64,000 bases of DNA from Arenimonas sp. SCN 70-307 (GTDB taxonomy: Bacteria; Pseudomonadota; Gammaproteobacteria; Xanthomonadales; Xanthomonadaceae), in contig NZ_MEDO01000014.1 of the NCBI RefSeq assembly GCF_001724815.1, forward strand, positions 576,568-640,567, written 5' to 3'. A model generated the notes under the pieces. The model ran no database searches and was not told the DNA's origin. It saw only the letters and a program-made list of their open reading frames with translations. Shown piece after piece: positions 1 to 64,000 of this stretch; positions within the stretch are counted from its first letter, which is position 1, and the number at the start of each line of letters is the position of its first letter. Both the position numbers and the translations under genes were made by a program.

Positions 1-72
1 TTTCTGGCTGGCGGCTGGGCGTGACGGCTTGGCCGGCTCATTGATTCTTTCGTCCAGGGCGACTAGAAAATG

Positions 73-88
73 GGCGCGCAAGCGCCCT
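73..88 (-). terminator. Hairpin terminator after the IS1182-type transposase
   Basis: A perfect six-base stem, GGGCGC-gcaa-GCGCCC, lies just past the transposase stop codon. Read on the minus strand it is followed by ATTTTCT, so a short T-run follows the stem as in an intrinsic terminator. Confidence 0.5.
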
Positions 89-94
89 TGGACC

Positions 95-1456
95 TCAGAA
101 GGCCGTTGCCATTGCCGCGTCGGGGCTTTTCGGCATCAACCACGCTGCCATTCTTCGTAAATTCTGTGCGGTTGCCGCCAATAGGAACTCATCTCGGGCA
201 CTTTTCAGGCCGCGTAGCCGCAACCTGTCTAATCGCAAGATGCGTTTGAGGTGCGCGAACAGCATCTCGACCTTCTTCCGATGTCGCCGTGACTGGGCAT
301 ATCTCTTCGTCGTCGACAACTGGCGCGCCACGTCCCGTGCGGCCTCGTTCACCTGGCGGGCGATCCTTCGATGCGTCGTGTTGGGGCAGCACCGCGCTTT
401 CAGTTCGCAGCCAGCGCAGTCGTGAAAGTTGCTGCGATAGATCAGCGTGTTGTCCGCGGTTGGTTTGCCGCTGGATCGCAGCGGCTTGCCTTGGGGGCAG
501 CGATATTCGGCTGCGGCCGCGTCCCACGTGAAGTCGGATCGCCCCAGCGATCCATCCTTGCGCTCGGCTTTGTCCCAGACCGGCACATGCGGTTCGATGT
601 TTTTCTCATCCACCATCCAGCCGAGCATTTCTGAGGTGCCGTAGGCGGTGTCGCCGATGAGCCGGGTCGGCTTGAGGTCGAAGCGCTGCTCGACCCGATC
701 GACCATGGTCCGAGTTGCTTCGACCTCGTTTGTCCGATACGCAGGCGTGGCCTCCACATCGACGATGACGCCCGCCTTTACATCGATCAGGTAGTTGGTC
801 GAGTAGGCGTAGAAGGCGGGGCCGCCCGGCGCCGCGGTCCATTGCGCCGCCGGGTCGGTCAGCGACACGTTCTTGGGCGTCGTGCGCGGCGCCTCAGCCT
901 CGTCGAGCGCCTCCAGGTACTCGCGAACCGGGCGTGTGAGCGGCGACTCCCGGTCCCAGGCGGCGTCGGCGCCCGGCACGCCCTTCTGCCGGTTGGCATC
1001 CGCCTTGATGACGCTGGCGTCGATCGCGAAGCCCTCGCCGCCGACCAGGCCTTCGGCCAGGCAGCGCTCGAGCACCTTCTCGAACACGAACCGCAGCGTG
1101 TCGTTGTCTCGGAAGCGGCCGTGGCGGTTCTTCGAGAACGTCGAGTGGTCCGGCACGGCATCCTGCAGGCCAAGCCGGCAGAACCAGCGATACGCCAGGT
1201 TCAAGTGGACTTCTTCGCACAGACGGCGCTCGGAGCGGATGCCGAAGCAGTAACCCACGATCAGCATCCGGATCAGCAGGGCCGGATCAATGGAAGGACG
1301 GCCGGTGTGGCTGTAGTGCGGGGCCAGATGCTGGTGCAACTCGCCCAGGTCCAGGAAGCGGTCGATGCCGCGGAGCATGTGGCTCGCCGGGACGTGGTCT
1401 TCGAGGTTGAAGGCGTAGAACAGGGGCGCTTGCCCGGTTTCCTGACGTCCCATCAT
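95..1456 (-). CDS. IS1182-type DDE transposase
   Basis: This is a full-length transposase of 453 residues. The N-terminal half has the DUF772 (InsH-like) signature, with a YCFGIRSERRLC segment near residues 69-80. The C-terminal half is a DDE domain. Plausible catalytic acids are D146 in GFAIDASVIKAD, D269 in IGDTAYG and E397 in KKVEMLF. A cysteine cluster (CAGCELKARCC, about 347-357) matches the zinc-like insert seen in IS1182 relatives. Two ATG codons stand in tandem at the start; the first is used here. The gene lies at the edge of the window and I could not define its terminal inverted repeats, so element ends and target duplication are unknown. No frameshift or internal stop is visible, so the transposase may be functional. 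Confidence 0.9.
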   Translation of the reverse strand: MMGRQETGQAPLFYAFNLEDHVPASHMLRGIDRFLDLGELHQHLAPHYSHTGRPSIDPALLIRMLIVGYCFGIRSERRLCEEVHLNLAYRWFCRLGLQDAVPDHSTFSKNRHGRFRDNDTLRFVFEKVLERCLAEGLVGGEGFAIDASVIKADANRQKGVPGADAAWDRESPLTRPVREYLEALDEAEAPRTTPKNVSLTDPAAQWTAAPGGPAFYAYSTNYLIDVKAGVIVDVEATPAYRTNEVEATRTMVDRVEQRFDLKPTRLIGDTAYGTSEMLGWMVDEKNIEPHVPVWDKAERKDGSLGRSDFTWDAAAAEYRCPQGKPLRSSGKPTADNTLIYRSNFHDCAGCELKARCCPNTTHRRIARQVNEAARDVARQLSTTKRYAQSRRHRKKVEMLFAHLKRILRLDRLRLRGLKSARDEFLLAATAQNLRRMAAWLMPKSPDAAMATAF

Positions 1457-1757
1457 CGCTGCGATTTCCGCTTGCTCAATGGGAGATCAGTGGACCAGCT
1501 TCCGCCGGTCGATTCAACTGGATTTCCGGCGATTGGTCGAGGAGTCAGCCAGCAGCAACGGTACCGACCAAGTTGCACAGGTCACTTCGAAGCGGCCCGA
1601 CACTCCGGGTCTGACGCCGAGACAGACCATTGCAGATTTCAGCGGAAGCCGTATCGGACTTTTGCGTGATACTGCAGGCCGTCAGGATTTCCACAGGTCT
1701 CGCGCCGGCTTCCGGCGGAGAGTGACCAATACGATCAAGGATCGAAGGACTTAAACC
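1457..1757. other. Gap between transposase and methyltransferase
   Basis: No convincing gene is seen here. The outer end of the insertion element must lie in this stretch, but no inverted repeat matching the left flank was found by eye. The last bases carry a good ribosome-binding site, AAGGA at 1745-1749, eight bases before the methyltransferase ATG. The short ORFs listed here lack family resemblance. Confidence 0.5.
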
Positions 1758-2399
1758 ATGCACCAGGATTCCGACCCTGCGTCGAGCAACCATTGGGAAG
1801 ACGTTTATCGGACCAAGTCTAGTGACAAGGTCAGTTGGTATCGCCCGCATCTCGATATCTCGATCGACCTACTTTCCAAGGCCGGCGCCAGCCCGCACTC
1901 ACGCGTCATCGATGTGGGGGGCGGCGCATCCACGTTGGTGGATGACCTGTTGGAGCTAGGCGTCGCCAATATTACGGTCTTGGATCTGTCCGAGCAGGCC
2001 TTGGCACTGGCGCGTCAACGGCTGGGAAACCGGGGCTCGGAAGTGCGCTGGATGTGCGCCGACATTCTCACCGCCACCTTGCCGGACGCAGGCTTCGACC
2101 TTTGGCACGACCGTGCTGTCCTGCATTTCCTCACTACCCCCGCATCAGAGAGGCGCTATGCGGAGCAGGCCGCTAGGTCCATACGGTCAGGAGGACAAGC
2201 CGTCATAGGCGGTTTCGCGCCGGACGGCCCTGAGCGATGCAGTGGCTTGGAGGTAGCGCGCCGTTCGGCCCAAGACATTGCCGCCGTGCTCGGAGATGCG
2301 TTCGAACTGGTCGAGGAACGATACGAGAACCACACGACGCCGGGTGGGACGACACAGGCCTTTGCTTGGGCTCGGCTTCGTCGGCTCGACGGTGGCTGA
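1758..2399 (+). CDS. Class I SAM-dependent methyltransferase
   Basis: The 213-residue product has a Rossmann-type methyltransferase fold. Motif I is VIDVGGGAST at about residues 50-59, the acidic end of strand 2 is VLDLSEQAL, and a post-II acidic residue lies in WMCADIL. The opening HWEDVYRTKSSDKVSWY is typical of a widespread family of small methyltransferases annotated as methyltransferase domain (type 11 or 12) proteins. The substrate cannot be read from sequence. It stands alone beside a transposase, with more relaxed codon use than the core genes further in, so recent acquisition is plausible. The start is supported by AAGGA eight bases upstream. Confidence 0.85.
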   Translation: MHQDSDPASSNHWEDVYRTKSSDKVSWYRPHLDISIDLLSKAGASPHSRVIDVGGGASTLVDDLLELGVANITVLDLSEQALALARQRLGNRGSEVRWMCADILTATLPDAGFDLWHDRAVLHFLTTPASERRYAEQAARSIRSGGQAVIGGFAPDGPERCSGLEVARRSAQDIAAVLGDAFELVEERYENHTTPGGTTQAFAWARLRRLDGG

Positions 2400-2742
2400 G
2401 GCCCCGGGCAAAACTGGTTGCAGGCGGAGTTTTTCAACGGAATAGACCCAGAGCGGACGGTCGAGATTTGGGGCCAGATCGTAGGAATCCGTACCGCTCG
2501 GCTGCTCGAAGTGGGCGATGTCGGCCCGGCGAAGATTGAGTGCCGCAGACGCTGTTGATGCGGGCCAGCCGCGGCGCTGTTCGTTCTGCTGCTGCATATC
2601 GCGCTAGCCCCTCGCACGTCGGCGCGGGGGTGCGATGCAGGATTGGCGTTCGCTGCCGCGGGCGTAACCGAAAGTTAATGTCAATAACCATAGGCTGCGG
2701 CGCTTGGTCGAATCTACGCACTTTCACAAGGGATGCTCACCT
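2400..2742. other. Gap between methyltransferase and TraB/GumN gene
   Basis: I see no gene that can be supported. Overlapping minus-strand ORFs run back into the methyltransferase and look like shadows. The composition is mixed and the stretch may be decayed accessory DNA. The ribosome-binding site AAGGG at 2728-2732 serves the next gene. Confidence 0.4.
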
Positions 2743-3834
2743 ATGCCTCCGCGCCGCCTTCCCGGCCTACTGCTGTGCCTTTGTATGGTTCCATTCTCGG
2801 CGCTCGGAGAGGCCTTGCCGCAGAGCGACCCCGACGCCACAACGCAGCTGGCGGCTGTGGAGGTACAGGGCGAAAGGCCTGGTCCGGGCTTGTGGAGAGT
2901 CGAGAAAGGCGATCACGTCCTGTGGATTCTCGGCACGCTGAGTCCGCTGCCCGCCAAGGTCGAATGGCGTTCGACCGAACTCGAGGCGCGCCTGGCCGAG
3001 GCCGAAGCGGTCATCGACCGGCCCGGCGTGCAGGTAACCAGTGGGGCCGGCAAGTGGCGTACAGCAATGGCGCTCCCGTCGTTGCTTGGTGCCCGCAAGA
3101 ACCCGGACGGCGCCACCCTGCAGAACGTCGTCTCGCCAGAGTTGTATGCCCGCTGGGCGAGCCTCAAGGCCATCTACCTCGGCCGTAATCGCTCGGTGGA
3201 GCGCTGGCGGCCGGTTTTCGCCGCCGAGAAACTGCAAAGCGAAGCCGCAGATAGCGTAGGGCTGAAGTTCGGATCGCCGGCCTCGGCGCTGGTGCACAAG
3301 ATCGCGGAGCAGCGCGAGCTGCCGGTCATCAAGCCGAACGTCGCCATCGTTATTAACGACTTGAAGGTTACGATCAGGGAGTTCAAGGCCAACGCACTGG
3401 GCGATACCGATTGCTTCGAGCGCACGCTGCGGCGTTTCGAGTCCGATCTCGACCTGTTGCGCGCCCGCGCCAATGCCTGGGCCGAGGGTGACGTGCCGTT
3501 GCTGCGCGAATTGCACGAAGCCGACCCGGAAAGTGCCTGCCTGGACGCCGTCCTGGGTGCGTCGGCGCTGCAGAAGCGCGGCCTTGACGACCTTCCTGAA
3601 AAGAAGCGCCAGGCGTGGCTCGCCGCCGTCGACAAGGTACTCGACGAGCACCGCATCAGCGTCGGCCTGCTTCCGATATCCGAGCTGCTGAAGCCCGACG
3701 GTTACCTCTCCGATCTCGCCAACCGCGGCTATGTCGTCACCGCGCCGGACGAGGATGAATCTGAGGATGAGAGCGACGTGGAGCTCGCGCCGACGCTCGA
3801 TCAAAGCGCCTCGACGCCCGCCGGTTTTGAGTAG
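2743..3834 (+). CDS. TraB/GumN family protein, secreted
   Basis: The product is 363 residues when started at the ATG at 2743, which has AAGGG ten bases upstream and yields a clean signal peptide (MPPRRLPGLLLCLCMVPFSALG). The track ORF starts earlier at a TTG that would bury the signal. After the signal, LWRVEKGDHVLWILGTLS matches the opening strand of the TraB/PrgY/GumN fold. The C-terminal part (LLPISELLKPDGYLSDLANRGYVVTAPD) matches the closing region of the family. The usual GTxH motif reads GTLS, so the histidine thought to be part of the active site is absent. The family is linked to metalloprotease-like folds, but its bacterial role is unsettled. Confidence 0.75.
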   Translation: MPPRRLPGLLLCLCMVPFSALGEALPQSDPDATTQLAAVEVQGERPGPGLWRVEKGDHVLWILGTLSPLPAKVEWRSTELEARLAEAEAVIDRPGVQVTSGAGKWRTAMALPSLLGARKNPDGATLQNVVSPELYARWASLKAIYLGRNRSVERWRPVFAAEKLQSEAADSVGLKFGSPASALVHKIAEQRELPVIKPNVAIVINDLKVTIREFKANALGDTDCFERTLRRFESDLDLLRARANAWAEGDVPLLRELHEADPESACLDAVLGASALQKRGLDDLPEKKRQAWLAAVDKVLDEHRISVGLLPISELLKPDGYLSDLANRGYVVTAPDEDESEDESDVELAPTLDQSASTPAGFE

Positions 3835-4052
3835 CGGTCGGGCCGATCTGGATTCCAATCCAGCCTGTGCAAGAGATTGGAAGTGAAGCGCCCCGGCCGA
3901 AGGCATCCAATTGCGCCACTTCGGCCTGAGCGCCACCCTGCAGCCATGATCTGCCTGTCCAGCCCAAGACTGATTCCAGCAGCGGGTCCGATCAAGGCGC
4001 GACGGCATAACCAACGCGCCCTGAGTGGCCACGCCAGCCAGCCTCAGGCAGC

Positions 4053-4083
4053 GGCGCCAGCACATTGGTTATGTGCTGGCGCC
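4053..4083. terminator. Hairpin between convergent TraB/GumN and AhpD-like genes
   Basis: A perfect 13-base stem with a five-base loop (GGCGCCAGCACAT-tggtt-ATGTGCTGGCGCC) lies nine bases past the stop of the minus-strand gene and downstream of the plus-strand gene. It could end transcription from both sides, although no long T-run follows. Confidence 0.6.
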
Positions 4084-4091
4084 GGGAGCTG

Positions 4092-4637
4092 TCACGCCGC
4101 CTTGCGCAACGCCACCTTCGGGAAATCCACCGGCACGTCGAGCGCCACGTTGACGTAGTTGGTGAACAGGTTGAGCGCGATGTGGGCGAGGAGCTCGACG
4201 ATGGCTTCGTCGTCGAAGCCGACGTTGCGGAGGGCCTGCACGTCGCTGGCGTCCACTGCGGCGCGGCGTTCGACCACCTTCAGGGCGAAGGCGAGTGCGG
4301 CGGCGGTTTGCGGATCGGTGCTGTGGCCCAGCTGGGCGGCGGCCATCTCGTCGGCGCTGGCGCCGGCCTTGCGGCCCAGGGCGGTGTGCGCGGCCAGGCA
4401 GTACTCGCAGGCGTTGCGGTTGGCGATGGCCACGGCCACCTGCTCGCCCAGCTTCGCCGGCAGCGAGCCGCCGCCGAGCGCGCCGAAGCCGGCCCACATC
4501 TGCTGCAGCGCGGCCGGCGAGTTGGCCACGGCGCGGAACATGTTGGGCGTGGCGCCGAACGCGCCCTGGATCTGGGCCAGCAGCGGCTGGCTGGCGGCGG
4601 GGGCGGTGTCGGGGGTGTGGAGGGGAACGCGGGACAT
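4092..4637 (-). CDS. Carboxymuconolactone decarboxylase / AhpD-like peroxidase
   Basis: The 181-residue product starts at MSRVPLHT; the longer track ORF runs through the upstream regulatory region. It carries the full AhpD core signature: E65, eleven residues, then C77-E-Y-C80-L-A-A-H84 (NACEYCLAAHT). The paired cysteines and histidine are the peroxidase and proton-relay residues of alkylhydroperoxidase D relatives, so a thiol-dependent peroxidase or related role is likely. The substrate is not shown. It is divergent from the AraC-type gene 103 bases away, an arrangement that usually means that regulator controls it. Confidence 0.85.
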   Translation of the reverse strand: MSRVPLHTPDTAPAASQPLLAQIQGAFGATPNMFRAVANSPAALQQMWAGFGALGGGSLPAKLGEQVAVAIANRNACEYCLAAHTALGRKAGASADEMAAAQLGHSTDPQTAAALAFALKVVERRAAVDASDVQALRNVGFDDEAIVELLAHIALNLFTNYVNVALDVPVDFPKVALRKAA

Positions 4638-4740
4638 GGGATTCTCCGGAAGGGTCGCGCCGATTGCGCCAACACAGGATCGGGCGCCAGGCCGGCGTTT
4701 GGGTGATACTTCGTCCGGGATTCTTGATGGAGCGTCCGGA

Positions 4741-5556
4741 ATGGCCGTCGACCGCCTGCAGGGCCTGCTGAGCCGCTTTTCCGTGAGCGCCCGCCTGTTC
4801 CACAGCGGCCCGCTGTGCGGCATCAACGATTTCGCCGACAACGGCATGGGGCAATTGCATCTGGTGCGGCGCGGGCCGCTGGAAGTACGCCACGCCGGCG
4901 AGGTGGTGCAGGTGACCGAGCCGAGCCTGCTGTTCTACCCGCGCCCGCTGGCGCACCGCTTCATCAGCGACGACACCGTGGGCGCGGACATGGCCTGCGC
5001 CAACCTGGCCTTCGGCGGCGCGGTGTCGGCCGGCGTGTCGATGGGCGCCACCCACCCCATCGCCCGCTCACTGCCACCCTTCGTGGGCCTGCCCCTGACC
5101 GCCCTGCCCGGCGCCGCGCCCGTGCTCGAGCTGCTGTTCGACGAAGCCTTCGCCCAGCGCTGCGGCCGGCAGATCGTGGTGGACCGCCTGTTCGACGACA
5201 GCGGGTTGATTACCGAGGGGCCACTGGCAGGGCTCGGCCACCCGCAGCTGGCCAAGGCCCTCGTGGCGATGCACGACGAACCGGCGAACCCGTGGACGCT
5301 GGAGACATTGGCCGCCCACGCCGGCATGTCACGTAGCCGATTTGCAGAGGTTTTTTCCCAGGTCGTCGGCGAGACACCCGCCGCCTACCTGGCTCAGTAT
5401 CGGATCACGCTGGCGCAGCAGGCCCTGCTGCGCGGCGAGGGGCTGGAGCGGATTGCGCACCAGGTGGGGTATGGGAGCAGCGCGGCCCTATCGCGCGCCT
5501 TTAGCGCCGTTTGTGGCGTTTCGCCCCGGGGCTGGCGCCGCTCGTTGCCGGACTGA
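4741..5556 (+). CDS. AraC-family transcriptional regulator (cupin N-terminus)
   Basis: The 271-residue protein starts at the ATG at 4741, with GGAG about eight bases upstream; the track ORF starts much earlier inside the divergent gene. The N-terminal 160 residues resemble the cupin-type effector domain of AraC regulators (LVRRGPLEVR, SLLFYPRPLAHRF). The C-terminal 100 residues are a double helix-turn-helix: WTLETLAAHAGMSRSRFAEVF, then the second helix pair ending in GYGSSAALSRAF and a VSPRGWR tail. It probably regulates the divergent AhpD-like gene in response to an oxidant or electrophile. A damaged second copy of its last two thirds lies about 1 kb downstream. Confidence 0.9.
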   Translation: MAVDRLQGLLSRFSVSARLFHSGPLCGINDFADNGMGQLHLVRRGPLEVRHAGEVVQVTEPSLLFYPRPLAHRFISDDTVGADMACANLAFGGAVSAGVSMGATHPIARSLPPFVGLPLTALPGAAPVLELLFDEAFAQRCGRQIVVDRLFDDSGLITEGPLAGLGHPQLAKALVAMHDEPANPWTLETLAAHAGMSRSRFAEVFSQVVGETPAAYLAQYRITLAQQALLRGEGLERIAHQVGYGSSAALSRAFSAVCGVSPRGWRRSLPD

Positions 5557-5569
5557 TCGGCGAGGTCGC

Positions 5570-5593
5570 GCACCAACGCCAATGGATTGGTGC
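5570..5593. terminator. Weak hairpin between araC and the lipoprotein gene
   Basis: GCACCAA and TTGGTGC form a seven-base stem around a ten-base loop, midway between two convergent stop codons. There is no T-run, so the role is uncertain. Confidence 0.3.
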
Positions 5594-5600
5594 AGCGGCG

Positions 5601-6422
5601 TCAGTCGTTCATTTCCGCCAGCAAGTCACGGGACTTCGTATCGCCCTGTGACGCCGCCTGCTCCAGCAAGCGGCGCGCAGCAGCGCGATCGCCTTCCTCG
5701 TTTCGCTCGATGCGCATGAGGGCCGCGTTGTAGGCGGCGATGGCGACGCCGTGCTCCGCAGCGAGCTCGAACCCGTCCAGCGCCTTCTCACGGCAAAGGT
5801 AAAAGACGTCCCAGCCGATGGCGGCATGAAGCAGCAGCTCCGCGTCACCGCCGTCGATGAAACGTTGCTCCATCCCCGCGGCCCAGCCATGCGCCAGCGG
5901 CACCAGCACCTCGTCTCCCTCGGCCACCTCGTAGTAGCCACTACCGTTGCGGGCGGTGTATGCCTGCTTGGTTAGTCGAGTGGAGCCATCCGGTGACAGC
6001 CAGAGAAAACCGTCGGCACCGAGCACCGGCATTCCATCCAAGGCTTTGGACAACCGCTGCGCAAGCGGGCGGTCGCCACCACCCGTCCAAGAGCCCAGGA
6101 GCACCACCCTCTCGGTGGCCTCGTTGATGTGCGGCCGAATGACTGCCGCCAGTTCTTCTACCTGCATCATGCGGCCATCGGGGCCATACAGGTGCCAGGG
6201 GCTGGAGGCCAGCGAGATGGAGACCTCGCTGTCCGAGTCTGGATAGGCCTCGGCATACGCGTACACCGCCCGGCTCGAGGGAATGCAGGTCTGCGCCTCG
6301 GCGTTACAGCCCTTGACCACCTCAGTGCCGCCGAGACCGAGGCCCGTATCGCAAGCCGTGACGGCACCAGAGAGGGCGAACAGAAGGAAGATTCCGGAAC
6401 TATGAGAGAGAGGGCTGAGCAT
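5601..6422 (-). CDS. Lipoprotein of unknown function with Sel1-like C-terminus
   Basis: I do not recognise a named family over the full length. The 273-residue product, started at MLSPLSHSS, has a hydrophobic signal ending in a lipobox-like SGAVTAC, so it is probably lipidated at Cys24 and envelope-anchored. The middle (ASSPWHLYGPDGRMMQVEEL, VVLLGSWTGGGDRPLAQRL) looks like a small globular domain with a glycine-rich turn. The last 50 residues (AAYNAALMRIERNEEGDRAA, then AASQGDTKSRDLL) resemble a Sel1-type repeat pair. The longer upstream start in the track is less likely because it precedes the signal. It sits between an intact araC gene and its truncated copy, so it may have moved in with a rearrangement. 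Confidence 0.7.
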   Translation of the reverse strand: MLSPLSHSSGIFLLFALSGAVTACDTGLGLGGTEVVKGCNAEAQTCIPSSRAVYAYAEAYPDSDSEVSISLASSPWHLYGPDGRMMQVEELAAVIRPHINEATERVVLLGSWTGGGDRPLAQRLSKALDGMPVLGADGFLWLSPDGSTRLTKQAYTARNGSGYYEVAEGDEVLVPLAHGWAAGMEQRFIDGGDAELLLHAAIGWDVFYLCREKALDGFELAAEHGVAIAAYNAALMRIERNEEGDRAAARRLLEQAASQGDTKSRDLLAEMND

Positions 6423-6484
6423 GGCGTGCGCCTTGTGATTCAACTCATTTTCGGGCTCCGCTGCCCGGTTCACGCAAGCTTACA

Positions 6485-7067
6485 CCTGCGCCAACCTCGC
6501 CTTGGGCGGCGCGGTACGGGCCTGCGTGGCGATGGCCGGCACGCATCCCCTCGCCCGCTCGCTGCCGCCCTTCGTGGGCCTGCCCCTGGCCGCCCTGCCC
6601 GGCGCCGCGCCCGTGCTCGAGCTGCTGTTCGACGAAGCCTTCGCCCAGCGCTGCGGCCGGCAGATCGTGGTGGACCGCCTGTTCGACGAGGCCCGCTGGC
6701 CGCGCTGGGCCGCCAGCAGCTGGCCAAGGCGATCGTTGCGATGCACGACGAACCGGCGACGCCCTGGACGCTCGAGACCTTGGCCGCCCGCGCCGGCATG
6801 TCACGTAGCCGATTTACAGAGGTTTTTTCTCAGGTCGTCGGCGAGACACCCGCCGCCTACCTGGCGCAGTATCGGATCACGCTGGCGCAGCAGGCGCTGC
6901 TGCGCGGCGAGGGACTGGAGCGGATCACGCAGCAGGTGGGGTACGGAAGTGCGGCGGCGTTGTCGCGGGCGTTTAGTGCAGTCTGTGGTGCAACGCCACG
7001 GGCATGGAGGGTGCTCCGGACTGAACACCATACGTCTGGCGCAATCGAACCACGTGGAAAGCAGTGA
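6485..7067 (+). pseudogene. Truncated, frameshifted copy of the AraC-family gene
   Basis: From CCTGCGCCAACCT onward the DNA matches the intact araC gene (about 4997-5540) closely, with a run of roughly 100 identical bases through the cupin end. The first 85 or so codons are missing. After VVDRLFDE the copy lacks a net 19 bases relative to the intact gene, so the reading frame shifts. The helix-turn-helix half then continues in another frame (QLAKAIVAMHDEPATPWTLE onward) and ends with a different tail (WRVLRTEHH). No start codon or promoter suited to a regulator is evident. It is a decayed partial duplicate. The track splits it over ORFs 6502..7152 and 6129..7067. Confidence 0.85.
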
Positions 7068-7183
7068 TAGATCTGATGGCCTGCCCGCGCTCGCAGGACC
7101 GGGCGCCACGACCACATCAGTCCTGAAGCTTCAGCAGATCGACCGGGAGTAGCCCCTCCGGTGTCTTGAGCGGGCGCCTAGAT

Positions 7184-8134
7184 CTACCGACAGCAAGCCA
7201 AGAAATCGGCCGCGTTTGTCGCATCTATCCTCACGTGAAGCGTGCCGGGGGGCGCAGGCGAAGATAGTTCAACAAAACTTCTCCGATGAAACAGGTTCTG
7301 CGGAAAGATTGCGATGCAGCGCTCGCCGTTCTTTGAGGACGGATACAAGATCGCTTCGTAGCCAGCGGCAAGGATTAGGCCTGCCAGGACCTGGCTCAAA
7401 GCCGGCACCTCAAACTGAATTGGCCACTGCCGCCAGTTCGTAGCCATCACAGCACGCTGAAGAGTGCTCGGCGTGCGAATCACGCGAATCTTGCTGCGCT
7501 GAATCCGCAGCGCACGCATGGCCTCAAGCAGTTCTGCGGGCATCTTGAATTTTGCAAGTGCTTTGCACAGCGGCGCCAATGCCTTTAGATCAGTCAGATC
7601 AAATGCGTGCGCGATGACGCCGTGCATAAAGACCACTGAGTGACTTTCGCGAGGCATCAGGGAAAAGTCATTCGGGCTAAGCCCAGCGACACTTCCCACT
7701 CTCGCGACACCGTACTTTTCTCGATAAGCGGTCTCCTCATCAGAAGCGATGTAAAGGGCGGGCCACGGAGATCGCACATCAGTAGGAATATCGCGCCCAA
7801 CATTGAAGCGGCCGCCGACGGAAAACAGACTACCGATCGGCGAGAGAGGATCTAGACTGTAACGATGTGGAACGATTCGACACCAGTTAGACAGCTCGAC
7901 CTCGCAAGCGCCAGGTTCTTGCAGGGCGTCTGTTAGCTGTGACCTCACTGCATTACGCTGGGATTCAAAGCCAAAGTGCAGGAGGTTATGTAGTCGGTCG
8001 AGCTGGGAGGAAAGGCGATTCCATCGATCCAGGTCGACGCTGGAAAAGCGATCCAGTTCCAACACCCCATTTGTGCTGGGCGGCGCGGCTCCATGGCCGC
8101 TTGGAATGGGCTGGCGAGGTCGATGCTTAGGCAC
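7184..8134 (-). CDS. RES-domain toxin (NAD+-degrading family)
   Basis: The protein is about 316 residues if started at the GTG at 8134-8132, which overlaps the antitoxin stop (GTGCCTAA). No ATG occurs before the conserved domain, and a second GTG at 8065 would give a shorter product. The RES fold is recognisable: RIVPHRYS, GGRFNVGRD, ALYIASDEETAYREKYG, and a late MATNWRQWP segment. These supply the conserved Arg, Glu and Ser that name the family, whose members deplete NAD+. The N-terminal 100 residues are an extension beyond the minimal domain. The gene lies directly downstream of a DUF2384 antitoxin, as in RES-Xre type II systems. GC content is visibly lower than in neighbouring core genes. 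Confidence 0.85.
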   Translation of the reverse strand: MPKHRPRQPIPSGHGAAPPSTNGVLELDRFSSVDLDRWNRLSSQLDRLHNLLHFGFESQRNAVRSQLTDALQEPGACEVELSNWCRIVPHRYSLDPLSPIGSLFSVGGRFNVGRDIPTDVRSPWPALYIASDEETAYREKYGVARVGSVAGLSPNDFSLMPRESHSVVFMHGVIAHAFDLTDLKALAPLCKALAKFKMPAELLEAMRALRIQRSKIRVIRTPSTLQRAVMATNWRQWPIQFEVPALSQVLAGLILAAGYEAILYPSSKNGERCIAIFPQNLFHRRSFVELSSPAPPGTLHVRIDATNAADFLACCR

Positions 8135-8540
8135 CGGTTGACGGCGACCCGGAAGGCAGCGTGCGCGCCTGCTCGGCGATCGCACTAACAATAAACTTTC
8201 GAAGTTTGTCGTACCGGCCCAGCCGAATCATATCGCGAGGCGCGACATCACCCAGTAGCGGGTTCACCGCCTTGAACCAAAGAGCTGTCTTGACGGCATC
8301 TCCGTCGAAGACGCCAGCCACCAAATTGATGACCGAACCAATTTCCTCAAGGCGGTCGCGAACCTTGCTGGGAATGGCATCATCCCAGCGCACAGACGAT
8401 GGAGCCACCTGGGCGATCTTGGAGACTTCGTGCTTCTTGAGTCCTAGTACTTCTGCGACGGCCTTGGCATCAAAACTCGCGCCTTCGCCGAATTGCATGT
8501 AATCCCGCGCGGGGACGTTGGCGAACAAGTTGGGGCGCAT
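8127..8540 (-). CDS. Xre/ParS-type antitoxin with DUF2384 domain
   Basis: This 137-residue protein is the antitoxin partner of the RES toxin. The start at MRPNLFANV is chosen over MEKVMRPN because GGAG sits seven bases before the ATG. The N-terminal half contains a helix-turn-helix-like segment (FDAKAVAEVLGLKKHEVSKIAQV). The C-terminal half (IGSVINLVAGVFDGDAVKTA, FKAVNPLLGDVAPRDM) is the toxin-binding MbcA/ParS/Xre (DUF2384) domain, including the typical W-x-x-x-x-N-P-L-L-G core. It ends inside the toxin start codon, so translation is probably coupled. Its promoter region has spaced repeats, consistent with autoregulation. Confidence 0.85.
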   Translation of the reverse strand: MRPNLFANVPARDYMQFGEGASFDAKAVAEVLGLKKHEVSKIAQVAPSSVRWDDAIPSKVRDRLEEIGSVINLVAGVFDGDAVKTALWFKAVNPLLGDVAPRDMIRLGRYDKLRKFIVSAIAEQARTLPSGSPSTGA

Positions 8541-8576
8541 CACTTTCTCCACCCCAGTCTACCTCTGGGAGTGAGT

Positions 8577-8609
8577 ACTCTACCACGCTCCAACCACGAT
8601 TCAACCACG
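8577..8609 (-). promoter_or_regulatory. Promoter and tandem operator repeats of the RES-Xre module
   Basis: On the minus strand, TTGAAT (8604-8599) and TAGAGT (8582-8577) are separated by 16 bases and could be the -35 and -10 boxes. The motif CCACG (plus strand) recurs at 8583, 8594 and 8605, exactly 11 bases apart, two copies within CAACCACG. This is one helical turn per repeat and overlaps the promoter, as expected for an antitoxin operator. Confidence 0.45.
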
Positions 8610-8750
8610 CCCTTGGGGGCGCGTTGCCTCCTCCCACGATACGCCCGGATTCCCCATAAAATCATTAACTTAGAGGACTCGCGACTGAAGTTTAGTCGAG
8701 AGACTCGGACTCAACTCCGCCATAAATGGGCGACAAACCTATGCGTTGCT

Positions 8751-11435
<2,685 letters not shown>

Positions 11436-11538
11436 TGCACTTCCTGCGGCCGGCGGCGCCGGCGGTCCATGTGGGTTTCGTCCAGACCGGCAAGTTTAGC
11501 CCACCCCGCGAGCTGACCGCCCTTCGCCGGGGTATGGG

Positions 11539-11625
11539 CCGAAAATGGGGTCAGAGTCAATTTCGGCCGAGAACTCCGGCTTCCGCCGCACCTTCGCCCG
11601 AAATTGACTCTGACCCCATTTTCGG
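11539..11625. repeat. 28-bp inverted repeat, GGGGTCAGAG type, in a divergent region
   Basis: Arms at 11539-11566 and 11598-11625 are perfect inverted copies around 31 bases. Each contains GGGGTCAGAGTCAATTTCGG or its complement. Unlike the other palindromes here it lies between two divergent starts (aceE and the SpoIIE phosphatase), so it cannot act as a shared terminator. It may affect promoters or mRNA 5' ends. Confidence 0.85.
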
Positions 11626-11659
11626 TCGCTATGCTGCGGGCTGGACCCGGAGCCCCCCG

Positions 11660-13654
11660 ATGCAAGACGCCGGTCGCGACGCGCCCGCCCAGGCCCCCCG
11701 CCAGATTCCCTGGCGGCTGAGCCTGCGCACGCGCCTGGTGCTGTGGTCCAGCCTCACCAGCGTGCTGCTGCTGGTGGCCGTGGCGGCCATCTTCTACGTG
11801 GCCGTGCGCGGCGTGCTGCTGGCCAATGCCCGCACCGAGATGCGCGGCCTGGCGCAGCAGTCGGCCGGCGGCCTGTCGGCCACGCTCGAGTCGGTGGAGG
11901 TCAGCGGCCGCACCCTGGCCGGCACCGCCTCGGGCCTGGGCCGGCAGCCGCTCGACCTGCGCACGCTGATGACCGCCACGCTCGAGGCCGACCCGGACAT
12001 CGTCGGCGTGATGGTCATCATCGAGCCGGGCCGCCTGGCCCCCGACGACCCCGGATTCGACTGGTACCGCCGCCGCCAGGGCGCGGGCTACTTCGAGTCC
12101 ACCGTGCGCGGCCTGGGCGAGGACTACCAGGACTACCGCACCAAGCCCTGGTACGCCCGCACCGTCGGTACGGCCCGGCCCTGGTGGGGCGACCCGTATG
12201 CCAACGACGCCACCGGCGGCGAGCTGTTCGTCACCTACAACCTGCCGCTGTTCCGCACCGGCGAAACCGCGGGCGCCATCGGAATGGTCAGCCTGGACGT
12301 GCCGGTGCGGCGCCTGCGCACCCAGCTGGGCGAACTGCTGGCCGCGCCCGGCCTGGTGCCCATGCTGTTCTCGCCCGAGCAGCACGTGGTGCTGCACGCC
12401 GACCCGTCGCTGGAAATGCAGGGCCGCCTGGGCGAGCTGATGAGTTCGCGCGGCCGCGCCGACCTGGCCCCGCTGCTCGACGCGCTGCAGCGCCGCCTGT
12501 CGCTGGAGTTCAGCCACGAGGTGCCGCGCGCCGGCGGCGTCGAGCACCACACCACCTTCGCGCTGCCGCTGGGCGACAGCGGCTGGGCCTTCGCGCTGGG
12601 CGTGCCCGAGGAGCTGATCCTGGCCCAGCTGCGCCAGGTCACGCTCTGGGGCCTGGGCGGCGGCCTGCTGGGCGTGGTGCTGTGCGTGCTGGCGGTGCGC
12701 CGGCGTGCCGGCATGATCGCCCGGCCCATCGAGGACCTCACCGATTCGGCCCGGCACCTGGCCCGCGGCGAGTTCGACTATCCGCTGGGCCACACCGCCC
12801 GCCGCGACGAGGTGGGCGTGATGGCGCGCGCCTTCGACAGCGCCCGCACCTCCATCAAGCAGCAGATCCGCGAGATCGCCGAGATGGCCAGCGAGCGCCA
12901 GAAGCTCGAGTCCGAGCTCGACATCGCCCGCGACATCCAGCTGGCCATGCTGCCGGCGCCGCGCACGGTGCGCCACGGCGGCGGCGAGGCCGTGCTGGGC
13001 GCGCTGCTCAAGCCGGCCAAGGCGGTGGGCGGCGATTTCTACACCTTCTTCGACACGCTCGACGGCCAGCTGTGGTTCGTCATCGGCGACGTGTCGGACA
13101 AGGGCGTGCCGGCGGCGCTGTTCATGGCGCGCACGGTGACGGTGCTGGAGGTGGCGGCGCGGCTGGGCGGTTCGCCGGCGCGCGCGCTGGCCGAGTCGGC
13201 GCGGCACCTGGTGGAAGGCAACGACACCTGCATGTTCGCCACCGTGGCCTGCGGCAAGCTCGACCTGGCCACCGGCGCGCTGGAGATGGCCAGCGCCGGC
13301 CACGAGCCGCCGGTGATGCTGCGCCGCGGCGCCGCGCCGGCCTGGCTGCCGCTGCCGGGCGGGCCGCCGCTGGGCTTCGAGGCCGACGCCGTCTTCGAAT
13401 CCTGGACCGGCCGGCTTGAACCCGGCGACGGCCTGGTGCTTTATACCGATGGCGTCACCGAGGCCTTCGACCTGGCCAACGTGCCCTTCGGCGAGCAGCG
13501 CCTGCTCGGCGTGCTGGGCGAAGCGCGGGGGGCCGCGGCCACCTGCGAGGCGCTGCTGGCGGCGGTGCAGGCGCATGCCGGCGAGGCGCCGCAGTCGGAC
13601 GACATCACGCTGCTGGCGCTCTGCTACCAGCGCGCAGCGGGCAAGGAGGACTGA
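11660..13654 (+). CDS. Membrane sensor phosphatase, Cache-HAMP-SpoIIE (RsbU-like)
   Basis: The 664-residue protein starts at MQDAGRD; the track ORF starts upstream across the palindrome. A first membrane helix (LVLWSSLTSVLLLVAVAAIFYV, about 27-48) is followed by a periplasmic region of about 280 residues resembling a double Cache sensor (KPWYARTVG, GAIGMVSLDVPV). Then come a second helix (about 330-350), a HAMP domain (ARPIEDLTDSARHLARGEFD) and a coiled coil. The C-terminal PP2C-type SpoIIE domain has metal ligands in GGDFYTFF, IGDVSDKG and SDDITLL. It should dephosphorylate the STAS protein encoded two genes downstream when the sensor is triggered. It is three bases from the next gene. Confidence 0.93.
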   Translation: MQDAGRDAPAQAPRQIPWRLSLRTRLVLWSSLTSVLLLVAVAAIFYVAVRGVLLANARTEMRGLAQQSAGGLSATLESVEVSGRTLAGTASGLGRQPLDLRTLMTATLEADPDIVGVMVIIEPGRLAPDDPGFDWYRRRQGAGYFESTVRGLGEDYQDYRTKPWYARTVGTARPWWGDPYANDATGGELFVTYNLPLFRTGETAGAIGMVSLDVPVRRLRTQLGELLAAPGLVPMLFSPEQHVVLHADPSLEMQGRLGELMSSRGRADLAPLLDALQRRLSLEFSHEVPRAGGVEHHTTFALPLGDSGWAFALGVPEELILAQLRQVTLWGLGGGLLGVVLCVLAVRRRAGMIARPIEDLTDSARHLARGEFDYPLGHTARRDEVGVMARAFDSARTSIKQQIREIAEMASERQKLESELDIARDIQLAMLPAPRTVRHGGGEAVLGALLKPAKAVGGDFYTFFDTLDGQLWFVIGDVSDKGVPAALFMARTVTVLEVAARLGGSPARALAESARHLVEGNDTCMFATVACGKLDLATGALEMASAGHEPPVMLRRGAAPAWLPLPGGPPLGFEADAVFESWTGRLEPGDGLVLYTDGVTEAFDLANVPFGEQRLLGVLGEARGAAATCEALLAAVQAHAGEAPQSDDITLLALCYQRAAGKED

Positions 13655-13656
13655 GC

Positions 13657-14085
13657 ATGCACATCCTGCTGAGCGTCCCGCAGGAAGAAGGCCAGCTGGG
13701 CGACCTGGTCGCCGCCATCGATGGCGTGCTGGCGCGCGAGGGCGTGCCCGGGCCGGTGGCGCACGACGTGCAGCTGGTCGCCGAGGAAGTGGTCTGCAAC
13801 GCGCTAGAGCACGGCCGCGTCGAAGGGCGCGGGCACGAAATCAGCGTGGGCATCGGCATCGAGGACGGGCTGATCACGCTGGAGTTCCGCGACGACTGCA
13901 TCGCCTACAACCCGCTCGAACGCCCCGACCCCGACCTCGACGCCGACATCGCCGAGCGGCCGATCGGCGGGCTGGGCGTGCACCTGATCAGGGAGCTGGC
14001 CGAGGAGGTCAGCTACCGCCGCGAAGAGCCGCACAACATCCTGCGCGTGGTACTGCGCACTGAAACCCACGGGAGCAACGCATGA
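13657..14085 (+). CDS. RsbW-like serine kinase / anti-sigma factor
   Basis: The 142-residue product is a stand-alone HATPase_c protein of the RsbW/SpoIIAB type. The N box is EEVVCNALEHG (about 47-57), the G1 region is EFRDDCIAYNP, and the glycine-rich lid is GGLGVHLIRELA. Such proteins phosphorylate a STAS partner on serine and, when free of it, bind an output target, classically a sigma factor. The gene lies between the phosphatase and the STAS gene and overlaps the latter by four bases. No cognate sigma factor is adjacent; the ECF gene 5 kb away belongs with its own kinase. The output partner is therefore unknown. Confidence 0.9.
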   Translation: MHILLSVPQEEGQLGDLVAAIDGVLAREGVPGPVAHDVQLVAEEVVCNALEHGRVEGRGHEISVGIGIEDGLITLEFRDDCIAYNPLERPDPDLDADIAERPIGGLGVHLIRELAEEVSYRREEPHNILRVVLRTETHGSNA

Positions 14086-14462
14086 GCCTGAAGGTCCAGA
14101 TCCAGCCCGCCGCCAACGGCAGCCAGCGCGTCGCCATCGCCGGCCGCCTCGACACCCACACCTACCAGGAACTCGACCGGCAGCTGGCACCGGTGCTCGA
14201 GACGATGAACAAGTCGCTGGTGCTCGACCTGGCCGGGCTCGAGTACATCAGCTCGGCCGGCGTGCGCTCGATCTTCAAGGCCCGCAAGGCCCTGGCCGCG
14301 CGCGGCGGCAAGGTGCTGGTGGTCAACCCGCAGCCGCAGATCCAGAAGGTCTTCGACGTAGTGAAGGCCGTGCCGATGAACGAGATCTTCTCGTCCGTGG
14401 CCGAGGCCGACGCCTACCTCGACGCCATGCAGCGCAAGGTCCTCGAAGGCGACGACGACTAA
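14082..14462 (+). CDS. STAS-domain anti-sigma factor antagonist
   Basis: The 126-residue protein is a single STAS domain of the SpoIIAA/RsbV type. LVLDLAGLEYISSAGVRSIF contains the phosphorylatable serine in the conserved S-S-A-G turn (about residues 57-61). It starts inside the end of the HATPase gene (ATGA overlap), giving a complete phosphatase, kinase and antagonist switch. The phosphorylation state would decide whether it sequesters the upstream kinase. Its TAA stop forms the edge of a perfect 40-bp inverted repeat. Confidence 0.92.
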   Translation: MSLKVQIQPAANGSQRVAIAGRLDTHTYQELDRQLAPVLETMNKSLVLDLAGLEYISSAGVRSIFKARKALAARGGKVLVVNPQPQIQKVFDVVKAVPMNEIFSSVAEADAYLDAMQRKVLEGDDD

Positions 14463-14540
14463 AGAAACGGGGTCAGGTTCACTTATTGAAAAGGGCCCGC
14501 AATGCGGGCCCTTTTCAATAAGTGAACCTGACCCCGTTTC

Positions 14541-14542
<2 letters not shown>
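14462..14542. repeat. Perfect 40-bp palindrome between STAS gene and maeB
   Basis: The whole convergent intergenic gap is one inverted repeat: arms 14462-14501 and 14503-14542 with a single central base. The outer ends read AAGAAACGGGGTCAGG, the middle ATTGAAAAGGGCCCGC. Each arm's outer base or bases belong to a TAA stop codon, one for each flanking gene. It would form a very stable hairpin in either transcript and probably acts as a bidirectional terminator. Confidence 0.92.
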
Positions 14543-16835
<2,293 letters not shown>

Positions 16836-16913
16836 GGTTCTCGGGGTCGTCGTGTGGCCACCGGTGGCGCGGCGGCAAGACCCCCATTCTAGCGACCCCG
16901 GTCGCCCGCCCGG

Positions 16914-19013
16914 TTACGGGGGCGTATGGGGCGCCAGCACGCGCTCGCGCAGGCGCGCCAAAGGCGCCGGTGGCCCATCCGGGAAGCCCGCGTCGAAGGG
17001 CGCCAGCGCGGCCGCCTGCGCCGCGGCGTCCCCGCGCAATCCCGCCTGGGCGGCCAGGGCCAGCCAGGCCAGGGCCTGGTCCTCGCCGGCGGCCAGGGCC
17101 GGCAGGCGGTGCGATAGCGCCGTCGCGGCCACCGCGTCGGATTCGCCCAGTCCGGCGCGCGCCAGCAGGCGCAGGGCATCGGCCAGGGTGCGGGCGCGGC
17201 TGCCCGGCGCTTCGCCGGCGGCGCGGGCGCGCGCCTCGGCGGCGTCCACGTGCCCCAGCGCATCACGCGGGCGGCCCAGCAGCAGCTCCGCCATCGACAG
17301 CGCGCGCAGGGTGTCGCCGGCCAGCGGGTCGGGGGCGCCCTGCAGCCATCGGCGGGCCTCGGCGATGCAGTCATCGGTGGCGGCCGCGTCGCCCTGCAGG
17401 GACAGCGCCACGCAGCGCTGCGTCACCAGCCCCAAGGCTTCGGCCTGGGCCGGGCGGCCCTCGGCCTGGGCGCGGCTGAGCCACTCGGCCGCCTCGCGGC
17501 CCCGTCCGGCCTCGAGTTCGATGCGACCCAGCAGCGCCAGGCTGGCCCGGCGATCGTCGGCGGGCAGGCGCGCTTCGCGGCCCAGCGCCTGCGCTTCGAG
17601 CAGCTGCGCGCGTGCGCCGGCGGCGTCGCCGCTGCGCCACTGCAGTTCGCCCAGCAGGTGCAGCAGCGCGGCGCGCTGGCCCGGCTCGGCGTGCTCGGCG
17701 CGCACGCGGTCGGCCGCGACGGCCAGCGCGTCCCGGCTGGCCAGGGCAGCGGCGCCCGGGTCCTCGGGCACCACCAGGCTGGCCAGCAGGTCGCGCGCCG
17801 CCGCGCTGCGCTGCGCTGCGCGCTCGGCCTGCGCGGCCTGCCAGAGCGTGGCGCCGAGCATCGAGCCCAGCACCAGCGCCAGCGCCGCCGTCACCAGCGC
17901 CACGGCGCGGTTTCGGCGCAGGAAACACTGCAGTCGGTACAGATTGCCGGCGCCGCGCGCGCGCACGGGGCGGTCATGCAGCCAGGCCTTGAGGTCGCGG
18001 GCCAGGGCGTCGGGCGAGCGGTAGCGGTCGTCCGGGTCGTCGGCCAGGGCCTTGAGCACTATGGCGTCGAGGTCGCCGCGCAGCGCCCGCGCCATCGCCT
18101 CGCGCTGCGCCGGCGCCGCGCCGTCGGCCTCGCGGCAGGCGCGCGAGGGCAGCACCAGCGGCTCGCCGTCGGGGCGGCCTTCGCGCGGCGGCCGGCCGGC
18201 GAGCAGGCGGTAGAGCAGCGCGCCCAGGCCGTACACGTCCATCGCCGTGGACGCGGGCGCGAGCTGGAACTGCTCGGGCGCGGCGTACTGCGGCGTCCAG
18301 GCCAGCATGCGGGTGAGCGTCATGCCGGCCTGGCGGCGTTCGAGCAGGCCGCCGATGCCGAAGTCGAGCAGGCGCACGTAGCCCTCGCGGTCCACCAGCA
18401 CGTTGCTGGGCTTGATGTCGCGGTGGATGACCAGGTTGCGGTGCGCATAGGCCACCGCGTCGCAGACGTCGAGCATCAGGCCCACGCGCGCGGCGGCGCC
18501 GAGGCCGCGCGAATCGCACCAGGCGTCGATGGGTTCGCCTTCCACCAGCGGCATGGCCAGCCAGGGCGTACCGTCCTCGGCCACGCCGCAGTCGACCAGG
18601 CTGGCGATGTGCGGGTGCTGCAGGCGCGCCAGGATGGCCTGCTCGCGCCGGAAGCGGTCGGCGCCGCCGGCCACGAGCGCGCCGATGGTGAGCAGCTTGA
18701 TGGCGGCCACGCGCGTTTCGCCGCCCTCGTCGGTGCGGGCGCGGTAGACCACCGACATGCCGCCACGGCCGATTTCATCCTCGAGCACCCAGCGGCCGAT
18801 GCGCCGGCCCTCGAGCCGCGCGTCCGGGCCGGCGGGGTCGAGCGGGCCATCGTCGCGGCCGTGAGCCTGCAGCAGGCGGCGCACGTGCGCGACGACGGCA
18901 GGCTCGAGCGCCATCGCCGCCAGCGCGGCCTCGCGTTCCGGCGCGGGCAGGTCGAGCAGGCCGTCGAAGATGGCGTCGGCCGCCCGCCAGCGCGCGAGCT
19001 CGTCCTCGATCAT
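16914..19013 (-). CDS. Membrane-bound Ser/Thr protein kinase with TPR-like C-terminus
   Basis: The 699-residue product starts at MIEDELARW, overlapping the sigma factor stop (ATGA). The kinase domain covers about residues 75-345: glycine loop GRGGMSVVY, Lys106 in AAIKLL, catalytic loop HRDIKPSN with D199, DFG at about 217, and PQYAAPEQ. A single membrane helix follows (AVALVTAALALVLGSMLGAT, near 378). The outer 300 residues are alanine- and arginine-rich helices of TPR type (LLHLLGELQWRSGDAAGARA), facing the periplasm. Such kinases are typically paired with an ECF sigma factor encoded just upstream, as here, and may control it by phosphorylation. Confidence 0.92.
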   Translation of the reverse strand: MIEDELARWRAADAIFDGLLDLPAPEREAALAAMALEPAVVAHVRRLLQAHGRDDGPLDPAGPDARLEGRRIGRWVLEDEIGRGGMSVVYRARTDEGGETRVAAIKLLTIGALVAGGADRFRREQAILARLQHPHIASLVDCGVAEDGTPWLAMPLVEGEPIDAWCDSRGLGAAARVGLMLDVCDAVAYAHRNLVIHRDIKPSNVLVDREGYVRLLDFGIGGLLERRQAGMTLTRMLAWTPQYAAPEQFQLAPASTAMDVYGLGALLYRLLAGRPPREGRPDGEPLVLPSRACREADGAAPAQREAMARALRGDLDAIVLKALADDPDDRYRSPDALARDLKAWLHDRPVRARGAGNLYRLQCFLRRNRAVALVTAALALVLGSMLGATLWQAAQAERAAQRSAAARDLLASLVVPEDPGAAALASRDALAVAADRVRAEHAEPGQRAALLHLLGELQWRSGDAAGARAQLLEAQALGREARLPADDRRASLALLGRIELEAGRGREAAEWLSRAQAEGRPAQAEALGLVTQRCVALSLQGDAAATDDCIAEARRWLQGAPDPLAGDTLRALSMAELLLGRPRDALGHVDAAEARARAAGEAPGSRARTLADALRLLARAGLGESDAVAATALSHRLPALAAGEDQALAWLALAAQAGLRGDAAAQAAALAPFDAGFPDGPPAPLARLRERVLAPHTPP

Positions 19014-19567
19014 CCGGTGGTGTCGGCCAGCTGGGCGTAGAGGAAGGCGCGGGCGCGCTCCCACTCGCGCTTGGTGGTGCGCAGCGAGCAGCCGAGCAGG
19101 TCGGCGATTTCCTGGAACTCCAGGCCCGCGAAGAAACGCAGCTCCACCACCTGCTTCTGGCGCGGGTTGAGCTCGCCGAGCACGTCCATGGCCTGGCTCA
19201 CCGCGAGCAGGTCGGCGTTGCCGGCCATGGCCAGCTCGCTGAGGTTCTCGTCGAGCGTCACCGCGTTCTGGCCGCCGCCGCGCTTGACCGCCAGGTCGCG
19301 GCGCAGTTCGTCGATGGCGATGTGGCGCATGGCCTTGGCGGCGCAGGCGAAGAAATGCGAACGGTCGGTGATCGACAGCCCGGCGTTGCCCACCAGCCGC
19401 AGGTAGACCTCGTGCACCAGCACGGTGGGGCTGAGCTGGCCACCGGCCCCGGCCAGGCGCGCCTGCGCCAGCCGGCGCAATTCGGGATACAGCGCCTGGA
19501 ACACGGCGTCGAGCGCCTGTTCGTCGCCATCGCCCGCGCGTTGCAGCAGTTCGGTGATCTCGCTCAT
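19010..19567 (-). CDS. ECF-type RNA polymerase sigma factor (Sigma70_ECF group)
   Basis: The 185-residue protein starts at MSEITELLQ, with a strong GGGAGGG sequence upstream. Region 2 is HFFACAAKAMRHIAIDELRR (about 82-101). Region 4 is LNPRQKQVVELRFFAGLEFQEIADLLG, a helix-turn-helix ending CSLRTTKREWERAR. The sequence fits the ECF group found beside Ser/Thr kinases in Xanthomonadales and Planctomycetes, with no anti-sigma gene next to it. It is co-transcribed and translationally coupled with the downstream kinase, so the kinase probably replaces the anti-sigma factor as controller. Confidence 0.92.
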   Translation of the reverse strand: MSEITELLQRAGDGDEQALDAVFQALYPELRRLAQARLAGAGGQLSPTVLVHEVYLRLVGNAGLSITDRSHFFACAAKAMRHIAIDELRRDLAVKRGGGQNAVTLDENLSELAMAGNADLLAVSQAMDVLGELNPRQKQVVELRFFAGLEFQEIADLLGCSLRTTKREWERARAFLYAQLADTTG

Positions 19568-19615
19568 GGCAGCCCTCCCCGGCCCCGGCGCGGTCATCTT
19601 AGCCCCAGCAAACGC

Positions 19616-20878
19616 TCAGAGCCCGAGAACGAGGTCGTCGGCCTCGACGTGGTCGAGGCGGATCTTGTTGGCGAACAGCGAAAACGCGAGGTTGCCGGCC
19701 AGGCCATTGGCCCGCTGCATCCAGGGCGGCAGGTAGCGCGGCGGCGCCACCGCGCCCGAGGCGAAGGCCGGCTCGAGCGAGAACACGTCCTCGAGCGCGA
19801 ACTTGCCGGCGAACAGCTGCCGCGCGCGGCCCAGCTGGTGGTGGCGCAGGCACCAGCGGAAGAAGGTGTGCACGCCCAGCAGCCCGCGCAGGTAGACCGC
19901 GTCCTTGGTGAAGGCCGAGCCGCCCTCGAGCGGCGCGCCGCGGAACACGCGCTGGGTGGAGGTGAAGCTGTCCACCGGCGACTGCCCGGCCTCGAGGAAA
20001 TGCCGGAACACGTCGACGAAGCCGGCACCCTGGATCGCCATCTCGATGGCGACGATGCGCAGGCTGATGCGCTTCATGCGCTCGATGTCCATCGCGCCCG
20101 AGATCAGCTCGGCGAAGGTGGCCAGGCCTTCCTGGGTGGCGGTGCTGCGCGGCGAGCCGCGCGCCAGCGACTTGAGGTGCGGCTGCTCGCGGCCGTTGAT
20201 GCCGGTGAGCGAATGCACGAAGGCCTCGTGCACCAGCAGCTGGTTGCGGTCGTATTCGGAAAAGCCGGTATTCGTGCGCAGGCGGATGCGGGTGGCGCTG
20301 GCGGCGGCCTTGGCGATCAGGCTGTCGTCGAGCTCCACGCGCACCACGTGGTCGGTGAAGAAGGCCGACACCGCGGCCTGCAGCTCGGCCTGCACGGTTT
20401 CGGCCGGCAGCACGTACTCGGGCTCGACCTCGCGCAGCTCCTGGTCCATGGCGTCGGCCACGTCGATGAAGTGGCGCGCGGCCTCGAGGCTGGTCGGGCC
20501 GCCGCCGGGCAGCACTTCCACCGGGCGGCCGAACAACCTGGCCGAGTGTTCGGTGATGGCCGGCGTGCCCAGCGAATCGAGCAGGTGGGTGGTGGTGATC
20601 CAGCTGTCGGCGGTGCTGCGCAGGTAGCGGCCCAGCGGGTCGTCGGGGTCGGCGGCGTCGAACACCGCCTGCAGCTCGCGCCGGCGCTCGGCGTGGTCGC
20701 CGCGCGGGTACTGGTGGTCGGGCAGGTGGATGCGGCCCACGCGCCAGGCACCGAGGAACAGGGCCTGCTCGCTTTCGGGCCAGCTCACCGCCTCGAGCAG
20801 GCGGATGCCGCGCGCCGCCGCCACCAGGCGCGCATCAAGCGCGGCGTGGTGGGCCAGCGAGCGCGGGTCGGCTTCCAT
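19616..20878 (-). CDS. QEGLA-motif (DUF1704) putative metallocarboxypeptidase
   Basis: The 420-residue protein belongs to the DUF1704 family often labelled flavohemoglobin expression-modulating QEGLA motif protein. TQEGLATFAELISG carries the name motif, and LLVHEAFVHSLTG holds an HExxxH metal site. In eukaryotic DUF1704 proteins (MATCAP/TMCP) this motif is the zinc site of a tyrosine carboxypeptidase acting on tubulin. The bacterial substrate is unknown. The start MEADPRSLAHH overlaps the rsgA stop by one base (TGATG), so the gene is coupled to rsgA. The track ORF extends upstream through an alternative frame of rsgA and should be trimmed. Confidence 0.85.
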   Translation of the reverse strand: MEADPRSLAHHAALDARLVAAARGIRLLEAVSWPESEQALFLGAWRVGRIHLPDHQYPRGDHAERRRELQAVFDAADPDDPLGRYLRSTADSWITTTHLLDSLGTPAITEHSARLFGRPVEVLPGGGPTSLEAARHFIDVADAMDQELREVEPEYVLPAETVQAELQAAVSAFFTDHVVRVELDDSLIAKAAASATRIRLRTNTGFSEYDRNQLLVHEAFVHSLTGINGREQPHLKSLARGSPRSTATQEGLATFAELISGAMDIERMKRISLRIVAIEMAIQGAGFVDVFRHFLEAGQSPVDSFTSTQRVFRGAPLEGGSAFTKDAVYLRGLLGVHTFFRWCLRHHQLGRARQLFAGKFALEDVFSLEPAFASGAVAPPRYLPPWMQRANGLAGNLAFSLFANKIRLDHVEADDLVLGL

Positions 20879-21954
20879 CAGCGGCGGCCGTACTTGTCCT
20901 TGAGGCGGCCGGTGATGGTCTTGCTCAGCGCGCGCGCCTCGGCCTTGCGTTCGGCCTGCGAGGTGGCCGCGGCCTCGAGTTCGTCGCGCAGCTTGGCGAA
21001 GTTGGCGAAGCGCGCCTCGTCCAGGCTGCCGTCCTCGATGGCGGCGCGCACCGCGCAGCCCGGCTCGCCGAGGTGGGCGCAGTCGCGGAAGCGGCAGTCG
21101 GCGGCCAGGCGCTCGATGTCGTCGAAGCTTTCGACCACGTCCTCGTCGCCGCTGAGCTTGACCTCGCGCATGCCCGGCGTGTCGATCAGGCAGCCGCCCT
21201 GCGGCAGCGGCATCAGCACGCGCGCGGTGGTGGTGTGGCGGCCGCGCGAGTCGTTGGCGCGCACGGCATTGGTCTTCATCTTCTGCCGGCCGAGCAGGGT
21301 GTTGGTGAGCGTGGACTTGCCCGCGCCCGAGCTGCCCACCAGCACCACCGTGCGGCCGGGGCCGAGGTAGGGGTGCAGCACGGCGGTGGAGGCCGGGTCC
21401 TTGGCGTTGACGGCGTGGATGGGCACGCCCGACTCGGACACCTCCAGCAGCAGATCGATGCAGTCCTCGACGATTTCGCACTCGTCGGCCTTGGTCAGCA
21501 CCAGCACCGGCGAGGCGCCCGAGGCGCGGATGAGCACCAGGTAGCGCTCGATGCGGCGCGGGTTGAAGTCCTGGTCGAGCCCGACCACCACCAGCACGTG
21601 GTCGACGTTCGCGGCGATCAGCTGCTGGCGGTGGTGCTCGCCGGCGGCGCCGCGCTTGAGCACCGAACGGCGCGGCAGCAGGCCGGCGATGGTCTTGCCG
21701 GCTTCGTCGAGCGTCACCCAGTCGCCGACCGCGGCGCGTTCGTCGGGCGGGAAGCGCGGGCGGGTCCAGGGCACCGGCGGCTGCACGCGCCGGATGTCCT
21801 CGGCGCCCAGGGCGATGTCGTAGGCGGTGCGGTGCTGGCTGGCCACGCGGGCCAGGCGGGCGCCGGGCGCCGCGGCCAGGGCCTCGCGCGCGGTCTCGTC
21901 GTCGGGCCAGCCGAGGGCGCGAAGGCGGGCGAGGTCATCAGGTTCGGCGTGCAT
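20878..21954 (-). CDS. rsgA: Small ribosomal subunit biogenesis GTPase RsgA
   Basis: The 358-residue product is the circularly permuted GTPase that checks late 30S assembly. An N-terminal OB-like domain (VPWTRPRFPPDERAAVGDWV) precedes GTPase motifs in permuted order: TKADE (G4), GSSGAGKSTLTN (G1), and DTPGMRE (G3). The C-terminal zinc domain is CRFRDCAHLGEPGCAV. The start at MHAEPDD is selected because the upstream 59 track residues are low-complexity read-through. The next gene, encoding the QEGLA protein, overlaps the stop. It is divergent from a small membrane gene. Confidence 0.96.
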   Translation of the reverse strand: MHAEPDDLARLRALGWPDDETAREALAAAPGARLARVASQHRTAYDIALGAEDIRRVQPPVPWTRPRFPPDERAAVGDWVTLDEAGKTIAGLLPRRSVLKRGAAGEHHRQQLIAANVDHVLVVVGLDQDFNPRRIERYLVLIRASGASPVLVLTKADECEIVEDCIDLLLEVSESGVPIHAVNAKDPASTAVLHPYLGPGRTVVLVGSSGAGKSTLTNTLLGRQKMKTNAVRANDSRGRHTTTARVLMPLPQGGCLIDTPGMREVKLSGDEDVVESFDDIERLAADCRFRDCAHLGEPGCAVRAAIEDGSLDEARFANFAKLRDELEAAATSQAERKAEARALSKTITGRLKDKYGRR

Positions 21955-22015
21955 TGCCCCGGATGATACGCCGGCGAACACGCCGCGCTCACCGCGCGCG
22001 GGCGAGGCTGTGCCC

Positions 22016-22402
22016 ATGGGACGATTCGCCGCCACCGTACTTGCCCTCGCCGGCCTGGGTTTCCTGGGCTTCGGCATCGCCATCACGCTCGACCCGGCCG
22101 GGGTGCTGGCGCCGGTGGGCATCAGCGGCACGCCGGCCGGCGTGGTCGAGCTGCAGGCCTTCTACGGCGGGCTCGAGTTGGGCCTGGGCGCCTTCCTGCT
22201 CGCCTGCGCCTGGTGCCCGGCCTGGCGCCGGCCCGGTCTGTGGCTGGTGCTGGGCGTCAACGGCGGCATCGCCGCGGTGCGCCTGCTGGGCATCGCCCAG
22301 ACCGGCGAGTACATCCCCTTCTTCACCTACGCCCTGGCCTGGGAGCTGGGCTTCGCCGCCGCCTCGGCGCTGGCGCTGTGGCGGGGCCGCGCGGCGGGCT
22401 GA
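22016..22402 (+). CDS. DUF4345-like small membrane protein
   Basis: The 128-residue product has four likely membrane helices: AATVLALAGLGFLGFGIA, a second around LELGLGAFLLACAW, a third in LVLGVNGGIAAVRLLG, and a last in LAWELGFAAASALALW. The conserved feel of GVVELQAFYGGLELGLG matches the DUF4345 family, for which no function is established. The ATG at 22016 is preferred; the track ORF begins inside rsgA. It stands 58 bases upstream of the aminotransferase gene on the same strand and may share its transcript. Confidence 0.65.
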   Translation: MGRFAATVLALAGLGFLGFGIAITLDPAGVLAPVGISGTPAGVVELQAFYGGLELGLGAFLLACAWCPAWRRPGLWLVLGVNGGIAAVRLLGIAQTGEYIPFFTYALAWELGFAAASALALWRGRAAG

Positions 22403-22460
22403 AAGCACGTCAAGATTCCGTTAATCTCGGGGGCAACACCCGTCCCGAGCCCGACGTTCC

Positions 22461-23705
22461 ATGCCCCACAGCCCCCTGCCGACCCGCGAGAGCCTGCGCG
22501 AGGTCCGCTACGACATCCGCGGCGAGCTGTCCCGCCGCGCCCGTGAACTCGAGGGACAGGGCCGGCAGCTGATCCGCCTGAACATCGGCAACCCCGGCGC
22601 CTTCGGGTTCCGGGCCCCGGAGCACCTGCAGGCCGCTTTGACGGCCCACGTGGCCGAGTCAGACCCCTACACCCACCAGCAGGGCCTGCCCCTGGCCCGC
22701 GAGGCCGTGGCCGCCCTGCACCGCGGCCGCGGCACGCCCAATGCCAGCGCCGAGCGCGTATTCATCGGCAACGGCGTGAGCGAGCTGATCGACATCTCGC
22801 TGCGCGCCCTGCTCAACCCCGGCGACGAGGTGCTGCTGCCCTCGCCCGACTACCCGCTCTGGAGCGCCGCCACCATCCTCAACCAGGGCCGGCCGGTGTA
22901 CTACCGCTGCGCGCCGGAGAACGGCTTCCTGCCCGACCCGGACGAAATCGAGCGGCTGGTGACGACGCGCACGCGCGCGCTGGTGGTGATCAACCCGAAC
23001 AATCCCACGGGCGCGAACTACCCGCCGGCGCTGCTGGCGCGGCTGGCCGACATCGCCGCGCGCCACGGCCTGCTGCTGATGGCCGACGAGATCTACGACG
23101 GCATCCTGTACGACGACGCGCAATTCACCCCGCTCGCGCCCCTGGCCGGCGATACGCCCTGCCTGAGCTTCGGCGGCTTGTCGAAGGTGTGGCGCGCCTG
23201 CGGCTGGCGCGTGGGCTGGGCGGTGCTGTCGGGCGACCCGCTGCGCGTGGGTGACCTGCACCACGCGATGGACCTGCTCTCGGCGATGCGCCTCTGCGCC
23301 AACGTGCCGGCGCAGTTCGCGGTGCCGGCGGCGCTGGAAGGCCCGGAGACCATCCGCGCGCTGACCGCGCCGGGTGGCCGCCTGCACGCCTCGCGCGAAG
23401 CGGTGGTGGCGGGCTGCGCGGCCAGCGAGCACCTGTCGCTGGTGGTGCCGCAGGGCGCGCTCTACGCCTTCCCGCAGGTGGTGGGGCCGGCGGCCGAGGG
23501 CTTCGACGACCAGGCCTTCGCGCTCGAGCTGCTGGAAACCGAGGACGTGCTGGTGGTGCCGGGCAGCGGCTTCAACGTGCCGGGCTCGCGCCACTTCCGC
23601 ATCACCCTGCTGCCGGAGGCGGCGCAGGTGCGCGAGGTGTTCACCCGCATCGACCGCGTGCTGGCGCGCCGCGCCGACGTCGCGGGCAAGCGCCACGTGG
23701 CCTGA
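22461..23705 (+). CDS. alaA: PLP-dependent aminotransferase, AlaA-like
   Basis: The 414-residue fold-type I aminotransferase closely resembles AlaA (YfbQ), which makes alanine from pyruvate with glutamate as donor. Supporting segments are VRYDIRGELSRRARELEGQG followed by LIRLNIGNPGAFGF at the N-terminus, LLPSPDYPLWSAAT, INPNNPTGANYP, DEIYDGILYDD, and the PLP lysine in SFGGLSKVWRACGWRVGW. The C-terminal arginine that binds the substrate carboxylate lies in GSRHFRITLLPE. Other class I aminotransferases are possible, but the match to AlaA is strong. It is followed after 13 bases by the SGNH hydrolase gene. Confidence 0.85.
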   Translation: MPHSPLPTRESLREVRYDIRGELSRRARELEGQGRQLIRLNIGNPGAFGFRAPEHLQAALTAHVAESDPYTHQQGLPLAREAVAALHRGRGTPNASAERVFIGNGVSELIDISLRALLNPGDEVLLPSPDYPLWSAATILNQGRPVYYRCAPENGFLPDPDEIERLVTTRTRALVVINPNNPTGANYPPALLARLADIAARHGLLLMADEIYDGILYDDAQFTPLAPLAGDTPCLSFGGLSKVWRACGWRVGWAVLSGDPLRVGDLHHAMDLLSAMRLCANVPAQFAVPAALEGPETIRALTAPGGRLHASREAVVAGCAASEHLSLVVPQGALYAFPQVVGPAAEGFDDQAFALELLETEDVLVVPGSGFNVPGSRHFRITLLPEAAQVREVFTRIDRVLARRADVAGKRHVA

Positions 23706-23718
23706 GGCGGGGCCGGCG

Positions 23719-24384
23719 ATGGGCGCGGACGGCCTGCATTACCTCGCGCTGGGCGATTCCTACACCATCGGCGAATCGGTGCCCGAGGACGGCCGCTGGC
23801 CGGTGCAGCTGGCGGCGGCGCTGCGCGCGCGCGGCGTGCCGCTGGCCACGCCCCGCATCATCGCCACCACCGGCTGGACCACCGACGAGCTGTCGGCGGC
23901 GATGGACGCGGCCGAGCCGCTGGGCCAGTGGGATTTCGTCTCGCTGCTGATCGGCGTGAACAACCAGTACCGCGGGCGCGCGGTGGACGAATACCGCGTC
24001 GAGTTCACGGCCTTGCTGGCGCGCGCGATCGCGCTTGCCGGCGGTCGCCCGGACCGGGTGCTGGTGCTGTCGATCCCGGACTGGGGCGTCACCCCCTTCG
24101 GCCAGGGCAGCGGCCGCGACACCGCGCGCATCGCCGCCGAACTCGACGCCTACAACGCCGCCGCCGCCGCCGAATGCGCCGCCCGCGGCGTGGCCTTCGT
24201 CGACATCACCCCGGCCAGCCGCTCGCCGGGCAACCAGCCCGACCGCATCGCCGACGACGGCCTGCATCCCTCGGCCCTGGCCTATGCCGACTGGACCGCC
24301 CTCGCCCTCCCCACCGCCCAATCCCTGCTCCAAGAAAGGGGGTCAGGTTCACTTCTGGGAAGTGAACCTGACCCCCTTTCTTGA
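23719..24384 (+). CDS. SGNH/GDSL-family hydrolase ending in a palindrome
   Basis: The product is 221 residues from the ATG at 23719. Block I is LALGDSYTIGE with the catalytic serine, block III is LLIGVNNQYRG with the oxyanion Asn, and block V is DDGLHPSALAY with the Asp and His of the triad. This predicts an esterase or lipase acting on small esters or acyl groups. No signal peptide is evident, so it is likely cytoplasmic. The last 17 residues (ERGSGSLLGSEPDPLS and neighbours) are encoded by an intergenic-type inverted repeat that has become part of the gene, and the TGA lies at its far edge. The native end was probably near LPTAQSLLQ. Confidence 0.88.
   Translation: MGADGLHYLALGDSYTIGESVPEDGRWPVQLAAALRARGVPLATPRIIATTGWTTDELSAAMDAAEPLGQWDFVSLLIGVNNQYRGRAVDEYRVEFTALLARAIALAGGRPDRVLVLSIPDWGVTPFGQGSGRDTARIAAELDAYNAAAAAECAARGVAFVDITPASRSPGNQPDRIADDGLHPSALAYADWTALALPTAQSLLQERGSGSLLGSEPDPLS
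24331..24383. repeat. 24-bp inverted repeat inside the 3' end of the SGNH gene
   Basis: Arms 24331-24354 and 24360-24383 are perfect inverted copies (AAGAAAGGGGGTCAGGTTCA core) around a five-base loop. It belongs to the same family as the palindromes at 14.5, 25.9 and 50.1 kb. Here it is translated and supplies the stop codon. Confidence 0.9.
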
Positions 24385-24465
24385 ATGCACCTGTCCCCGA
24401 CTGACGTGCGTCAGGGTGGGTTCGACGAGGGGCGGTAGAATGGCGGCCTACCCACGGAGCCAGCC

Positions 24466-25395
24466 ATGTCCCTTTCGCCTGAAACCCGCGCGCGCATCGA
24501 GCAGATCCTCGGGGCGCACCACGTCGTGCTCTTCATGAAGGGCAACCCGGACGCGCCGCAGTGCGGCTTCTCGGCCAAGGCGGCCGGCATCCTCAAGGGC
24601 CTGGTGCCGGGCTTCGGCCACGTGGACGTACTGGCCGACCCGGCCATCCGCGAGGGCATCAAGGTGTTCGGCCAGTGGCCGACCATTCCGCAGCTGTACG
24701 TCGGCGGCGAGCTGTTGGGCGGCAGCGACATCATCGAGCAGATGCTCAACAGCGGCGAGCTGCACCAGGTGCTGGGCCTGCCCGCGCCCGACCGCACGCC
24801 GCCGGCCATCGAGATCACCCCGCCGGCCGCCGAGGCCATCGGCCGCGCGCTGGCCAACGCCGACGAGGGCGTGGTGCTGCACCTGACGGTGGATCCGCGC
24901 TTCAACGCCCGCTTCGAGCTCAAGCCGGCCTCGGGCCACGAGGTCGTGGCCGAAGCCGCCGGCCTGCGCCTGCACCTGGACCTGGCCAGCGTGCCGCGCG
25001 CCCGCGGCCTGCGCATCGACTGGGTGGAGGATGCGCGTGGCGCCGGCCTGGCCATCCACAACCCGAACGCGCCGCCGGCGGTGAAGTCGATGGACGTGCA
25101 GCAGCTGCACGACCACATCATCGCCGGCACCATCGACGTGATCGACGTGCGCCCGGCCCACGCCCGCGCCATCGCCCCCTTCCCGCATCCGCACGAAGTG
25201 CTCGACGAGGACAGCCGCGAGCGCCTCGAGGCCCTGCCCAAGGACGTGCCGCTGGCCTTCCTGTGCCACCACGGCAATTCCAGCCGCCAGGCCGCCGAGT
25301 ACTTCCGCCAGCTGGGCTTCCACGACATCTACAACGTCGAGGGCGGCATCGACGCCTGGTCGGTGCGGATCGACCCGTCCGTGCCCCGGTACTGA
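24466..25395 (+). CDS. Three-domain Grx4 protein: monothiol glutaredoxin, A-type-like, rhodanese
   Basis: The 309-residue protein starts with a monothiol glutaredoxin of the Grx4 class (about 1-105): FMKGNPDAPQCGFSAKA with the CGFS active site, TIPQLYVGGELLGG for glutathione binding. Residues 112-205 resemble an A-type iron-sulfur carrier (IscA/HesB): ITPPAAEAIGRAL, RIDWVEDARGAGLAIHNPN. All three cysteines normally used for metal binding are absent there. The last 100 residues are a rhodanese domain with the active-site loop CHHGNSS, ending EGGIDAWSVRID. Grx4 proteins carry [2Fe-2S] clusters bound with glutathione, so a role in cluster transfer with a sulfur-handling domain attached is likely. 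Confidence 0.92.
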   Translation: MSLSPETRARIEQILGAHHVVLFMKGNPDAPQCGFSAKAAGILKGLVPGFGHVDVLADPAIREGIKVFGQWPTIPQLYVGGELLGGSDIIEQMLNSGELHQVLGLPAPDRTPPAIEITPPAAEAIGRALANADEGVVLHLTVDPRFNARFELKPASGHEVVAEAAGLRLHLDLASVPRARGLRIDWVEDARGAGLAIHNPNAPPAVKSMDVQQLHDHIIAGTIDVIDVRPAHARAIAPFPHPHEVLDEDSRERLEALPKDVPLAFLCHHGNSSRQAAEYFRQLGFHDIYNVEGGIDAWSVRIDPSVPRY

Positions 25396-25529
25396 AACGC
25401 CCTGCAGGCCGCCGGCAGCCCCCTTCTGGCGGCTCTAGAGCAATTGCGCTAACTTGGTCAGGCGACCAAACCCGCCCAACCGGGTCATCCCCCCAAGGCA
25501 AGGGCGCGGTAGCACCCAGGAGGCACGAA

Positions 25530-25862
25530 ATGCGCAATTGGCTGGTAATGGCCCCGGCGGCCCTTGTCCTCGCGGCTTGCGGTGGGGATGAGGCCGGGGC
25601 GGGCGGCAGCCGCGGCGACCTCGCCGCGCAGGCCTGCAAGGTTGCCACCGAGTCCCGGCTCGACGGCAAGCTCTACGACATGGACCTCAAGGCGCTCGCG
25701 GCGAGCATGCGCGACGCGCCCAATGGCGAAAAATTCCTCACCGCACCCATCACCATCGAGCCGGGCCTGACCTCCGAGGTCAAGCAGGTAGTCGAGTGCA
25801 CGGTGCGCTTCACCGACGCCAAGCCACAGCCCGACGTCGTCGGCTTCGTCTTCAACTGGTGA
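25530..25862 (+). CDS. Small lipoprotein of unknown function
   Basis: The 110-residue protein begins MRNWLVMAPAALVLAACGGD, a clear lipoprotein signal with the lipobox LAAC. AGGAGG lies seven bases before the ATG at 25530. The mature part (QACKVATESRLDGKLYDMDL, TSEVKQVVECTVRFTDAKP) has two further cysteines that may pair, and a predicted small alpha/beta fold. The track shows it only as the tail of a longer out-of-phase ORF. I cannot assign a family. Its TGA abuts the next palindrome. Confidence 0.75.
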   Translation: MRNWLVMAPAALVLAACGGDEAGAGGSRGDLAAQACKVATESRLDGKLYDMDLKALAASMRDAPNGEKFLTAPITIEPGLTSEVKQVVECTVRFTDAKPQPDVVGFVFNW

Positions 25863-25922
25863 AGAAAGGGGGTCAGGTTCACTTCCTGCGCTGGCGCGGG
25901 AAGTGAACCTGACCCCCTTTCT
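25863..25922. repeat. 24-bp inverted repeat between lipoprotein gene and amn
   Basis: Arms 25863-25886 and 25899-25922 are perfect inverted copies (AGAAAGGGGGTCAGGTTCAC core). The repeat begins one base after the lipoprotein stop and ends three bases before the AMP nucleosidase stop codon, so it fills the convergent gap. It probably acts as a two-way terminator. Confidence 0.9.
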
Positions 25923-25924
25923 GG

Positions 25925-26698
25925 TTAGTCGAAGCGCAGGTGCTTGACGGACTTGCCGTGGCGGCGGATCAGGCGCAAGGCCTCGATGCCGATCTGGATG
26001 TGCCGCTCGACGAAGTGCTCGGTCACCTTCTTGTCGGAGGCTTCCGTCTTCACGCCCTCCGGCACCATCGGCTGGTCCGAGACCAGCAGCAGCGCGCCCG
26101 AGGGAATCGAGTTGGCGAAGCCCGCGGCGAACACCGTGGCCGTCTCCATGTCGATGGCCATGCAGCGCAGCTTGCGCAGGTATTCCTTGAAGGCCTCGTC
26201 GTGCTCCCAGACGCGGCGGTTGGTGGTGAACACCGTGCCGGTCCAGTAGTCGTGGCCAAGGTCGCGGATCATGGTCGAGACCGCGCGCTGCAGCGCGAAG
26301 GCCGGCAGCGCCGGCACTTCCGGCGGCAGGTAGTCGTTGGAGGTGCCCTCGCCGCGGATGGCGGCGATCGGCAGCACCAGGTCGCCCAGCTGGTTCTTGC
26401 GCTTGAGCCCGCCGCACTTGCCCAGGAACAGGCAGGCCTTGGGGCCGATGGCGCTGAGCAGGTCCATCACGGTGGCGGCGTTGGCGCTGCCCATGCCGAA
26501 GTTGATCAGGGTGATGCCGTCGGCGGTGGCGCTGGGCATCGGCCGGTCCAGGCCCACCACCTCGGCGCCGGTGAGGCGCGAGAAGGTGTTGAGGTAGCCG
26601 CCGAAGTTGGTCAGCAGGATGTGCTCGCCGAAGGCTTCCAGGGGCACGCCCGTGTAGCGCGGCAGCCAGTTGCTGACGATTTCGTTCTTGTCCTTCAT
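25925..26698 (-). CDS. amn: AMP nucleosidase, short form
   Basis: The 257-residue protein is a purine nucleoside phosphorylase-fold enzyme matching AMP nucleosidase, which splits AMP to adenine and ribose 5-phosphate. Recognisable segments are ILLTNFGGYLNTF, LINFGMGSANAATVMDLL, FLGKCGGLKRK, MAIDMETATVFAAGF with the conserved Met-Glu pair, and LLLVSDQPM. The E. coli enzyme is near 480 residues because of an extra N-terminal domain, which this one lacks. The leader is strikingly A-rich for this genome (AAGAACAACAAAAAAGGG). Confidence 0.85.
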   Translation of the reverse strand: MKDKNEIVSNWLPRYTGVPLEAFGEHILLTNFGGYLNTFSRLTGAEVVGLDRPMPSATADGITLINFGMGSANAATVMDLLSAIGPKACLFLGKCGGLKRKNQLGDLVLPIAAIRGEGTSNDYLPPEVPALPAFALQRAVSTMIRDLGHDYWTGTVFTTNRRVWEHDEAFKEYLRKLRCMAIDMETATVFAAGFANSIPSGALLLVSDQPMVPEGVKTEASDKKVTEHFVERHIQIGIEALRLIRRHGKSVKHLRFD

Positions 26699-26785
26699 GT
26701 CTTCGTTATCCCTTTTTTGTTGTTCTTTTTATCCGTACAGCCTGCCCATTGTGCCACGCGCGCCGTGAATGCCGGCTTCCTGCAC

Positions 26786-26815
26786 TTGGCAAACCCGGCC
26801 CACGCTGGCTAGGGT
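26786..26815 (+). promoter_or_regulatory. Candidate promoter of the amidohydrolase pair
   Basis: TTGGCA (26786-26791) and TAGGGT (26810-26815) are 18 bases apart and 25 bases upstream of the ATG. The -10 match is modest. A ribosome-binding site, GGGGGAGA, follows. Confidence 0.35.
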
Positions 26816-26840
26816 TGCCCGTCCACCGGGGGAGAAACCA

Positions 26841-28225
<1,385 letters not shown>

Positions 28226-28229
<4 letters not shown>

Positions 28230-29497
28230 AGCGCCTGTTCCTTTCCGTCCTGCTGGCCGCCGCGCTGCCCGCCGCCGCCCAGGACCTGCTGATCCGCGAC
28301 GCCACCGTGCACACCGCCGGCCCCGCCGGCACGCTCAAGGACCACGACGTGCTGGTGCAGGGCGGCGTGGTGCGCGCCATCGGCCCCGGCCTGGCCGCGC
28401 CGGCCGGCGTCACCGTGGTCGATGCCAAGGGCAAGCCGCTGACGCCGGGCCTGTTCGGCGGCCTCACGGGCCTGGGCATCGAGGAAGTCTCGGGCGAGCC
28501 GTCCACCGTCGACGGTGGCCTGGCGCTGGGCGCGATGGTGCCGGCGCACGAGGGTTCGTCCTGGCGCCCGGAGTTCGACGTGGACGTCGCCTTCAACCCG
28601 CACTCCTCGGCCATCGGCGTGAACCGCGTCGAGGGTGTCACCTTCACCGTGCTCGCGCCCTCGGCCCTGCCGGGCGGCAGCTTCGTGGCCGGCCAGGGCA
28701 GCGCCGTGCTGCTCGACGGCCGCTACGACGCGGCGCTGGCCGGCAGCCGCAGCCTGTTCATCGACCTGGGCAGCGATGCCTCGGGCCTGTCCGGCGGCAG
28801 CCGCGCCGGCCAGTGGATGCTGCTCGAGCAGGCCGTGGCCGAAGCGCGCAGCGGCGGCGGCGACGGCCTGCTCACCCGCGCCGGCCGCGCCGCGCTGGCG
28901 CGCTACCTGGCCGGCGGCCGCGTGGTCTTCCACGTCGACCGCGCCGCCGACATCCGCCAGGTGCTGGCCTTCGCCAGGAAGAACGGCATGCGCCCGGTCA
29001 TCGCCGGCGGCAACGAAGCCTGGCGCGTGGCCGCCGAGCTCAAGGCCGCCGACGCGGTGGTGCTGCTCGATTCGCTGGCCAACCTGCCGGCGAATTTCGA
29101 TTCGCTCGCGTCGAGCCTCGAAAACGCCACGCGCCTGCACCGCGCCGGCGTGCGCGTGGGCTTCACCCAGCGCGGCGACGCCACCCACAACGCCCGCAAG
29201 GTGCGCCAGCTGGCCGGCAACGCCGTGGCCAACGGCCTGCCCTGGGAAGCCGGCCTGGCCGGCCTGACCTCGGTGCCGGCCGATGCCTTCGGCGTGGGCG
29301 GCCAGCGCGGCCGCATCGCCGTGGGCCAGGCGGCCGACCTGGTGCTCTGGACCGGCGACCCGCTCGAGGTGAACACCGTGGCCGAGCAGGTCTGGTTCGG
29401 CGGCGTGCCGGCCTCGATGCGCTCGCGCCAGACCGAGCTGCGCGACCGCTACCTCGCGCCCAAGGGCAACCTGCCGCGCGCCTACACCGGCCGCTGA
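28226..29497 (+). CDS. Amidohydrolase-like protein lacking the HxH metal motif
   Basis: The 423-residue protein starts at a GTG overlapping the previous stop and has a signal peptide (VKRLFLSVLLAAALPAAAQ). The fold is that of the amidohydrolase composite domain: LLIRDATVHTAGPAGTLKDHD at the start and GRIAVGQAADLVLWTGDPLE at the end. Where the active partner has DVHSHLG, this protein reads LFGGLTGLGIEE, and the other expected metal histidines are also hard to find. It is therefore probably not a metal-dependent hydrolase by itself. Coupling to the intact gene suggests a structural or regulatory subunit. Confidence 0.85.
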
Positions 29498-29506
29498 CTG
29501 CCCCCC

Positions 29507-29532
29507 GTGGGCGCGCTTGCAAGCGCGCCCAC
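29507..29532. repeat. 26-bp perfect palindrome before the DUF1761 gene
   Basis: GTGGGCGCGCTTGCAAGCGCGCCCAC without a spacer begins ten bases past the amidohydrolase stop and ends 15 bases before the next ATG. It resembles a REP-type palindrome distinct in sequence from the GGGGTCAG class. It could end or weaken read-through into the next gene. Confidence 0.75.
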
Positions 29533-29547
29533 CGTGGGGAGACGGTC

Positions 29548-29952
29548 ATGGAAGGGATCAATCTTTGGGCGGTGCTCGTCGCCGCCATCAGCGGCTTCGT
29601 GCTGGGCGGCCTGTGGTATTCGCCGCTGCTGTTCGGCAAGGCCTGGCAGCGCCTGACCGGCCTGAGCGACGAAACGCTGGCCGGCGGCAACATGGCGCTG
29701 ATCTTCGGCGGCGCCTTCGTGCTGTGCCTGGTGGCCAGCGTCGTGTTCGCCATGTTCCTGGGCCCGCGCCCTTCGCTGCAGCTCGGTCTCGGCGCGGGCT
29801 TCTCGGCGGGCCTGTGCTGGGTGGCCGCGAGCTTCGGCATCAACTACCTGTTCGAGCGCAAACCCTTCGCGCTCTTCGCCATCAACGGCGGCTACCACAC
29901 GCTGCAGTTCACCCTGATCGGCCTCGTGCTGGCGCTGTGGCCGGCGCCCTGA
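29548..29952 (+). CDS. DUF1761-family membrane protein
   Basis: The 134-residue product has four likely membrane segments: LWAVLVAAISGFVLGGLWYS, MALIFGGAFVLCLVASVVFA, LGAGFSAGLCWVAASFGINY, and HTLQFTLIGLVLALW. The first helix ending GGLWYSPLLFGKAW matches the DUF1761 signature. No function is established. The start has GGGGAGA upstream; the track ORF begins within the previous gene in another frame. It is convergent with the kinase-TonB gene, nine bases apart. Confidence 0.8.
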   Translation: MEGINLWAVLVAAISGFVLGGLWYSPLLFGKAWQRLTGLSDETLAGGNMALIFGGAFVLCLVASVVFAMFLGPRPSLQLGLGAGFSAGLCWVAASFGINYLFERKPFALFAINGGYHTLQFTLIGLVLALWPAP

Positions 29953-29961
29953 GCGCCGGCT

Positions 29962-32271
29962 TCAGCGGAACACGAAGCTGCGGTTGATCTGCACTTCCTC
30001 GTCCAGCGGCTCGAAGCGCCAGCCGCGCACGGTGTTGAGCACCGCGCGGTCGAAGGTGCCGCGCGGCTTCGACTGCAGCACCTCGATGTTCCTGACCGAA
30101 CCATCGCGGGCGATGGTGATGCGCACCTGCACCTCGCCCGTGATGCCGCTGCGCAGCGCATCCGGCGGATAGTCCGGCTGCGGCGTGCGGATGCCCACCG
30201 GCGTCGTGCGCTTGGGCGGTGCCGCGGCGGCGGCCGCCGCGGCAGCGGCGGCGGCTTCGGCGGCGGCCTGCTGCTCGGCCGCCACGCGGGCCGCCTCGGC
30301 GGCTTCGGCCTGGCGCCGCGCTTCGGCCTGGCGGCGGGCCTCGGCCTCGCGGCGCTCGCGCTCGACGCGGGCGGGGTCGGCAGGCGCCGGCGAAGGCGCC
30401 GGCGCCACGCCCGTGCGCCGGGCTTCGGCGGCGCGGCGCGCCTCGTCGAGCTTGAGCGCTTCTTCGCGGCGGCGACGTTCGGCGGCCTGGCGGGCTTCCT
30501 GCAGCTTGCGCTCTTCCTCCGCCAAGCGCGCTTCTTCGCGGCGCTTGGCTTCCTCCACCAGGCGCCGGGCCTCGGCGGCCTCGGCGTCTTCCTGGCGCTG
30601 GCGGGCGCGTGCATCGGCCTCGGCCTGCTCGCGCGCCTGGCGCGCGGCGGCCTCGCGTTCGCGCTCGATGCGGCCGATCTCGTAGGCGAGCTCGAACAGC
30701 ACCACCGTCGGCTCGTCGCGGGTGGCGGTGGCGACCTTGCGCGAAACCACGTCGGGATGCGCCGGCGAAACGCACACCAGCGGATAACGGCCCGGTGCAA
30801 GCTCGAGCCGCAGCGGCGTATTGGCCACCAGGTCGAAGCGCTTGACGCCGTTGATGGACAGCTCGCAGGCGAGGTCCGACTCCACCAGCAGGCGGGCCTC
30901 GCCCGCGGGCAGCGGCGGCGGCGCGGCCGCTTCGGGTTCGGCTTCGGGCGCAGCCACCGGTTCGGCCGGTGCGGCGGTGGCCTCGGCCGGCACGGGCTCG
31001 CCCCCGTCGCTGCCGCCGAAGGCCCACCAGGCCAGCGCCAGCAACAGCAGCAGGGCCGCGGCGCCGGCGCCCAGCAGGCGCTTGTCGGGCCCGGCCGGCG
31101 GCGGTGCCGGCGTGCGCGAACGGAACTGCAGGGCCGCCGGCTCGATCGGGCCGCCTCCCGCGGACAGCGCCTTGCCCGCCACCGTGGGCGGATCGGGCGG
31201 CACCGGCGGGCTGCCCGCCGGGGTAACGGGCCGGGTGCCGGGGGGCGTCACGGGCGGAGTGGACGGCGGCGTCATCGGCCGCGAGGGCGTATGCACCACG
31301 GTGGGTGACACCGGCGGCGACCCCGGCGGCGTCGGCGTGGCGTGGCCTTCCGGCGCGGAAGCCACCTTCCCCAGCTTGCGCGCTGAAATGGCCGCGGCCA
31401 CGCCGGAGGGCAAGCGGCCCAGCGACAGCACCTGCCCAGGCACCTCCTGCGCGCCCAGCGCCGAGGCCAGCTCCTCGATGAAACGGCCGGCGGTGGGCCA
31501 GCGCTGGTCGGACTGCTTGGCCAGCGCACGCGCCAGCACCTGCCGCGCCTCCTCGGGGAAGGGCGCGAGCGGCTCGAGCTGCAGCGGCGAATTGACGTGC
31601 TTGTACATCACCGCGTACGGCGTGTCGGCATCGAAGGGCAGCAGGCCGGTGAGCCACTGGTAGACCATCACGCCGAGCGCGTAGATGTCGGTGGCCGGGC
31701 CGACCTGCGAGTCCTGCGCCTGCTCGGGCGACATGTACTGCGGTGTGCCCAGCACCGCGCCGGTGCTGGTGATGGTGGTGCGGCCCTGGAGCAGGCGCGA
31801 GATGCCGAAGTCGGCCAGGTAGATCTCGCCGTGTTCGCCCAGCAGCACGTTCTGCGGCTTGAGGTCGCGGTGTACCACGCCCAGGCTGTGGGCGTGGTCG
31901 AGCGCGTCGGCCACCATGGTGAACCAGGCCAGGCCGGTGTCGCGGCCGACCACTTCGCGGTTGAAGCGGTCGCCCAGGTGGCCACCGCGCACCAGGCGCA
32001 GGGCCATCCACGGCACGCCCTCGTCGATGCCGTAGGCATAGAGCGGCACGATGTGCGGGTGCTCGAGCTTGGCGATCAGGCGCGCCTCGCGCTCGAAGCG
32101 GTCGGCGAAGCCGGGCTCCTCGAGCAGCTCGATGGGCAGCACCTTCAGCGCGACCTCGCGGTCGAGTCCGGCCTCGTAGGCGTTGTAGACCGTCGACATG
32201 CCGCCGCGCCCGAGCCGGGCGACGATGGTGAACGGGCCGATCCTGTCCCCGACCTGGATCACACTGCGCAC
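29962..32271 (-). CDS. Ser/Thr protein kinase fused to PEGA, coiled coil and TonB C-terminal domain
   Basis: The protein is about 769 residues from a GTG at 32271 with a G-rich site upstream; the track start is a TTG 57 bases earlier. The kinase domain (about 5-270) has GRGGMSTVY, K43 in VALKVL, HRDLKPQN with D136, DFG at 154 and PQYMSPEQ. A proline-rich linker (about 320-380) leads to a membrane helix (GAGAAALLLLLALAWWAFGG, near 405). Next come a PEGA-like domain, a long charged coiled coil and a run of 13 alanines. The C-terminal 80 residues are a TonB C-terminal domain (TPQPDYPPDALRSGITGEVQ to GWRFEP). This would put a TonB-like tip in the periplasm on a cytoplasmic kinase. Confidence 0.88.
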   Translation of the reverse strand: MRSVIQVGDRIGPFTIVARLGRGGMSTVYNAYEAGLDREVALKVLPIELLEEPGFADRFEREARLIAKLEHPHIVPLYAYGIDEGVPWMALRLVRGGHLGDRFNREVVGRDTGLAWFTMVADALDHAHSLGVVHRDLKPQNVLLGEHGEIYLADFGISRLLQGRTTITSTGAVLGTPQYMSPEQAQDSQVGPATDIYALGVMVYQWLTGLLPFDADTPYAVMYKHVNSPLQLEPLAPFPEEARQVLARALAKQSDQRWPTAGRFIEELASALGAQEVPGQVLSLGRLPSGVAAAISARKLGKVASAPEGHATPTPPGSPPVSPTVVHTPSRPMTPPSTPPVTPPGTRPVTPAGSPPVPPDPPTVAGKALSAGGGPIEPAALQFRSRTPAPPPAGPDKRLLGAGAAALLLLLALAWWAFGGSDGGEPVPAEATAAPAEPVAAPEAEPEAAAPPPLPAGEARLLVESDLACELSINGVKRFDLVANTPLRLELAPGRYPLVCVSPAHPDVVSRKVATATRDEPTVVLFELAYEIGRIEREREAAARQAREQAEADARARQRQEDAEAAEARRLVEEAKRREEARLAEEERKLQEARQAAERRRREEALKLDEARRAAEARRTGVAPAPSPAPADPARVERERREAEARRQAEARRQAEAAEAARVAAEQQAAAEAAAAAAAAAAAAPPKRTTPVGIRTPQPDYPPDALRSGITGEVQVRITIARDGSVRNIEVLQSKPRGTFDRAVLNTVRGWRFEPLDEEVQINRSFVFR
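30220..30265. repeat. GCC/GCG triplet run coding a polyalanine tract
   Basis: A run of alanine codons encodes 13 consecutive alanines just before the TonB domain of the kinase fusion. Such tracts are prone to length variation. Confidence 0.7.
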
Positions 32272-32356
32272 GCGGAACCCCCCAGTACTCGTCCTGCGCC
32301 GGACCAGTCTACTCCGCCTCGCGGGCAAACGCGTCCACCTGCAGGGGAACGGGGAA

Positions 32357-33289
32357 TCAGGGGGCCGCCGGCCCCTGCGGCACGGTGGCGTCGGCCACCA
32401 CCATGTTCCGGCCCGAGCCCTTGGCCGTGTACATGGCGCGGTCGGCGCGGTCCATCAGGGCGTCGTAGCTTTCGTCTTCACCCAGGTATTCGGCGGCGCC
32501 GACGCTGACGGTGAGTTCCACGACCTCCTCGCCCACCACCTGGCAGTGCTTCTGCACGGCCTGGCGGATGCGCTCGCCGACGGCGATGGCGTGGATGCGG
32601 CGCGCACCCGGCAGGGCCACCGCGAACTCTTCGCCGCCGAGGCGACCGAGGATGTCGCCGCCGCGCAGCTCGTGGGCCACGGTGTCGGCCACGGCCTTGA
32701 GGCAGTCGTCGCCGACCTGGTGGCCGAGGCTGTCGTTGATGAGCTTGAACAGGTCGATGTCGAAGAACAGCACCGACATCGGCCGCTGGTCCTGGCGGGT
32801 GTCCTCGCCGATGCGCTCGAGCCGGGCGCGCCAGGCGCCTCGGTTGAGCACGCCGGTGAGCGGGTCGCGCTCGGAGTCGGCCTTCACGCGGCTGGCCTCG
32901 GCGCGGGCGTGGTCGCGCTCGAGCAGCAGGCCGCGCATCCGCCCCGACAGCGTGCGCACCATCACCAGGCCCCAGGCCACCACCGACAGCGCCAGCAGCG
33001 CCACCAGCCACGGCCAGCGTCCGGCGCCGAACACGCCCAGCACCGCCACCGCCAGCGCGGCCAGGGCCAGGTAGCCCCAGCCCTCGTGCGGCGACAGCCG
33101 CTCGCGCATCACGCTCCAGCACATGGCCATGGCCGCGGCCAGGCCCAGGGCCAGGCCCACCAGCGTCCAGGCGCCGGCCTGCCCGCCGGGCGACGCCGCG
33201 GCGGCCACCGCGGGCAGGCCGAGGCCGCCCACCAGCCAGGGAATGGCCGGGAGCCACAGGGACTTGCGGCGGCGTGGGGAGGCGTCCAT
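32357..33289 (-). CDS. Diguanylate cyclase with membrane N-terminus
   Basis: The 310-residue protein starts at MDASPRRRK. The first 130 residues hold four probable membrane helices (LPAIPWLVGGLGLPAVAAAA and three more to VVAWGLVMV). The GGDEF domain follows a short helix: DPLTGVLNRGAWRARL, FFDIDLFKLINDSLGHQVGD, then the active site GGEEF. An inhibitory site RGGD lies five residues before GGEEF, so product inhibition by c-di-GMP is expected. All catalytic residues are present. It lies downstream of the kinase fusion on the same strand, 67 bases from its GTG. Confidence 0.93.
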   Translation of the reverse strand: MDASPRRRKSLWLPAIPWLVGGLGLPAVAAAASPGGQAGAWTLVGLALGLAAAMAMCWSVMRERLSPHEGWGYLALAALAVAVLGVFGAGRWPWLVALLALSVVAWGLVMVRTLSGRMRGLLLERDHARAEASRVKADSERDPLTGVLNRGAWRARLERIGEDTRQDQRPMSVLFFDIDLFKLINDSLGHQVGDDCLKAVADTVAHELRGGDILGRLGGEEFAVALPGARRIHAIAVGERIRQAVQKHCQVVGEEVVELTVSVGAAEYLGEDESYDALMDRADRAMYTAKGSGRNMVVADATVPQGPAAP

Positions 33290-33454
33290 GGCCCTACTGT
33301 CCGGCAGCCGGGGGGCCGGCACAAGTCGAAAAAGCCTCGGCATGGCGAAGACGGGACCCCGCTCACGCTTTCACCCGACCATGACCTCCGGCCTACCTGC
33401 CCGATGACCGCTTGCCCTAGCATCGGTCGTTTACGCCTGCCTCCGGAGCCGCCG

Positions 33455-36400
33455 ATGTCGCCTCGCCCGTTCGCCCTTGCCCTCGCCCTCAGCCTCGCCC
33501 TCGGCACCACCGCGCAGGCGGCCGAACCCAAGTGGGACATCACGGCGGCGCACGCCAAGGGCAAGACGGTTCGCTTCAGCACCGACGAGGGCACCTGGCT
33601 CGACCTCGACCTCAGCCCCGACGGCCGCACCATCGTGTTCTCTATGCTCGGCGACATCTACGCGCTGCCGGTCGAGGGCGGCCAGGCGCGCCGCCTGACC
33701 CGCGGCCCCGCCTGGGACATCCAGCCGCGCTTCTCGCCCGACGGCAAGGAAATCGCCTTCACCTCCGACCGCGGCGGCGGCAACAACCTCTGGCGCATGC
33801 GCGCCGACGGCAGCGGCGCCACCGCGGTGACCAAGGAAGACTTCCGCCTGCTCAACAACCCGGCCTGGACGCCGGACGGCCAGTTCCTCGTCGGCCGCAA
33901 GCACTTCACCTCGCAGCGCTCCCTGGGCGCGGGCGAGCTGTGGCTCTACCACCGCGACGGCGGCGCCGGCCTGCAGCTGACCAAGCGCAAGAACGACCAG
34001 CAGGACCTGGGCGAGCCGGCCGTGTCGCCCGACGGCCGCTACATCTACTACTCCGAGGACGTGAGCCCGGGCGGCGCGTTCCAGTACAACCGCAACGTGC
34101 ACGGCGTGATCTACGCCATCAAGCGCCTGGACCGCGAAACCGGCGAAACCGACACCGTGGCCGCCGGCCCGGGCGGCGCGGTGCGCCCGCAGCCCTCGCC
34201 GGACGGCAAGTCGCTGGCCTTCGTCAAGCGCGTGCGCGACAAGTCGGTGCTGCACGTGCTCGACCTCGCCTCGGGCCAGGTGCGCCCGCTCTGGGACGGC
34301 CTCTCGCACGACCAGCAGGAAGCCTGGGCGATCTTCGGCCCCTACCCCAACTTCGACTGGACGCCCGACGGCCAGGCGCTGGTGGTCTGGGCCCAGGGCA
34401 AGCTCTGGCGCGTGGACGCCGCCAGCGGCGCGCCGGCCAACATCCCTTTCACCGCCGAGGTCGAGCAGAGCGTGCTGCCGGCGCAGCGCTACGCGCAGCA
34501 GATCGAGGGCGCCAGCTTCACGCCGAAGATGATCCGCGACGCGGCCACCAGCCCCGACGGCAAGACCCTGGTCTTCCACGCGGTCGGCCAGCTGTGGACC
34601 AAGGCCCTGCCGAACGGCGAGCCGCGCCGCCTCACCCGCGACGATTCGCGCTTCGAATACCAGCCCAGCTTCAGCGCCGACGGCCGCAAGCTGCTCTACA
34701 CCACCTGGTCGGACGCGCAGATGGGCGCGATCCACGAGCTCGACCTGGCCAGCGGCCAGTCGCGCAAGCTCACAAGCGAGCCGGGCTTCTACTACGGCCC
34801 GCGCTATTCCAACGACGGCGCGCGCATCGTCTATTCGCGCTCGGGCGGCGGCGGCCTCACCGGCAGCCTGTGGAGCGGCGTGCGCGGCGTGTTCGTGATG
34901 GCGGCCGCGGGCGGCGCGGCGGTGCAGGTGTCCAAGAACGGCGCCGACCCGCACTTCTCGGCCGACGGCCAGCGCGTGTACTTCCTCACCGGCGGCGGCC
35001 TGGAGAAGAAGCTGATGAGCGTGGGCCTGAACGGCGAGCAGCCGCGCGAGGTGTTCAACCTCAAGTACGTCGACCACGTGGCGATCAGCCCCGACGGCAA
35101 GTCGGTGGCCTTCACCGAGCTGTTCAACGGCTACGTGGCGCCGCTGCCGGCCACCGGCGGCAGCATCGAACTCAACAAGGACACCAAGGCCATCCCGGTG
35201 ACGGCGCTGGGCACCGACATGGGCAGCTACCTGCACTGGTCGGCCGATTCGAAGTCGCTGCACTGGCTGGTGGGCGACCGCTACCACAGCCGCGCGCTGG
35301 GCGCGGCCAAGGCCGACGCCGGCGTGCCGGTGGGCCTGCGCGTGGACACCGACCGCCCGTCCGACACCTTCGCCCTGGTGGGCGGCCGCGTGGTGACCAT
35401 GCGCGACGCCGAGGGCTCGCAGGAAGTGATCGAGGACGGCGTGGTGGTGGTGCGCGGCGAGCGCATCGTGGCCGTGGGCAAGCGCGGCGAAGTGGCCATC
35501 CCGGCCGGCGCCCGCGAAGTGGACGTGGCCGGCAAGACCGTGTTCCCGGGCATCGTCGACGTGCACGCGCACGCTGCGCACTTCGGCCAGGGCGTGGTGC
35601 CGCAGAACAACTGGGCCTACGCCGCCAACCTGGCCTTCGGCATCACCACCATGCACGACCCGTCGGCGACCACCGAGTTCGTGTTCTCGCAGTCGGAGCT
35701 GGTCAAGGCCGGCCGCATGGTCGGTCCGCGCGTGTTCTCCACCGGCACCATCCTTTACGGCGCCGACGGCGACTTCAAGGCGGTGGTGAACTCGATCGAC
35801 GACGCCCGCTCGCACCTGCGCCGCATGAAGGCCAACGGCGCCTTCTCGGTGAAGAGCTACAACCAGCCGCGCCGCGACCAGCGCCAGCAGATCAACCAGG
35901 CCGCGCACGAGCTGGGCATGCTGGTGGTGGAGGAAGGCGGCAGCACCTTCCAGCACAACATGACGATGATCGTCGACGGCGTGACCGGCGTGGAGCACAA
36001 CATCCCGGTGGCGCCGCTCTACCGCGACGTGGTGGAGCTGTGGCGCCAGACCGAGGTGTCGAACACGCCGACCCTGGTGGTGAACTACGGCGGCCTCAAC
36101 GCCGAGTACTACTGGTACGCCAAGGACAACCTGTGGGAGAACGCGCGCCTGAATCGCTTCTTCCCCAAGGGCGCGCTCGACGACCGCACCATCCGCCGCG
36201 AGACCGGCCCGGAGTGGGACTACTACCACGTGGAAGTGGCCAAGGCGGCCAAGGTGCTGCGCGACGCCGGCGTGCCCATCCTGGTCGGCGGCCACGGCCA
36301 GATGCAGGGCCAGGCGCCGCACTGGGAGATCTGGTCGCTGGTGCAGGGCGGCTTCACGCCCTTCGAGGCGCTGCGCGCGGCCACCATCGACGGCGCGAAC

Positions 36401-36688
36401 TACCTGGGCCTGGCCAGGGAGATCGGCTCGATCGAGGCCGGCAAGCGCGCCGACCTGGTGGTGGTGGACGGCAACCCGCTGCAGGACATCCGCGCTTCCG
36501 ACGACACCGCGCTGGTGATGGTCAACGGCCGCCTGTTCAAGGCCGACGACATGAGCGAGATCGGCGGCCTGCAGCGCCCGGCCCCGACCTTCTTCTGGCA
36601 GCGCGACGGCGTGGCCGTGCCCACCGGCGTCGAATACGGTCCGACGGCGCCCTGCCACTGCCCGAAGTCGGCCCCGCACCGCCACTGA
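33455..36688 (+). CDS. Secreted beta-propeller (TolB-like) amidohydrolase fusion
   Basis: The 1077-residue protein has a signal peptide (MSPRPFALALALSLALGTTA, cut near AQA). Residues about 40-620 contain repeated TolB/WD40-like PD40 blades, each with a S-P-D-G or S-A-D-G turn (LDLSPDGRTIVF, RFSPDGKEIAFTSDRGG, SADGRKLLYTTW). Residues about 640-1060 are an amidohydrolase domain with VDVHAHAAHFG for the HxH, SYNQPRRDQRQQ in place of the usual lysine strand, and GSIEAGKRADLVVVDGNPL near the end. The combination is known in proteins annotated as amidohydrolase family/PD40 proteins; the propeller may gate access of peptide substrates. GGAG precedes the ATG. Confidence 0.9.
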   Translation: MSPRPFALALALSLALGTTAQAAEPKWDITAAHAKGKTVRFSTDEGTWLDLDLSPDGRTIVFSMLGDIYALPVEGGQARRLTRGPAWDIQPRFSPDGKEIAFTSDRGGGNNLWRMRADGSGATAVTKEDFRLLNNPAWTPDGQFLVGRKHFTSQRSLGAGELWLYHRDGGAGLQLTKRKNDQQDLGEPAVSPDGRYIYYSEDVSPGGAFQYNRNVHGVIYAIKRLDRETGETDTVAAGPGGAVRPQPSPDGKSLAFVKRVRDKSVLHVLDLASGQVRPLWDGLSHDQQEAWAIFGPYPNFDWTPDGQALVVWAQGKLWRVDAASGAPANIPFTAEVEQSVLPAQRYAQQIEGASFTPKMIRDAATSPDGKTLVFHAVGQLWTKALPNGEPRRLTRDDSRFEYQPSFSADGRKLLYTTWSDAQMGAIHELDLASGQSRKLTSEPGFYYGPRYSNDGARIVYSRSGGGGLTGSLWSGVRGVFVMAAAGGAAVQVSKNGADPHFSADGQRVYFLTGGGLEKKLMSVGLNGEQPREVFNLKYVDHVAISPDGKSVAFTELFNGYVAPLPATGGSIELNKDTKAIPVTALGTDMGSYLHWSADSKSLHWLVGDRYHSRALGAAKADAGVPVGLRVDTDRPSDTFALVGGRVVTMRDAEGSQEVIEDGVVVVRGERIVAVGKRGEVAIPAGAREVDVAGKTVFPGIVDVHAHAAHFGQGVVPQNNWAYAANLAFGITTMHDPSATTEFVFSQSELVKAGRMVGPRVFSTGTILYGADGDFKAVVNSIDDARSHLRRMKANGAFSVKSYNQPRRDQRQQINQAAHELGMLVVEEGGSTFQHNMTMIVDGVTGVEHNIPVAPLYRDVVELWRQTEVSNTPTLVVNYGGLNAEYYWYAKDNLWENARLNRFFPKGALDDRTIRRETGPEWDYYHVEVAKAAKVLRDAGVPILVGGHGQMQGQAPHWEIWSLVQGGFTPFEALRAATIDGANYLGLAREIGSIEAGKRADLVVVDGNPLQDIRASDDTALVMVNGRLFKADDMSEIGGLQRPAPTFFWQRDGVAVPTGVEYGPTAPCHCPKSAPHRH

Positions 36689-36697
36689 GCAGCAAAG

Positions 36698-36744
36698 GGG
36701 GCCAGGGGGCCTTGGCGTCCGGAACGCCAAGGGTCCCTGGCCCC
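36698..36744. repeat. 21-bp near-perfect inverted repeat, GGGGCCAGGG type
   Basis: Arms 36698-36718 and 36724-36744 pair with two mismatches (GGGGCCAGGGGGCCTTGGCG). It lies between two convergent genes and is followed on the plus strand by GTTTCTTTT, so it looks like a strong terminator for the propeller-amidohydrolase transcript. Confidence 0.85.
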
Positions 36745-36760
36745 GTTTCTTTTCGGGGCC

Positions 36761-37300
36761 TCAGCGTTGGCGGGCGCGCGAAAAGAGTTCGGCCGAGCCC
36801 AGCCAGGCCGCGCACATCACGGCGGTGAACACCCAGACGTGGCCGTGGCCGGCGAGCGCCAGCCAGATCGCCAGCGCCAGCTGGGCGGCCGCCACCAGGC
36901 GCATCGCCCACGCCAGGCCCTTCGGCCGGAAGCGCACCGCGGCGGCGGCCACCAGCGCCAGCAGGGGCACGGCGAAGAACCAGTCGTTGACCGGGTTGTT
37001 CTCGCTTCCGAGGATGCCCACGGCCAGGTTCGCCCAGACCGTAAGGAAACCGGCGCCGACGGCCAGGCCGGCGGCCACCATGTAGGCGTTGTCGCGCGCC
37101 AGCCAGGCGGCCAGCTCGTAGAGGCTGCAGGCGATGAGCAGCATGGCGCCGAACACGGCGAAATCCGCGCCGGTCCACTGCACCTCGTCGGTGAACTGCA
37201 TCGCCACCAGCGGCGTGAGCAGCAGCGCCAGCGCCCCGCCCCAGACCGCCCGGCGCATCCAGCCGCCGCGCAGCGAGCTTCCTTCGATCAACGTGCCCAT
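36761..37300 (-). CDS. Membrane protein of unknown function
   Basis: The 179-residue protein starts at MGTLIEGSSLRG, with GGAGGAAG upstream; the track start 29 codons earlier lacks support. At least five membrane helices are apparent (AVWGGALALLLTPLVAMQF, FAVFGAMLLIACSLYELAAW, YMVAAGLAVGAGFLTVWANL, FFAVPLLALVAAAAVRF, LALAIWLALAGHGHVWVFTA). The loop NLAVGILGSENNPVNDWFF is characteristic of a family of unassigned proteobacterial membrane proteins. Function unknown. It is separated from the amidohydrolase gene upstream by 103 bases. Confidence 0.7.
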   Translation of the reverse strand: MGTLIEGSSLRGGWMRRAVWGGALALLLTPLVAMQFTDEVQWTGADFAVFGAMLLIACSLYELAAWLARDNAYMVAAGLAVGAGFLTVWANLAVGILGSENNPVNDWFFAVPLLALVAAAAVRFRPKGLAWAMRLVAAAQLALAIWLALAGHGHVWVFTAVMCAAWLGSAELFSRARQR

Positions 37301-37403
37301 ACCCACTTCCTCCGTCAGGACCTGGCGCCCGATGCTGGACCCGGCTTGTGGCATTTTCCGGGCAGGGCCGGGGCAATCCGCCGGCACCCGGGCCAGCCGC
37401 TGG

Positions 37404-38741
37404 CTACTTCACCCGCTTGCCGTGCTTGACCACGATGTCCACGCGCTGCAGCAGGGCCACCTGCCTGAGCGCGTCGCCCTGCACGGCCACGATGTCGGCG
37501 TACTTGCCTTCGGTGACCGTGCCGTACTCGGCGTCCACGCCCATGGCCACCGCGGGCCAGTAGGTCGCCGCGCGAATGGCGTCCACGGGCGGCACGCCGA
37601 ACTGGTTCACCCACACGTCCAGCTCGTTCCAGGTGCTCTGGCTGTGGAACTTCATCGGGATGCCCGAGTCGGTGCCCACCAGCAGCACCACGCCGGCCTG
37701 CCGCAGCTGCTCGAACTTGCGGCGCAGGGTCGGCGTGCGCTGCGGGGTCTGCTGGAAGTAGCTGATGCGCTCGGGGTGCTCGAGCGAGCGGCGGATGTCG
37801 GCGACGATGTCGGCCGGCAGGCCGCGGTGCCAGGAATCGGAATCGATGAACTCGTGGTTGCGCACCGTGTACGGGAAGTTGTAGAGCCCCTCGATGGTGG
37901 GCGTCCAGAACAGCGGGCCCGCGGCCATGTTGGCGGTGCGTTCGGCCAGCGCGTCCATCACGTCCTTGGGGAACTCGGGCGCCGCGGCGAAACCGGTGTG
38001 CTCGAAGCCATCGACGCCGTGGCGCAGGCCGCGCCGCACTTCCTCGGGGCGGTGCGCGTGGGCGATCACCGGCAGGTCGTGCTTGTGCGCCTCGTCGACG
38101 ATGGCGGCCACCTCGGCTTCGCTCATCTGGTCCTGGTCGATCAGCTTGATCACGTCGACGCCGGCCTCGGCCAGCCGGCGCACCTTGGCGCGGGCATCGG
38201 CGGGCGAGTCCACGCCCCAGCGGAAGGCCTCGGTGCCCGGGTAGGGCTTCTTCTGGATGAAGGGCCCGGACATGTACATCGTGGGCCCCGGGATCTTGCC
38301 GGCGTTTATCGCGTCGCGCACCGAGATCGAGTCCTCCAGCGGCGCACCGAGGTCGCGGGCGCTGGTGATGCCCGCCATCAGCAGCTGCTCGGCCGAGGCC
38401 GGCATGATCACGTCGCGCAGCTTGGGCAGGTAGGTCTTGTCCCAGTAGGCGTAGTCGGCGTGGCCGTTGATCATCAGGTGCACGTGCATGTCCCAGAGCC
38501 CGGGCAGCACCGTCATGCCCTCGGTCGAGACCACCTCGGCGTCGGCAGGCACCGGCAGCGTGTCGACGGTGCCGACCGCGACGATGCGCTCGCCGTCGAC
38601 CAGGATGACGCTGTTGCGGATCGGCTCGCGCAGGGTGCCGTCCACCAGCGTGCCGCCCACGAGGGCGAGCTTGGCCGCCATCGCGGCGGGGGACAGGGCC
38701 AGCAGCAGCGCGGTGGCCAGGCAGGCGGTCTTGGGCGTCAT
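37404..38741 (-). CDS. Secreted metal-dependent amidohydrolase
   Basis: The 445-residue protein starts at MTPKTACLATALLLAL with a signal peptide cut near AMAA. The amidohydrolase core shows GLWDMHVHLM (HxH), a metal-bridging lysine candidate in DVIKLIDQDQ, VIAHAHRPEEV and GFEHTGFA for the two histidines, and VGTDSGIPMKFH for the Asp. The C-terminal TVTEGKYADIVAVQGDALRQ closes the fold. It is related to prolidase- and imidazolonepropionase-like enzymes (Sgx9260 and Xaa-Pro dipeptidase groups), so peptide hydrolysis is a reasonable guess. The 130 extra N-terminal residues in the track are read-through of non-coding sequence. Confidence 0.92.
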   Translation of the reverse strand: MTPKTACLATALLLALSPAAMAAKLALVGGTLVDGTLREPIRNSVILVDGERIVAVGTVDTLPVPADAEVVSTEGMTVLPGLWDMHVHLMINGHADYAYWDKTYLPKLRDVIMPASAEQLLMAGITSARDLGAPLEDSISVRDAINAGKIPGPTMYMSGPFIQKKPYPGTEAFRWGVDSPADARAKVRRLAEAGVDVIKLIDQDQMSEAEVAAIVDEAHKHDLPVIAHAHRPEEVRRGLRHGVDGFEHTGFAAAPEFPKDVMDALAERTANMAAGPLFWTPTIEGLYNFPYTVRNHEFIDSDSWHRGLPADIVADIRRSLEHPERISYFQQTPQRTPTLRRKFEQLRQAGVVLLVGTDSGIPMKFHSQSTWNELDVWVNQFGVPPVDAIRAATYWPAVAMGVDAEYGTVTEGKYADIVAVQGDALRQVALLQRVDIVVKHGKRVK

Positions 38742-38847
38742 CAGGGGCAGCCTCGGTGGATGTGGGTCGATGGTAGCGCGGCCGGCGCTGGGCAAACCGG
38801 CGCCGCAAACGATAATGTTCCCTGACCCCAAGGTTGGAGGGCGGGCG

Positions 38848-39192
38848 ATGGCCGTGAGGTATTTGCTGCGGTTGCCGGAGCCGGAGAAGGCGCGCGGCAG
38901 CGAGCCGGCGCTGGCGTTCCGGTCGGAGGGCGCCGAGGGCTTCGCCGAGGAGCTGCAGGCGGCGCTGCGCGGGCGCGGGCTGTTCGAGCGCTGGCGGGCG
39001 ATGCAGGACGAGCCCGACGAAGTCGAGGAGAGCCTGGGCGTGGTCGACCCGGACGCGGTGGTGACCGGGCGACAGGAAGACCTGCACATCGCGCTCGAGG
39101 CCACCACCTCCCTGCCCGGCGCGGTGTTCAAGCACCGGCTGCGGCTACTGGCGGGGGCGAACTGGGAGCTGGCGGACGTGCGCTCGGCCTAG
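38848..39192 (+). CDS. Small conserved-looking protein of unknown function
   Basis: I do not recognise this 114-residue product. It is acidic, with no signal peptide or membrane segment. GGAGGG lies about seven bases before the ATG. MAVRYLLRLPEPEKARGSEP opens a probable beta strand; EGFAEELQAALRGRGLFERW is a helix; the end (ALEATTSLPGAVFKHRLRLL) repeats the strand-helix pattern. It is divergent from the amidohydrolase and convergent with ppc, with two palindromes after its stop. Coding bias and the ribosome site support a real gene. Confidence 0.65.
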   Translation: MAVRYLLRLPEPEKARGSEPALAFRSEGAEGFAEELQAALRGRGLFERWRAMQDEPDEVEESLGVVDPDAVVTGRQEDLHIALEATTSLPGAVFKHRLRLLAGANWELADVRSA

Positions 39193-39198
39193 CCGGAT

Positions 39199-39241
39199 GG
39201 GGACAGGTGCAATTTTCCAAAGGAAAATTGCACCTGTCCCC
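39199..39241. repeat. 20-bp inverted repeat, GGGGACAGG type
   Basis: GGGGACAGGTGCAATTTTCC and its exact complement flank three bases. It is the first of two tandem palindromes filling the convergent gap before ppc and begins six bases after the stop of the small gene. Confidence 0.9.
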
Positions 39242-39248
39242 GATGCCT

Positions 39249-39291
39249 GGGGTCGGAGGTAATTTCGCTTCGCGAAATTACCTCCGACCCC
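39249..39291. repeat. 20-bp inverted repeat, GGGGTCGGAGG type
   Basis: GGGGTCGGAGGTAATTTCGC and its exact complement flank three bases. It ends six bases before the ppc stop. A near-identical element lies at 42050-42093, at the other end of ppc. Confidence 0.9.
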
Positions 39292-39297
39292 TTGCCT

Positions 39298-42027
39298 TCA
39301 GCCGGTGTTCTGCACGCCCGCGGCGATGCCGTTCACCGTCGTCACCAGCGCATGGAACAGCGGATCGTCCTCGGGCCGGCCCGCCGCGCGCCAGCGCGCC
39401 AGCAGGTCCACCTGCAGAAGGCTGATCGGGTCCACGTACGGGTTGCGCAGCCGGATGGATTCGCGCAGCCGGTAGTCGCCGTCGAGCAGGCGCTCGCGGC
39501 CCTTGAGCGCGAGGATGGTGTCGCGGGTGAGCGCGAACTCGGCGGCGATGCGCGGGAAGTAGCGCGCATGCGCGGGCTCGCCGGCCAGCTGCGAATAGCG
39601 CTCGAAGATATCGAGGTCGGACTTGGCCAGCACCATCTCCACGTCGTCCACGAGCGTGGCGAAAAAGGGCCAGTCGCGCGCCATCTCGGCCACCGCCTCG
39701 CGGCCGAACTCGTCGACGATGCGGGCCAGGCCGGTGCCCACGCCCAGCCAGGCGGTCAGGCCGCAGCGGTTCTGCGACCAGGCGAACACCCACGGGATGG
39801 CGCGCAGCGAGGACACCCCGCCGGCATTGCCGCGTTTGCTCGGCCGCGAGCCGATGCGCAGGCGCTCGATCACGTCGATCGGCGTGGCTTCGCGGAAATA
39901 CGGCACGAAGCCGTCGTCCTCGTACACCAGGCCGCGATAGTGCGCGCGCGCGGACACCGCGGCCGCGGCCGCCATCTGGCGCCACGACGCCTCGCGCGGC
40001 TCGGGCGAACGTGGCCGCAGCGTGGCGCGCAGCACGGCGCCGGTGGCCTGCTCGAGGTTGCGCAGCGCCAGCGCGCGGATGCCGTACTTGCGGTGGATCA
40101 CCTCGCCCTGCTCGGTCAGGCGCAGGAAACCATCGACCGAACCGCGCGGCGCGGCGATGACGGCGCGGCCGGTCTTGCCGCCGCCGCGCGAGAGCGAACC
40201 GCCGCGGCCGTGGAAGAAGGCGATGCGCACGCCCGCCTCGGCGGCCAGCGCGGTCAGCGCCACCTGGGTCTGCTGCAGGGCCCAGCGCGAGGCGACCAGG
40301 CCGCCGTCCTTGGCGCTGTCCGAATAGCCCAGCATCACCACCTGGCGGTCGCCGCGCTCGCGCAGGTGCTCGCGGTACACCGGGTCGGCGAACAGCGAGC
40401 GCAGGGTGGCGGCGGCGTTGTCGAGGTCGTCTACGGTTTCGAACAGCGGCGCCACGTCCAGCGGCACCGCGCCATTGCCGTCGACGCAGCCGCCCAGCCG
40501 CGCCAGCGCCAGCACGGCGAGTGCATCGGCGGCGCTGCGGCTCATCGAGATGATGTAGGGCCCGATCGCGCGGGCGCCGTAGCGCGGCAGCGCGGCGGCG
40601 ACGGTGCGGAAGACCTCCAGCACCGCGACCGCGTCGGCGGCGCCGGGCGCTTTCGCCGGGTCGGTGCCGGTGATCAGCTCGCGCAGGCGGTGCGCGCGCT
40701 CGGTCCAGGGGCGCGCGCCGAATCCCGGATCCGCCAGCAGGGCCGACAGCGCGGCATCGTGCTGCGAACTTTCCTGGCGCAGGTCGAGCGTGGCCAGGTG
40801 GAAGCCGAAGGCCTGCACGCGCCGCAGCAGGCGGCGCACCGCGAAGCCGCCGGCGTGTTCGCCGCGGTTCGCCGACAGGCTGCCTTCGACCAGGCGCAGG
40901 TCGGCCAGCAGCTCGTCGGGGCCGGCATAAGCCTGCGCGCCATCCTGCTCGGTCGCGGAGATGCGCGCCGCCACCAGGCTCAGGAACCGGCGGTAGGGCA
41001 TGTCGGCGTGGCGGGCCTTGAGCGCGTCGGCGGCCGCCGGGAAGCGCTGCGCGTAGTCGTCGGCGCGTCGCAGCAGCGCGGGCGAAATGCCGACCCGGCC
41101 ATCGGTCTGGCTCAGCAGGTCGGCCAGCTTCTCCAGCTCGCGCCGGTAGCGGCCGAGCACGATGGCGCGCTGGCCGGCGAGCGTGGCGGCGATGGTGTGC
41201 GCGCCCACGTTCGGGTTGCCGTCCATGTCGCCGCCCACCCAGGAGCCGAAGCCCAGCAGCGGCGGCAGTTCGTCGGGCGCGCTGCCGTAGACGCTGGCCA
41301 GGGCGTCGAGGAACACCTCGTGGAACACCGGCAGCACGCGGTAGAGCACGTCGGAGAGGTAGAAGGCCACGTGCTCGAACTCATCGGCGACGGTGGGCTT
41401 CTCGGGGGGCGTTTCGTCGGTCTGCCAGGCGGCGCTGAGCGCCAGGCGCATGCGCTCGAGGTCGGCGCGGCGCTCCTGCGGGGTCAGGCCGCGGTCGATG
41501 TCCTCGACCAGGCAACGCACCACCTCGCTCTCCTTCTCGAGCAGCGCGCGCCGCACGGCCTCGGTGGGATGCGCGGTGAACACCGGCTCGATGCGCAGGC
41601 GCGGCAGCAGCGCGGCCACGTCGGCGGCCGGCACGCCCTCGTCGCGCAGCTTGCGCAGGCTGTCCTCGAGGCCACCCGGCTGCGGGCCTTCGCCCAGGCG
41701 CTGGTAGTCGCGCCGGCGGCGGATGCGGTGCACGCGCTCGGCCAGGTTCACGGCCTGGAAATAGCTGTGGAAGGCGCGCACCAGCAGCTCGGCGCGGTCC
41801 AGCGGCAGGCCGCGCAGGCGGTCGGCCACGTCCTTCATCGGCGCCCCGGCCTCGCGACGGCGGATCGAAGCCACGCGCAACGCCTCGACCTCGGCCAGGA
41901 AAGCCGGCGAGACCTGCTCGGCGAGGATCTCGCCCACCAGCGTGCCAAGCCGTCGCACATCGTCGCGCAGCAGCAGGTCGGTGGGCGGCAGGTCGGCTTC
42001 GCGCAGGGGTTCGGTGGCTTCGCTCAT
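39298..42027 (-). CDS. ppc: Phosphoenolpyruvate carboxylase
   Basis: The 909-residue product carboxylates phosphoenolpyruvate to oxaloacetate, refilling the citrate cycle. Length is typical for a bacterial enzyme. Signature sites are the catalytic histidine in VFTAHPTEAVRR (about 134-145), the lysine in GYSDSAKDGGLVASRW, and the arginines in FFHGRGGSLSRGGG. The end reads QNTG, the conserved C-terminus that reaches the active and allosteric sites. RNPYVDPISLLQVDLLARWR near the end is also standard. It has its own leader with a palindrome upstream, and the large plus-strand ORF covering it is a shadow. Confidence 0.98.
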   Translation of the reverse strand: MSEATEPLREADLPPTDLLLRDDVRRLGTLVGEILAEQVSPAFLAEVEALRVASIRRREAGAPMKDVADRLRGLPLDRAELLVRAFHSYFQAVNLAERVHRIRRRRDYQRLGEGPQPGGLEDSLRKLRDEGVPAADVAALLPRLRIEPVFTAHPTEAVRRALLEKESEVVRCLVEDIDRGLTPQERRADLERMRLALSAAWQTDETPPEKPTVADEFEHVAFYLSDVLYRVLPVFHEVFLDALASVYGSAPDELPPLLGFGSWVGGDMDGNPNVGAHTIAATLAGQRAIVLGRYRRELEKLADLLSQTDGRVGISPALLRRADDYAQRFPAAADALKARHADMPYRRFLSLVAARISATEQDGAQAYAGPDELLADLRLVEGSLSANRGEHAGGFAVRRLLRRVQAFGFHLATLDLRQESSQHDAALSALLADPGFGARPWTERAHRLRELITGTDPAKAPGAADAVAVLEVFRTVAAALPRYGARAIGPYIISMSRSAADALAVLALARLGGCVDGNGAVPLDVAPLFETVDDLDNAAATLRSLFADPVYREHLRERGDRQVVMLGYSDSAKDGGLVASRWALQQTQVALTALAAEAGVRIAFFHGRGGSLSRGGGKTGRAVIAAPRGSVDGFLRLTEQGEVIHRKYGIRALALRNLEQATGAVLRATLRPRSPEPREASWRQMAAAAAVSARAHYRGLVYEDDGFVPYFREATPIDVIERLRIGSRPSKRGNAGGVSSLRAIPWVFAWSQNRCGLTAWLGVGTGLARIVDEFGREAVAEMARDWPFFATLVDDVEMVLAKSDLDIFERYSQLAGEPAHARYFPRIAAEFALTRDTILALKGRERLLDGDYRLRESIRLRNPYVDPISLLQVDLLARWRAAGRPEDDPLFHALVTTVNGIAAGVQNTG

Positions 42028-42049
42028 GCCCCAAGCCTAAAGACAAAAC

Positions 42050-42093
42050 GGGGTCGGAGGTAATTTCCCTTCCGGGAAATTACCTCCGACCCC
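42050..42093. repeat. 20-bp inverted repeat, GGGGTCGGAGG type, upstream of ppc
   Basis: GGGGTCGGAGGTAATTTCCC and its exact complement flank a TTCC loop. It lies between the stop of the SEC-C gene and the ppc start, both on the minus strand, so it can end the gshA transcript before ppc. Confidence 0.9.
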
Positions 42094-42102
42094 GGGCCTG
42101 GC

Positions 42103-42822
42103 TCAGGCGCCGCAGCACTTCTTGTATTTCTTGCCGCTGCCGCAGGGGCACGGGTCGTTGCGCTCGGGGGCGGCGGCGCGGCGCACGGGCTCGCGCGGGG
42201 TCAGGGACTCAATGCGCTGGGTGTGCAGGTCGAGCATCATGTCCGGCAGGCTGAAGAAGATCTCCAGCCGCTCGCGGTAGCTCAGCGGCTCCGGCGCGCC
42301 GCCCTCTTCCTCCGGCGGGTAGCTGCCGATCGCCAGGGCCTCGATGTAGGCCTCGATGTCGGCGATCCAGGGCTCTTCGGCGATCCACGCATCCCAGTCG
42401 TCGCCGCGCAGGTCCATGCCGTGCATGAAGCCGGCGGCCCACTCGGTGCCGATGTCGACGTCGTCGCCGTGTTCGGCGTCGAGGTCATCGGGGAGCCACC
42501 ACAGCGGCAGCGCCTCGGGCGACAGGTCGTCGCCGCCCAGCCGGACGCGGTGGGCAACGGTGTTCCAGGCCGACATCAGCAGCCCGTAAACTTGTGCGGC
42601 CTCCTCCATCGTCTCCCAGCGCGGCGGTGTCTTGCCCCAGACCGCGGGCATCCACTCGCTGGGCATGACCGTGTCGCGGCTGAGCACCAGCGCGGTCAGG
42701 TAGCCGTCCAGGGCCTCGAGCCCGAAGCCACCGAAAGGCACCGCCCGCTGCTCGAGCAGTTCCTCGAGCTGGCCCAGGCGCGGGTCGTCGTGGGTGAAGC
42801 GCTTGGCGTCAACGCTGGCCAT
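42103..42822 (-). CDS. UPF0149/YecA-like protein with SEC-C zinc tail
   Basis: The 239-residue protein has the UPF0149 body ([60 protein letters not shown]) and ends with a SEC-C motif, [18 protein letters not shown], a zinc finger like the one at the end of SecA. In E. coli the relative YecA binds ribosomes and SecA-related targets. The start codon lies one base after the gshA stop, so it is the second gene of a two-gene unit. Confidence 0.9.
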
Positions 42823-42823
42823 G

Positions 42824-44188
42824 TCAGTACGCGAACTCGCGGAACACGGGATCGACGCTGCCGCCCCAGGCGCCGTGGAACAGCGCCAGCTTGCGCTCGG
42901 CCGGGGTCTCGTTGGCCATGGCGAACTCCAGCAGCGGCTCGAGGAACACCGCCTCGCTGGCGCCGCCGGCGTTGAGCCGGTTGCGGCGGGCCAGGCCCTG
43001 GCCGGAAATCTTCAGCGCCTCGATGGCCAGCTCGCGCACCGTGCGGCCGCGGAAGGGCAGCTTGAGCGCGTGTTTGGGCACGCCATCGCGCAGCGCGTGG
43101 CGCTCCTCGGTGCTGAAATCCTTCACCAGGTCCCAGGCGGCGTCGAGCGCCGCGTCGTCGTAGAGCAGGCCGGTCCAGAACGCCGGCAGCGCGCACAGGC
43201 GGTTCCAGGGGCCGCCGTCGGCGCCGCGCATCTCCAGGTATTTCTTCAGCCGCACTTCCGGGAAGGCGGTGGTCATGTGGTCGGCCCAGTCGCGCATCGT
43301 CGGCAGCTGGCCGGGCAGCTCCTCGAGCTCGCCGCGCAGGAACTTGCGGAAGCTGCGGCCGCTCAGGTCCAGGTACTGGCCGTCGCGGTAGCTGAAGTAC
43401 ATCGGCACGTCGAGCAGGTAGTCGACGTAGCGCTCGAAGCCGAAGCCGTCCTCGAACACGAAATCGAGCATGCCCGTGCGGTCGGGGTCGGTGTCGGTCC
43501 AGATGTGCGAGCGGTAGCTCAGGTAGCCGTTGGGCTGGCCGTCGGTGAAGGGCGAGTCGGCGAACAGCGCGGTGGCGATGGGCTGCAGCGCCAGCGAGAC
43601 GCGGAACTTCTTGACCATGTCGGCTTCGTCGAGGAAGTCGAGGTTCACCTGCACGGTGCAGGTGCGGGTCATCATGTCCAGGCCGAGGTTGCCGCGCTTG
43701 GGCATGTACTCGCGCATGATCTTGTAGCGGCCCTTGGGCATCCACGGCATCTCGTCGCGGCGCCACTTGGGCTGGAAGCCCATGCCCAGGAAACCGATGC
43801 CGAGCTCGTCGCCCACCGTCTTGACCTCGCGCAGGTGCGACATGGTCTCGCAGCAGGTCTGGTGGATGTTCTCGAGCATGGCGCCCGAGAGTTCGAGCTG
43901 GCCGGCCGGCTCGAGCGTGACCGAGGCGCCGGCCTTGGACAGGGCGATGAGCTTGCCGTTTTCCTCGTAGGGCTCCCAGCCAAAGCGCGTCAGGCCGCGC
44001 AGCAGGGCCTCGATGCCGCGCGGGCCGTCCCAGGTGGGCGGGCGCAGGTCGTCGAGGCGGAAGCCGAACTTCTCGTGCTCGGTGCCGATGCGCCAGTCGG
44101 CCGGCGGCTTGCCGCCCGAGGCCAGGTACTCGACCAGCACGCGGCGGTCGGTCAGGGGATCATCCTTGGCGTTGCTGGGTCCGGACAC
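42824..44188 (-). CDS. gshA: Glutamate-cysteine ligase, plant type
   Basis: The 454-residue enzyme makes gamma-glutamylcysteine, the first step of glutathione synthesis. It belongs to the GCS2/plant-type family found in alpha- and some gammaproteobacteria, not the E. coli GshA family. Recognised segments are [40 protein letters not shown], and [19 protein letters not shown]. No regulatory disulfide insert is obvious. gshB is not in the window. Glutathione from this pathway is the cofactor of the Grx4 protein encoded 18 kb away. Confidence 0.95.
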
Positions 44189-44245
44189 GTCGGCGGCCTT
44201 GCGGGGGTGGGGGGCGAACGCAGGCCGGTGGCCTACAATCGCGGG

Positions 44246-45829
44246 ATGCGAATCCTAACCCGCGCCGTCGTGCTTGGCGTCCTGCTGGCCGGGATTCTCT
44301 GTCCCGCGCCGGCCGCGGCCCGCAGCCTCGAGCGCGGCAACGGTCCCGAGCCCTCCACGCTCGACCCGCACCGCTGCCCGGAAGTGGCCTGCGCCAACGT
44401 GCTGCGCGACCTGTTCGAAGGCCTGGTGGCCGAGGACGGCGCCGGGAACCTCATCCCCGGCCTGGCCGAGCGCTGGGACGTGTCGGAGGACGGCCGTAGC
44501 TGGACCTTCCACCTGCGCGAGGGCCTGCGCTGGTCCAACGGCGAGCCGCTGGACGCCGGCCAGGTGCTGGCCAGCCTGCGCCGCGCCTTCGAGCCGGCCA
44601 CGGCCGCGCCCTTCGCCGCGCACCTGGACGCGATCGAACATGCCGCCGCGGTGCAGCGCGGCGAGCGCCCGCCGGCCGCGCTGGGCGTCAGTGCGCCGGA
44701 TGCGCGCACGCTGGTGTTCCGGCTGAGCCGCAGCGCCGACCTGCCGCGCCTGCTCACCCTGCCCATCGCCTACCCCGTGCACCTGCCCAGCCTGGCCGAG
44801 CATGGCGCGCGCTTCACCCGCCCGGGACGGCTGGTGTCCAACGGCGCCTACCAGCTGGCCGAGTGGCTGCCGCAGGCGCACCTGGTGGTGGAGCGCAACC
44901 CGCACTTCCGCGAGCCGGCGCCGATCGAACGCGTGCGCTTCCACGTCACCGAGGACGCCGCGGCCGAGCTGCGCCGCTTCGAGGCCGGCGGCCTGCACAT
45001 CACCGAAACCCTGCCGCCGCAGCCGCTGGAACACCTGCGGGCGCGCTTCGGCGAGCAGCTGCGCATCAGCCCCTACCTGGGCAGCTTCTGGCTGGGCTTC
45101 AACCTCACCCGACCGCCGTTCAAGGATTCGCCGGCGCTGCGCGAGGCGCTGGTGCTGGCGGTGGACCGCGACATCCTCACCCGCCACGTCACCGGCCTGG
45201 GCGAAGCGCCGGCCTGGGGCGTGGTGCCGCCGGGCACGGCCGGTTACACGCCGCCGGTGCCGGCGGTGGCCTCGCTGACGCAGCGCCAGCGCGAGGCGCG
45301 GGCGCGGGCGCTGTACGCGCAGGCCGGCTATTCGCGCGAGCGGCCGCTGCAGATCGAGCTGCGCTACAACACCTCCACGCCACACCGGCGCATGGCGCTG
45401 GCGGTGGCGGCGATGTGGCGCGAAACCCTGGGCGTGCGCACGACGCTTCGCAACGAGGAGTGGAAGGTCTTCGTCGGCACGCGGCGCCAGCGCGCCATCA
45501 CCGAGGTCTTCCGCGGCGGCTGGATCGCCGACATCGACGATGCGCGCAATTTCCTGGGCACCTTCCACAGCCAGAGCCCGGCGAACTGGAGCGGCCTGGA
45601 CGACCGCGAGTACGACGCGCTGCTCGCCGCCGCCGACGCCGCGCCCACGCTCGAACGCCGGCAGTCGCTGCTGCGGCAGGCGGAGCACAGGCTGCAGGCA
45701 ACGCACGCGGTCGTGCCGCTGTACTTCTACACCTCGCGCCACCTGGTGCACCGCGACGTGCTGGGCTTCGAAGCCAATCCGCTCGACCGCCACCCCAGCC
45801 GCTTCCTGCGCTTCGCGGAGGCGCCATGA
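44246..45829 (+). CDS. Peptide ABC transporter substrate-binding protein
   Basis: The 527-residue protein starts at MRILTRAVV with a signal peptide (to about PAAAARS). It is an SBP family 5 (OppA/DppA-like) solute-binding protein: [52 protein letters not shown], and a late [18 protein letters not shown]. The mature N-terminus lacks a lipobox cysteine, so it is likely soluble in the periplasm. The ATGA overlap with the permease shows translational coupling. The track ORF begins far upstream in the divergent gshA. Confidence 0.92.
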
Positions 45830-46743
45830 AGCGCTTCGCCGGGCGCGCCTTCGAAGCGCTGCTGACGCTCTGGCTGCTGGCCACGCTGTGCTTCGTGCTG
45901 CTGCGCGCGGCGCCGGGCGGCCCCTTCGACGCCGAGAAGGCCGCGCCGCCGGAAGTCGAGGCGGCGCTCGCGGCGCAGTACCGGCTCGACCAGTCGCTGC
46001 CGGCGCAGTACGGCCACTGGCTGGCCGACGTGGCGCGCGGCGACCTCGGGCCTTCGTTCCAGTACCCCGACTACACGGTCAACGAGCTGCTGGCGGCGAG
46101 CCTGCCGATCTCGCTGCTCAACGGCGGCCTGGCCCTGCTGCTGGCGCTGGCCATCGGCATCCCGCTGGGCGTGTGGGCGGCGCTGCGCGCAGGACGCTGG
46201 ACCGACCGCCTGCTGATGTTCGGCGCGGGCCTGGGCCTGAGCGTGCCCAAGTTCGTGGCGGCGCCCCTGCTGGTGCTGCTTTTCGCCGTGACCTTGCAGT
46301 GGCTGCCGGCCGGCGGCTGGGACGGCACCTGGCGCAGCATGGTTTTACCGGTGGTGGCGCTGGCGCTGCCGAACCTCGCGTACTGCGCGCGACTCACCCG
46401 CGCCTCGCTGCTCGAGGTGCTGGGCGCCGACTACCTGCGCGCGGCCCGCGGCCGCGGCCTGTCGGGCGCGCGCCTGCTGCTGGTGCACGCGCTGCGCCCG
46501 GGCCTGCTGCCGGTGGTGGCCTGGCTGAGCCCGGCGCTGATCAACGTGGTCAGCGGCTCGGCGGTGGTCGAGCAGGTGTTCGGCATCCCGGGCGTGGGCC
46601 GCTACTTCGTGCAGGGCGCCCTCAACCGCGACTACACCCTCGTGCTCGGCGTCGTGCTCGCCATCGGCGCCGCCATCGTCCTCATCAACGCCCTCGTCGA
46701 CGCCCTGCGCACCTGGCTCGATCCGCGGCTGCGGGACGCCTAG
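45826..46743 (+). CDS. Peptide ABC transporter permease (OppB/DppB type)
   Basis: The 305-residue permease has six predicted membrane helices, beginning LLTLWLLATLCFVLLRAAPG. The conserved cytoplasmic coupling loop is YLRAARGRGLSGARLLLVHAL, followed by VEQVFGIPGVGRYFVQGAL. It is the DppB-type half of a permease pair. No DppC partner or ATPase follows: the next gene is convergent and its stop overlaps this one within CTAG. The system must either borrow other subunits from elsewhere or be incomplete. Confidence 0.93.
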   Translation: MKRFAGRAFEALLTLWLLATLCFVLLRAAPGGPFDAEKAAPPEVEAALAAQYRLDQSLPAQYGHWLADVARGDLGPSFQYPDYTVNELLAASLPISLLNGGLALLLALAIGIPLGVWAALRAGRWTDRLLMFGAGLGLSVPKFVAAPLLVLLFAVTLQWLPAGGWDGTWRSMVLPVVALALPNLAYCARLTRASLLEVLGADYLRAARGRGLSGARLLLVHALRPGLLPVVAWLSPALINVVSGSAVVEQVFGIPGVGRYFVQGALNRDYTLVLGVVLAIGAAIVLINALVDALRTWLDPRLRDA

Positions 46744-47327
46744 ATCTCCAGCCAGCCGGAGATGACGGTGCGGGCTTCGTCGAGGCCGAGTTTGGCGTCG
46801 GCGGAGAAGACCTGGGCGCTGGCGCGGTCGCCGAGTTCCTTGCGCACGGCGGCCAGCACCCTGGACTGCTCGCCGCGGCCGAACTTGTCGGCCTTGGTCA
46901 GCAGGCAATGCGCCGGCAGGCCGCGGGCGACCGCGTAGTCGAGCATCTGCAGGTCGTACTCGCGCAGCGGATGGCGGATGTCCATCACCACCACCAGCCC
47001 CGCCAGCGAACCGCGCTCCTGGAAGTAGCGGTTGATCGTGCCCTTCCAGGCCTCGCGCATCGCCTCGGGCACCTTGGCGTAGCCGTAGCCGGGCAGGTCC
47101 ACCAGGTAGCGGCCCGGGTCGACCTCGAAGTAATTCAGCGCCTGGGTGCGGCCCGGGGTCTTGGAGACGCGGGCCAGGCCGTTCTGGTTCGTGAGGGCGT
47201 TGAGCGCGCTGGACTTGCCCGCGTTCGAGCGGCCGGCGAACACCACCTCGCGGCCGTCGTCGGGCGGCAGCTGGCGCAGGGAGTGCACGGAATTGAAGTA
47301 TTTGGCGCGGGCCAGGGGGTTGGACAT
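46740..47327 (-). CDS. engB: Ribosome biogenesis GTP-binding protein YsxC/EngB
   Basis: The 195-residue GTPase helps 50S subunit assembly. Motifs: FAGRSNAGKSSALN (G1), SKTPGRTQ (G2), VDLPGYGYAKV (G3), LLTKADKFG (G4), and FSADAKLG (G5). The start at MSNPLARAKYF follows normal family length; the longer track start is read-through from the divergent cytochrome promoter region. Its stop codon shares four bases (CTAG) with the stop of the convergent permease gene. Confidence 0.96.
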   Translation of the reverse strand: MSNPLARAKYFNSVHSLRQLPPDDGREVVFAGRSNAGKSSALNALTNQNGLARVSKTPGRTQALNYFEVDPGRYLVDLPGYGYAKVPEAMREAWKGTINRYFQERGSLAGLVVVMDIRHPLREYDLQMLDYAVARGLPAHCLLTKADKFGRGEQSRVLAAVRKELGDRASAQVFSADAKLGLDEARTVISGWLEI

Positions 47328-47413
47328 CGGGTCGGCCGGGGCGTTGGAAGGCGCCCAGCATGGCCCGTACGGCCCCCGCTGACCAGCCCGGAAGCCCTTC
47401 CGGAGCCGCTGAA

Positions 47414-47443
47414 TTGACCGCCTGCGCCAGCGGCTGGGATAAT
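47414..47443 (+). promoter_or_regulatory. Sigma-70-like promoter of cytochrome c4
   Basis: TTGACC (47414-47419) and GATAAT (47438-47443) are 18 bases apart, 68 bases upstream of the ATG, in the divergent gap with engB. Both hexamers match the consensus well, which is uncommon in this GC-rich sequence. Confidence 0.6.
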
Positions 47444-47511
47444 CCGCGCCTTCCTGCGCGCCCGTCGCGCAAGGCCCCTTTCCCACCGAATCAAGCGTTC
47501 CGGAGCAGCCC

Positions 47512-48309
47512 ATGAAGTTCACGCGCATCCTTGGTGTCGCCGCCGCCCTGGCCGCGGCCGTGGCCGTGGCCCAGGAGCCCGCCACGGAGCCGGCCACCGT
47601 CACGGCGGCCCCCGAGGCGGCCCCGGCCCCCACCGAAACCCTGGAAGCCGACAACGCCGTCGCCCATCGCGGCGACGCCCAGGCCGGTGCCGGCAAGGCG
47701 GCGGTCTGCGCGGCCTGCCACGGCATGGACGGCAACTCCGCCGACCCGCAGTACCCGAAGCTGGCCGGCCAGCACGAGCGCTACATCGCCCGCCAGCTGG
47801 CGCTGTACAAGTCGATGGAGCGCGACAACGCCATCATGCTCGGCTTCGCCGCCACCCTGAGCGCGCAGGACATGCGCGACCTGGGCGCCTACTTCGCCAG
47901 CCAGAAGGTCGTGGCCGGCGTGGCCGACGACAGCGTGATCGCCGAAGGCCCGAACGCCGGCATGAAGTTCTACCAGCTCGGCGAGCGCCTCTACCGCTTC
48001 GGCAAGGCCGACGGTTCGGTGCCGTCCTGCGCGGCCTGCCACGGCCCCGCCGGCGCCGGCAACCCGGGTTCGGCCTGGCCGAACCTGGCCGGCCAGCACG
48101 CCGGTTACACCGCCAACGCGCTGACCGCCTTCCGCAACGGCACCGTCTGGGGCAAGGGCAACAACGCCAACGCCATCATGGCGGGCGTGGCCGGCAGCCT
48201 CACCGACGAGGAAATCCAGGCCCTGGCGACCTACATCGAAGGCCTGCACAACGCCGCCGACGCCCCCTCGGCCGAGGCCCTGGCTGCCGCCGCGAACGCG
48301 GAAGGCTGA
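47512..48309 (+). CDS. Diheme cytochrome c4
   Basis: The 265-residue protein has a short signal peptide (MKFTRILGVAAALAAAVAVA) and two CAACH heme-attachment sites (CAACHGMDGN at about 68 and CAACHGPAGA at about 171). Each is followed by a segment of the form YPKLAGQHERYIARQL or WPNLAGQHAGYTANAL, the typical cytochrome c4 repeat. It shuttles electrons in the periplasm to a terminal oxidase. An Ala/Pro/Glu-rich spacer of about 30 residues follows the signal. A strong terminator follows, then the DsbA gene on the same strand. Confidence 0.95.
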   Translation: MKFTRILGVAAALAAAVAVAQEPATEPATVTAAPEAAPAPTETLEADNAVAHRGDAQAGAGKAAVCAACHGMDGNSADPQYPKLAGQHERYIARQLALYKSMERDNAIMLGFAATLSAQDMRDLGAYFASQKVVAGVADDSVIAEGPNAGMKFYQLGERLYRFGKADGSVPSCAACHGPAGAGNPGSAWPNLAGQHAGYTANALTAFRNGTVWGKGNNANAIMAGVAGSLTDEEIQALATYIEGLHNAADAPSAEALAAAANAEG

Positions 48310-48316
48310 GCCCTGC

Positions 48317-48342
48317 GCGGCGGCCCCCGGGCCGCCGCTTTT
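48317..48342 (+). terminator. Rho-independent terminator of cytochrome c4
   Basis: GCGGCGGCCC and GGGCCGCCGC form a ten-base stem with a two-base loop, followed by TTTT. Confidence 0.85.
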
Positions 48343-48398
48343 GAACCTTGCCTGCCGGCCGTGGTCAGGTAGGCGACACCTTCCGGAGTGCCTGCCCC

Positions 48399-49265
48399 AT
48401 GAAGCACGTTCTGCCCCTGCTGCTCGTCCTCGCCCTTGCCGCCTGTGGCGAGAAGGCCGCCGAACAATCCACCGGCGTGGCCGGCCCGGCGCCTGCCCCG
48501 GTCGTTGATCCGGCCGGCCCGGCCCCCGACACCTCGGTGACCGACGAGGACCTGGCCCCGGCCGCCGACGAGGCTGCCACCGACGCCACCGCGCCGGCCG
48601 AAGCCACCGAAGAACCTGCCGCGCCGGCCACCGAGGCCGCCCAGGCCACCCCGGCCGCGCCGGCCGAGCTGCCGCCGCTGGATCCGGCCAAGGCCCCGCG
48701 CAAGGGCGTGGACTACGAGCTGCTGGCCGAGCCGCAGCCGACCATCACCCAGGGTGGCATCGAGGTGGCCGAAGTCTTCTCGTACATGTGCATCCACTGC
48801 GCCAACCTGCAGCCGCTGCTCAACACCTGGAAGACCAAGCAGCCGGCCGACGTGAAGCTGGTCTACGTGCCGGGCGTGTTCGGCGGCGCCAGCGACAACT
48901 TCGCCCGCGGCTTCTACGCCGCCGAGGCCATGGGCCTGGTGGACAAGACCCACGACGAGCTGTTCAAGGCCGTGCTGATCGAGCGCAAGTTCCAGACCGG
49001 CTCGCCGGAGGAAGTGGCCGACTGGTACGCCAGCCAGGGCGCCAACCGCGAGACCTTCCTGTCGACCATGCAGAGCTTCGCGGTGACCACCAAGATCAAC
49101 CGCGCCCGCCAGTTCTCGCTGCGCGGCGGCGTCGATTCGACCCCGACCATGATCATCGCCGGCAAGTACCGCGTCACCGCCACCGCCGACCGCGGCATGG
49201 AAGGCCTGCTCGACAGCATCGACTGGATCGTCGCGCACGAGCGCGCCGGCAAGCCGATGCCCTGA
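48399..49265 (+). CDS. dsbA: DsbA-like thiol:disulfide oxidoreductase, lipoprotein
   Basis: The 288-residue protein begins with a lipoprotein signal (MKHVLPLLLVLALAACGEKA). A spacer of about 80 residues rich in Ala, Pro and Thr puts the catalytic domain away from the membrane. The DsbA fold follows: VAEVFSYMCIHCANLQPLL with the active site CIHC, where most DsbA proteins have CPHC, then VDSTPTMIIAG with the cis-proline. Residues PKRTG-type helical insert (GVFGGASDNFARGFYAAEAM) are present. It should oxidise cysteines in the envelope. A ten-base-stem terminator follows. Confidence 0.92.
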   Translation: MKHVLPLLLVLALAACGEKAAEQSTGVAGPAPAPVVDPAGPAPDTSVTDEDLAPAADEAATDATAPAEATEEPAAPATEAAQATPAAPAELPPLDPAKAPRKGVDYELLAEPQPTITQGGIEVAEVFSYMCIHCANLQPLLNTWKTKQPADVKLVYVPGVFGGASDNFARGFYAAEAMGLVDKTHDELFKAVLIERKFQTGSPEEVADWYASQGANRETFLSTMQSFAVTTKINRARQFSLRGGVDSTPTMIIAGKYRVTATADRGMEGLLDSIDWIVAHERAGKPMP

Positions 49266-49290
49266 GCGGCGCCACCGCCAGGCTGAACGC

Positions 49291-49320
49291 AACGGGCCGC
49301 GAAAGCGGCCCGTTTGCTTT
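49291..49320 (+). terminator. Rho-independent terminator of the dsbA gene
   Basis: AACGGGCCGC-gaaa-GCGGCCCGTT with a GNRA-like loop, then TGCTTT. Confidence 0.88.
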
Positions 49321-49362
49321 GGCGGTCTTGTCCCCGCCGCGCGGCGGACGCACCATGGACGA

Positions 49363-50109
49363 ATGGCCGAAAAGAAACCCGACCGGCTGCGCTTGCTCAG
49401 CGCCAACATCCAGGCGGGCTCGAGCACGCGCGCCTACCGCGACTACGTCACCCGCAGCTGGTCGCACGTGCTGCCCAACGGCAAGCGCATCAACCTCGAC
49501 AGCCTGGCCGAGCTGGCCAGCAACTACGACCTGGTGGGCCTGCAGGAGTCCGACCCGGGCAGCCTGCGCTCGGGCTTCACCAACCAGGCCGACTACCTGG
49601 CCGAGCGCGCGCACTTCCCCTACTGGAGCCACCAGCCGAACCGGCGCATCTCGCGCATCGCCGGCAGCGGCAATGCGCTGCTGAGCCGGCTCGAACCCGC
49701 CGAGATGCTCGACTACGCCCTGCCCGGCCGCATCGCCGGCCGCGGCGTGCTGCTGGCGAAGTTCGGCCAGGGCAAGGACGCCTGGCAGCTGGCCATCACC
49801 CACCTCTCGCTGGGCGCGAAGTCGCGCCAGCTCCAGCTCGGCTTCCTGGCCGAGTTGTTGTCGGATGCGCCGCGCCTGGTGCTGATGGGCGACTTCAACT
49901 GCGACTTCGACGCGCCCGAGATGCGCCCGCTCTACCGCCAGACCTCGCTCGAGCCACCGCCCGAACGCGTGTCCACCTTCCCCAGCTGGGCCCCGCAGCG
50001 CGGCCTCGACCACGTACTCACCGGCGGCTTCCAGGTGCTCGACTACAAGGCCGTGCCCGCCGCCGGCTCCGACCACATGGCGGTGGGCGTGGAGCTCGCG
50101 CCCAAATAG
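49363..50109 (+). CDS. Endonuclease/exonuclease/phosphatase (EEP) family protein
   Basis: The 248-residue protein has the EEP fold: LRLLSANIQAGSS (N), LVGLQESDPG (metal-binding Glu), ITHLSLGAKSR, LMGDFNCDFDAPE (catalytic Asp and Asn), GLDHVLTGGF and SDHMAVGVEL (catalytic His). All catalytic residues are present and there is no signal peptide. The substrate could be a nucleic acid or a phosphoester. It starts 53 bases past the dsbA terminator and ends at a palindrome. Confidence 0.9.
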   Translation: MAEKKPDRLRLLSANIQAGSSTRAYRDYVTRSWSHVLPNGKRINLDSLAELASNYDLVGLQESDPGSLRSGFTNQADYLAERAHFPYWSHQPNRRISRIAGSGNALLSRLEPAEMLDYALPGRIAGRGVLLAKFGQGKDAWQLAITHLSLGAKSRQLQLGFLAELLSDAPRLVLMGDFNCDFDAPEMRPLYRQTSLEPPPERVSTFPSWAPQRGLDHVLTGGFQVLDYKAVPAAGSDHMAVGVELAPK

Positions 50110-50161
50110 AAAGGGGGTCAGGTTCACTTCCTGCGGCGGAAGTGAACCTGACCCCGTTTCT
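50108..50161. repeat. 24-bp inverted repeat between EEP and peptidase genes
   Basis: Arms 50108-50131 and 50138-50161 pair with one mismatch (AGAAAGGGGGTCAGGTTCAC against the complementary arm). The left arm's first bases belong to the TAG stop of the EEP gene, and the right arm reaches the peptidase stop. It likely terminates both transcripts. Confidence 0.9.
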
Positions 50162-51529
50162 TCAATAGCCGCCGAAGCTGCCGGCGGCGCCGGGGAAGAC
50201 GACGGGGCTTTCGGTGCCGTCTTTCGCGACGGCGGAGACGCCGAAGAAGTAGTTGTCGATGACGACGTTCCTGAGGGTGAAGGCCTCGACGTCGCCGACC
50301 CAGCGGCTGTGGGTCCACTGCGGCTCGGTGGTGAGGCGCCAATAGACCTTGTAGCCGGCCAGGTTGGGCGCCTGCGCGGCCGGGGCGCGGGTCCACTTGA
50401 GCGTGGTGTCGGCGGTGACGGCGCCCTCGATGCTCACGTTGGCCGGCGGCGGCGGGGCCCAGGCCAGGCCGGCCAGGCTGACGGCGTTGAGCGCGGTGAG
50501 CTTGGCGGCGTAGTCGAAGTCCACGCCGTCGATCGTGTCGCCGTAAACGCGGCCGTTTTCGGTGCGCAGGTCCTGGTGCTGGCGGTCGTAGTGTTCGTTG
50601 GTTTCCATCACGCGCACGGCCGGATAGCCCAGGTCGTTGAACGGGCGGTGGTGGCCGCCGCGGGCGAAGCGGTCGAGGCGGTAGACCATCATCACGTCGA
50701 GGTTGGGCACGTAGGCCGCCATGCGGTCGATGTAGCGCGCCAGGTTGCGGGTGGGCGAGTCCACTTCGCCGCCGGTGAAGCGGCGCAGGCGGGCCTCCTC
50801 GGCGGTTTCGGTGGCGCGCGTGCCTTCGGCGAAGACGCGGGCGGTGGTGTTGTCGACGATGCCGTTGATGCCGGCGCTGTTGCCGATCATGTCGTTGTTG
50901 AGCACACCGGTGATGCGCCAGCCCTCGCGCTGCGCCTGTTCGGCCAGGAACCGGCCGCCGAACAGCCCCTGCTCTTCGCCCGAGAGCGCGGCGTAGACGA
51001 TCGAACCGGGGAAGGTGTACTTCGTCAGCACGCGCGCCGCTTCAAGCGTGCCGGCCACGCCCGAGGCGTTGTCGTTGGCGCCGGGGGCATCGGACACGGC
51101 GTCCATCACGTCGGTGGCGCGCGAATCGATGTCGCCGCTCATGATCACGTAGCGGTTGGGGTCGGCGCTGCCGCGCTGGATGGCGATCACGCTCACCACC
51201 TCCACCGGGCCGGGGATGCGCGGCTCGCCCTGCACGGTGCCTTTCACGTAGCGCACCTCGAGGCAGCCGCCGCAGGCGCGCGAGATGCGCTCGAACTCGG
51301 CGTGGATCCAGCGGGTGGCGGCGCCGACGCCGCGCTTCGGGTCGGTCTGGCTCGACAGCGTGTGGCGGGTGCCGTAGGACACCAGCTGGCGGATGTCGGC
51401 CTCGATGCGCGCGGCGGAGGGCGCGGTGGCGATCTGGTGCAGCTCGGGCTTTTCAGCCGGCGGTGGCGCCACTTGGGCGAGGGCCGGCACGGCGGCGAGG
51501 CAGGCAAGGGCAAGCAGGGTGCGGCGCAT
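50162..51529 (-). CDS. Secreted M28-family metallopeptidase
   Basis: The 455-residue protein starts at MRRTLLALACLAAVPALA, a clear signal peptide; the longer track ORF crosses the intergenic region. The M28 core is GANDNASGVAGTLEAARVL (bridging Asp), ALSGEEQGLFGGRF (Glu pair) and LNNDMIGNSAG. The first metal ligand, usually the His of a G-x-H-x-D-S motif, reads SGDIDSR, so an Asp sits in its place. GGHHRPFNDLGYPAVR may supply the later histidine. The C-terminal 90 residues resemble a fibronectin-type III domain (NLAGYKVYWRLTTEPQWTHS). It is probably an aminopeptidase or endopeptidase of the periplasm or medium. Confidence 0.9.
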   Translation of the reverse strand: MRRTLLALACLAAVPALAQVAPPPAEKPELHQIATAPSAARIEADIRQLVSYGTRHTLSSQTDPKRGVGAATRWIHAEFERISRACGGCLEVRYVKGTVQGEPRIPGPVEVVSVIAIQRGSADPNRYVIMSGDIDSRATDVMDAVSDAPGANDNASGVAGTLEAARVLTKYTFPGSIVYAALSGEEQGLFGGRFLAEQAQREGWRITGVLNNDMIGNSAGINGIVDNTTARVFAEGTRATETAEEARLRRFTGGEVDSPTRNLARYIDRMAAYVPNLDVMMVYRLDRFARGGHHRPFNDLGYPAVRVMETNEHYDRQHQDLRTENGRVYGDTIDGVDFDYAAKLTALNAVSLAGLAWAPPPPANVSIEGAVTADTTLKWTRAPAAQAPNLAGYKVYWRLTTEPQWTHSRWVGDVEAFTLRNVVIDNYFFGVSAVAKDGTESPVVFPGAAGSFGGY

Positions 51530-51645
51530 GGCGGGCTCCGGGCGGTTTGGCCGGCCAAGCCTGGGTTTCACCCCCGCCAGCGTCAACCGCTCCTTCGACA
51601 ACGATCCGTGCCAGCTGGCCCAGACGAAGCCACCAGGCGCGTCTA

Positions 51646-51679
51646 TTTGCATAAATTTGCATTTTATAATGCTTTGCAT
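51646..51679 (+). promoter_or_regulatory. HipB operator and -10 box
   Basis: An AT-rich island holds three TTTGCAT repeats (51646, 51656, 51673) and a palindrome GCATT-ttat-AATGC (51659-51672). The consensus -10 box TATAAT (51665-51670) lies inside the palindrome. The first ATG is only 18 bases downstream, so the mRNA leader is very short or absent. Antitoxin autoregulation would explain the layout. Confidence 0.65.
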
Positions 51680-51687
51680 GTATATAT

Positions 51688-52017
51688 ATGCGAATGAAGA
51701 GCAAGGGAACCAGCACGATTACGTCCCGCGGACAGCGTACGACCCGGCATCTGGCGGGTTTGATCCAGCGGGCGCGATTGGTCCGCAACATGACCCAGGC
51801 GGACCTGGCAGAGCGTGCGCGAGTCAGCCCCGGCAGCATCCACAGACTGGAGCGCGCCGAGCCCGGCGTTGCTCTATGGGTGTGGCTGAACGCCATGGAA
51901 GCGCTCGGCCAATTGGAGCTGATTGAGTCACTGCGCGACCCGCTGACCGAGGCCCTGGCGGCAGAAGCAGCCCCCAAGAGAGCTGGCAGCTCGCGTATCC
52001 CGGACTTGGACTTTTGA
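51688..52017 (+). CDS. hipB: HipB-type antitoxin, XRE helix-turn-helix
   Basis: The 109-residue protein (or 107 from the second ATG) has an XRE-type helix-turn-helix: LAGLIQRARLVRNMTQADLA to VSPGSIHRLERAEPGVALWV (about 24-63), with the recognition helix in SPGSIHRLER. It is followed two bases later by hipA. As in other HipB proteins it should bind the operator upstream and block HipA. No Shine-Dalgarno site precedes either ATG. Codon use is less GC-rich than in flanking core genes. Confidence 0.88.
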   Translation: MRMKSKGTSTITSRGQRTTRHLAGLIQRARLVRNMTQADLAERARVSPGSIHRLERAEPGVALWVWLNAMEALGQLELIESLRDPLTEALAAEAAPKRAGSSRIPDLDF

Positions 52018-52019
52018 GA

Positions 52020-53306
52020 ATGGCTGATGTCCTGCGCTACGTCTTCGTGCACCTTCCCGGCGAACAAGAGGCAGTGCCAGCTGGTGTTCTGACCTTGACC
52101 GAGGAGGGCCGCGAGACGCTAGCCTCACGGTTCGTCTACGGGCGCAACTACTTGACCCGACACGGCCGCATCCCGGTCGATCCCAAGTCGCTTGCCCTCG
52201 ATTCCAACGCTCGGCGTGCGGAAATCACGCCGGCGAACGGATTGGCGCTGTTCGGAGCGCTACGAGACGCAACACCAGACTTGTGGGGCCGGCGAGTCAT
52301 CGAAAACAAACTCAGGGCGCCCCCGGACAGCCTCCCCGAGTCGGTATACCTCGATCATGCCGGGGACAACCGAGCCGGTGCGCTTGATGTTCGAGTGGCA
52401 CGCGATTCACCCTCTGCGCCCGGGGTCTTGCCCGGCAGCTTCGACCTTGAGCATCTGGTGCAAGCCGCCGACCGCATCGCCGAAGGCGAGCCGGTACCCA
52501 CACATCTGGAAATGATCTTCCTCGGCGCCCCGGGCTTGGGCGGTGCGCGGCCCAAGGCAGCGCTACGGGATGACGGTCGCCAGTGGGTGGCGAAATTCCC
52601 TGCCCGACAGGACGGCTTCAATGTCCCCATGATCGAACGGGCGAGCTTGGAACTAGCGCGACAGGCCGGAATCCAGGTGCCGCGCACGCGCCACATCCGG
52701 CTCGGCGACGGCCGTGACGTGATGCTGATAGAACGCTTCGACCGCGGCGAAGAAGCTGCGGGATACCCGAGGACACACATGGTAAGCGCCCTGACCATGC
52801 TGGGTTTGCATGAACACGACCGGAGCGCCGGTTATGCCGACCTATGCCGGGTCATCGAGCAGTTCGGCGTGAGTGGCCATGTCCAGGCAGACCGGACGGA
52901 ACTCTACCGTCGAATGGTCTTCAACATCTTGGTCACCAACGACGACGACCACCTGCGCAACCATGCCTTCCTTTACGACGCGACTGGTGGTGGCTGGCGA
53001 CTGAGTCCGCTTTACGACGTGGTGCCGCGCCCGATGCTGGGCACGGACCGTTACTTGGCGATAGGAGTCGGCGCACAGGGACGCCTCGCGACATTGGACA
53101 ATGCGCTCAGCCAGTGCGAGCAGTTCGGCCTGTCAAAGCCGGAAGCCGCCGCGATCATAGACTCGGTCGTTACGGCTGCGCGCCCTTGGAGGAACGCCTT
53201 CGAGTCACTTGGCGTACCGGCGCAAGAATGCGACCGGGTCGCACCCGCTTTTCGCCGGGCTGCCGATATTGGCATGGGGAAGGTCGAAGCCGCTGCCAGA
53301 TCCTGA
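52020..53306 (+). CDS. hipA: HipA-family toxin kinase
   Basis: The 428-residue protein (from ATG at 52020) is a HipA-type serine/threonine kinase. An N-terminal HipA_N region (RYVFVHLPGEQEAVPAGVLT) precedes the kinase core: RPKAALRDDGRQWVAKFP supplies the ATP-binding lysine, IERFDRG a hinge, NILVTNDDDHLRNHAFLY the catalytic Asp and Asn, and LSPLYDVVPRPM the metal-binding Asp. Relatives phosphorylate glutamyl- or other tRNA synthetases and cause persistence. All key residues are present. The track's TTG start at 52014 lies inside hipB and is less likely. A hairpin (53326-53345) follows. Confidence 0.92.
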   Translation: MADVLRYVFVHLPGEQEAVPAGVLTLTEEGRETLASRFVYGRNYLTRHGRIPVDPKSLALDSNARRAEITPANGLALFGALRDATPDLWGRRVIENKLRAPPDSLPESVYLDHAGDNRAGALDVRVARDSPSAPGVLPGSFDLEHLVQAADRIAEGEPVPTHLEMIFLGAPGLGGARPKAALRDDGRQWVAKFPARQDGFNVPMIERASLELARQAGIQVPRTRHIRLGDGRDVMLIERFDRGEEAAGYPRTHMVSALTMLGLHEHDRSAGYADLCRVIEQFGVSGHVQADRTELYRRMVFNILVTNDDDHLRNHAFLYDATGGGWRLSPLYDVVPRPMLGTDRYLAIGVGAQGRLATLDNALSQCEQFGLSKPEAAAIIDSVVTAARPWRNAFESLGVPAQECDRVAPAFRRAADIGMGKVEAAARS

Positions 53307-53325
53307 AGCGTACGGACGGAAAGGG

Positions 53326-53345
53326 GCCGCGGATTGCTCCGCGGC
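53326..53345. terminator. Hairpin between hipA and the TonB-dependent receptor gene
   Basis: GCCGCGGA-ttgc-TCCGCGGC forms an eight-base stem in the gap of two convergent genes. A second small stem, GTTCT/AGAAC, lies just beyond. Confidence 0.6.
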
Positions 53346-53362
53346 ACCCGTGAGTTCTTTCC

Positions 53363-56236
53363 TCAGAACTTGATGTCGGCGCGCACGTAGAAGAACCGCC
53401 CACCCGGGATGTCATAGGTGGAGGCGTCGTAACCGTTGAGCGAGCACGACAGGCAGATCGGCGGGTCCTTGTCGAAGGCGTTGTTCACGCCGAAGGCCAG
53501 GCCCAGGTCGTTGAAGTCCTTGAAGCGGTAGGCCACCTGCAGGTCGTGGTAGGTGGTGGCCTCGAGCACGTTGGTGTTGTTGGCCGGGTCGGAGCAGACC
53601 GGGAAGCTGATGGCCCGGCCGCACTGTTCGCGCAGCTCGCTGATGTGGCGCAGGGTCCAGCCGGCGCTCCAGTTGCCGCGCGACCAGTCGAGGCTGAAGT
53701 TCGAGGTCCACTCCGGGATGGCGCTGTCGACCACCTCGATGCCCGGGCCCTGCGGCTGCACCTGGCCGGCGGCGCCGACGGCGCGGTAGTCGCCCACCAG
53801 GGTGTTGCGCCAGGCGGCCTTGAACTGGCCGATGTCGGTGACCGGGAACACCCACACCAGGTCGAGGTCCCAGCCGTCGGTCTCGATGGTGCCCAGGTTG
53901 GTCAGGCGGTTGTTGAAGCCGTTGATGCCGCCGGTGGGCGCGCGGGTGATGCCGTCGCAGTAGAGCGCGTCGAGCGTCTGCACGCACAGGTCGAGCTGGG
54001 TCTGGGCGTCGATGGCCTGGATGGCGCCCTCGATGTCGTGGCGGTAATAGGTGACCTCCACGTCCACGCGCTCCGCCGCCGACGAGTTCTCCAGGAACGA
54101 GGGGCTCCAGACGAAGCCCGCCGCGAAGCTCCTGGACGACTCCGGGTCGAGCTGGTCGTTGCCGCCGGTGGTGATCGAGATCTGCGGATTGGGCTGCTGG
54201 TAGTTCGAGGGCACGCCCAGCGCGGCGCAGTTGCCCGCCAGCGAGGGATTGAGCAGCGGCGTCGAGCACGGGTCGTCGAGCTGGGCGTCGAAGCGGCTGG
54301 CCGAACCGAACAGCTCGCCGATCGAAGGCGCGCGGAAGCCCTCGGCATAACTGGCGCGGAACACCAGCTCCTCCACCAGCTGGAAGCGCAGGCCGTACTT
54401 GGGCGTCACTTCCGAAATGCCCGTGGAGTAGTCGGAATAACGGCCGGCCACGGTGAGGTCGAGCTTCTGGCCGATCTCGTCGTTGTTCCACAGCGGGAAG
54501 TTGAGCTCGACGACCAGTTCGCTCACGTCGTACTTGCCCGAGGTCGGCAGCGAGGGCACGCCGTTGTAGTCGCCGGCGATGGTCAGCGCGTCGGGGCGGT
54601 ACCAGCCTTCCAGGCGGCGGTGCTCGAGGCCGGTGGCGAAGTCCACCGAACCGGCCGGCAGCTCGAACAGGCTGCCCGAGAGGTTGGCCGTGACCAGGGC
54701 CAGGTCGTTCTGGCTGCGGTCGCGCACGATCGGCTGGATCCAGGCCAGCATCTGCGGCGTGATCGTGCCCGGGCCGCCGAAGATGTTCAGCGGCGTGCAG
54801 CCGGCCACCGCGGCGCAGGCCGCCGGGTCGCCCAGCGCGAGCGCGATGTTGCGGATGTTGTAGCTGCCGAAGTTGGTCTGCTCGGCCTTGTTCTCGCTGA
54901 AGGCCAGGTTGACGTCCCAGTACAGCGTGCGCTGGCCGGCGTCGAACACGCCCTCCAGCCCCGCACCCACGTACCAGGTGTCGACCTCCTGCTCGAACAC
55001 GCGCGGCCCGCCTTCGACCGGGCGGCGGCCGATCAGGATCAGGTTGGTGGCCGAGTCCAGGTCGAAACCAAACGGATTGAAGGGGTTGAGCGCCGAGATG
55101 AAGATGTTGTCGGCCAGCGGGTTGCCGGTGCCGGCCTCGGGGCCCAGGAACAGCGGCTCGGGCGCGGCCTGGTTGGTGGACTGGCGGCGGTTCCAGAGCA
55201 GCTTGGCGTAGCCGCCCACCGAGTCGCTGAACTCGAAGCGGGCCTGGCCGAAGGCGCCCACGCGCTCGGACGGCGTGAGCAGCAGGTTGAACTGCGAGAA
55301 GTTGAAGCGGTCGGCGCTGGTGAAGCAGTGGTAGTCGTCGGTGCGCGTGCAGCCGGTCTGCGCCGGGTCGAAGAACGGGTTATTGGCGCCGTCGTTGGGC
55401 GTGATGTCGAACACCTCGCTGGTGTTCGGATCGATGAAGATGAAGCGGCCCGTCGGCGTGGCCGAGCTGCCGAAGGCCACGCCGGTGCCGGGCACCGGGA
55501 AGCTCGACTGCGCGCGGTCGCGCGAGAAGACCACGTCCTGGTCGGTGTAGCTCAGGCCCAGGAAAAAATTGGCGCGCTCGGTGCTCGTGCCCCAGGCGAA
55601 GTCGATCGACTTGGTGGTGCCGTCGCCCTCGCCGTACTGGCCGAGCTGGGCATTGATGGCCAGCCCGTCGAAATCCCTGCGGGTGATGATGTTGATCACG
55701 CCGGCGATGGCATCCGAGCCGTAGAGCGAGGACGCGCCGTCCTCGAGCACCTCGATGCGGTCGATGATGGCCAGCGGGATGGTGTTGAGGTCGGTGGCCG
55801 CGCCCACGCCCGAGGCCGAGGCCTCGTTCACCCAGCGGATGCCGTCCACCAGCACCAGCACGCGCTTGGAGCCCAGGTGGCGCAGGTCGGCCTGCGCGGA
55901 GCCCGCGCCGACGCCACTGCCGTCCGGCGGGAAGCCGAAGTTGCCGCTGGAGTTGAACTTGGTGTTGAGCGCCGAGCCCGAGCCGGTGAGCGACTGGATG
56001 ATGTCGGCCACGGAAGTGAGGCCGCTGCGGTCGATGTCGGCGCGGGTGATGCGCTGCACCGGCACCAGGCCCTCGGCTTCGGCGGTTTTCAGGCGCGTGC
56101 CGGTGACCTCGACGCGGTCGAGGGTCTTGAGGTCGTCGGCGGCCTCGTCCTGCGCCAGGGCCACGGCGGGCAGCATCGCGAGCAGCAATGCGCCGCGGAC
56201 CGCCTGCGCCAGGCGGGAGTTGCGGATGGTCTTCAT
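53363..56236 (-). CDS. TonB-dependent outer-membrane receptor
   Basis: The 957-residue protein has a signal peptide ([20 protein letters not shown], cut near ALAQ), a TonB-box-like stretch [17 protein letters not shown], and a plug domain: [50 protein letters not shown] 22-strand barrel follows, ending in [10 protein letters not shown] with the terminal Phe. It resembles Oar- and peptide- or oligosaccharide-type receptors of Xanthomonadales. No plug-bound ligand genes sit beside it, so the substrate is unknown. Cysteine pairs in the extracellular loops ([22 protein letters not shown]) may form disulfides. Confidence 0.95.
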
Positions 56237-56293
56237 TGGCTTCCCTCAGGTTGGATGGCCGGCGCCTTGCCCCCCAATGCGCCGACGACTCCG

Positions 56294-56322
56294 GTTGTAA
56301 GGAAAGCGTCAAGAAGCGACAA
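56294..56322 (-). promoter_or_regulatory. Promoter of the TonB-dependent receptor gene
   Basis: Read on the minus strand, TTGTCG and TACAAC are 17 bases apart, about 58 bases upstream of the ATG. The surrounding 60 bases are AT-richer than the genes. Confidence 0.5.
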
Positions 56323-56376
56323 GAATCGCTAACACTCACGCGGTTAGCACAAACGAACGCCGCGCCCCGGTTTCGT

Positions 56377-57174
56377 TCAGGGTGAGAAAAAAACACTCAC
56401 GCCGACCACGGCCAGGAAGGCCGCGAACACCTTGCGCAGCGCCGGACCGCTGATGGCGTGGGCGAGGCGCGTGCCCAGCGGCGCGCACAGCATCGACGCC
56501 ACGGCGATGCCCGCGGCGGCCGGCAGGTAGACGTAACCCCAGCTGCCCGCGGGCAGGCCGGTCGGCGCACCCTGCAGCGCATAACCCGCCGCGCTGGCGA
56601 TGGCGATGGCCACGCCGCAGGCGCTGGACGTACCCACCGCGCGCACCGGCCGCACGCCGCGCCAGACCAGCAGCGGCACCGTCATCGAACCGCCGCCGAT
56701 GCCCACCAGCGCAGACATCGCGCCGATGCCGCCGCCGGCCGCGGTGTAGCCAGGCCCGCGCGGTGCATCGGCGCGCTCGTGGCGCGAACGCGGCCAGTCC
56801 AGCGCCATCTGCAGCGCGGCCAGTCCGCAGTAGCCCGCGATGAGCCAGCGCAGCCAGTCGCCCTCGAGCCGCACCGCCAGGCCGCTGCCCAGCCAGCCGC
56901 CCAGCAGCAGGCCCGGCACCAGCCAGGCCACGGTGGGCCAGAGCACGCTGCCGCGTCGATGGTGGCTGCGGGCCGAGCTCAGGCCGGTGAGCACGATGCT
57001 TGCCAGGGCCGTGGCCAGCGCCACGTGCACGGCATGCTCCAGCGGCACGCCCTGGGTGGGCAGCAGCCACACCAGCGCCGCCACCAGCACCAGGCCGCCG
57101 CCGATGCCCAGCAAGCCGGCCAGCACGCCCGCCACCGCGCCCAGGGCCAGGTAGAGCAGCCAGGCCGCGCTCAC
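56377..57174 (-). CDS. TauE/SafE-family membrane transporter
   Basis: The 265-residue protein has about eight membrane helices and the two inverted TauE/SafE repeats, each opening with the glycine-rich signature: LAGLLGIGGGLVLVAALVWL (about 17-36) and MSALVGIGGGSMTVPLLVWR (about 153-172). The family exports sulfite, sulfoacetate or other organosulfur anions. No substrate gene lies nearby, so the specificity is open. The first codons are 48 bases from the divergent lytic transglycosylase start. Confidence 0.92.
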   Translation of the reverse strand: MSAAWLLYLALGAVAGVLAGLLGIGGGLVLVAALVWLLPTQGVPLEHAVHVALATALASIVLTGLSSARSHHRRGSVLWPTVAWLVPGLLLGGWLGSGLAVRLEGDWLRWLIAGYCGLAALQMALDWPRSRHERADAPRGPGYTAAGGGIGAMSALVGIGGGSMTVPLLVWRGVRPVRAVGTSSACGVAIAIASAAGYALQGAPTGLPAGSWGYVYLPAAAGIAVASMLCAPLGTRLAHAISGPALRKVFAAFLAVVGVSVFFSP

Positions 57175-57222
57175 GCGGCGCCCCGGCCGGGGGCGGCGTT
57201 TCCGGGGGCTTGGGCTAGACTC

Positions 57223-59205
57223 ATGGCCATGTCGCGCAAATTCCTCATCCTCGGTGTTTTCCTGTCCTTGCTGGCCACCGGCGCGGCGGCGCAGGACCGG
57301 CCGGAAGACCTGACGCTCGAGCGCCCCGCCATCCTCGAGGCCTTCCGGCTGGCCGAGCGCGGGCAGCTGAGCCTAACCGACCTGGCCCGCGTGAAGGACC
57401 ACCCGCTGGCCCCGTGGGTGGAGGCCAGCCACCTGCGCCGGCGCCTGGGCTCGGCACCCGACGCCGACGTGCGCGCGGCCCTGCGCCGCCAGGACGGGCA
57501 GGCCAGCGGCGACTGGCTGCGCGCCGCCTGGCTGCAGCACCTGGCCACCAACCGCCGCTGGGCCGACTTCCTGGCCGACTGGCGGCCGATCGACACGCTC
57601 GAGATGCGCTGCGCCCACCTCGCGGCGCGCCTGGCCACGGGCGCCACCGACGCGCAGTGGATCGCCGACGGCAAGGCCCTGTGGCAACGCGGCGAGTCGC
57701 TGCCCGAGGCCTGCAACACGCCCTTCGCCTCGCTGCAGGCCCTGGGCCACATCGATGCCGCCGCGCGCTGGCAGCGCATCGAGCTGGCCCTGCTGGCCGG
57801 CCAGGGCGGCCTGGCCCGCTTCCTCGCCCGCGACCTGCCGGCCGGTGACGCGAAACTGGCGAATGACTACGCCGATTTCATCGATTCGCCGCATGCCCGC
57901 GCCAGCGGCTGGCCCAAGGACGCGCGCAGCCGGGCGGTGGCCGCCGAAGGCCTGGCGCGGCTGGCGCGACGTTCGCCCGATGCCGCCGAGGCGCAGCTGG
58001 CCACGCTGGGCCCGGCCCTGGGCCTGGACGAAGCGGCGCGCGGCAAGGTGCTTTATGAAATCGCGCTGTGGACGGTGGCCTCCTACCTGCCTGGCTCGCG
58101 CGAGCGGCTCGAGGCGGTGCCGCGCGCGGCCTACGACGAGCGCCTGTACGAATGGCGCGTGCGCGAGGCCATGAACCGCCGCGACGACGCCGGCGCGCTG
58201 GCCGCGATCGAGTTCATGCCCACCGCGCAGCGCGAAGACCCACGCTGGCAATACTTCGAGGCGCGCCTGCGCGAGCGCCTGGGCCAGTCCGACGCCGCGC
58301 GCGCCCTCTACGCCCGCGCCGCCGACACCGCCACCTTCCACGGCTTCCTCGCCGCCGACCGGCTGGCGCAGCCCTACGCACTGTGCCCGATCGAGCCCTC
58401 CAGCGACCCGGCGCTGCGCGCGCGCGTGGCGCGGCACCCGGGCGTGGTGCGGGCGCTGGAGCTGTTCGCCATCGAGCGCATCGGCCTGGCCACGCGCGAG
58501 TGGACGGCGCTGCTGCAGGTGTTGTCGCCGGAGGAGCGCAAGGTGGCCATCGAGTTCGCGCGCGACGCGCACTGGTACGACCGCGCCGTGTTCACCATCG
58601 GCAACACGCCCGAGGACCTGCGCCACTACTCGCTGCGCTTCCCGCTGCACCACGAGGCCGTGCTGCGGCGCGAGTCGAAGCGACAGGACCTCGACCCGGC
58701 CTGGGTGGCGGCGCAGACCCGGGCCGAAAGCGCCTTCATGCCGCGCGCGCGCTCGCACGCCGATGCCCGCGGCCTGATGCAGCTTCTGCCCTCCACCGCC
58801 GAACGCACCGCGCGCCGGCTGGGCCTGCCCTGGACCGGCGCCGAGAGCCTGTACCGGCCCGAGCTCAACCTCGAGCTGGGCATCGCCCACCTGCGCCACG
58901 AGCTCGACGGACACGGCGGCATCGCCTACCAGGCGATCGCGGCCTACAATGCCGGGCCTGCGCCGGTGATGCGCTGGAACCGCGACCGTCCCGGCTTCGA
59001 CCCGGACTTCTGGATCGAGACCGTCACCTACCGGGAAACCCGCGAATACGTCGCGCGCGTGCTGGCCTTCAGCGTCATCTACGACTGGCGGCTCGAGCGC
59101 AGCGCGGTGCCGGTCAGCGAGCGCCTGCTGGGCCGCACCGTGCCGGCCGCCGCGCGCCGTCAGTTCACCTGCCCCACCCCGAACGCTCCAGGAAACACCC
59201 CATGA
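57223..59205 (+). CDS. slt: Soluble lytic murein transglycosylase (Slt70-like)
   Basis: The 660-residue protein (MAMSRK or, two codons later, MSRK) has a signal peptide ending near ATGAAAQ. The N-terminal 450 residues are the helical superhelix domain (HPLAPWVEASHLRRRLG, ARWQRIELALLAGQGGLARF). The C-terminal SLT domain has the catalytic glutamate in AQTRAESAFMPRARS, GLMQLLPSTAERTARRLG, and AYNAGPAPVMRWNRDRPG. It cleaves peptidoglycan glycan strands with formation of 1,6-anhydro ends. It is coupled to the next gene by an ATGA overlap. Confidence 0.94.
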   Translation: MAMSRKFLILGVFLSLLATGAAAQDRPEDLTLERPAILEAFRLAERGQLSLTDLARVKDHPLAPWVEASHLRRRLGSAPDADVRAALRRQDGQASGDWLRAAWLQHLATNRRWADFLADWRPIDTLEMRCAHLAARLATGATDAQWIADGKALWQRGESLPEACNTPFASLQALGHIDAAARWQRIELALLAGQGGLARFLARDLPAGDAKLANDYADFIDSPHARASGWPKDARSRAVAAEGLARLARRSPDAAEAQLATLGPALGLDEAARGKVLYEIALWTVASYLPGSRERLEAVPRAAYDERLYEWRVREAMNRRDDAGALAAIEFMPTAQREDPRWQYFEARLRERLGQSDAARALYARAADTATFHGFLAADRLAQPYALCPIEPSSDPALRARVARHPGVVRALELFAIERIGLATREWTALLQVLSPEERKVAIEFARDAHWYDRAVFTIGNTPEDLRHYSLRFPLHHEAVLRRESKRQDLDPAWVAAQTRAESAFMPRARSHADARGLMQLLPSTAERTARRLGLPWTGAESLYRPELNLELGIAHLRHELDGHGGIAYQAIAAYNAGPAPVMRWNRDRPGFDPDFWIETVTYRETREYVARVLAFSVIYDWRLERSAVPVSERLLGRTVPAAARRQFTCPTPNAPGNTP

Positions 59206-60143
59206 CCCCGCTCAACATCGTCGTCCTCGGCGGCACCGGCTTCGTCGGCAGGCACCTGTTGTCGCGCCTGGCCGCCGACGGCCACGCCATCACCCTGCTC
59301 AGCCGCAACCTCGGCCCGCACCCGGACCGCCTGCTGCCGCCGGGCGTGGCGCTGCGCGAGGTGGACGTGTACGACCCGGGCGTGCTGCGCGAGGCCTTCA
59401 CCGGCGCCGATGCGGTGGTGAACCTGGTGGGCATCCTCAACGAGAAGCGCGACAACGGCCGCGGCTTCCGCCGCGCCCACGTCGAGCTGACCAAGCTGGT
59501 GCTGGCGGCGATGCAGCTGGCCGGCGTGCGCCGCCTGCTGCAGATGAGCTCGCTCAACGCCGGCCGCGGCCACAGCCACTACCTCAAGTCGCGCGGCGAA
59601 GCCGAGGCGGCGGTGAAGGCCTCGGGCCTGGACTGGACGATCTTCGAGCCCTCGGTGATCTTCGGCCAGGGCGATGGCCTGTTCTGCCGCTTCGCCGCCC
59701 TGCTCAAGCTGGCGCCGGTGCTGCCGCTGGCGCGCGCGGGCGCGAAGTTCGCGCCGGTGCACGTGGGCGACGTGGTCGAGGCGATGGTGCGTGCGCTGCG
59801 CGACCGCCGCACCCACGGCGAGGTTTACGAACTCTACGGGCCGGACGTGTTCACGATGGCGCAGATCGTGAAGATGACCGCGCGCCAGCTGGGCCTGCGC
59901 CGCCTGGTGGTGCCGCTGCCGGACGCGCTGGGCCGCCTGCAGGGCTTCGTGTTCGATTTCGTGCCGGGCAAGCCGTTCTCGTCGGACAACTTCCGCTCGC
60001 TCAAGACCGATTCGGTCGGCGGCATCGACGGCCTGCACCGCCTGGGCATCACGCCCACGCGCGTGGCCACGAAGCTGCCCGAGATCCTGGGCCACGTGGC
60101 CGACCGCCAGGCCCGCTACGCGCGCTACCGCGCGGCGCGCTGA
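59202..60143 (+). CDS. NDUFA9-like NAD(P)-binding protein
   Basis: The 313-residue protein is an atypical short-chain dehydrogenase/epimerase resembling the complex I subunit NDUFA9 group. NAD(P) binds at VVLGGTGFVGRHLL (about 7-20). The middle has NLVGILNEKRDNGR, and MSSLNAGRGHSHYLKSRGEA holds a Tyr-x-x-x-Arg-like variant of the catalytic motif. DWTIFEPSVIFGQGDG and the C-terminal PVHVGDVVEAMVRAL fit the family. It starts within the slt stop and ends three bases before cca. Bacterial members have no firmly established reaction; assembly or quinone-related roles have been suggested. Confidence 0.88.
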   Translation: MTPLNIVVLGGTGFVGRHLLSRLAADGHAITLLSRNLGPHPDRLLPPGVALREVDVYDPGVLREAFTGADAVVNLVGILNEKRDNGRGFRRAHVELTKLVLAAMQLAGVRRLLQMSSLNAGRGHSHYLKSRGEAEAAVKASGLDWTIFEPSVIFGQGDGLFCRFAALLKLAPVLPLARAGAKFAPVHVGDVVEAMVRALRDRRTHGEVYELYGPDVFTMAQIVKMTARQLGLRRLVVPLPDALGRLQGFVFDFVPGKPFSSDNFRSLKTDSVGGIDGLHRLGITPTRVATKLPEILGHVADRQARYARYRAAR

Positions 60144-60146
60144 GCC

Positions 60147-61373
60147 ATGCGTCGCTACCTGGTCGGCGGCGCGGTGCGTGACCGGCTGCTCGGCCTGCCG
60201 GGCGGCGACCGCGACTGGGTGGTGGTGGGCAGCACGCCCGCCGAAATGGTGCTGGCGGGCTACCTGCCGGTAGGCAAGGATTTCCCGGTCTTCCTGCACG
60301 CGCAGACCAAGGAAGAGCACGCGCTGGCGCGCACCGAGCGCAAGACCGCGCCCGGCTACCACGGCTTCGTCTTCCACGCCGCACCCGACGTGACGCTCGA
60401 GCAGGACCTGGCGCGGCGCGACTTCACCATCAACGCCATCGCCGAGGCCGAAGACGGCACGCTGGTCGATCCGTTCGGCGGCGCGCGCGACCTCGGGGCG
60501 CGGGTGCTGCGCCACGTGTCGCCGGCCTTTGCCGAGGATCCCGTGCGCATCCTGCGTGCGGCGCGCTTCCTGGCGCGCTTCGCGCCGCTGGGTTTCACCA
60601 TCGCGCCGGAAACGCTGGCCTTGATGCGCGACATGGTCGCCGCGGGCGAAGTCGACCACCTGGTGCCCGAACGCGTGTGGCAGGAGCTGAAGAAGGCGCT
60701 TGAGATGCCGCGCCCCTCGGCCGCCATCGCGCTGCTGCGCGCGTGTGGCGCGCTGGCGAAGCTGCTGCCCGAAGTGGACGCGCTCTACGGCGTGCCGCAG
60801 CGCCCCGAGTACCACCCCGAGGTGGACACGGGCGTGCACGTGCAGATGGTGCTGGACATGGCGGCGCGACTGGCGCCGGGCGACGCGCTGGTGGGCTTTT
60901 GCGCCCTGGTGCACGACCTGGGCAAGGCGCTGACGCCGAAGGACAAGCTGCCGCGCCACATCGGCCACGAGCACAGCGGCGTGCGGCCGCTGCGCGCGGT
61001 CTGCGCGCGCTACAAGGTGCCAGCGGAGTTCGCCGCGGTGGCCGAAATCGTCTGCCGCGAGCACCTCAACGTGCACCGCATCGACGAGCTTCGCCCCGAT
61101 ACCGTGCACGAACTGCTTTCGCGCTGCGACGCCTTCCGCAAACCGCAGCGGGTGAAACAGCTGGCGCTGGCCTGCGAAGCCGATGCCCGCGGCCGCCTGG
61201 GCCGCGAGGAGGACGATTACCCGCCGGCGCGACGGCTGCTGGCCCTGCACGATGCCGCAGCGGCGGTCTCCGCCGGCCACGCCGTGGCCAAGGGCCTGAG
61301 CGGCCCCGCGGTGGGCGACTGGCTACGCGAAGCCCGCATCGACGCCATCCGCGCCGCACGCGCCTCCCTGTAG
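60147..61373 (+). CDS. cca: CCA tRNA nucleotidyltransferase with HD domain
   Basis: The 408-residue enzyme adds and repairs the CCA end of tRNA. The nucleotidyltransferase head has [20 protein letters not shown] with the catalytic DxD (GDRDW), [14 protein letters not shown], and the template-like basic region [15 protein letters not shown]. An HD phosphohydrolase domain, [14 protein letters not shown] with HIGHEHSG, is attached as in the multifunctional E. coli enzyme. The final codon pair CTG-TAG comes from the GTAG-type palindrome, so the last residue and stop lie in that repeat. Confidence 0.96.
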
Positions 61374-61460
61374 GAGCGCCTTCAGGCGCGAATCTTTTGC
61401 TTTTGCCTTTGACTTTGCCTTCGGCAAAAAAAGGATTCGCGCCTGAAGGCGCTCCTACAG
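61368..61460. repeat. GTAG-headed REP pair between cca and the VanZ-like gene
   Basis: Arms 61368-61394 and 61434-61460 are perfect 27-base inverted copies (CTGTAGGAGCGCCTTCAGGC) around 39 bases that hold a smaller hairpin (TTTGCCTTCGGCAAA). The TAG of each outer GTAG is the stop of one flanking gene. A second copy lies at 63849. Confidence 0.92.
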
Positions 61461-61862
61461 CGGCGACGCCTTGCCGCCAAACAGCCGCGCATCGAGCCAC
61501 TCCAGGGCCCGCGCCAGCGGGGTGAACGACAGCACCAGCCCGGCGGCGACGCCCAGGGTATTGGCCAGCGCGTCGCGCACGTCGCCCAGGCGCACCGTGG
61601 TCAGCTGTGCCTGGGCGAACTCCATCGCCACGCCGAGGCCCACCAGCGCCAGCGCCGCCAGCAGGTGCGCACGGCGACTGCGGAAGATGCACACGGCCCA
61701 GGCGGTGAGCGTGAAATAGGCCAGGAAATGGCCGATCTTGTCGGAGTTCGCCGGCCCCGGCAGCCCGATCGCCGGCACCAGCGAGAGCACGATGCACAGC
61801 GCCCAGCCGAAGACCCACACCCCGAGCCACAGCGCGGGCCGGGAAAACGCGCGCAGCCTCAC
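61455..61862 (-). CDS. VanZ-like membrane protein
   Basis: The 135-residue product starts at a GTG overlapping the MidA stop (GTGA). Four membrane helices are visible, starting ALWLGVWVFGWALCIVLSLV. The VanZ family signature lies in NSDKIGHFLAYFTLTAWAV (the charged Asp-Lys and His-Phe). GVAMEFAQAQLTTVRLGDVRDALAN matches the second conserved segment. Function is unknown beyond the name, drawn from a teicoplanin-resistance gene. The track ORF is a long frame through MidA; only this end is real. Confidence 0.85.
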   Translation of the reverse strand: MRLRAFSRPALWLGVWVFGWALCIVLSLVPAIGLPGPANSDKIGHFLAYFTLTAWAVCIFRSRRAHLLAALALVGLGVAMEFAQAQLTTVRLGDVRDALANTLGVAAGLVLSFTPLARALEWLDARLFGGKASPL

Positions 61863-63043
61863 AGCCGGTGGCTCCGGTCGCCCGCCGCGAACAGCGCGCG
61901 GATGTCCACCGCGCGCTGGAAGGCCATGGCCTGGAAACGCTCGCCCATCTCGCCCGGCAGCATCAGCCGCTTGACCTCGTTGGTGCGCCGGTGCTGTTCG
62001 ACCGGATCGCTGATTTCCGCGATCGCCTGCAGCCGTTCGGCCAGGCCGCTGGCCATCAGGAAGGCCGACTGCGAGGCGTAACCGGCCAGGTCGAAGCCGG
62101 CGCCCACGCCGGCCTCGGCCAGGGCGGTGAAGTCGACGAAGGCGGTGATGTCGGTCAGGCCCGGCAGGTCGAAGGGATCGTCGTGCGCGCGATGCTGGCG
62201 GTGGCAGACCAGCGTTCCCTCGCGGCGCTCCGGCAGGTAGTACTCGGCGCGCGGGTAGCCGTAGTCCACGAACAGCATCGCGCCCTCGCGCAGCAGGCCG
62301 CCCACGGCCTGGATCCAGTACGGCAGCTGCACCAGCAGCTCGGAGCGGTAGCCGTCCGGGAAAGGCGCGCCGACGTGGCGCTCGACGTGGCGCACGGCCG
62401 CGTGCAGCAGCGCATCGGCCGGCTGCTCGACCAGGGCGAAACCGCCGTCGGCGGCCAGGGCCACGTGCTGCTCGTACACCTCGCCGCCGCGGATGGCGAA
62501 GCGCGGCGTCGGCAGCGCGTCGATCACCTCGTTGGCGAACAGGAAGCCGCGCCAGCCGCGCTCGGGCGGGCCGTCGAGCCAGCCCACGCGGTTGAACACC
62601 GCCGGCGGCAGCGCCTCGCGCAGGCGCTCCATCTGGCGCTCGCGCAGGTCGGCGCTGGGTTCGAGGATGCGGTAGTGGGCCGGCAGCGCGTCGCGGGCGT
62701 GCAGGAAGCGCAGCGCGGCCTCGGCGAAGGCGCCGCTGCCGCCGCCGAGCTCGATGAAATCGAAGCGGCCGCCGAGCTGCGCGAACACCTCCATCGCCGC
62801 GCCCGCCACGCACTCGGCGAACACCGGGCCGAGCTCGGGCGCGGTGACGAAATCACCCTCGGCGCCGAACTTGCGCGCGCCGGCGCTGTAGTAGCCCAGG
62901 CCGGGCGCGTACAGCGCCAGCTCCATGTAGCGCGAGAACGGGATGGCGCCGCCTGCGGCGCGGACCTGGTCGCGGATATGGGCCTGCAGGCGCCCGCTGT
63001 GGGCCAGGGCTTCGGCCGAAGGGGCCGGAAGGGGTGCGCTCAT
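61859..63043 (-). CDS. MidA/NDUFAF7-family SAM-dependent methyltransferase
   Basis: The 394-residue protein starts at MSAPLPAPS. It has the MidA signature: IPFSRYMELALYAPGLGYYS, GDFVTAPELGPVFAECVAG, and the SAM-binding FIELGGGSGAFAEAALRF (about 90-108). The remainder (FANEVIDALPTPRFAI, ARAEYYLPERREGTLVCHRQ) is typical. Human NDUFAF7 methylates an arginine of a complex I subunit; the bacterial target is not established. Presence next to an NDUFA9-like gene two genes away may reflect a shared link to respiratory complex assembly, which is inference. It is divergent from the reductase. Confidence 0.9.
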   Translation of the reverse strand: MSAPLPAPSAEALAHSGRLQAHIRDQVRAAGGAIPFSRYMELALYAPGLGYYSAGARKFGAEGDFVTAPELGPVFAECVAGAAMEVFAQLGGRFDFIELGGGSGAFAEAALRFLHARDALPAHYRILEPSADLRERQMERLREALPPAVFNRVGWLDGPPERGWRGFLFANEVIDALPTPRFAIRGGEVYEQHVALAADGGFALVEQPADALLHAAVRHVERHVGAPFPDGYRSELLVQLPYWIQAVGGLLREGAMLFVDYGYPRAEYYLPERREGTLVCHRQHRAHDDPFDLPGLTDITAFVDFTALAEAGVGAGFDLAGYASQSAFLMASGLAERLQAIAEISDPVEQHRRTNEVKRLMLPGEMGERFQAMAFQRAVDIRALFAAGDRSHRL

Positions 63044-63099
63044 GTTGGAATCTTCATCTGCCAACGCGCAGGATAACGGCAAAGCCCCGGAGCGCCTGA

Positions 63100-63840
63100 A
63101 TGCCCACCGATCGTCCCGTCGCCCTGGTCACCGGCGCCGCCAAGCGCGTCGGCGCCGAAATCGCCCGTCGCCTGCACGCCGCCGGCTACGACCTGGCCCT
63201 GCACCACCGCCGCTCCGGCGCCGAGATGGCGACGCTGGCCGCCGCGCTCGAGGCCGCGCGCCCGGGCAGCGTGCTGGTGCTGCAGGCCGAGCTGTCCGAC
63301 CCCGCCGCACCCGAGGCCCTGGTGCAGGCCACCCTCGCCCGCTTCGGCCGGCTCGATGCGCTGGTGAACAACGCCAGCGCCTTCCGGCCCACGCCCGTGG
63401 GCGCGGCAACGCAGGCCGACTGGGACGAGCTGTTCGCCTCGAACGCGCGGGCGCCCTTTTTCCTCTCGCAGGCCGCGGCACCGGCGCTGCGCGCGGCCGG
63501 CGGCGCCATCGTCAACCTCGGCGACATCTACGGCGAGCGCCCGCTGGCGCGGCATCCGGTGTACTGCATGGCCAAGGCGGCGCTGCTGATGATGACGCAG
63601 TCGCTGGCCAAGGAGCTGGGCCCCGAGGTGCGGGTCAATGCCGTCGCGCCCGGCGCGGTGATGTGGCCCGAGGAAGGCAAGCCCGAGCACGAAAAGGCCG
63701 CGATGCTGGCCAGCACCGCGCTCAAGCGCGCCGGCGAGGCCGGCGACGTGGCCGAGGCGGTGCGGTGGTTGCTGCTCGATGCCCGCTACACCACCGGGCA
63801 GGTGGTGCGTGTGGATGGCGGGCGCGCGTTGAACATGTAA
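63100..63840 (+). CDS. Pteridine reductase, short-chain dehydrogenase
   Basis: The 246-residue enzyme is an NADPH-dependent SDR of the PTR1/FolM kind, reducing dihydropterins and possibly dihydrofolate. TGAAKRVGAEIARRLHAAG opens with the T-G-x-x-x-R-x-G motif diagnostic of this group. VNNASAFRP stabilises the cofactor. The catalytic set reads NLGDIYGERPLARHPVYCMAKAA: Asp replaces the usual Ser and YxxxK is intact, as in PTR1. The end (TGQVVRVDGGRALNM) is the family close. The gene is alone, with a REP copy directly after it. Confidence 0.9.
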   Translation: MPTDRPVALVTGAAKRVGAEIARRLHAAGYDLALHHRRSGAEMATLAAALEAARPGSVLVLQAELSDPAAPEALVQATLARFGRLDALVNNASAFRPTPVGAATQADWDELFASNARAPFFLSQAAAPALRAAGGAIVNLGDIYGERPLARHPVYCMAKAALLMMTQSLAKELGPEVRVNAVAPGAVMWPEEGKPEHEKAAMLASTALKRAGEAGDVAEAVRWLLLDARYTTGQVVRVDGGRALNM

Positions 63841-63849
63841 CCCAGTCCC

Positions 63850-63920
63850 GTAGGAGCGCCTTCAGGCGCGAATCTTTTGACTTCGCCTTTGGCAAAGAAG
63901 GGATTCGCGCCTGAAGGCGC
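63850..63920. repeat. GTAG-headed REP pair after the pteridine reductase gene
   Basis: GTAGGAGCGCCTTCAGGCGC and an inverted partner (GATTCGCGCCTGAAGGCGC) flank a hairpin-containing spacer of similar type to the 61.4-kb copy (CTTCGCCTTTGGCAAAG). The right arm ends in TTGTGTC where the head GCTCCTAC would be, so one terminus is degraded. Beyond it, to 64000, I see no gene. Confidence 0.88.
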
Positions 63921-64000
63921 TTGTGTCTGGCTTTTGCCCTAGGGTTTGGGGTGAGAGCGGGGTGCGGGACGCCGCTGTTGCGCAGTGCTCGAAAGCACGA

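Follow-up and report, generated by a model that had tools for sequence, protein, structure and literature searches.

A palindromic repeat translated as the C-terminus of a GDSL-type hydrolase in Arenimonas sp. SCN 70-307

In Arenimonas sp. SCN 70-307, the reading frame of a GDSL/SGNH-type hydrolase gene passes directly into a perfect palindrome, which encodes the last 17 residues of the protein and ends the frame at its outer edge. The gene lies in the window (the whole stretch of 64,000 nucleotides analysed here), on contig C14 of a draft assembly, G000, of 2.93 Mb in 35 contigs. The best explanation, and in our judgement a likely one, is that a repeat of a transposase-associated family was inserted downstream of the gene, that a deletion later removed the stop codon, and that the resulting tail has been tolerated. 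So read, the locus is a clean and datable example in which one small deletion makes a mobile palindrome beside a stop part of a coding sequence, and a sister species keeps the earlier state.

The hydrolase gene and its repeat-encoded end

The features of the locus are as follows.

23719–24384, + strand: GDSL/SGNH-type hydrolase gene (open reading frame, PF13472 profile, alignment of 32 homologues)
24331–24355, + strand: left arm of the palindrome, CAAGAAAGGGGGTCAGGTTCACTTC, free of stops in all three forward frames as read from the sequence
24359–24383, + strand: right arm, coding for the end of the tail; one of its frames contains a stop (AAG TGA), and another reaches the TGA in use at the outer edge
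24382–24384, + strand: TGA stop of the hydrolase, whose T and G are the final bases of the arm and whose A lies immediately outside
24383–24398, unstranded: GAATGCACCTGTCCCC, right outer arm that survives from a compound element (alignment with the sister species G021, relatives at the same site)
24466–25395, + strand: next gene, with glutaredoxin, Fe-S biosynthesis-like and rhodanese domains (open reading frame and profile), about 80 bp from the palindrome

The translated product has 221 residues and the C-terminus GSGSLLGSEPDPLS. PF13472 (GDSL-like lipase/acylhydrolase) covers residues 10–190 (E 1e-25, 91.8 bits against a cut-off of 32.9) and the GDS, N and DxxH blocks are conserved, which places the protein in the GDSL/SGNH group; by protein sequence, the nearest named species are Arenimonas malthae, donghaensis, daejeonensis and terrae. 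Residues G12, D13, S14, N81, D180 and H183 are invariant among the 32 homologues, and the catalytic motifs GDS14 and D180-x-x-H183 are all N-terminal to the tail, so that an earlier note on this DNA was right to place the triad (S14, D180, H183) before the repeat. That note had also read the inverted repeat in frame as the protein's C-terminus, with correct coordinates and peptide, while putting the repeat-coded part at 14 residues; it actually comprises 17, residues 205–221 (QERGSGSLLGSEPDPLS), behind a native-like part of 204 residues. The expected C-terminal peptide reads ...ERGSGSLLGSEPDPLS, and the coding signal of the gene, measured by a codon-usage score, is clear as far as the repeat.

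The two arms of the palindrome are 25 bp long, 100% complementary and separated by a 3-nt loop, TGG. As RNA, the stem has a dG of −53.8 kcal/mol over a 111-nt stretch (z −8.2 against shuffles); this score and the copy number of the family (see below) rule out a chance palindrome. Since the left arm is free of stops and the right arm contains them, a gene that loses its stop before such a repeat will usually end in or at the repeat, and here its edge does supply the TGA, as had been proposed, apart from the final A.

Among orthologues from about 30 relatives, most end near residues 204–207 and none has the tail. Counted from the D of DGLHP, the proteins L009–L014, L016 and L020 stop after 26–28 residues, against 42 in the window protein, and the closest orthologues end in, for example, SLLR, HLLQF, RLLKDL or RLLRK. 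The tail is therefore absent from the C-termini of close relatives, as the earlier note had anticipated, and the contrary pattern that it had named, the tail QERGSGSLLGSEPDPLS conserved without the DNA palindrome, was not found in any orthologue when C-termini were compared in the 32-homologue alignment. Other endings occur at the same place: the hydrolase of G012 (L021) carries an RSGFSRD-type tail derived from a GAGCGGCTTCAGCCGCGA repeat, and that of G020 (L015) has an unusual long tail that is possibly repeat-derived. These tails suggest that the end of this gene has been extended repeatedly and is a tolerant position.

In an AlphaFold2 model built with the orthologue alignment (mean pLDDT 85), the last helix spans residues 186–205 and residues 208–221 fall below a pLDDT of 50; the tail is, in this model, a disordered addition behind a complete hydrolase fold. 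Positioned past the last helix, it appears to be tolerated; it looks nearly neutral, and the enzyme carrying it is probably still active. 

The stem in the mRNA could outweigh the peptide, if unwinding of 25 bp led to lower yield, tagging or mRNA cleavage and left the gene partly silenced. There are reports that E. coli REPs near a stop codon lead to stalling and to tagging by tmRNA. The hydrolase stem is very stable and ends at the stop, and RNase III cleavage together with stop loss has been proposed for the same arrangement at Coxiella enhC/QMITE2 (PMC5896051); by analogy, the stem may delay termination or be a target of RNase III. Most copies of the repeat, however, lie directly behind the stops of apparently intact genes, and partial silencing as the main consequence is a possibility that we regard as doubtful. 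That the tail is a selected functional extension, for localisation or stability for instance, is hardly credible: it forms part of the translated frame of a gene whose coding signal is clear until the repeat begins, but it is missing from the orthologues examined, is predicted to be disordered with its sequence set by the DNA repeat, and has counterparts in L021 and possibly L015 that point to tolerance rather than conserved function.

Origin of the fusion

The nearest relative found is G021, a sister species with 86% protein identity, in which the TAA of the hydrolase is intact and a compound repeat follows directly. Its locus reads CTGCTCCGTTAA, then GGGGACAGGTGCATTTTAAGAAAGGGGCCAGG..., with outer and inner arms behind the stop. 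The window reads CTGCTCC, then AAGAAAGGGGGTCAGG...; here the right outer arm GAATGCACCTGTCCCC is retained without its left partner, which in G021 reads GGGGACAGGTGCATTTT. A global alignment of the two loci contains a single 22-nt gap, GTTAAGGGGACAGGTGCATTTT, which takes in the native stop and the outer left arm. In G019, whose hydrolase protein is also 86% identical, the site has no repeat.

Because G021 keeps the stop and one 22-nt gap separates the two states, downstream insertion followed by deletion is the simplest history, and the order of events, insertion first, is inferred from this comparison. In an ancestor of both the window species and G021, a compound copy with GGGGACAGGTGCATTTT arms outside and AAGAAAGGGGGTCAGGTTCACTT arms inside would have arrived just behind the hydrolase stop. 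The lineage leading to the window species would then have lost about 22 bp, native stop and left outer arm included, by a deletion that joined the frame to the left inner arm. Ribosomes would now read on through the stop-free left arm and across the loop until they meet the TGA at the right arm's outer edge, leaving a 17-residue, presumably disordered tail on an intact fold and an enzyme that is probably active. No clear microhomology was seen at the ends of the assumed deletion, and no intermediate between the two states occurs among the relatives compared; as these relatives are separate species, the event can be dated only roughly. A deletion by way of the short repeat TTAAG found in G021 was considered and rejected, as it would retain the TAA.

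The earlier note had proposed that the repeat entered the gene and replaced its native stop. The repeat-derived tail and the loss of the stop are upheld; direct entry is not, given the repeat behind an intact TAA in G021 and the single gap. Transposition of the palindrome into the last hydrolase codons, displacing the stop in one step, would have the same net outcome and is the simpler reading for a sortase gene (L150) and a RimI-like gene (L152) whose relatives have no repeat at the site; in-frame copies within YoaA-like, HrpA and methylmalonyl-CoA-mutase-like genes also speak for it. At the hydrolase, though, it needs extra explanations for the unpaired right outer arm GAATGCACCTGTCCCC and for the compound repeat after the intact stop in G021, and we consider it unlikely. 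Independent insertions at one hotspot in the two species are possible, and the inner arms of G021 (GGGGCCAGGTTGACTT) do differ from those of the window at several positions. An assembly or sequencing artefact masking the native stop is very improbable: perfect hairpins are hard to sequence and the 35-contig assembly is a draft, but the flanks align cleanly and G021 has a repeat of the same type at the same locus.

The repeat family and its transposase

The palindrome belongs to a dispersed family. Its core, GGGGTCAGGTTCACTT, has 54 forward and 51 reverse matches genome-wide (105 in all, with at most one mismatch) against none for a reversed-pattern control, and is present in 14 of the 27 Arenimonas genomes searched. 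In the stretches around each match, from which the family census was taken (two further matches may be missing), there are at least 54 clusters with at least 101 arms, and most clusters are +/− inverted pairs. The 16-nt core hardly varies among these arms and is preceded by AAGAAA[C/G], beyond which conservation ends. Three further copies lie in the window.

14462–14542, unstranded: family copy between convergent gene ends (repeat search, codon-usage score)
25863–25922, unstranded: family copy (short element-free sites in G002, G010 and G023)
50108–50161, unstranded: family copy (repeat search)

Orthologous family sites are found both occupied and empty among relatives. At the G021 site matching window position 14462, it is another palindrome, GGGGACAGGTGCATTTAAG, that supplies a tail (frame read by hand). 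The window also contains other GGGG-headed palindrome families at 11539–11625, 36694–36748, 39199–39291 and 42049–42094 (GGGGTCAGAGTCAATTT, GGGGCCAGG, GGGGACAGGTGCAATTTT and GGGGTCGGAGGTAATTT), sites at which G021 differs in occupancy and family, and an inverted-repeat family of a different type, AGCGCCTTCAGGCGCGAATC, at 61368–61460 and 63855–63921.

Four Y1_Tnp genes are present in the genome. One of them, L038 (G000:C10:17382, PF01797, 247 aa), is bounded by family arms, two on each side, with GGGGTCAGGTTCACTT at L038 positions 1339 and 1363 on the left and the inverse at 2158 and 2182 on the right; as the sequence itself shows, the stop codon of the transposase gene falls inside the repeat terminus. 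The near-invariant GGGGTCAG of the 101 arms fits the GGGGWSAS terminus (consensus from PMC3733652), so that the terminus, a flanked Y1/IS200-like transposase and dispersed inverted pairs, the marks of the TIRYT/GGGGWSAS class, are all found. Assignment to the classical GTAG REP/RAYT class was rejected: the GTAG tetranucleotide is absent from the arm ends (AAGAAA[C/G]GGGGTCAGGTTCACTT), and L038 scores 65 bits against the REP-associated tyrosine transposase model NF047646, below its cut-off of 80. We infer that the family repeats are mobilised by this IS200-like Y1 (HuH) transposase. As part of the whole explanation favoured here, the hydrolase palindrome is probably a non-autonomous copy of a REP-like/TIR family, with this transposase gene as the autonomous partner in the genome.

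The relation of the family to gene ends was surveyed with a home-made census, based on a codon-usage score and covering the repeat copies of the host genome. A repeat is faced by 65 gene 3' ends, and 57 of these have their stop in the span from 15 nt ahead of the repeat edge to 3 nt beyond it; the eight sides that are read into belong to the hydrolase, two other tails, four in-frame intragenic copies and a candidate at L158:2071. The hydrolase fusion is thus atypical of its family. The two other tails are those of a class GN sortase (L150:2008; C-terminus LQETGSGSLTHK) and a RimI-like acetyltransferase (L152:2016; C-terminus EKGGQVHLPGRRAPG), both of which take their last residues and stop from the same repeat family, and their relatives end otherwise. 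The intragenic copies are found twice in HrpA (L149:2002, L149:3106), in a YoaA-type helicase (L148:1993) and in a methylmalonyl-CoA-mutase-like gene (L123:1882), and all four exit the repeat as SEPDP(L/V).

Between the arms, the inner sequences vary from copy to copy, yet each can pair with itself: of 170 outermost inner positions 155 are paired, whereas exchanging right ends between copies gives 65.5 ± 7.2. In ten copies the inner length is 42–44 nt, with little common sequence. At L159:2031, L159:2917 and the mutase gene (L123:1882), the inner sequences are alike between the window species and G021 (L177, L315; none of 500 shuffles as good), and the arms around them belong to different GGGG subfamilies in the two species. 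At L159:2917, G003 has only a bare intrinsic terminator, AAAAGGCCCGCTTCGGCGGGCCTTTT, that resembles the inner hairpin; terminators like it are generic, and other sites are without such a pattern. This is a lead rather than a result, pointing to arm exchange or to arms set round existing hairpins. In its strong form, in which arms are placed or exchanged around a pre-existing hairpin and the transposase flavour of each genome overwrites them in place, the idea is tentative and we would not expect it to hold; if true, arm overwriting could also explain the loss of the hydrolase stop and outer arm.

Two simpler accounts of the inner sequences were set aside. That they are always native terminators wrapped by arms holds at L159:2917 and fails at L129, L130 and L133, where the terminators of relatives are unlike them. 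That the inner sequence of the mutase copy is native linker was suggested by a weak match in G016, which 28 of 500 shuffles equalled, and is not relied on. Between the orthologous copies L158:3873 and L243, the two arms have changed in step (AAGAAAG/AAGAAAC; ATCGCC..GGCGAT against ATTGCC..GGCAAT in the inner part), which is what mutual correction of hairpin arms would produce; a literature search on quasipalindrome correction in repeats of this kind gave no match.

More useful than this single case is the wider pattern: copies abut stops, arms are near-invariant and inner hairpins vary, while between species the arms differ around the same inner hairpin. This makes Arenimonas a good system for the study of how Y1-transposase repeats spread.

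Comparison with known systems

Tyrosine transposases flanked by GGGGWSAS inverted repeats, together with dispersed families of such repeats, were described by Di Nocera et al. 2013 (PMC3733652); Arenimonas and its arm sequence do not appear in the text consulted. According to the same paper, the termini of GTAG REPs often supply stop codons, and slightly more than 10% of intragenic repeats are at ORF ends. With the TIRYT-associated TIR repeats and TIRtrons described there, the Arenimonas family shares the GGGGWSAS fit of GGGGTCAG, a repeat-bounded Y1 transposase whose 3' end overlaps the terminus, and many solitary inverted pairs; unlike them, its copies are packed flush against stop codons. 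The Rickettsia palindromic elements (RPE), as presented in that paper, are likewise translated in frame inside genes, as are the copies in L123, L148 and L149, but they form another family, and the Arenimonas copies are mostly intergenic.

The hydrolase has the properties of a MITE-derived C-terminal extension that replaces a native stop, its orthologues ending earlier and without element-coded residues, and closely similar cases are already published. In enterobacteria, an RU-1 (ERIC) element is fused to the 3' end of the ECA3499 amidase gene beyond the conserved domain, and the normal stop is eliminated (PMC2759123); there too a repeat is joined to the end of an enzyme gene with loss of the stop, but the element is of the 127-bp ERIC type, with another sequence. 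Another is Coxiella burnetii enhC, where an indel joins the gene to the QMITE2 behind it, adding 33 residues and a stop at the element, and where another strain keeps its stop directly before QMITE2 (PMC5896051). The two Coxiella states match those of the window species and G021, although the MITE family is a different one and the comparison is between strains there, between species here.
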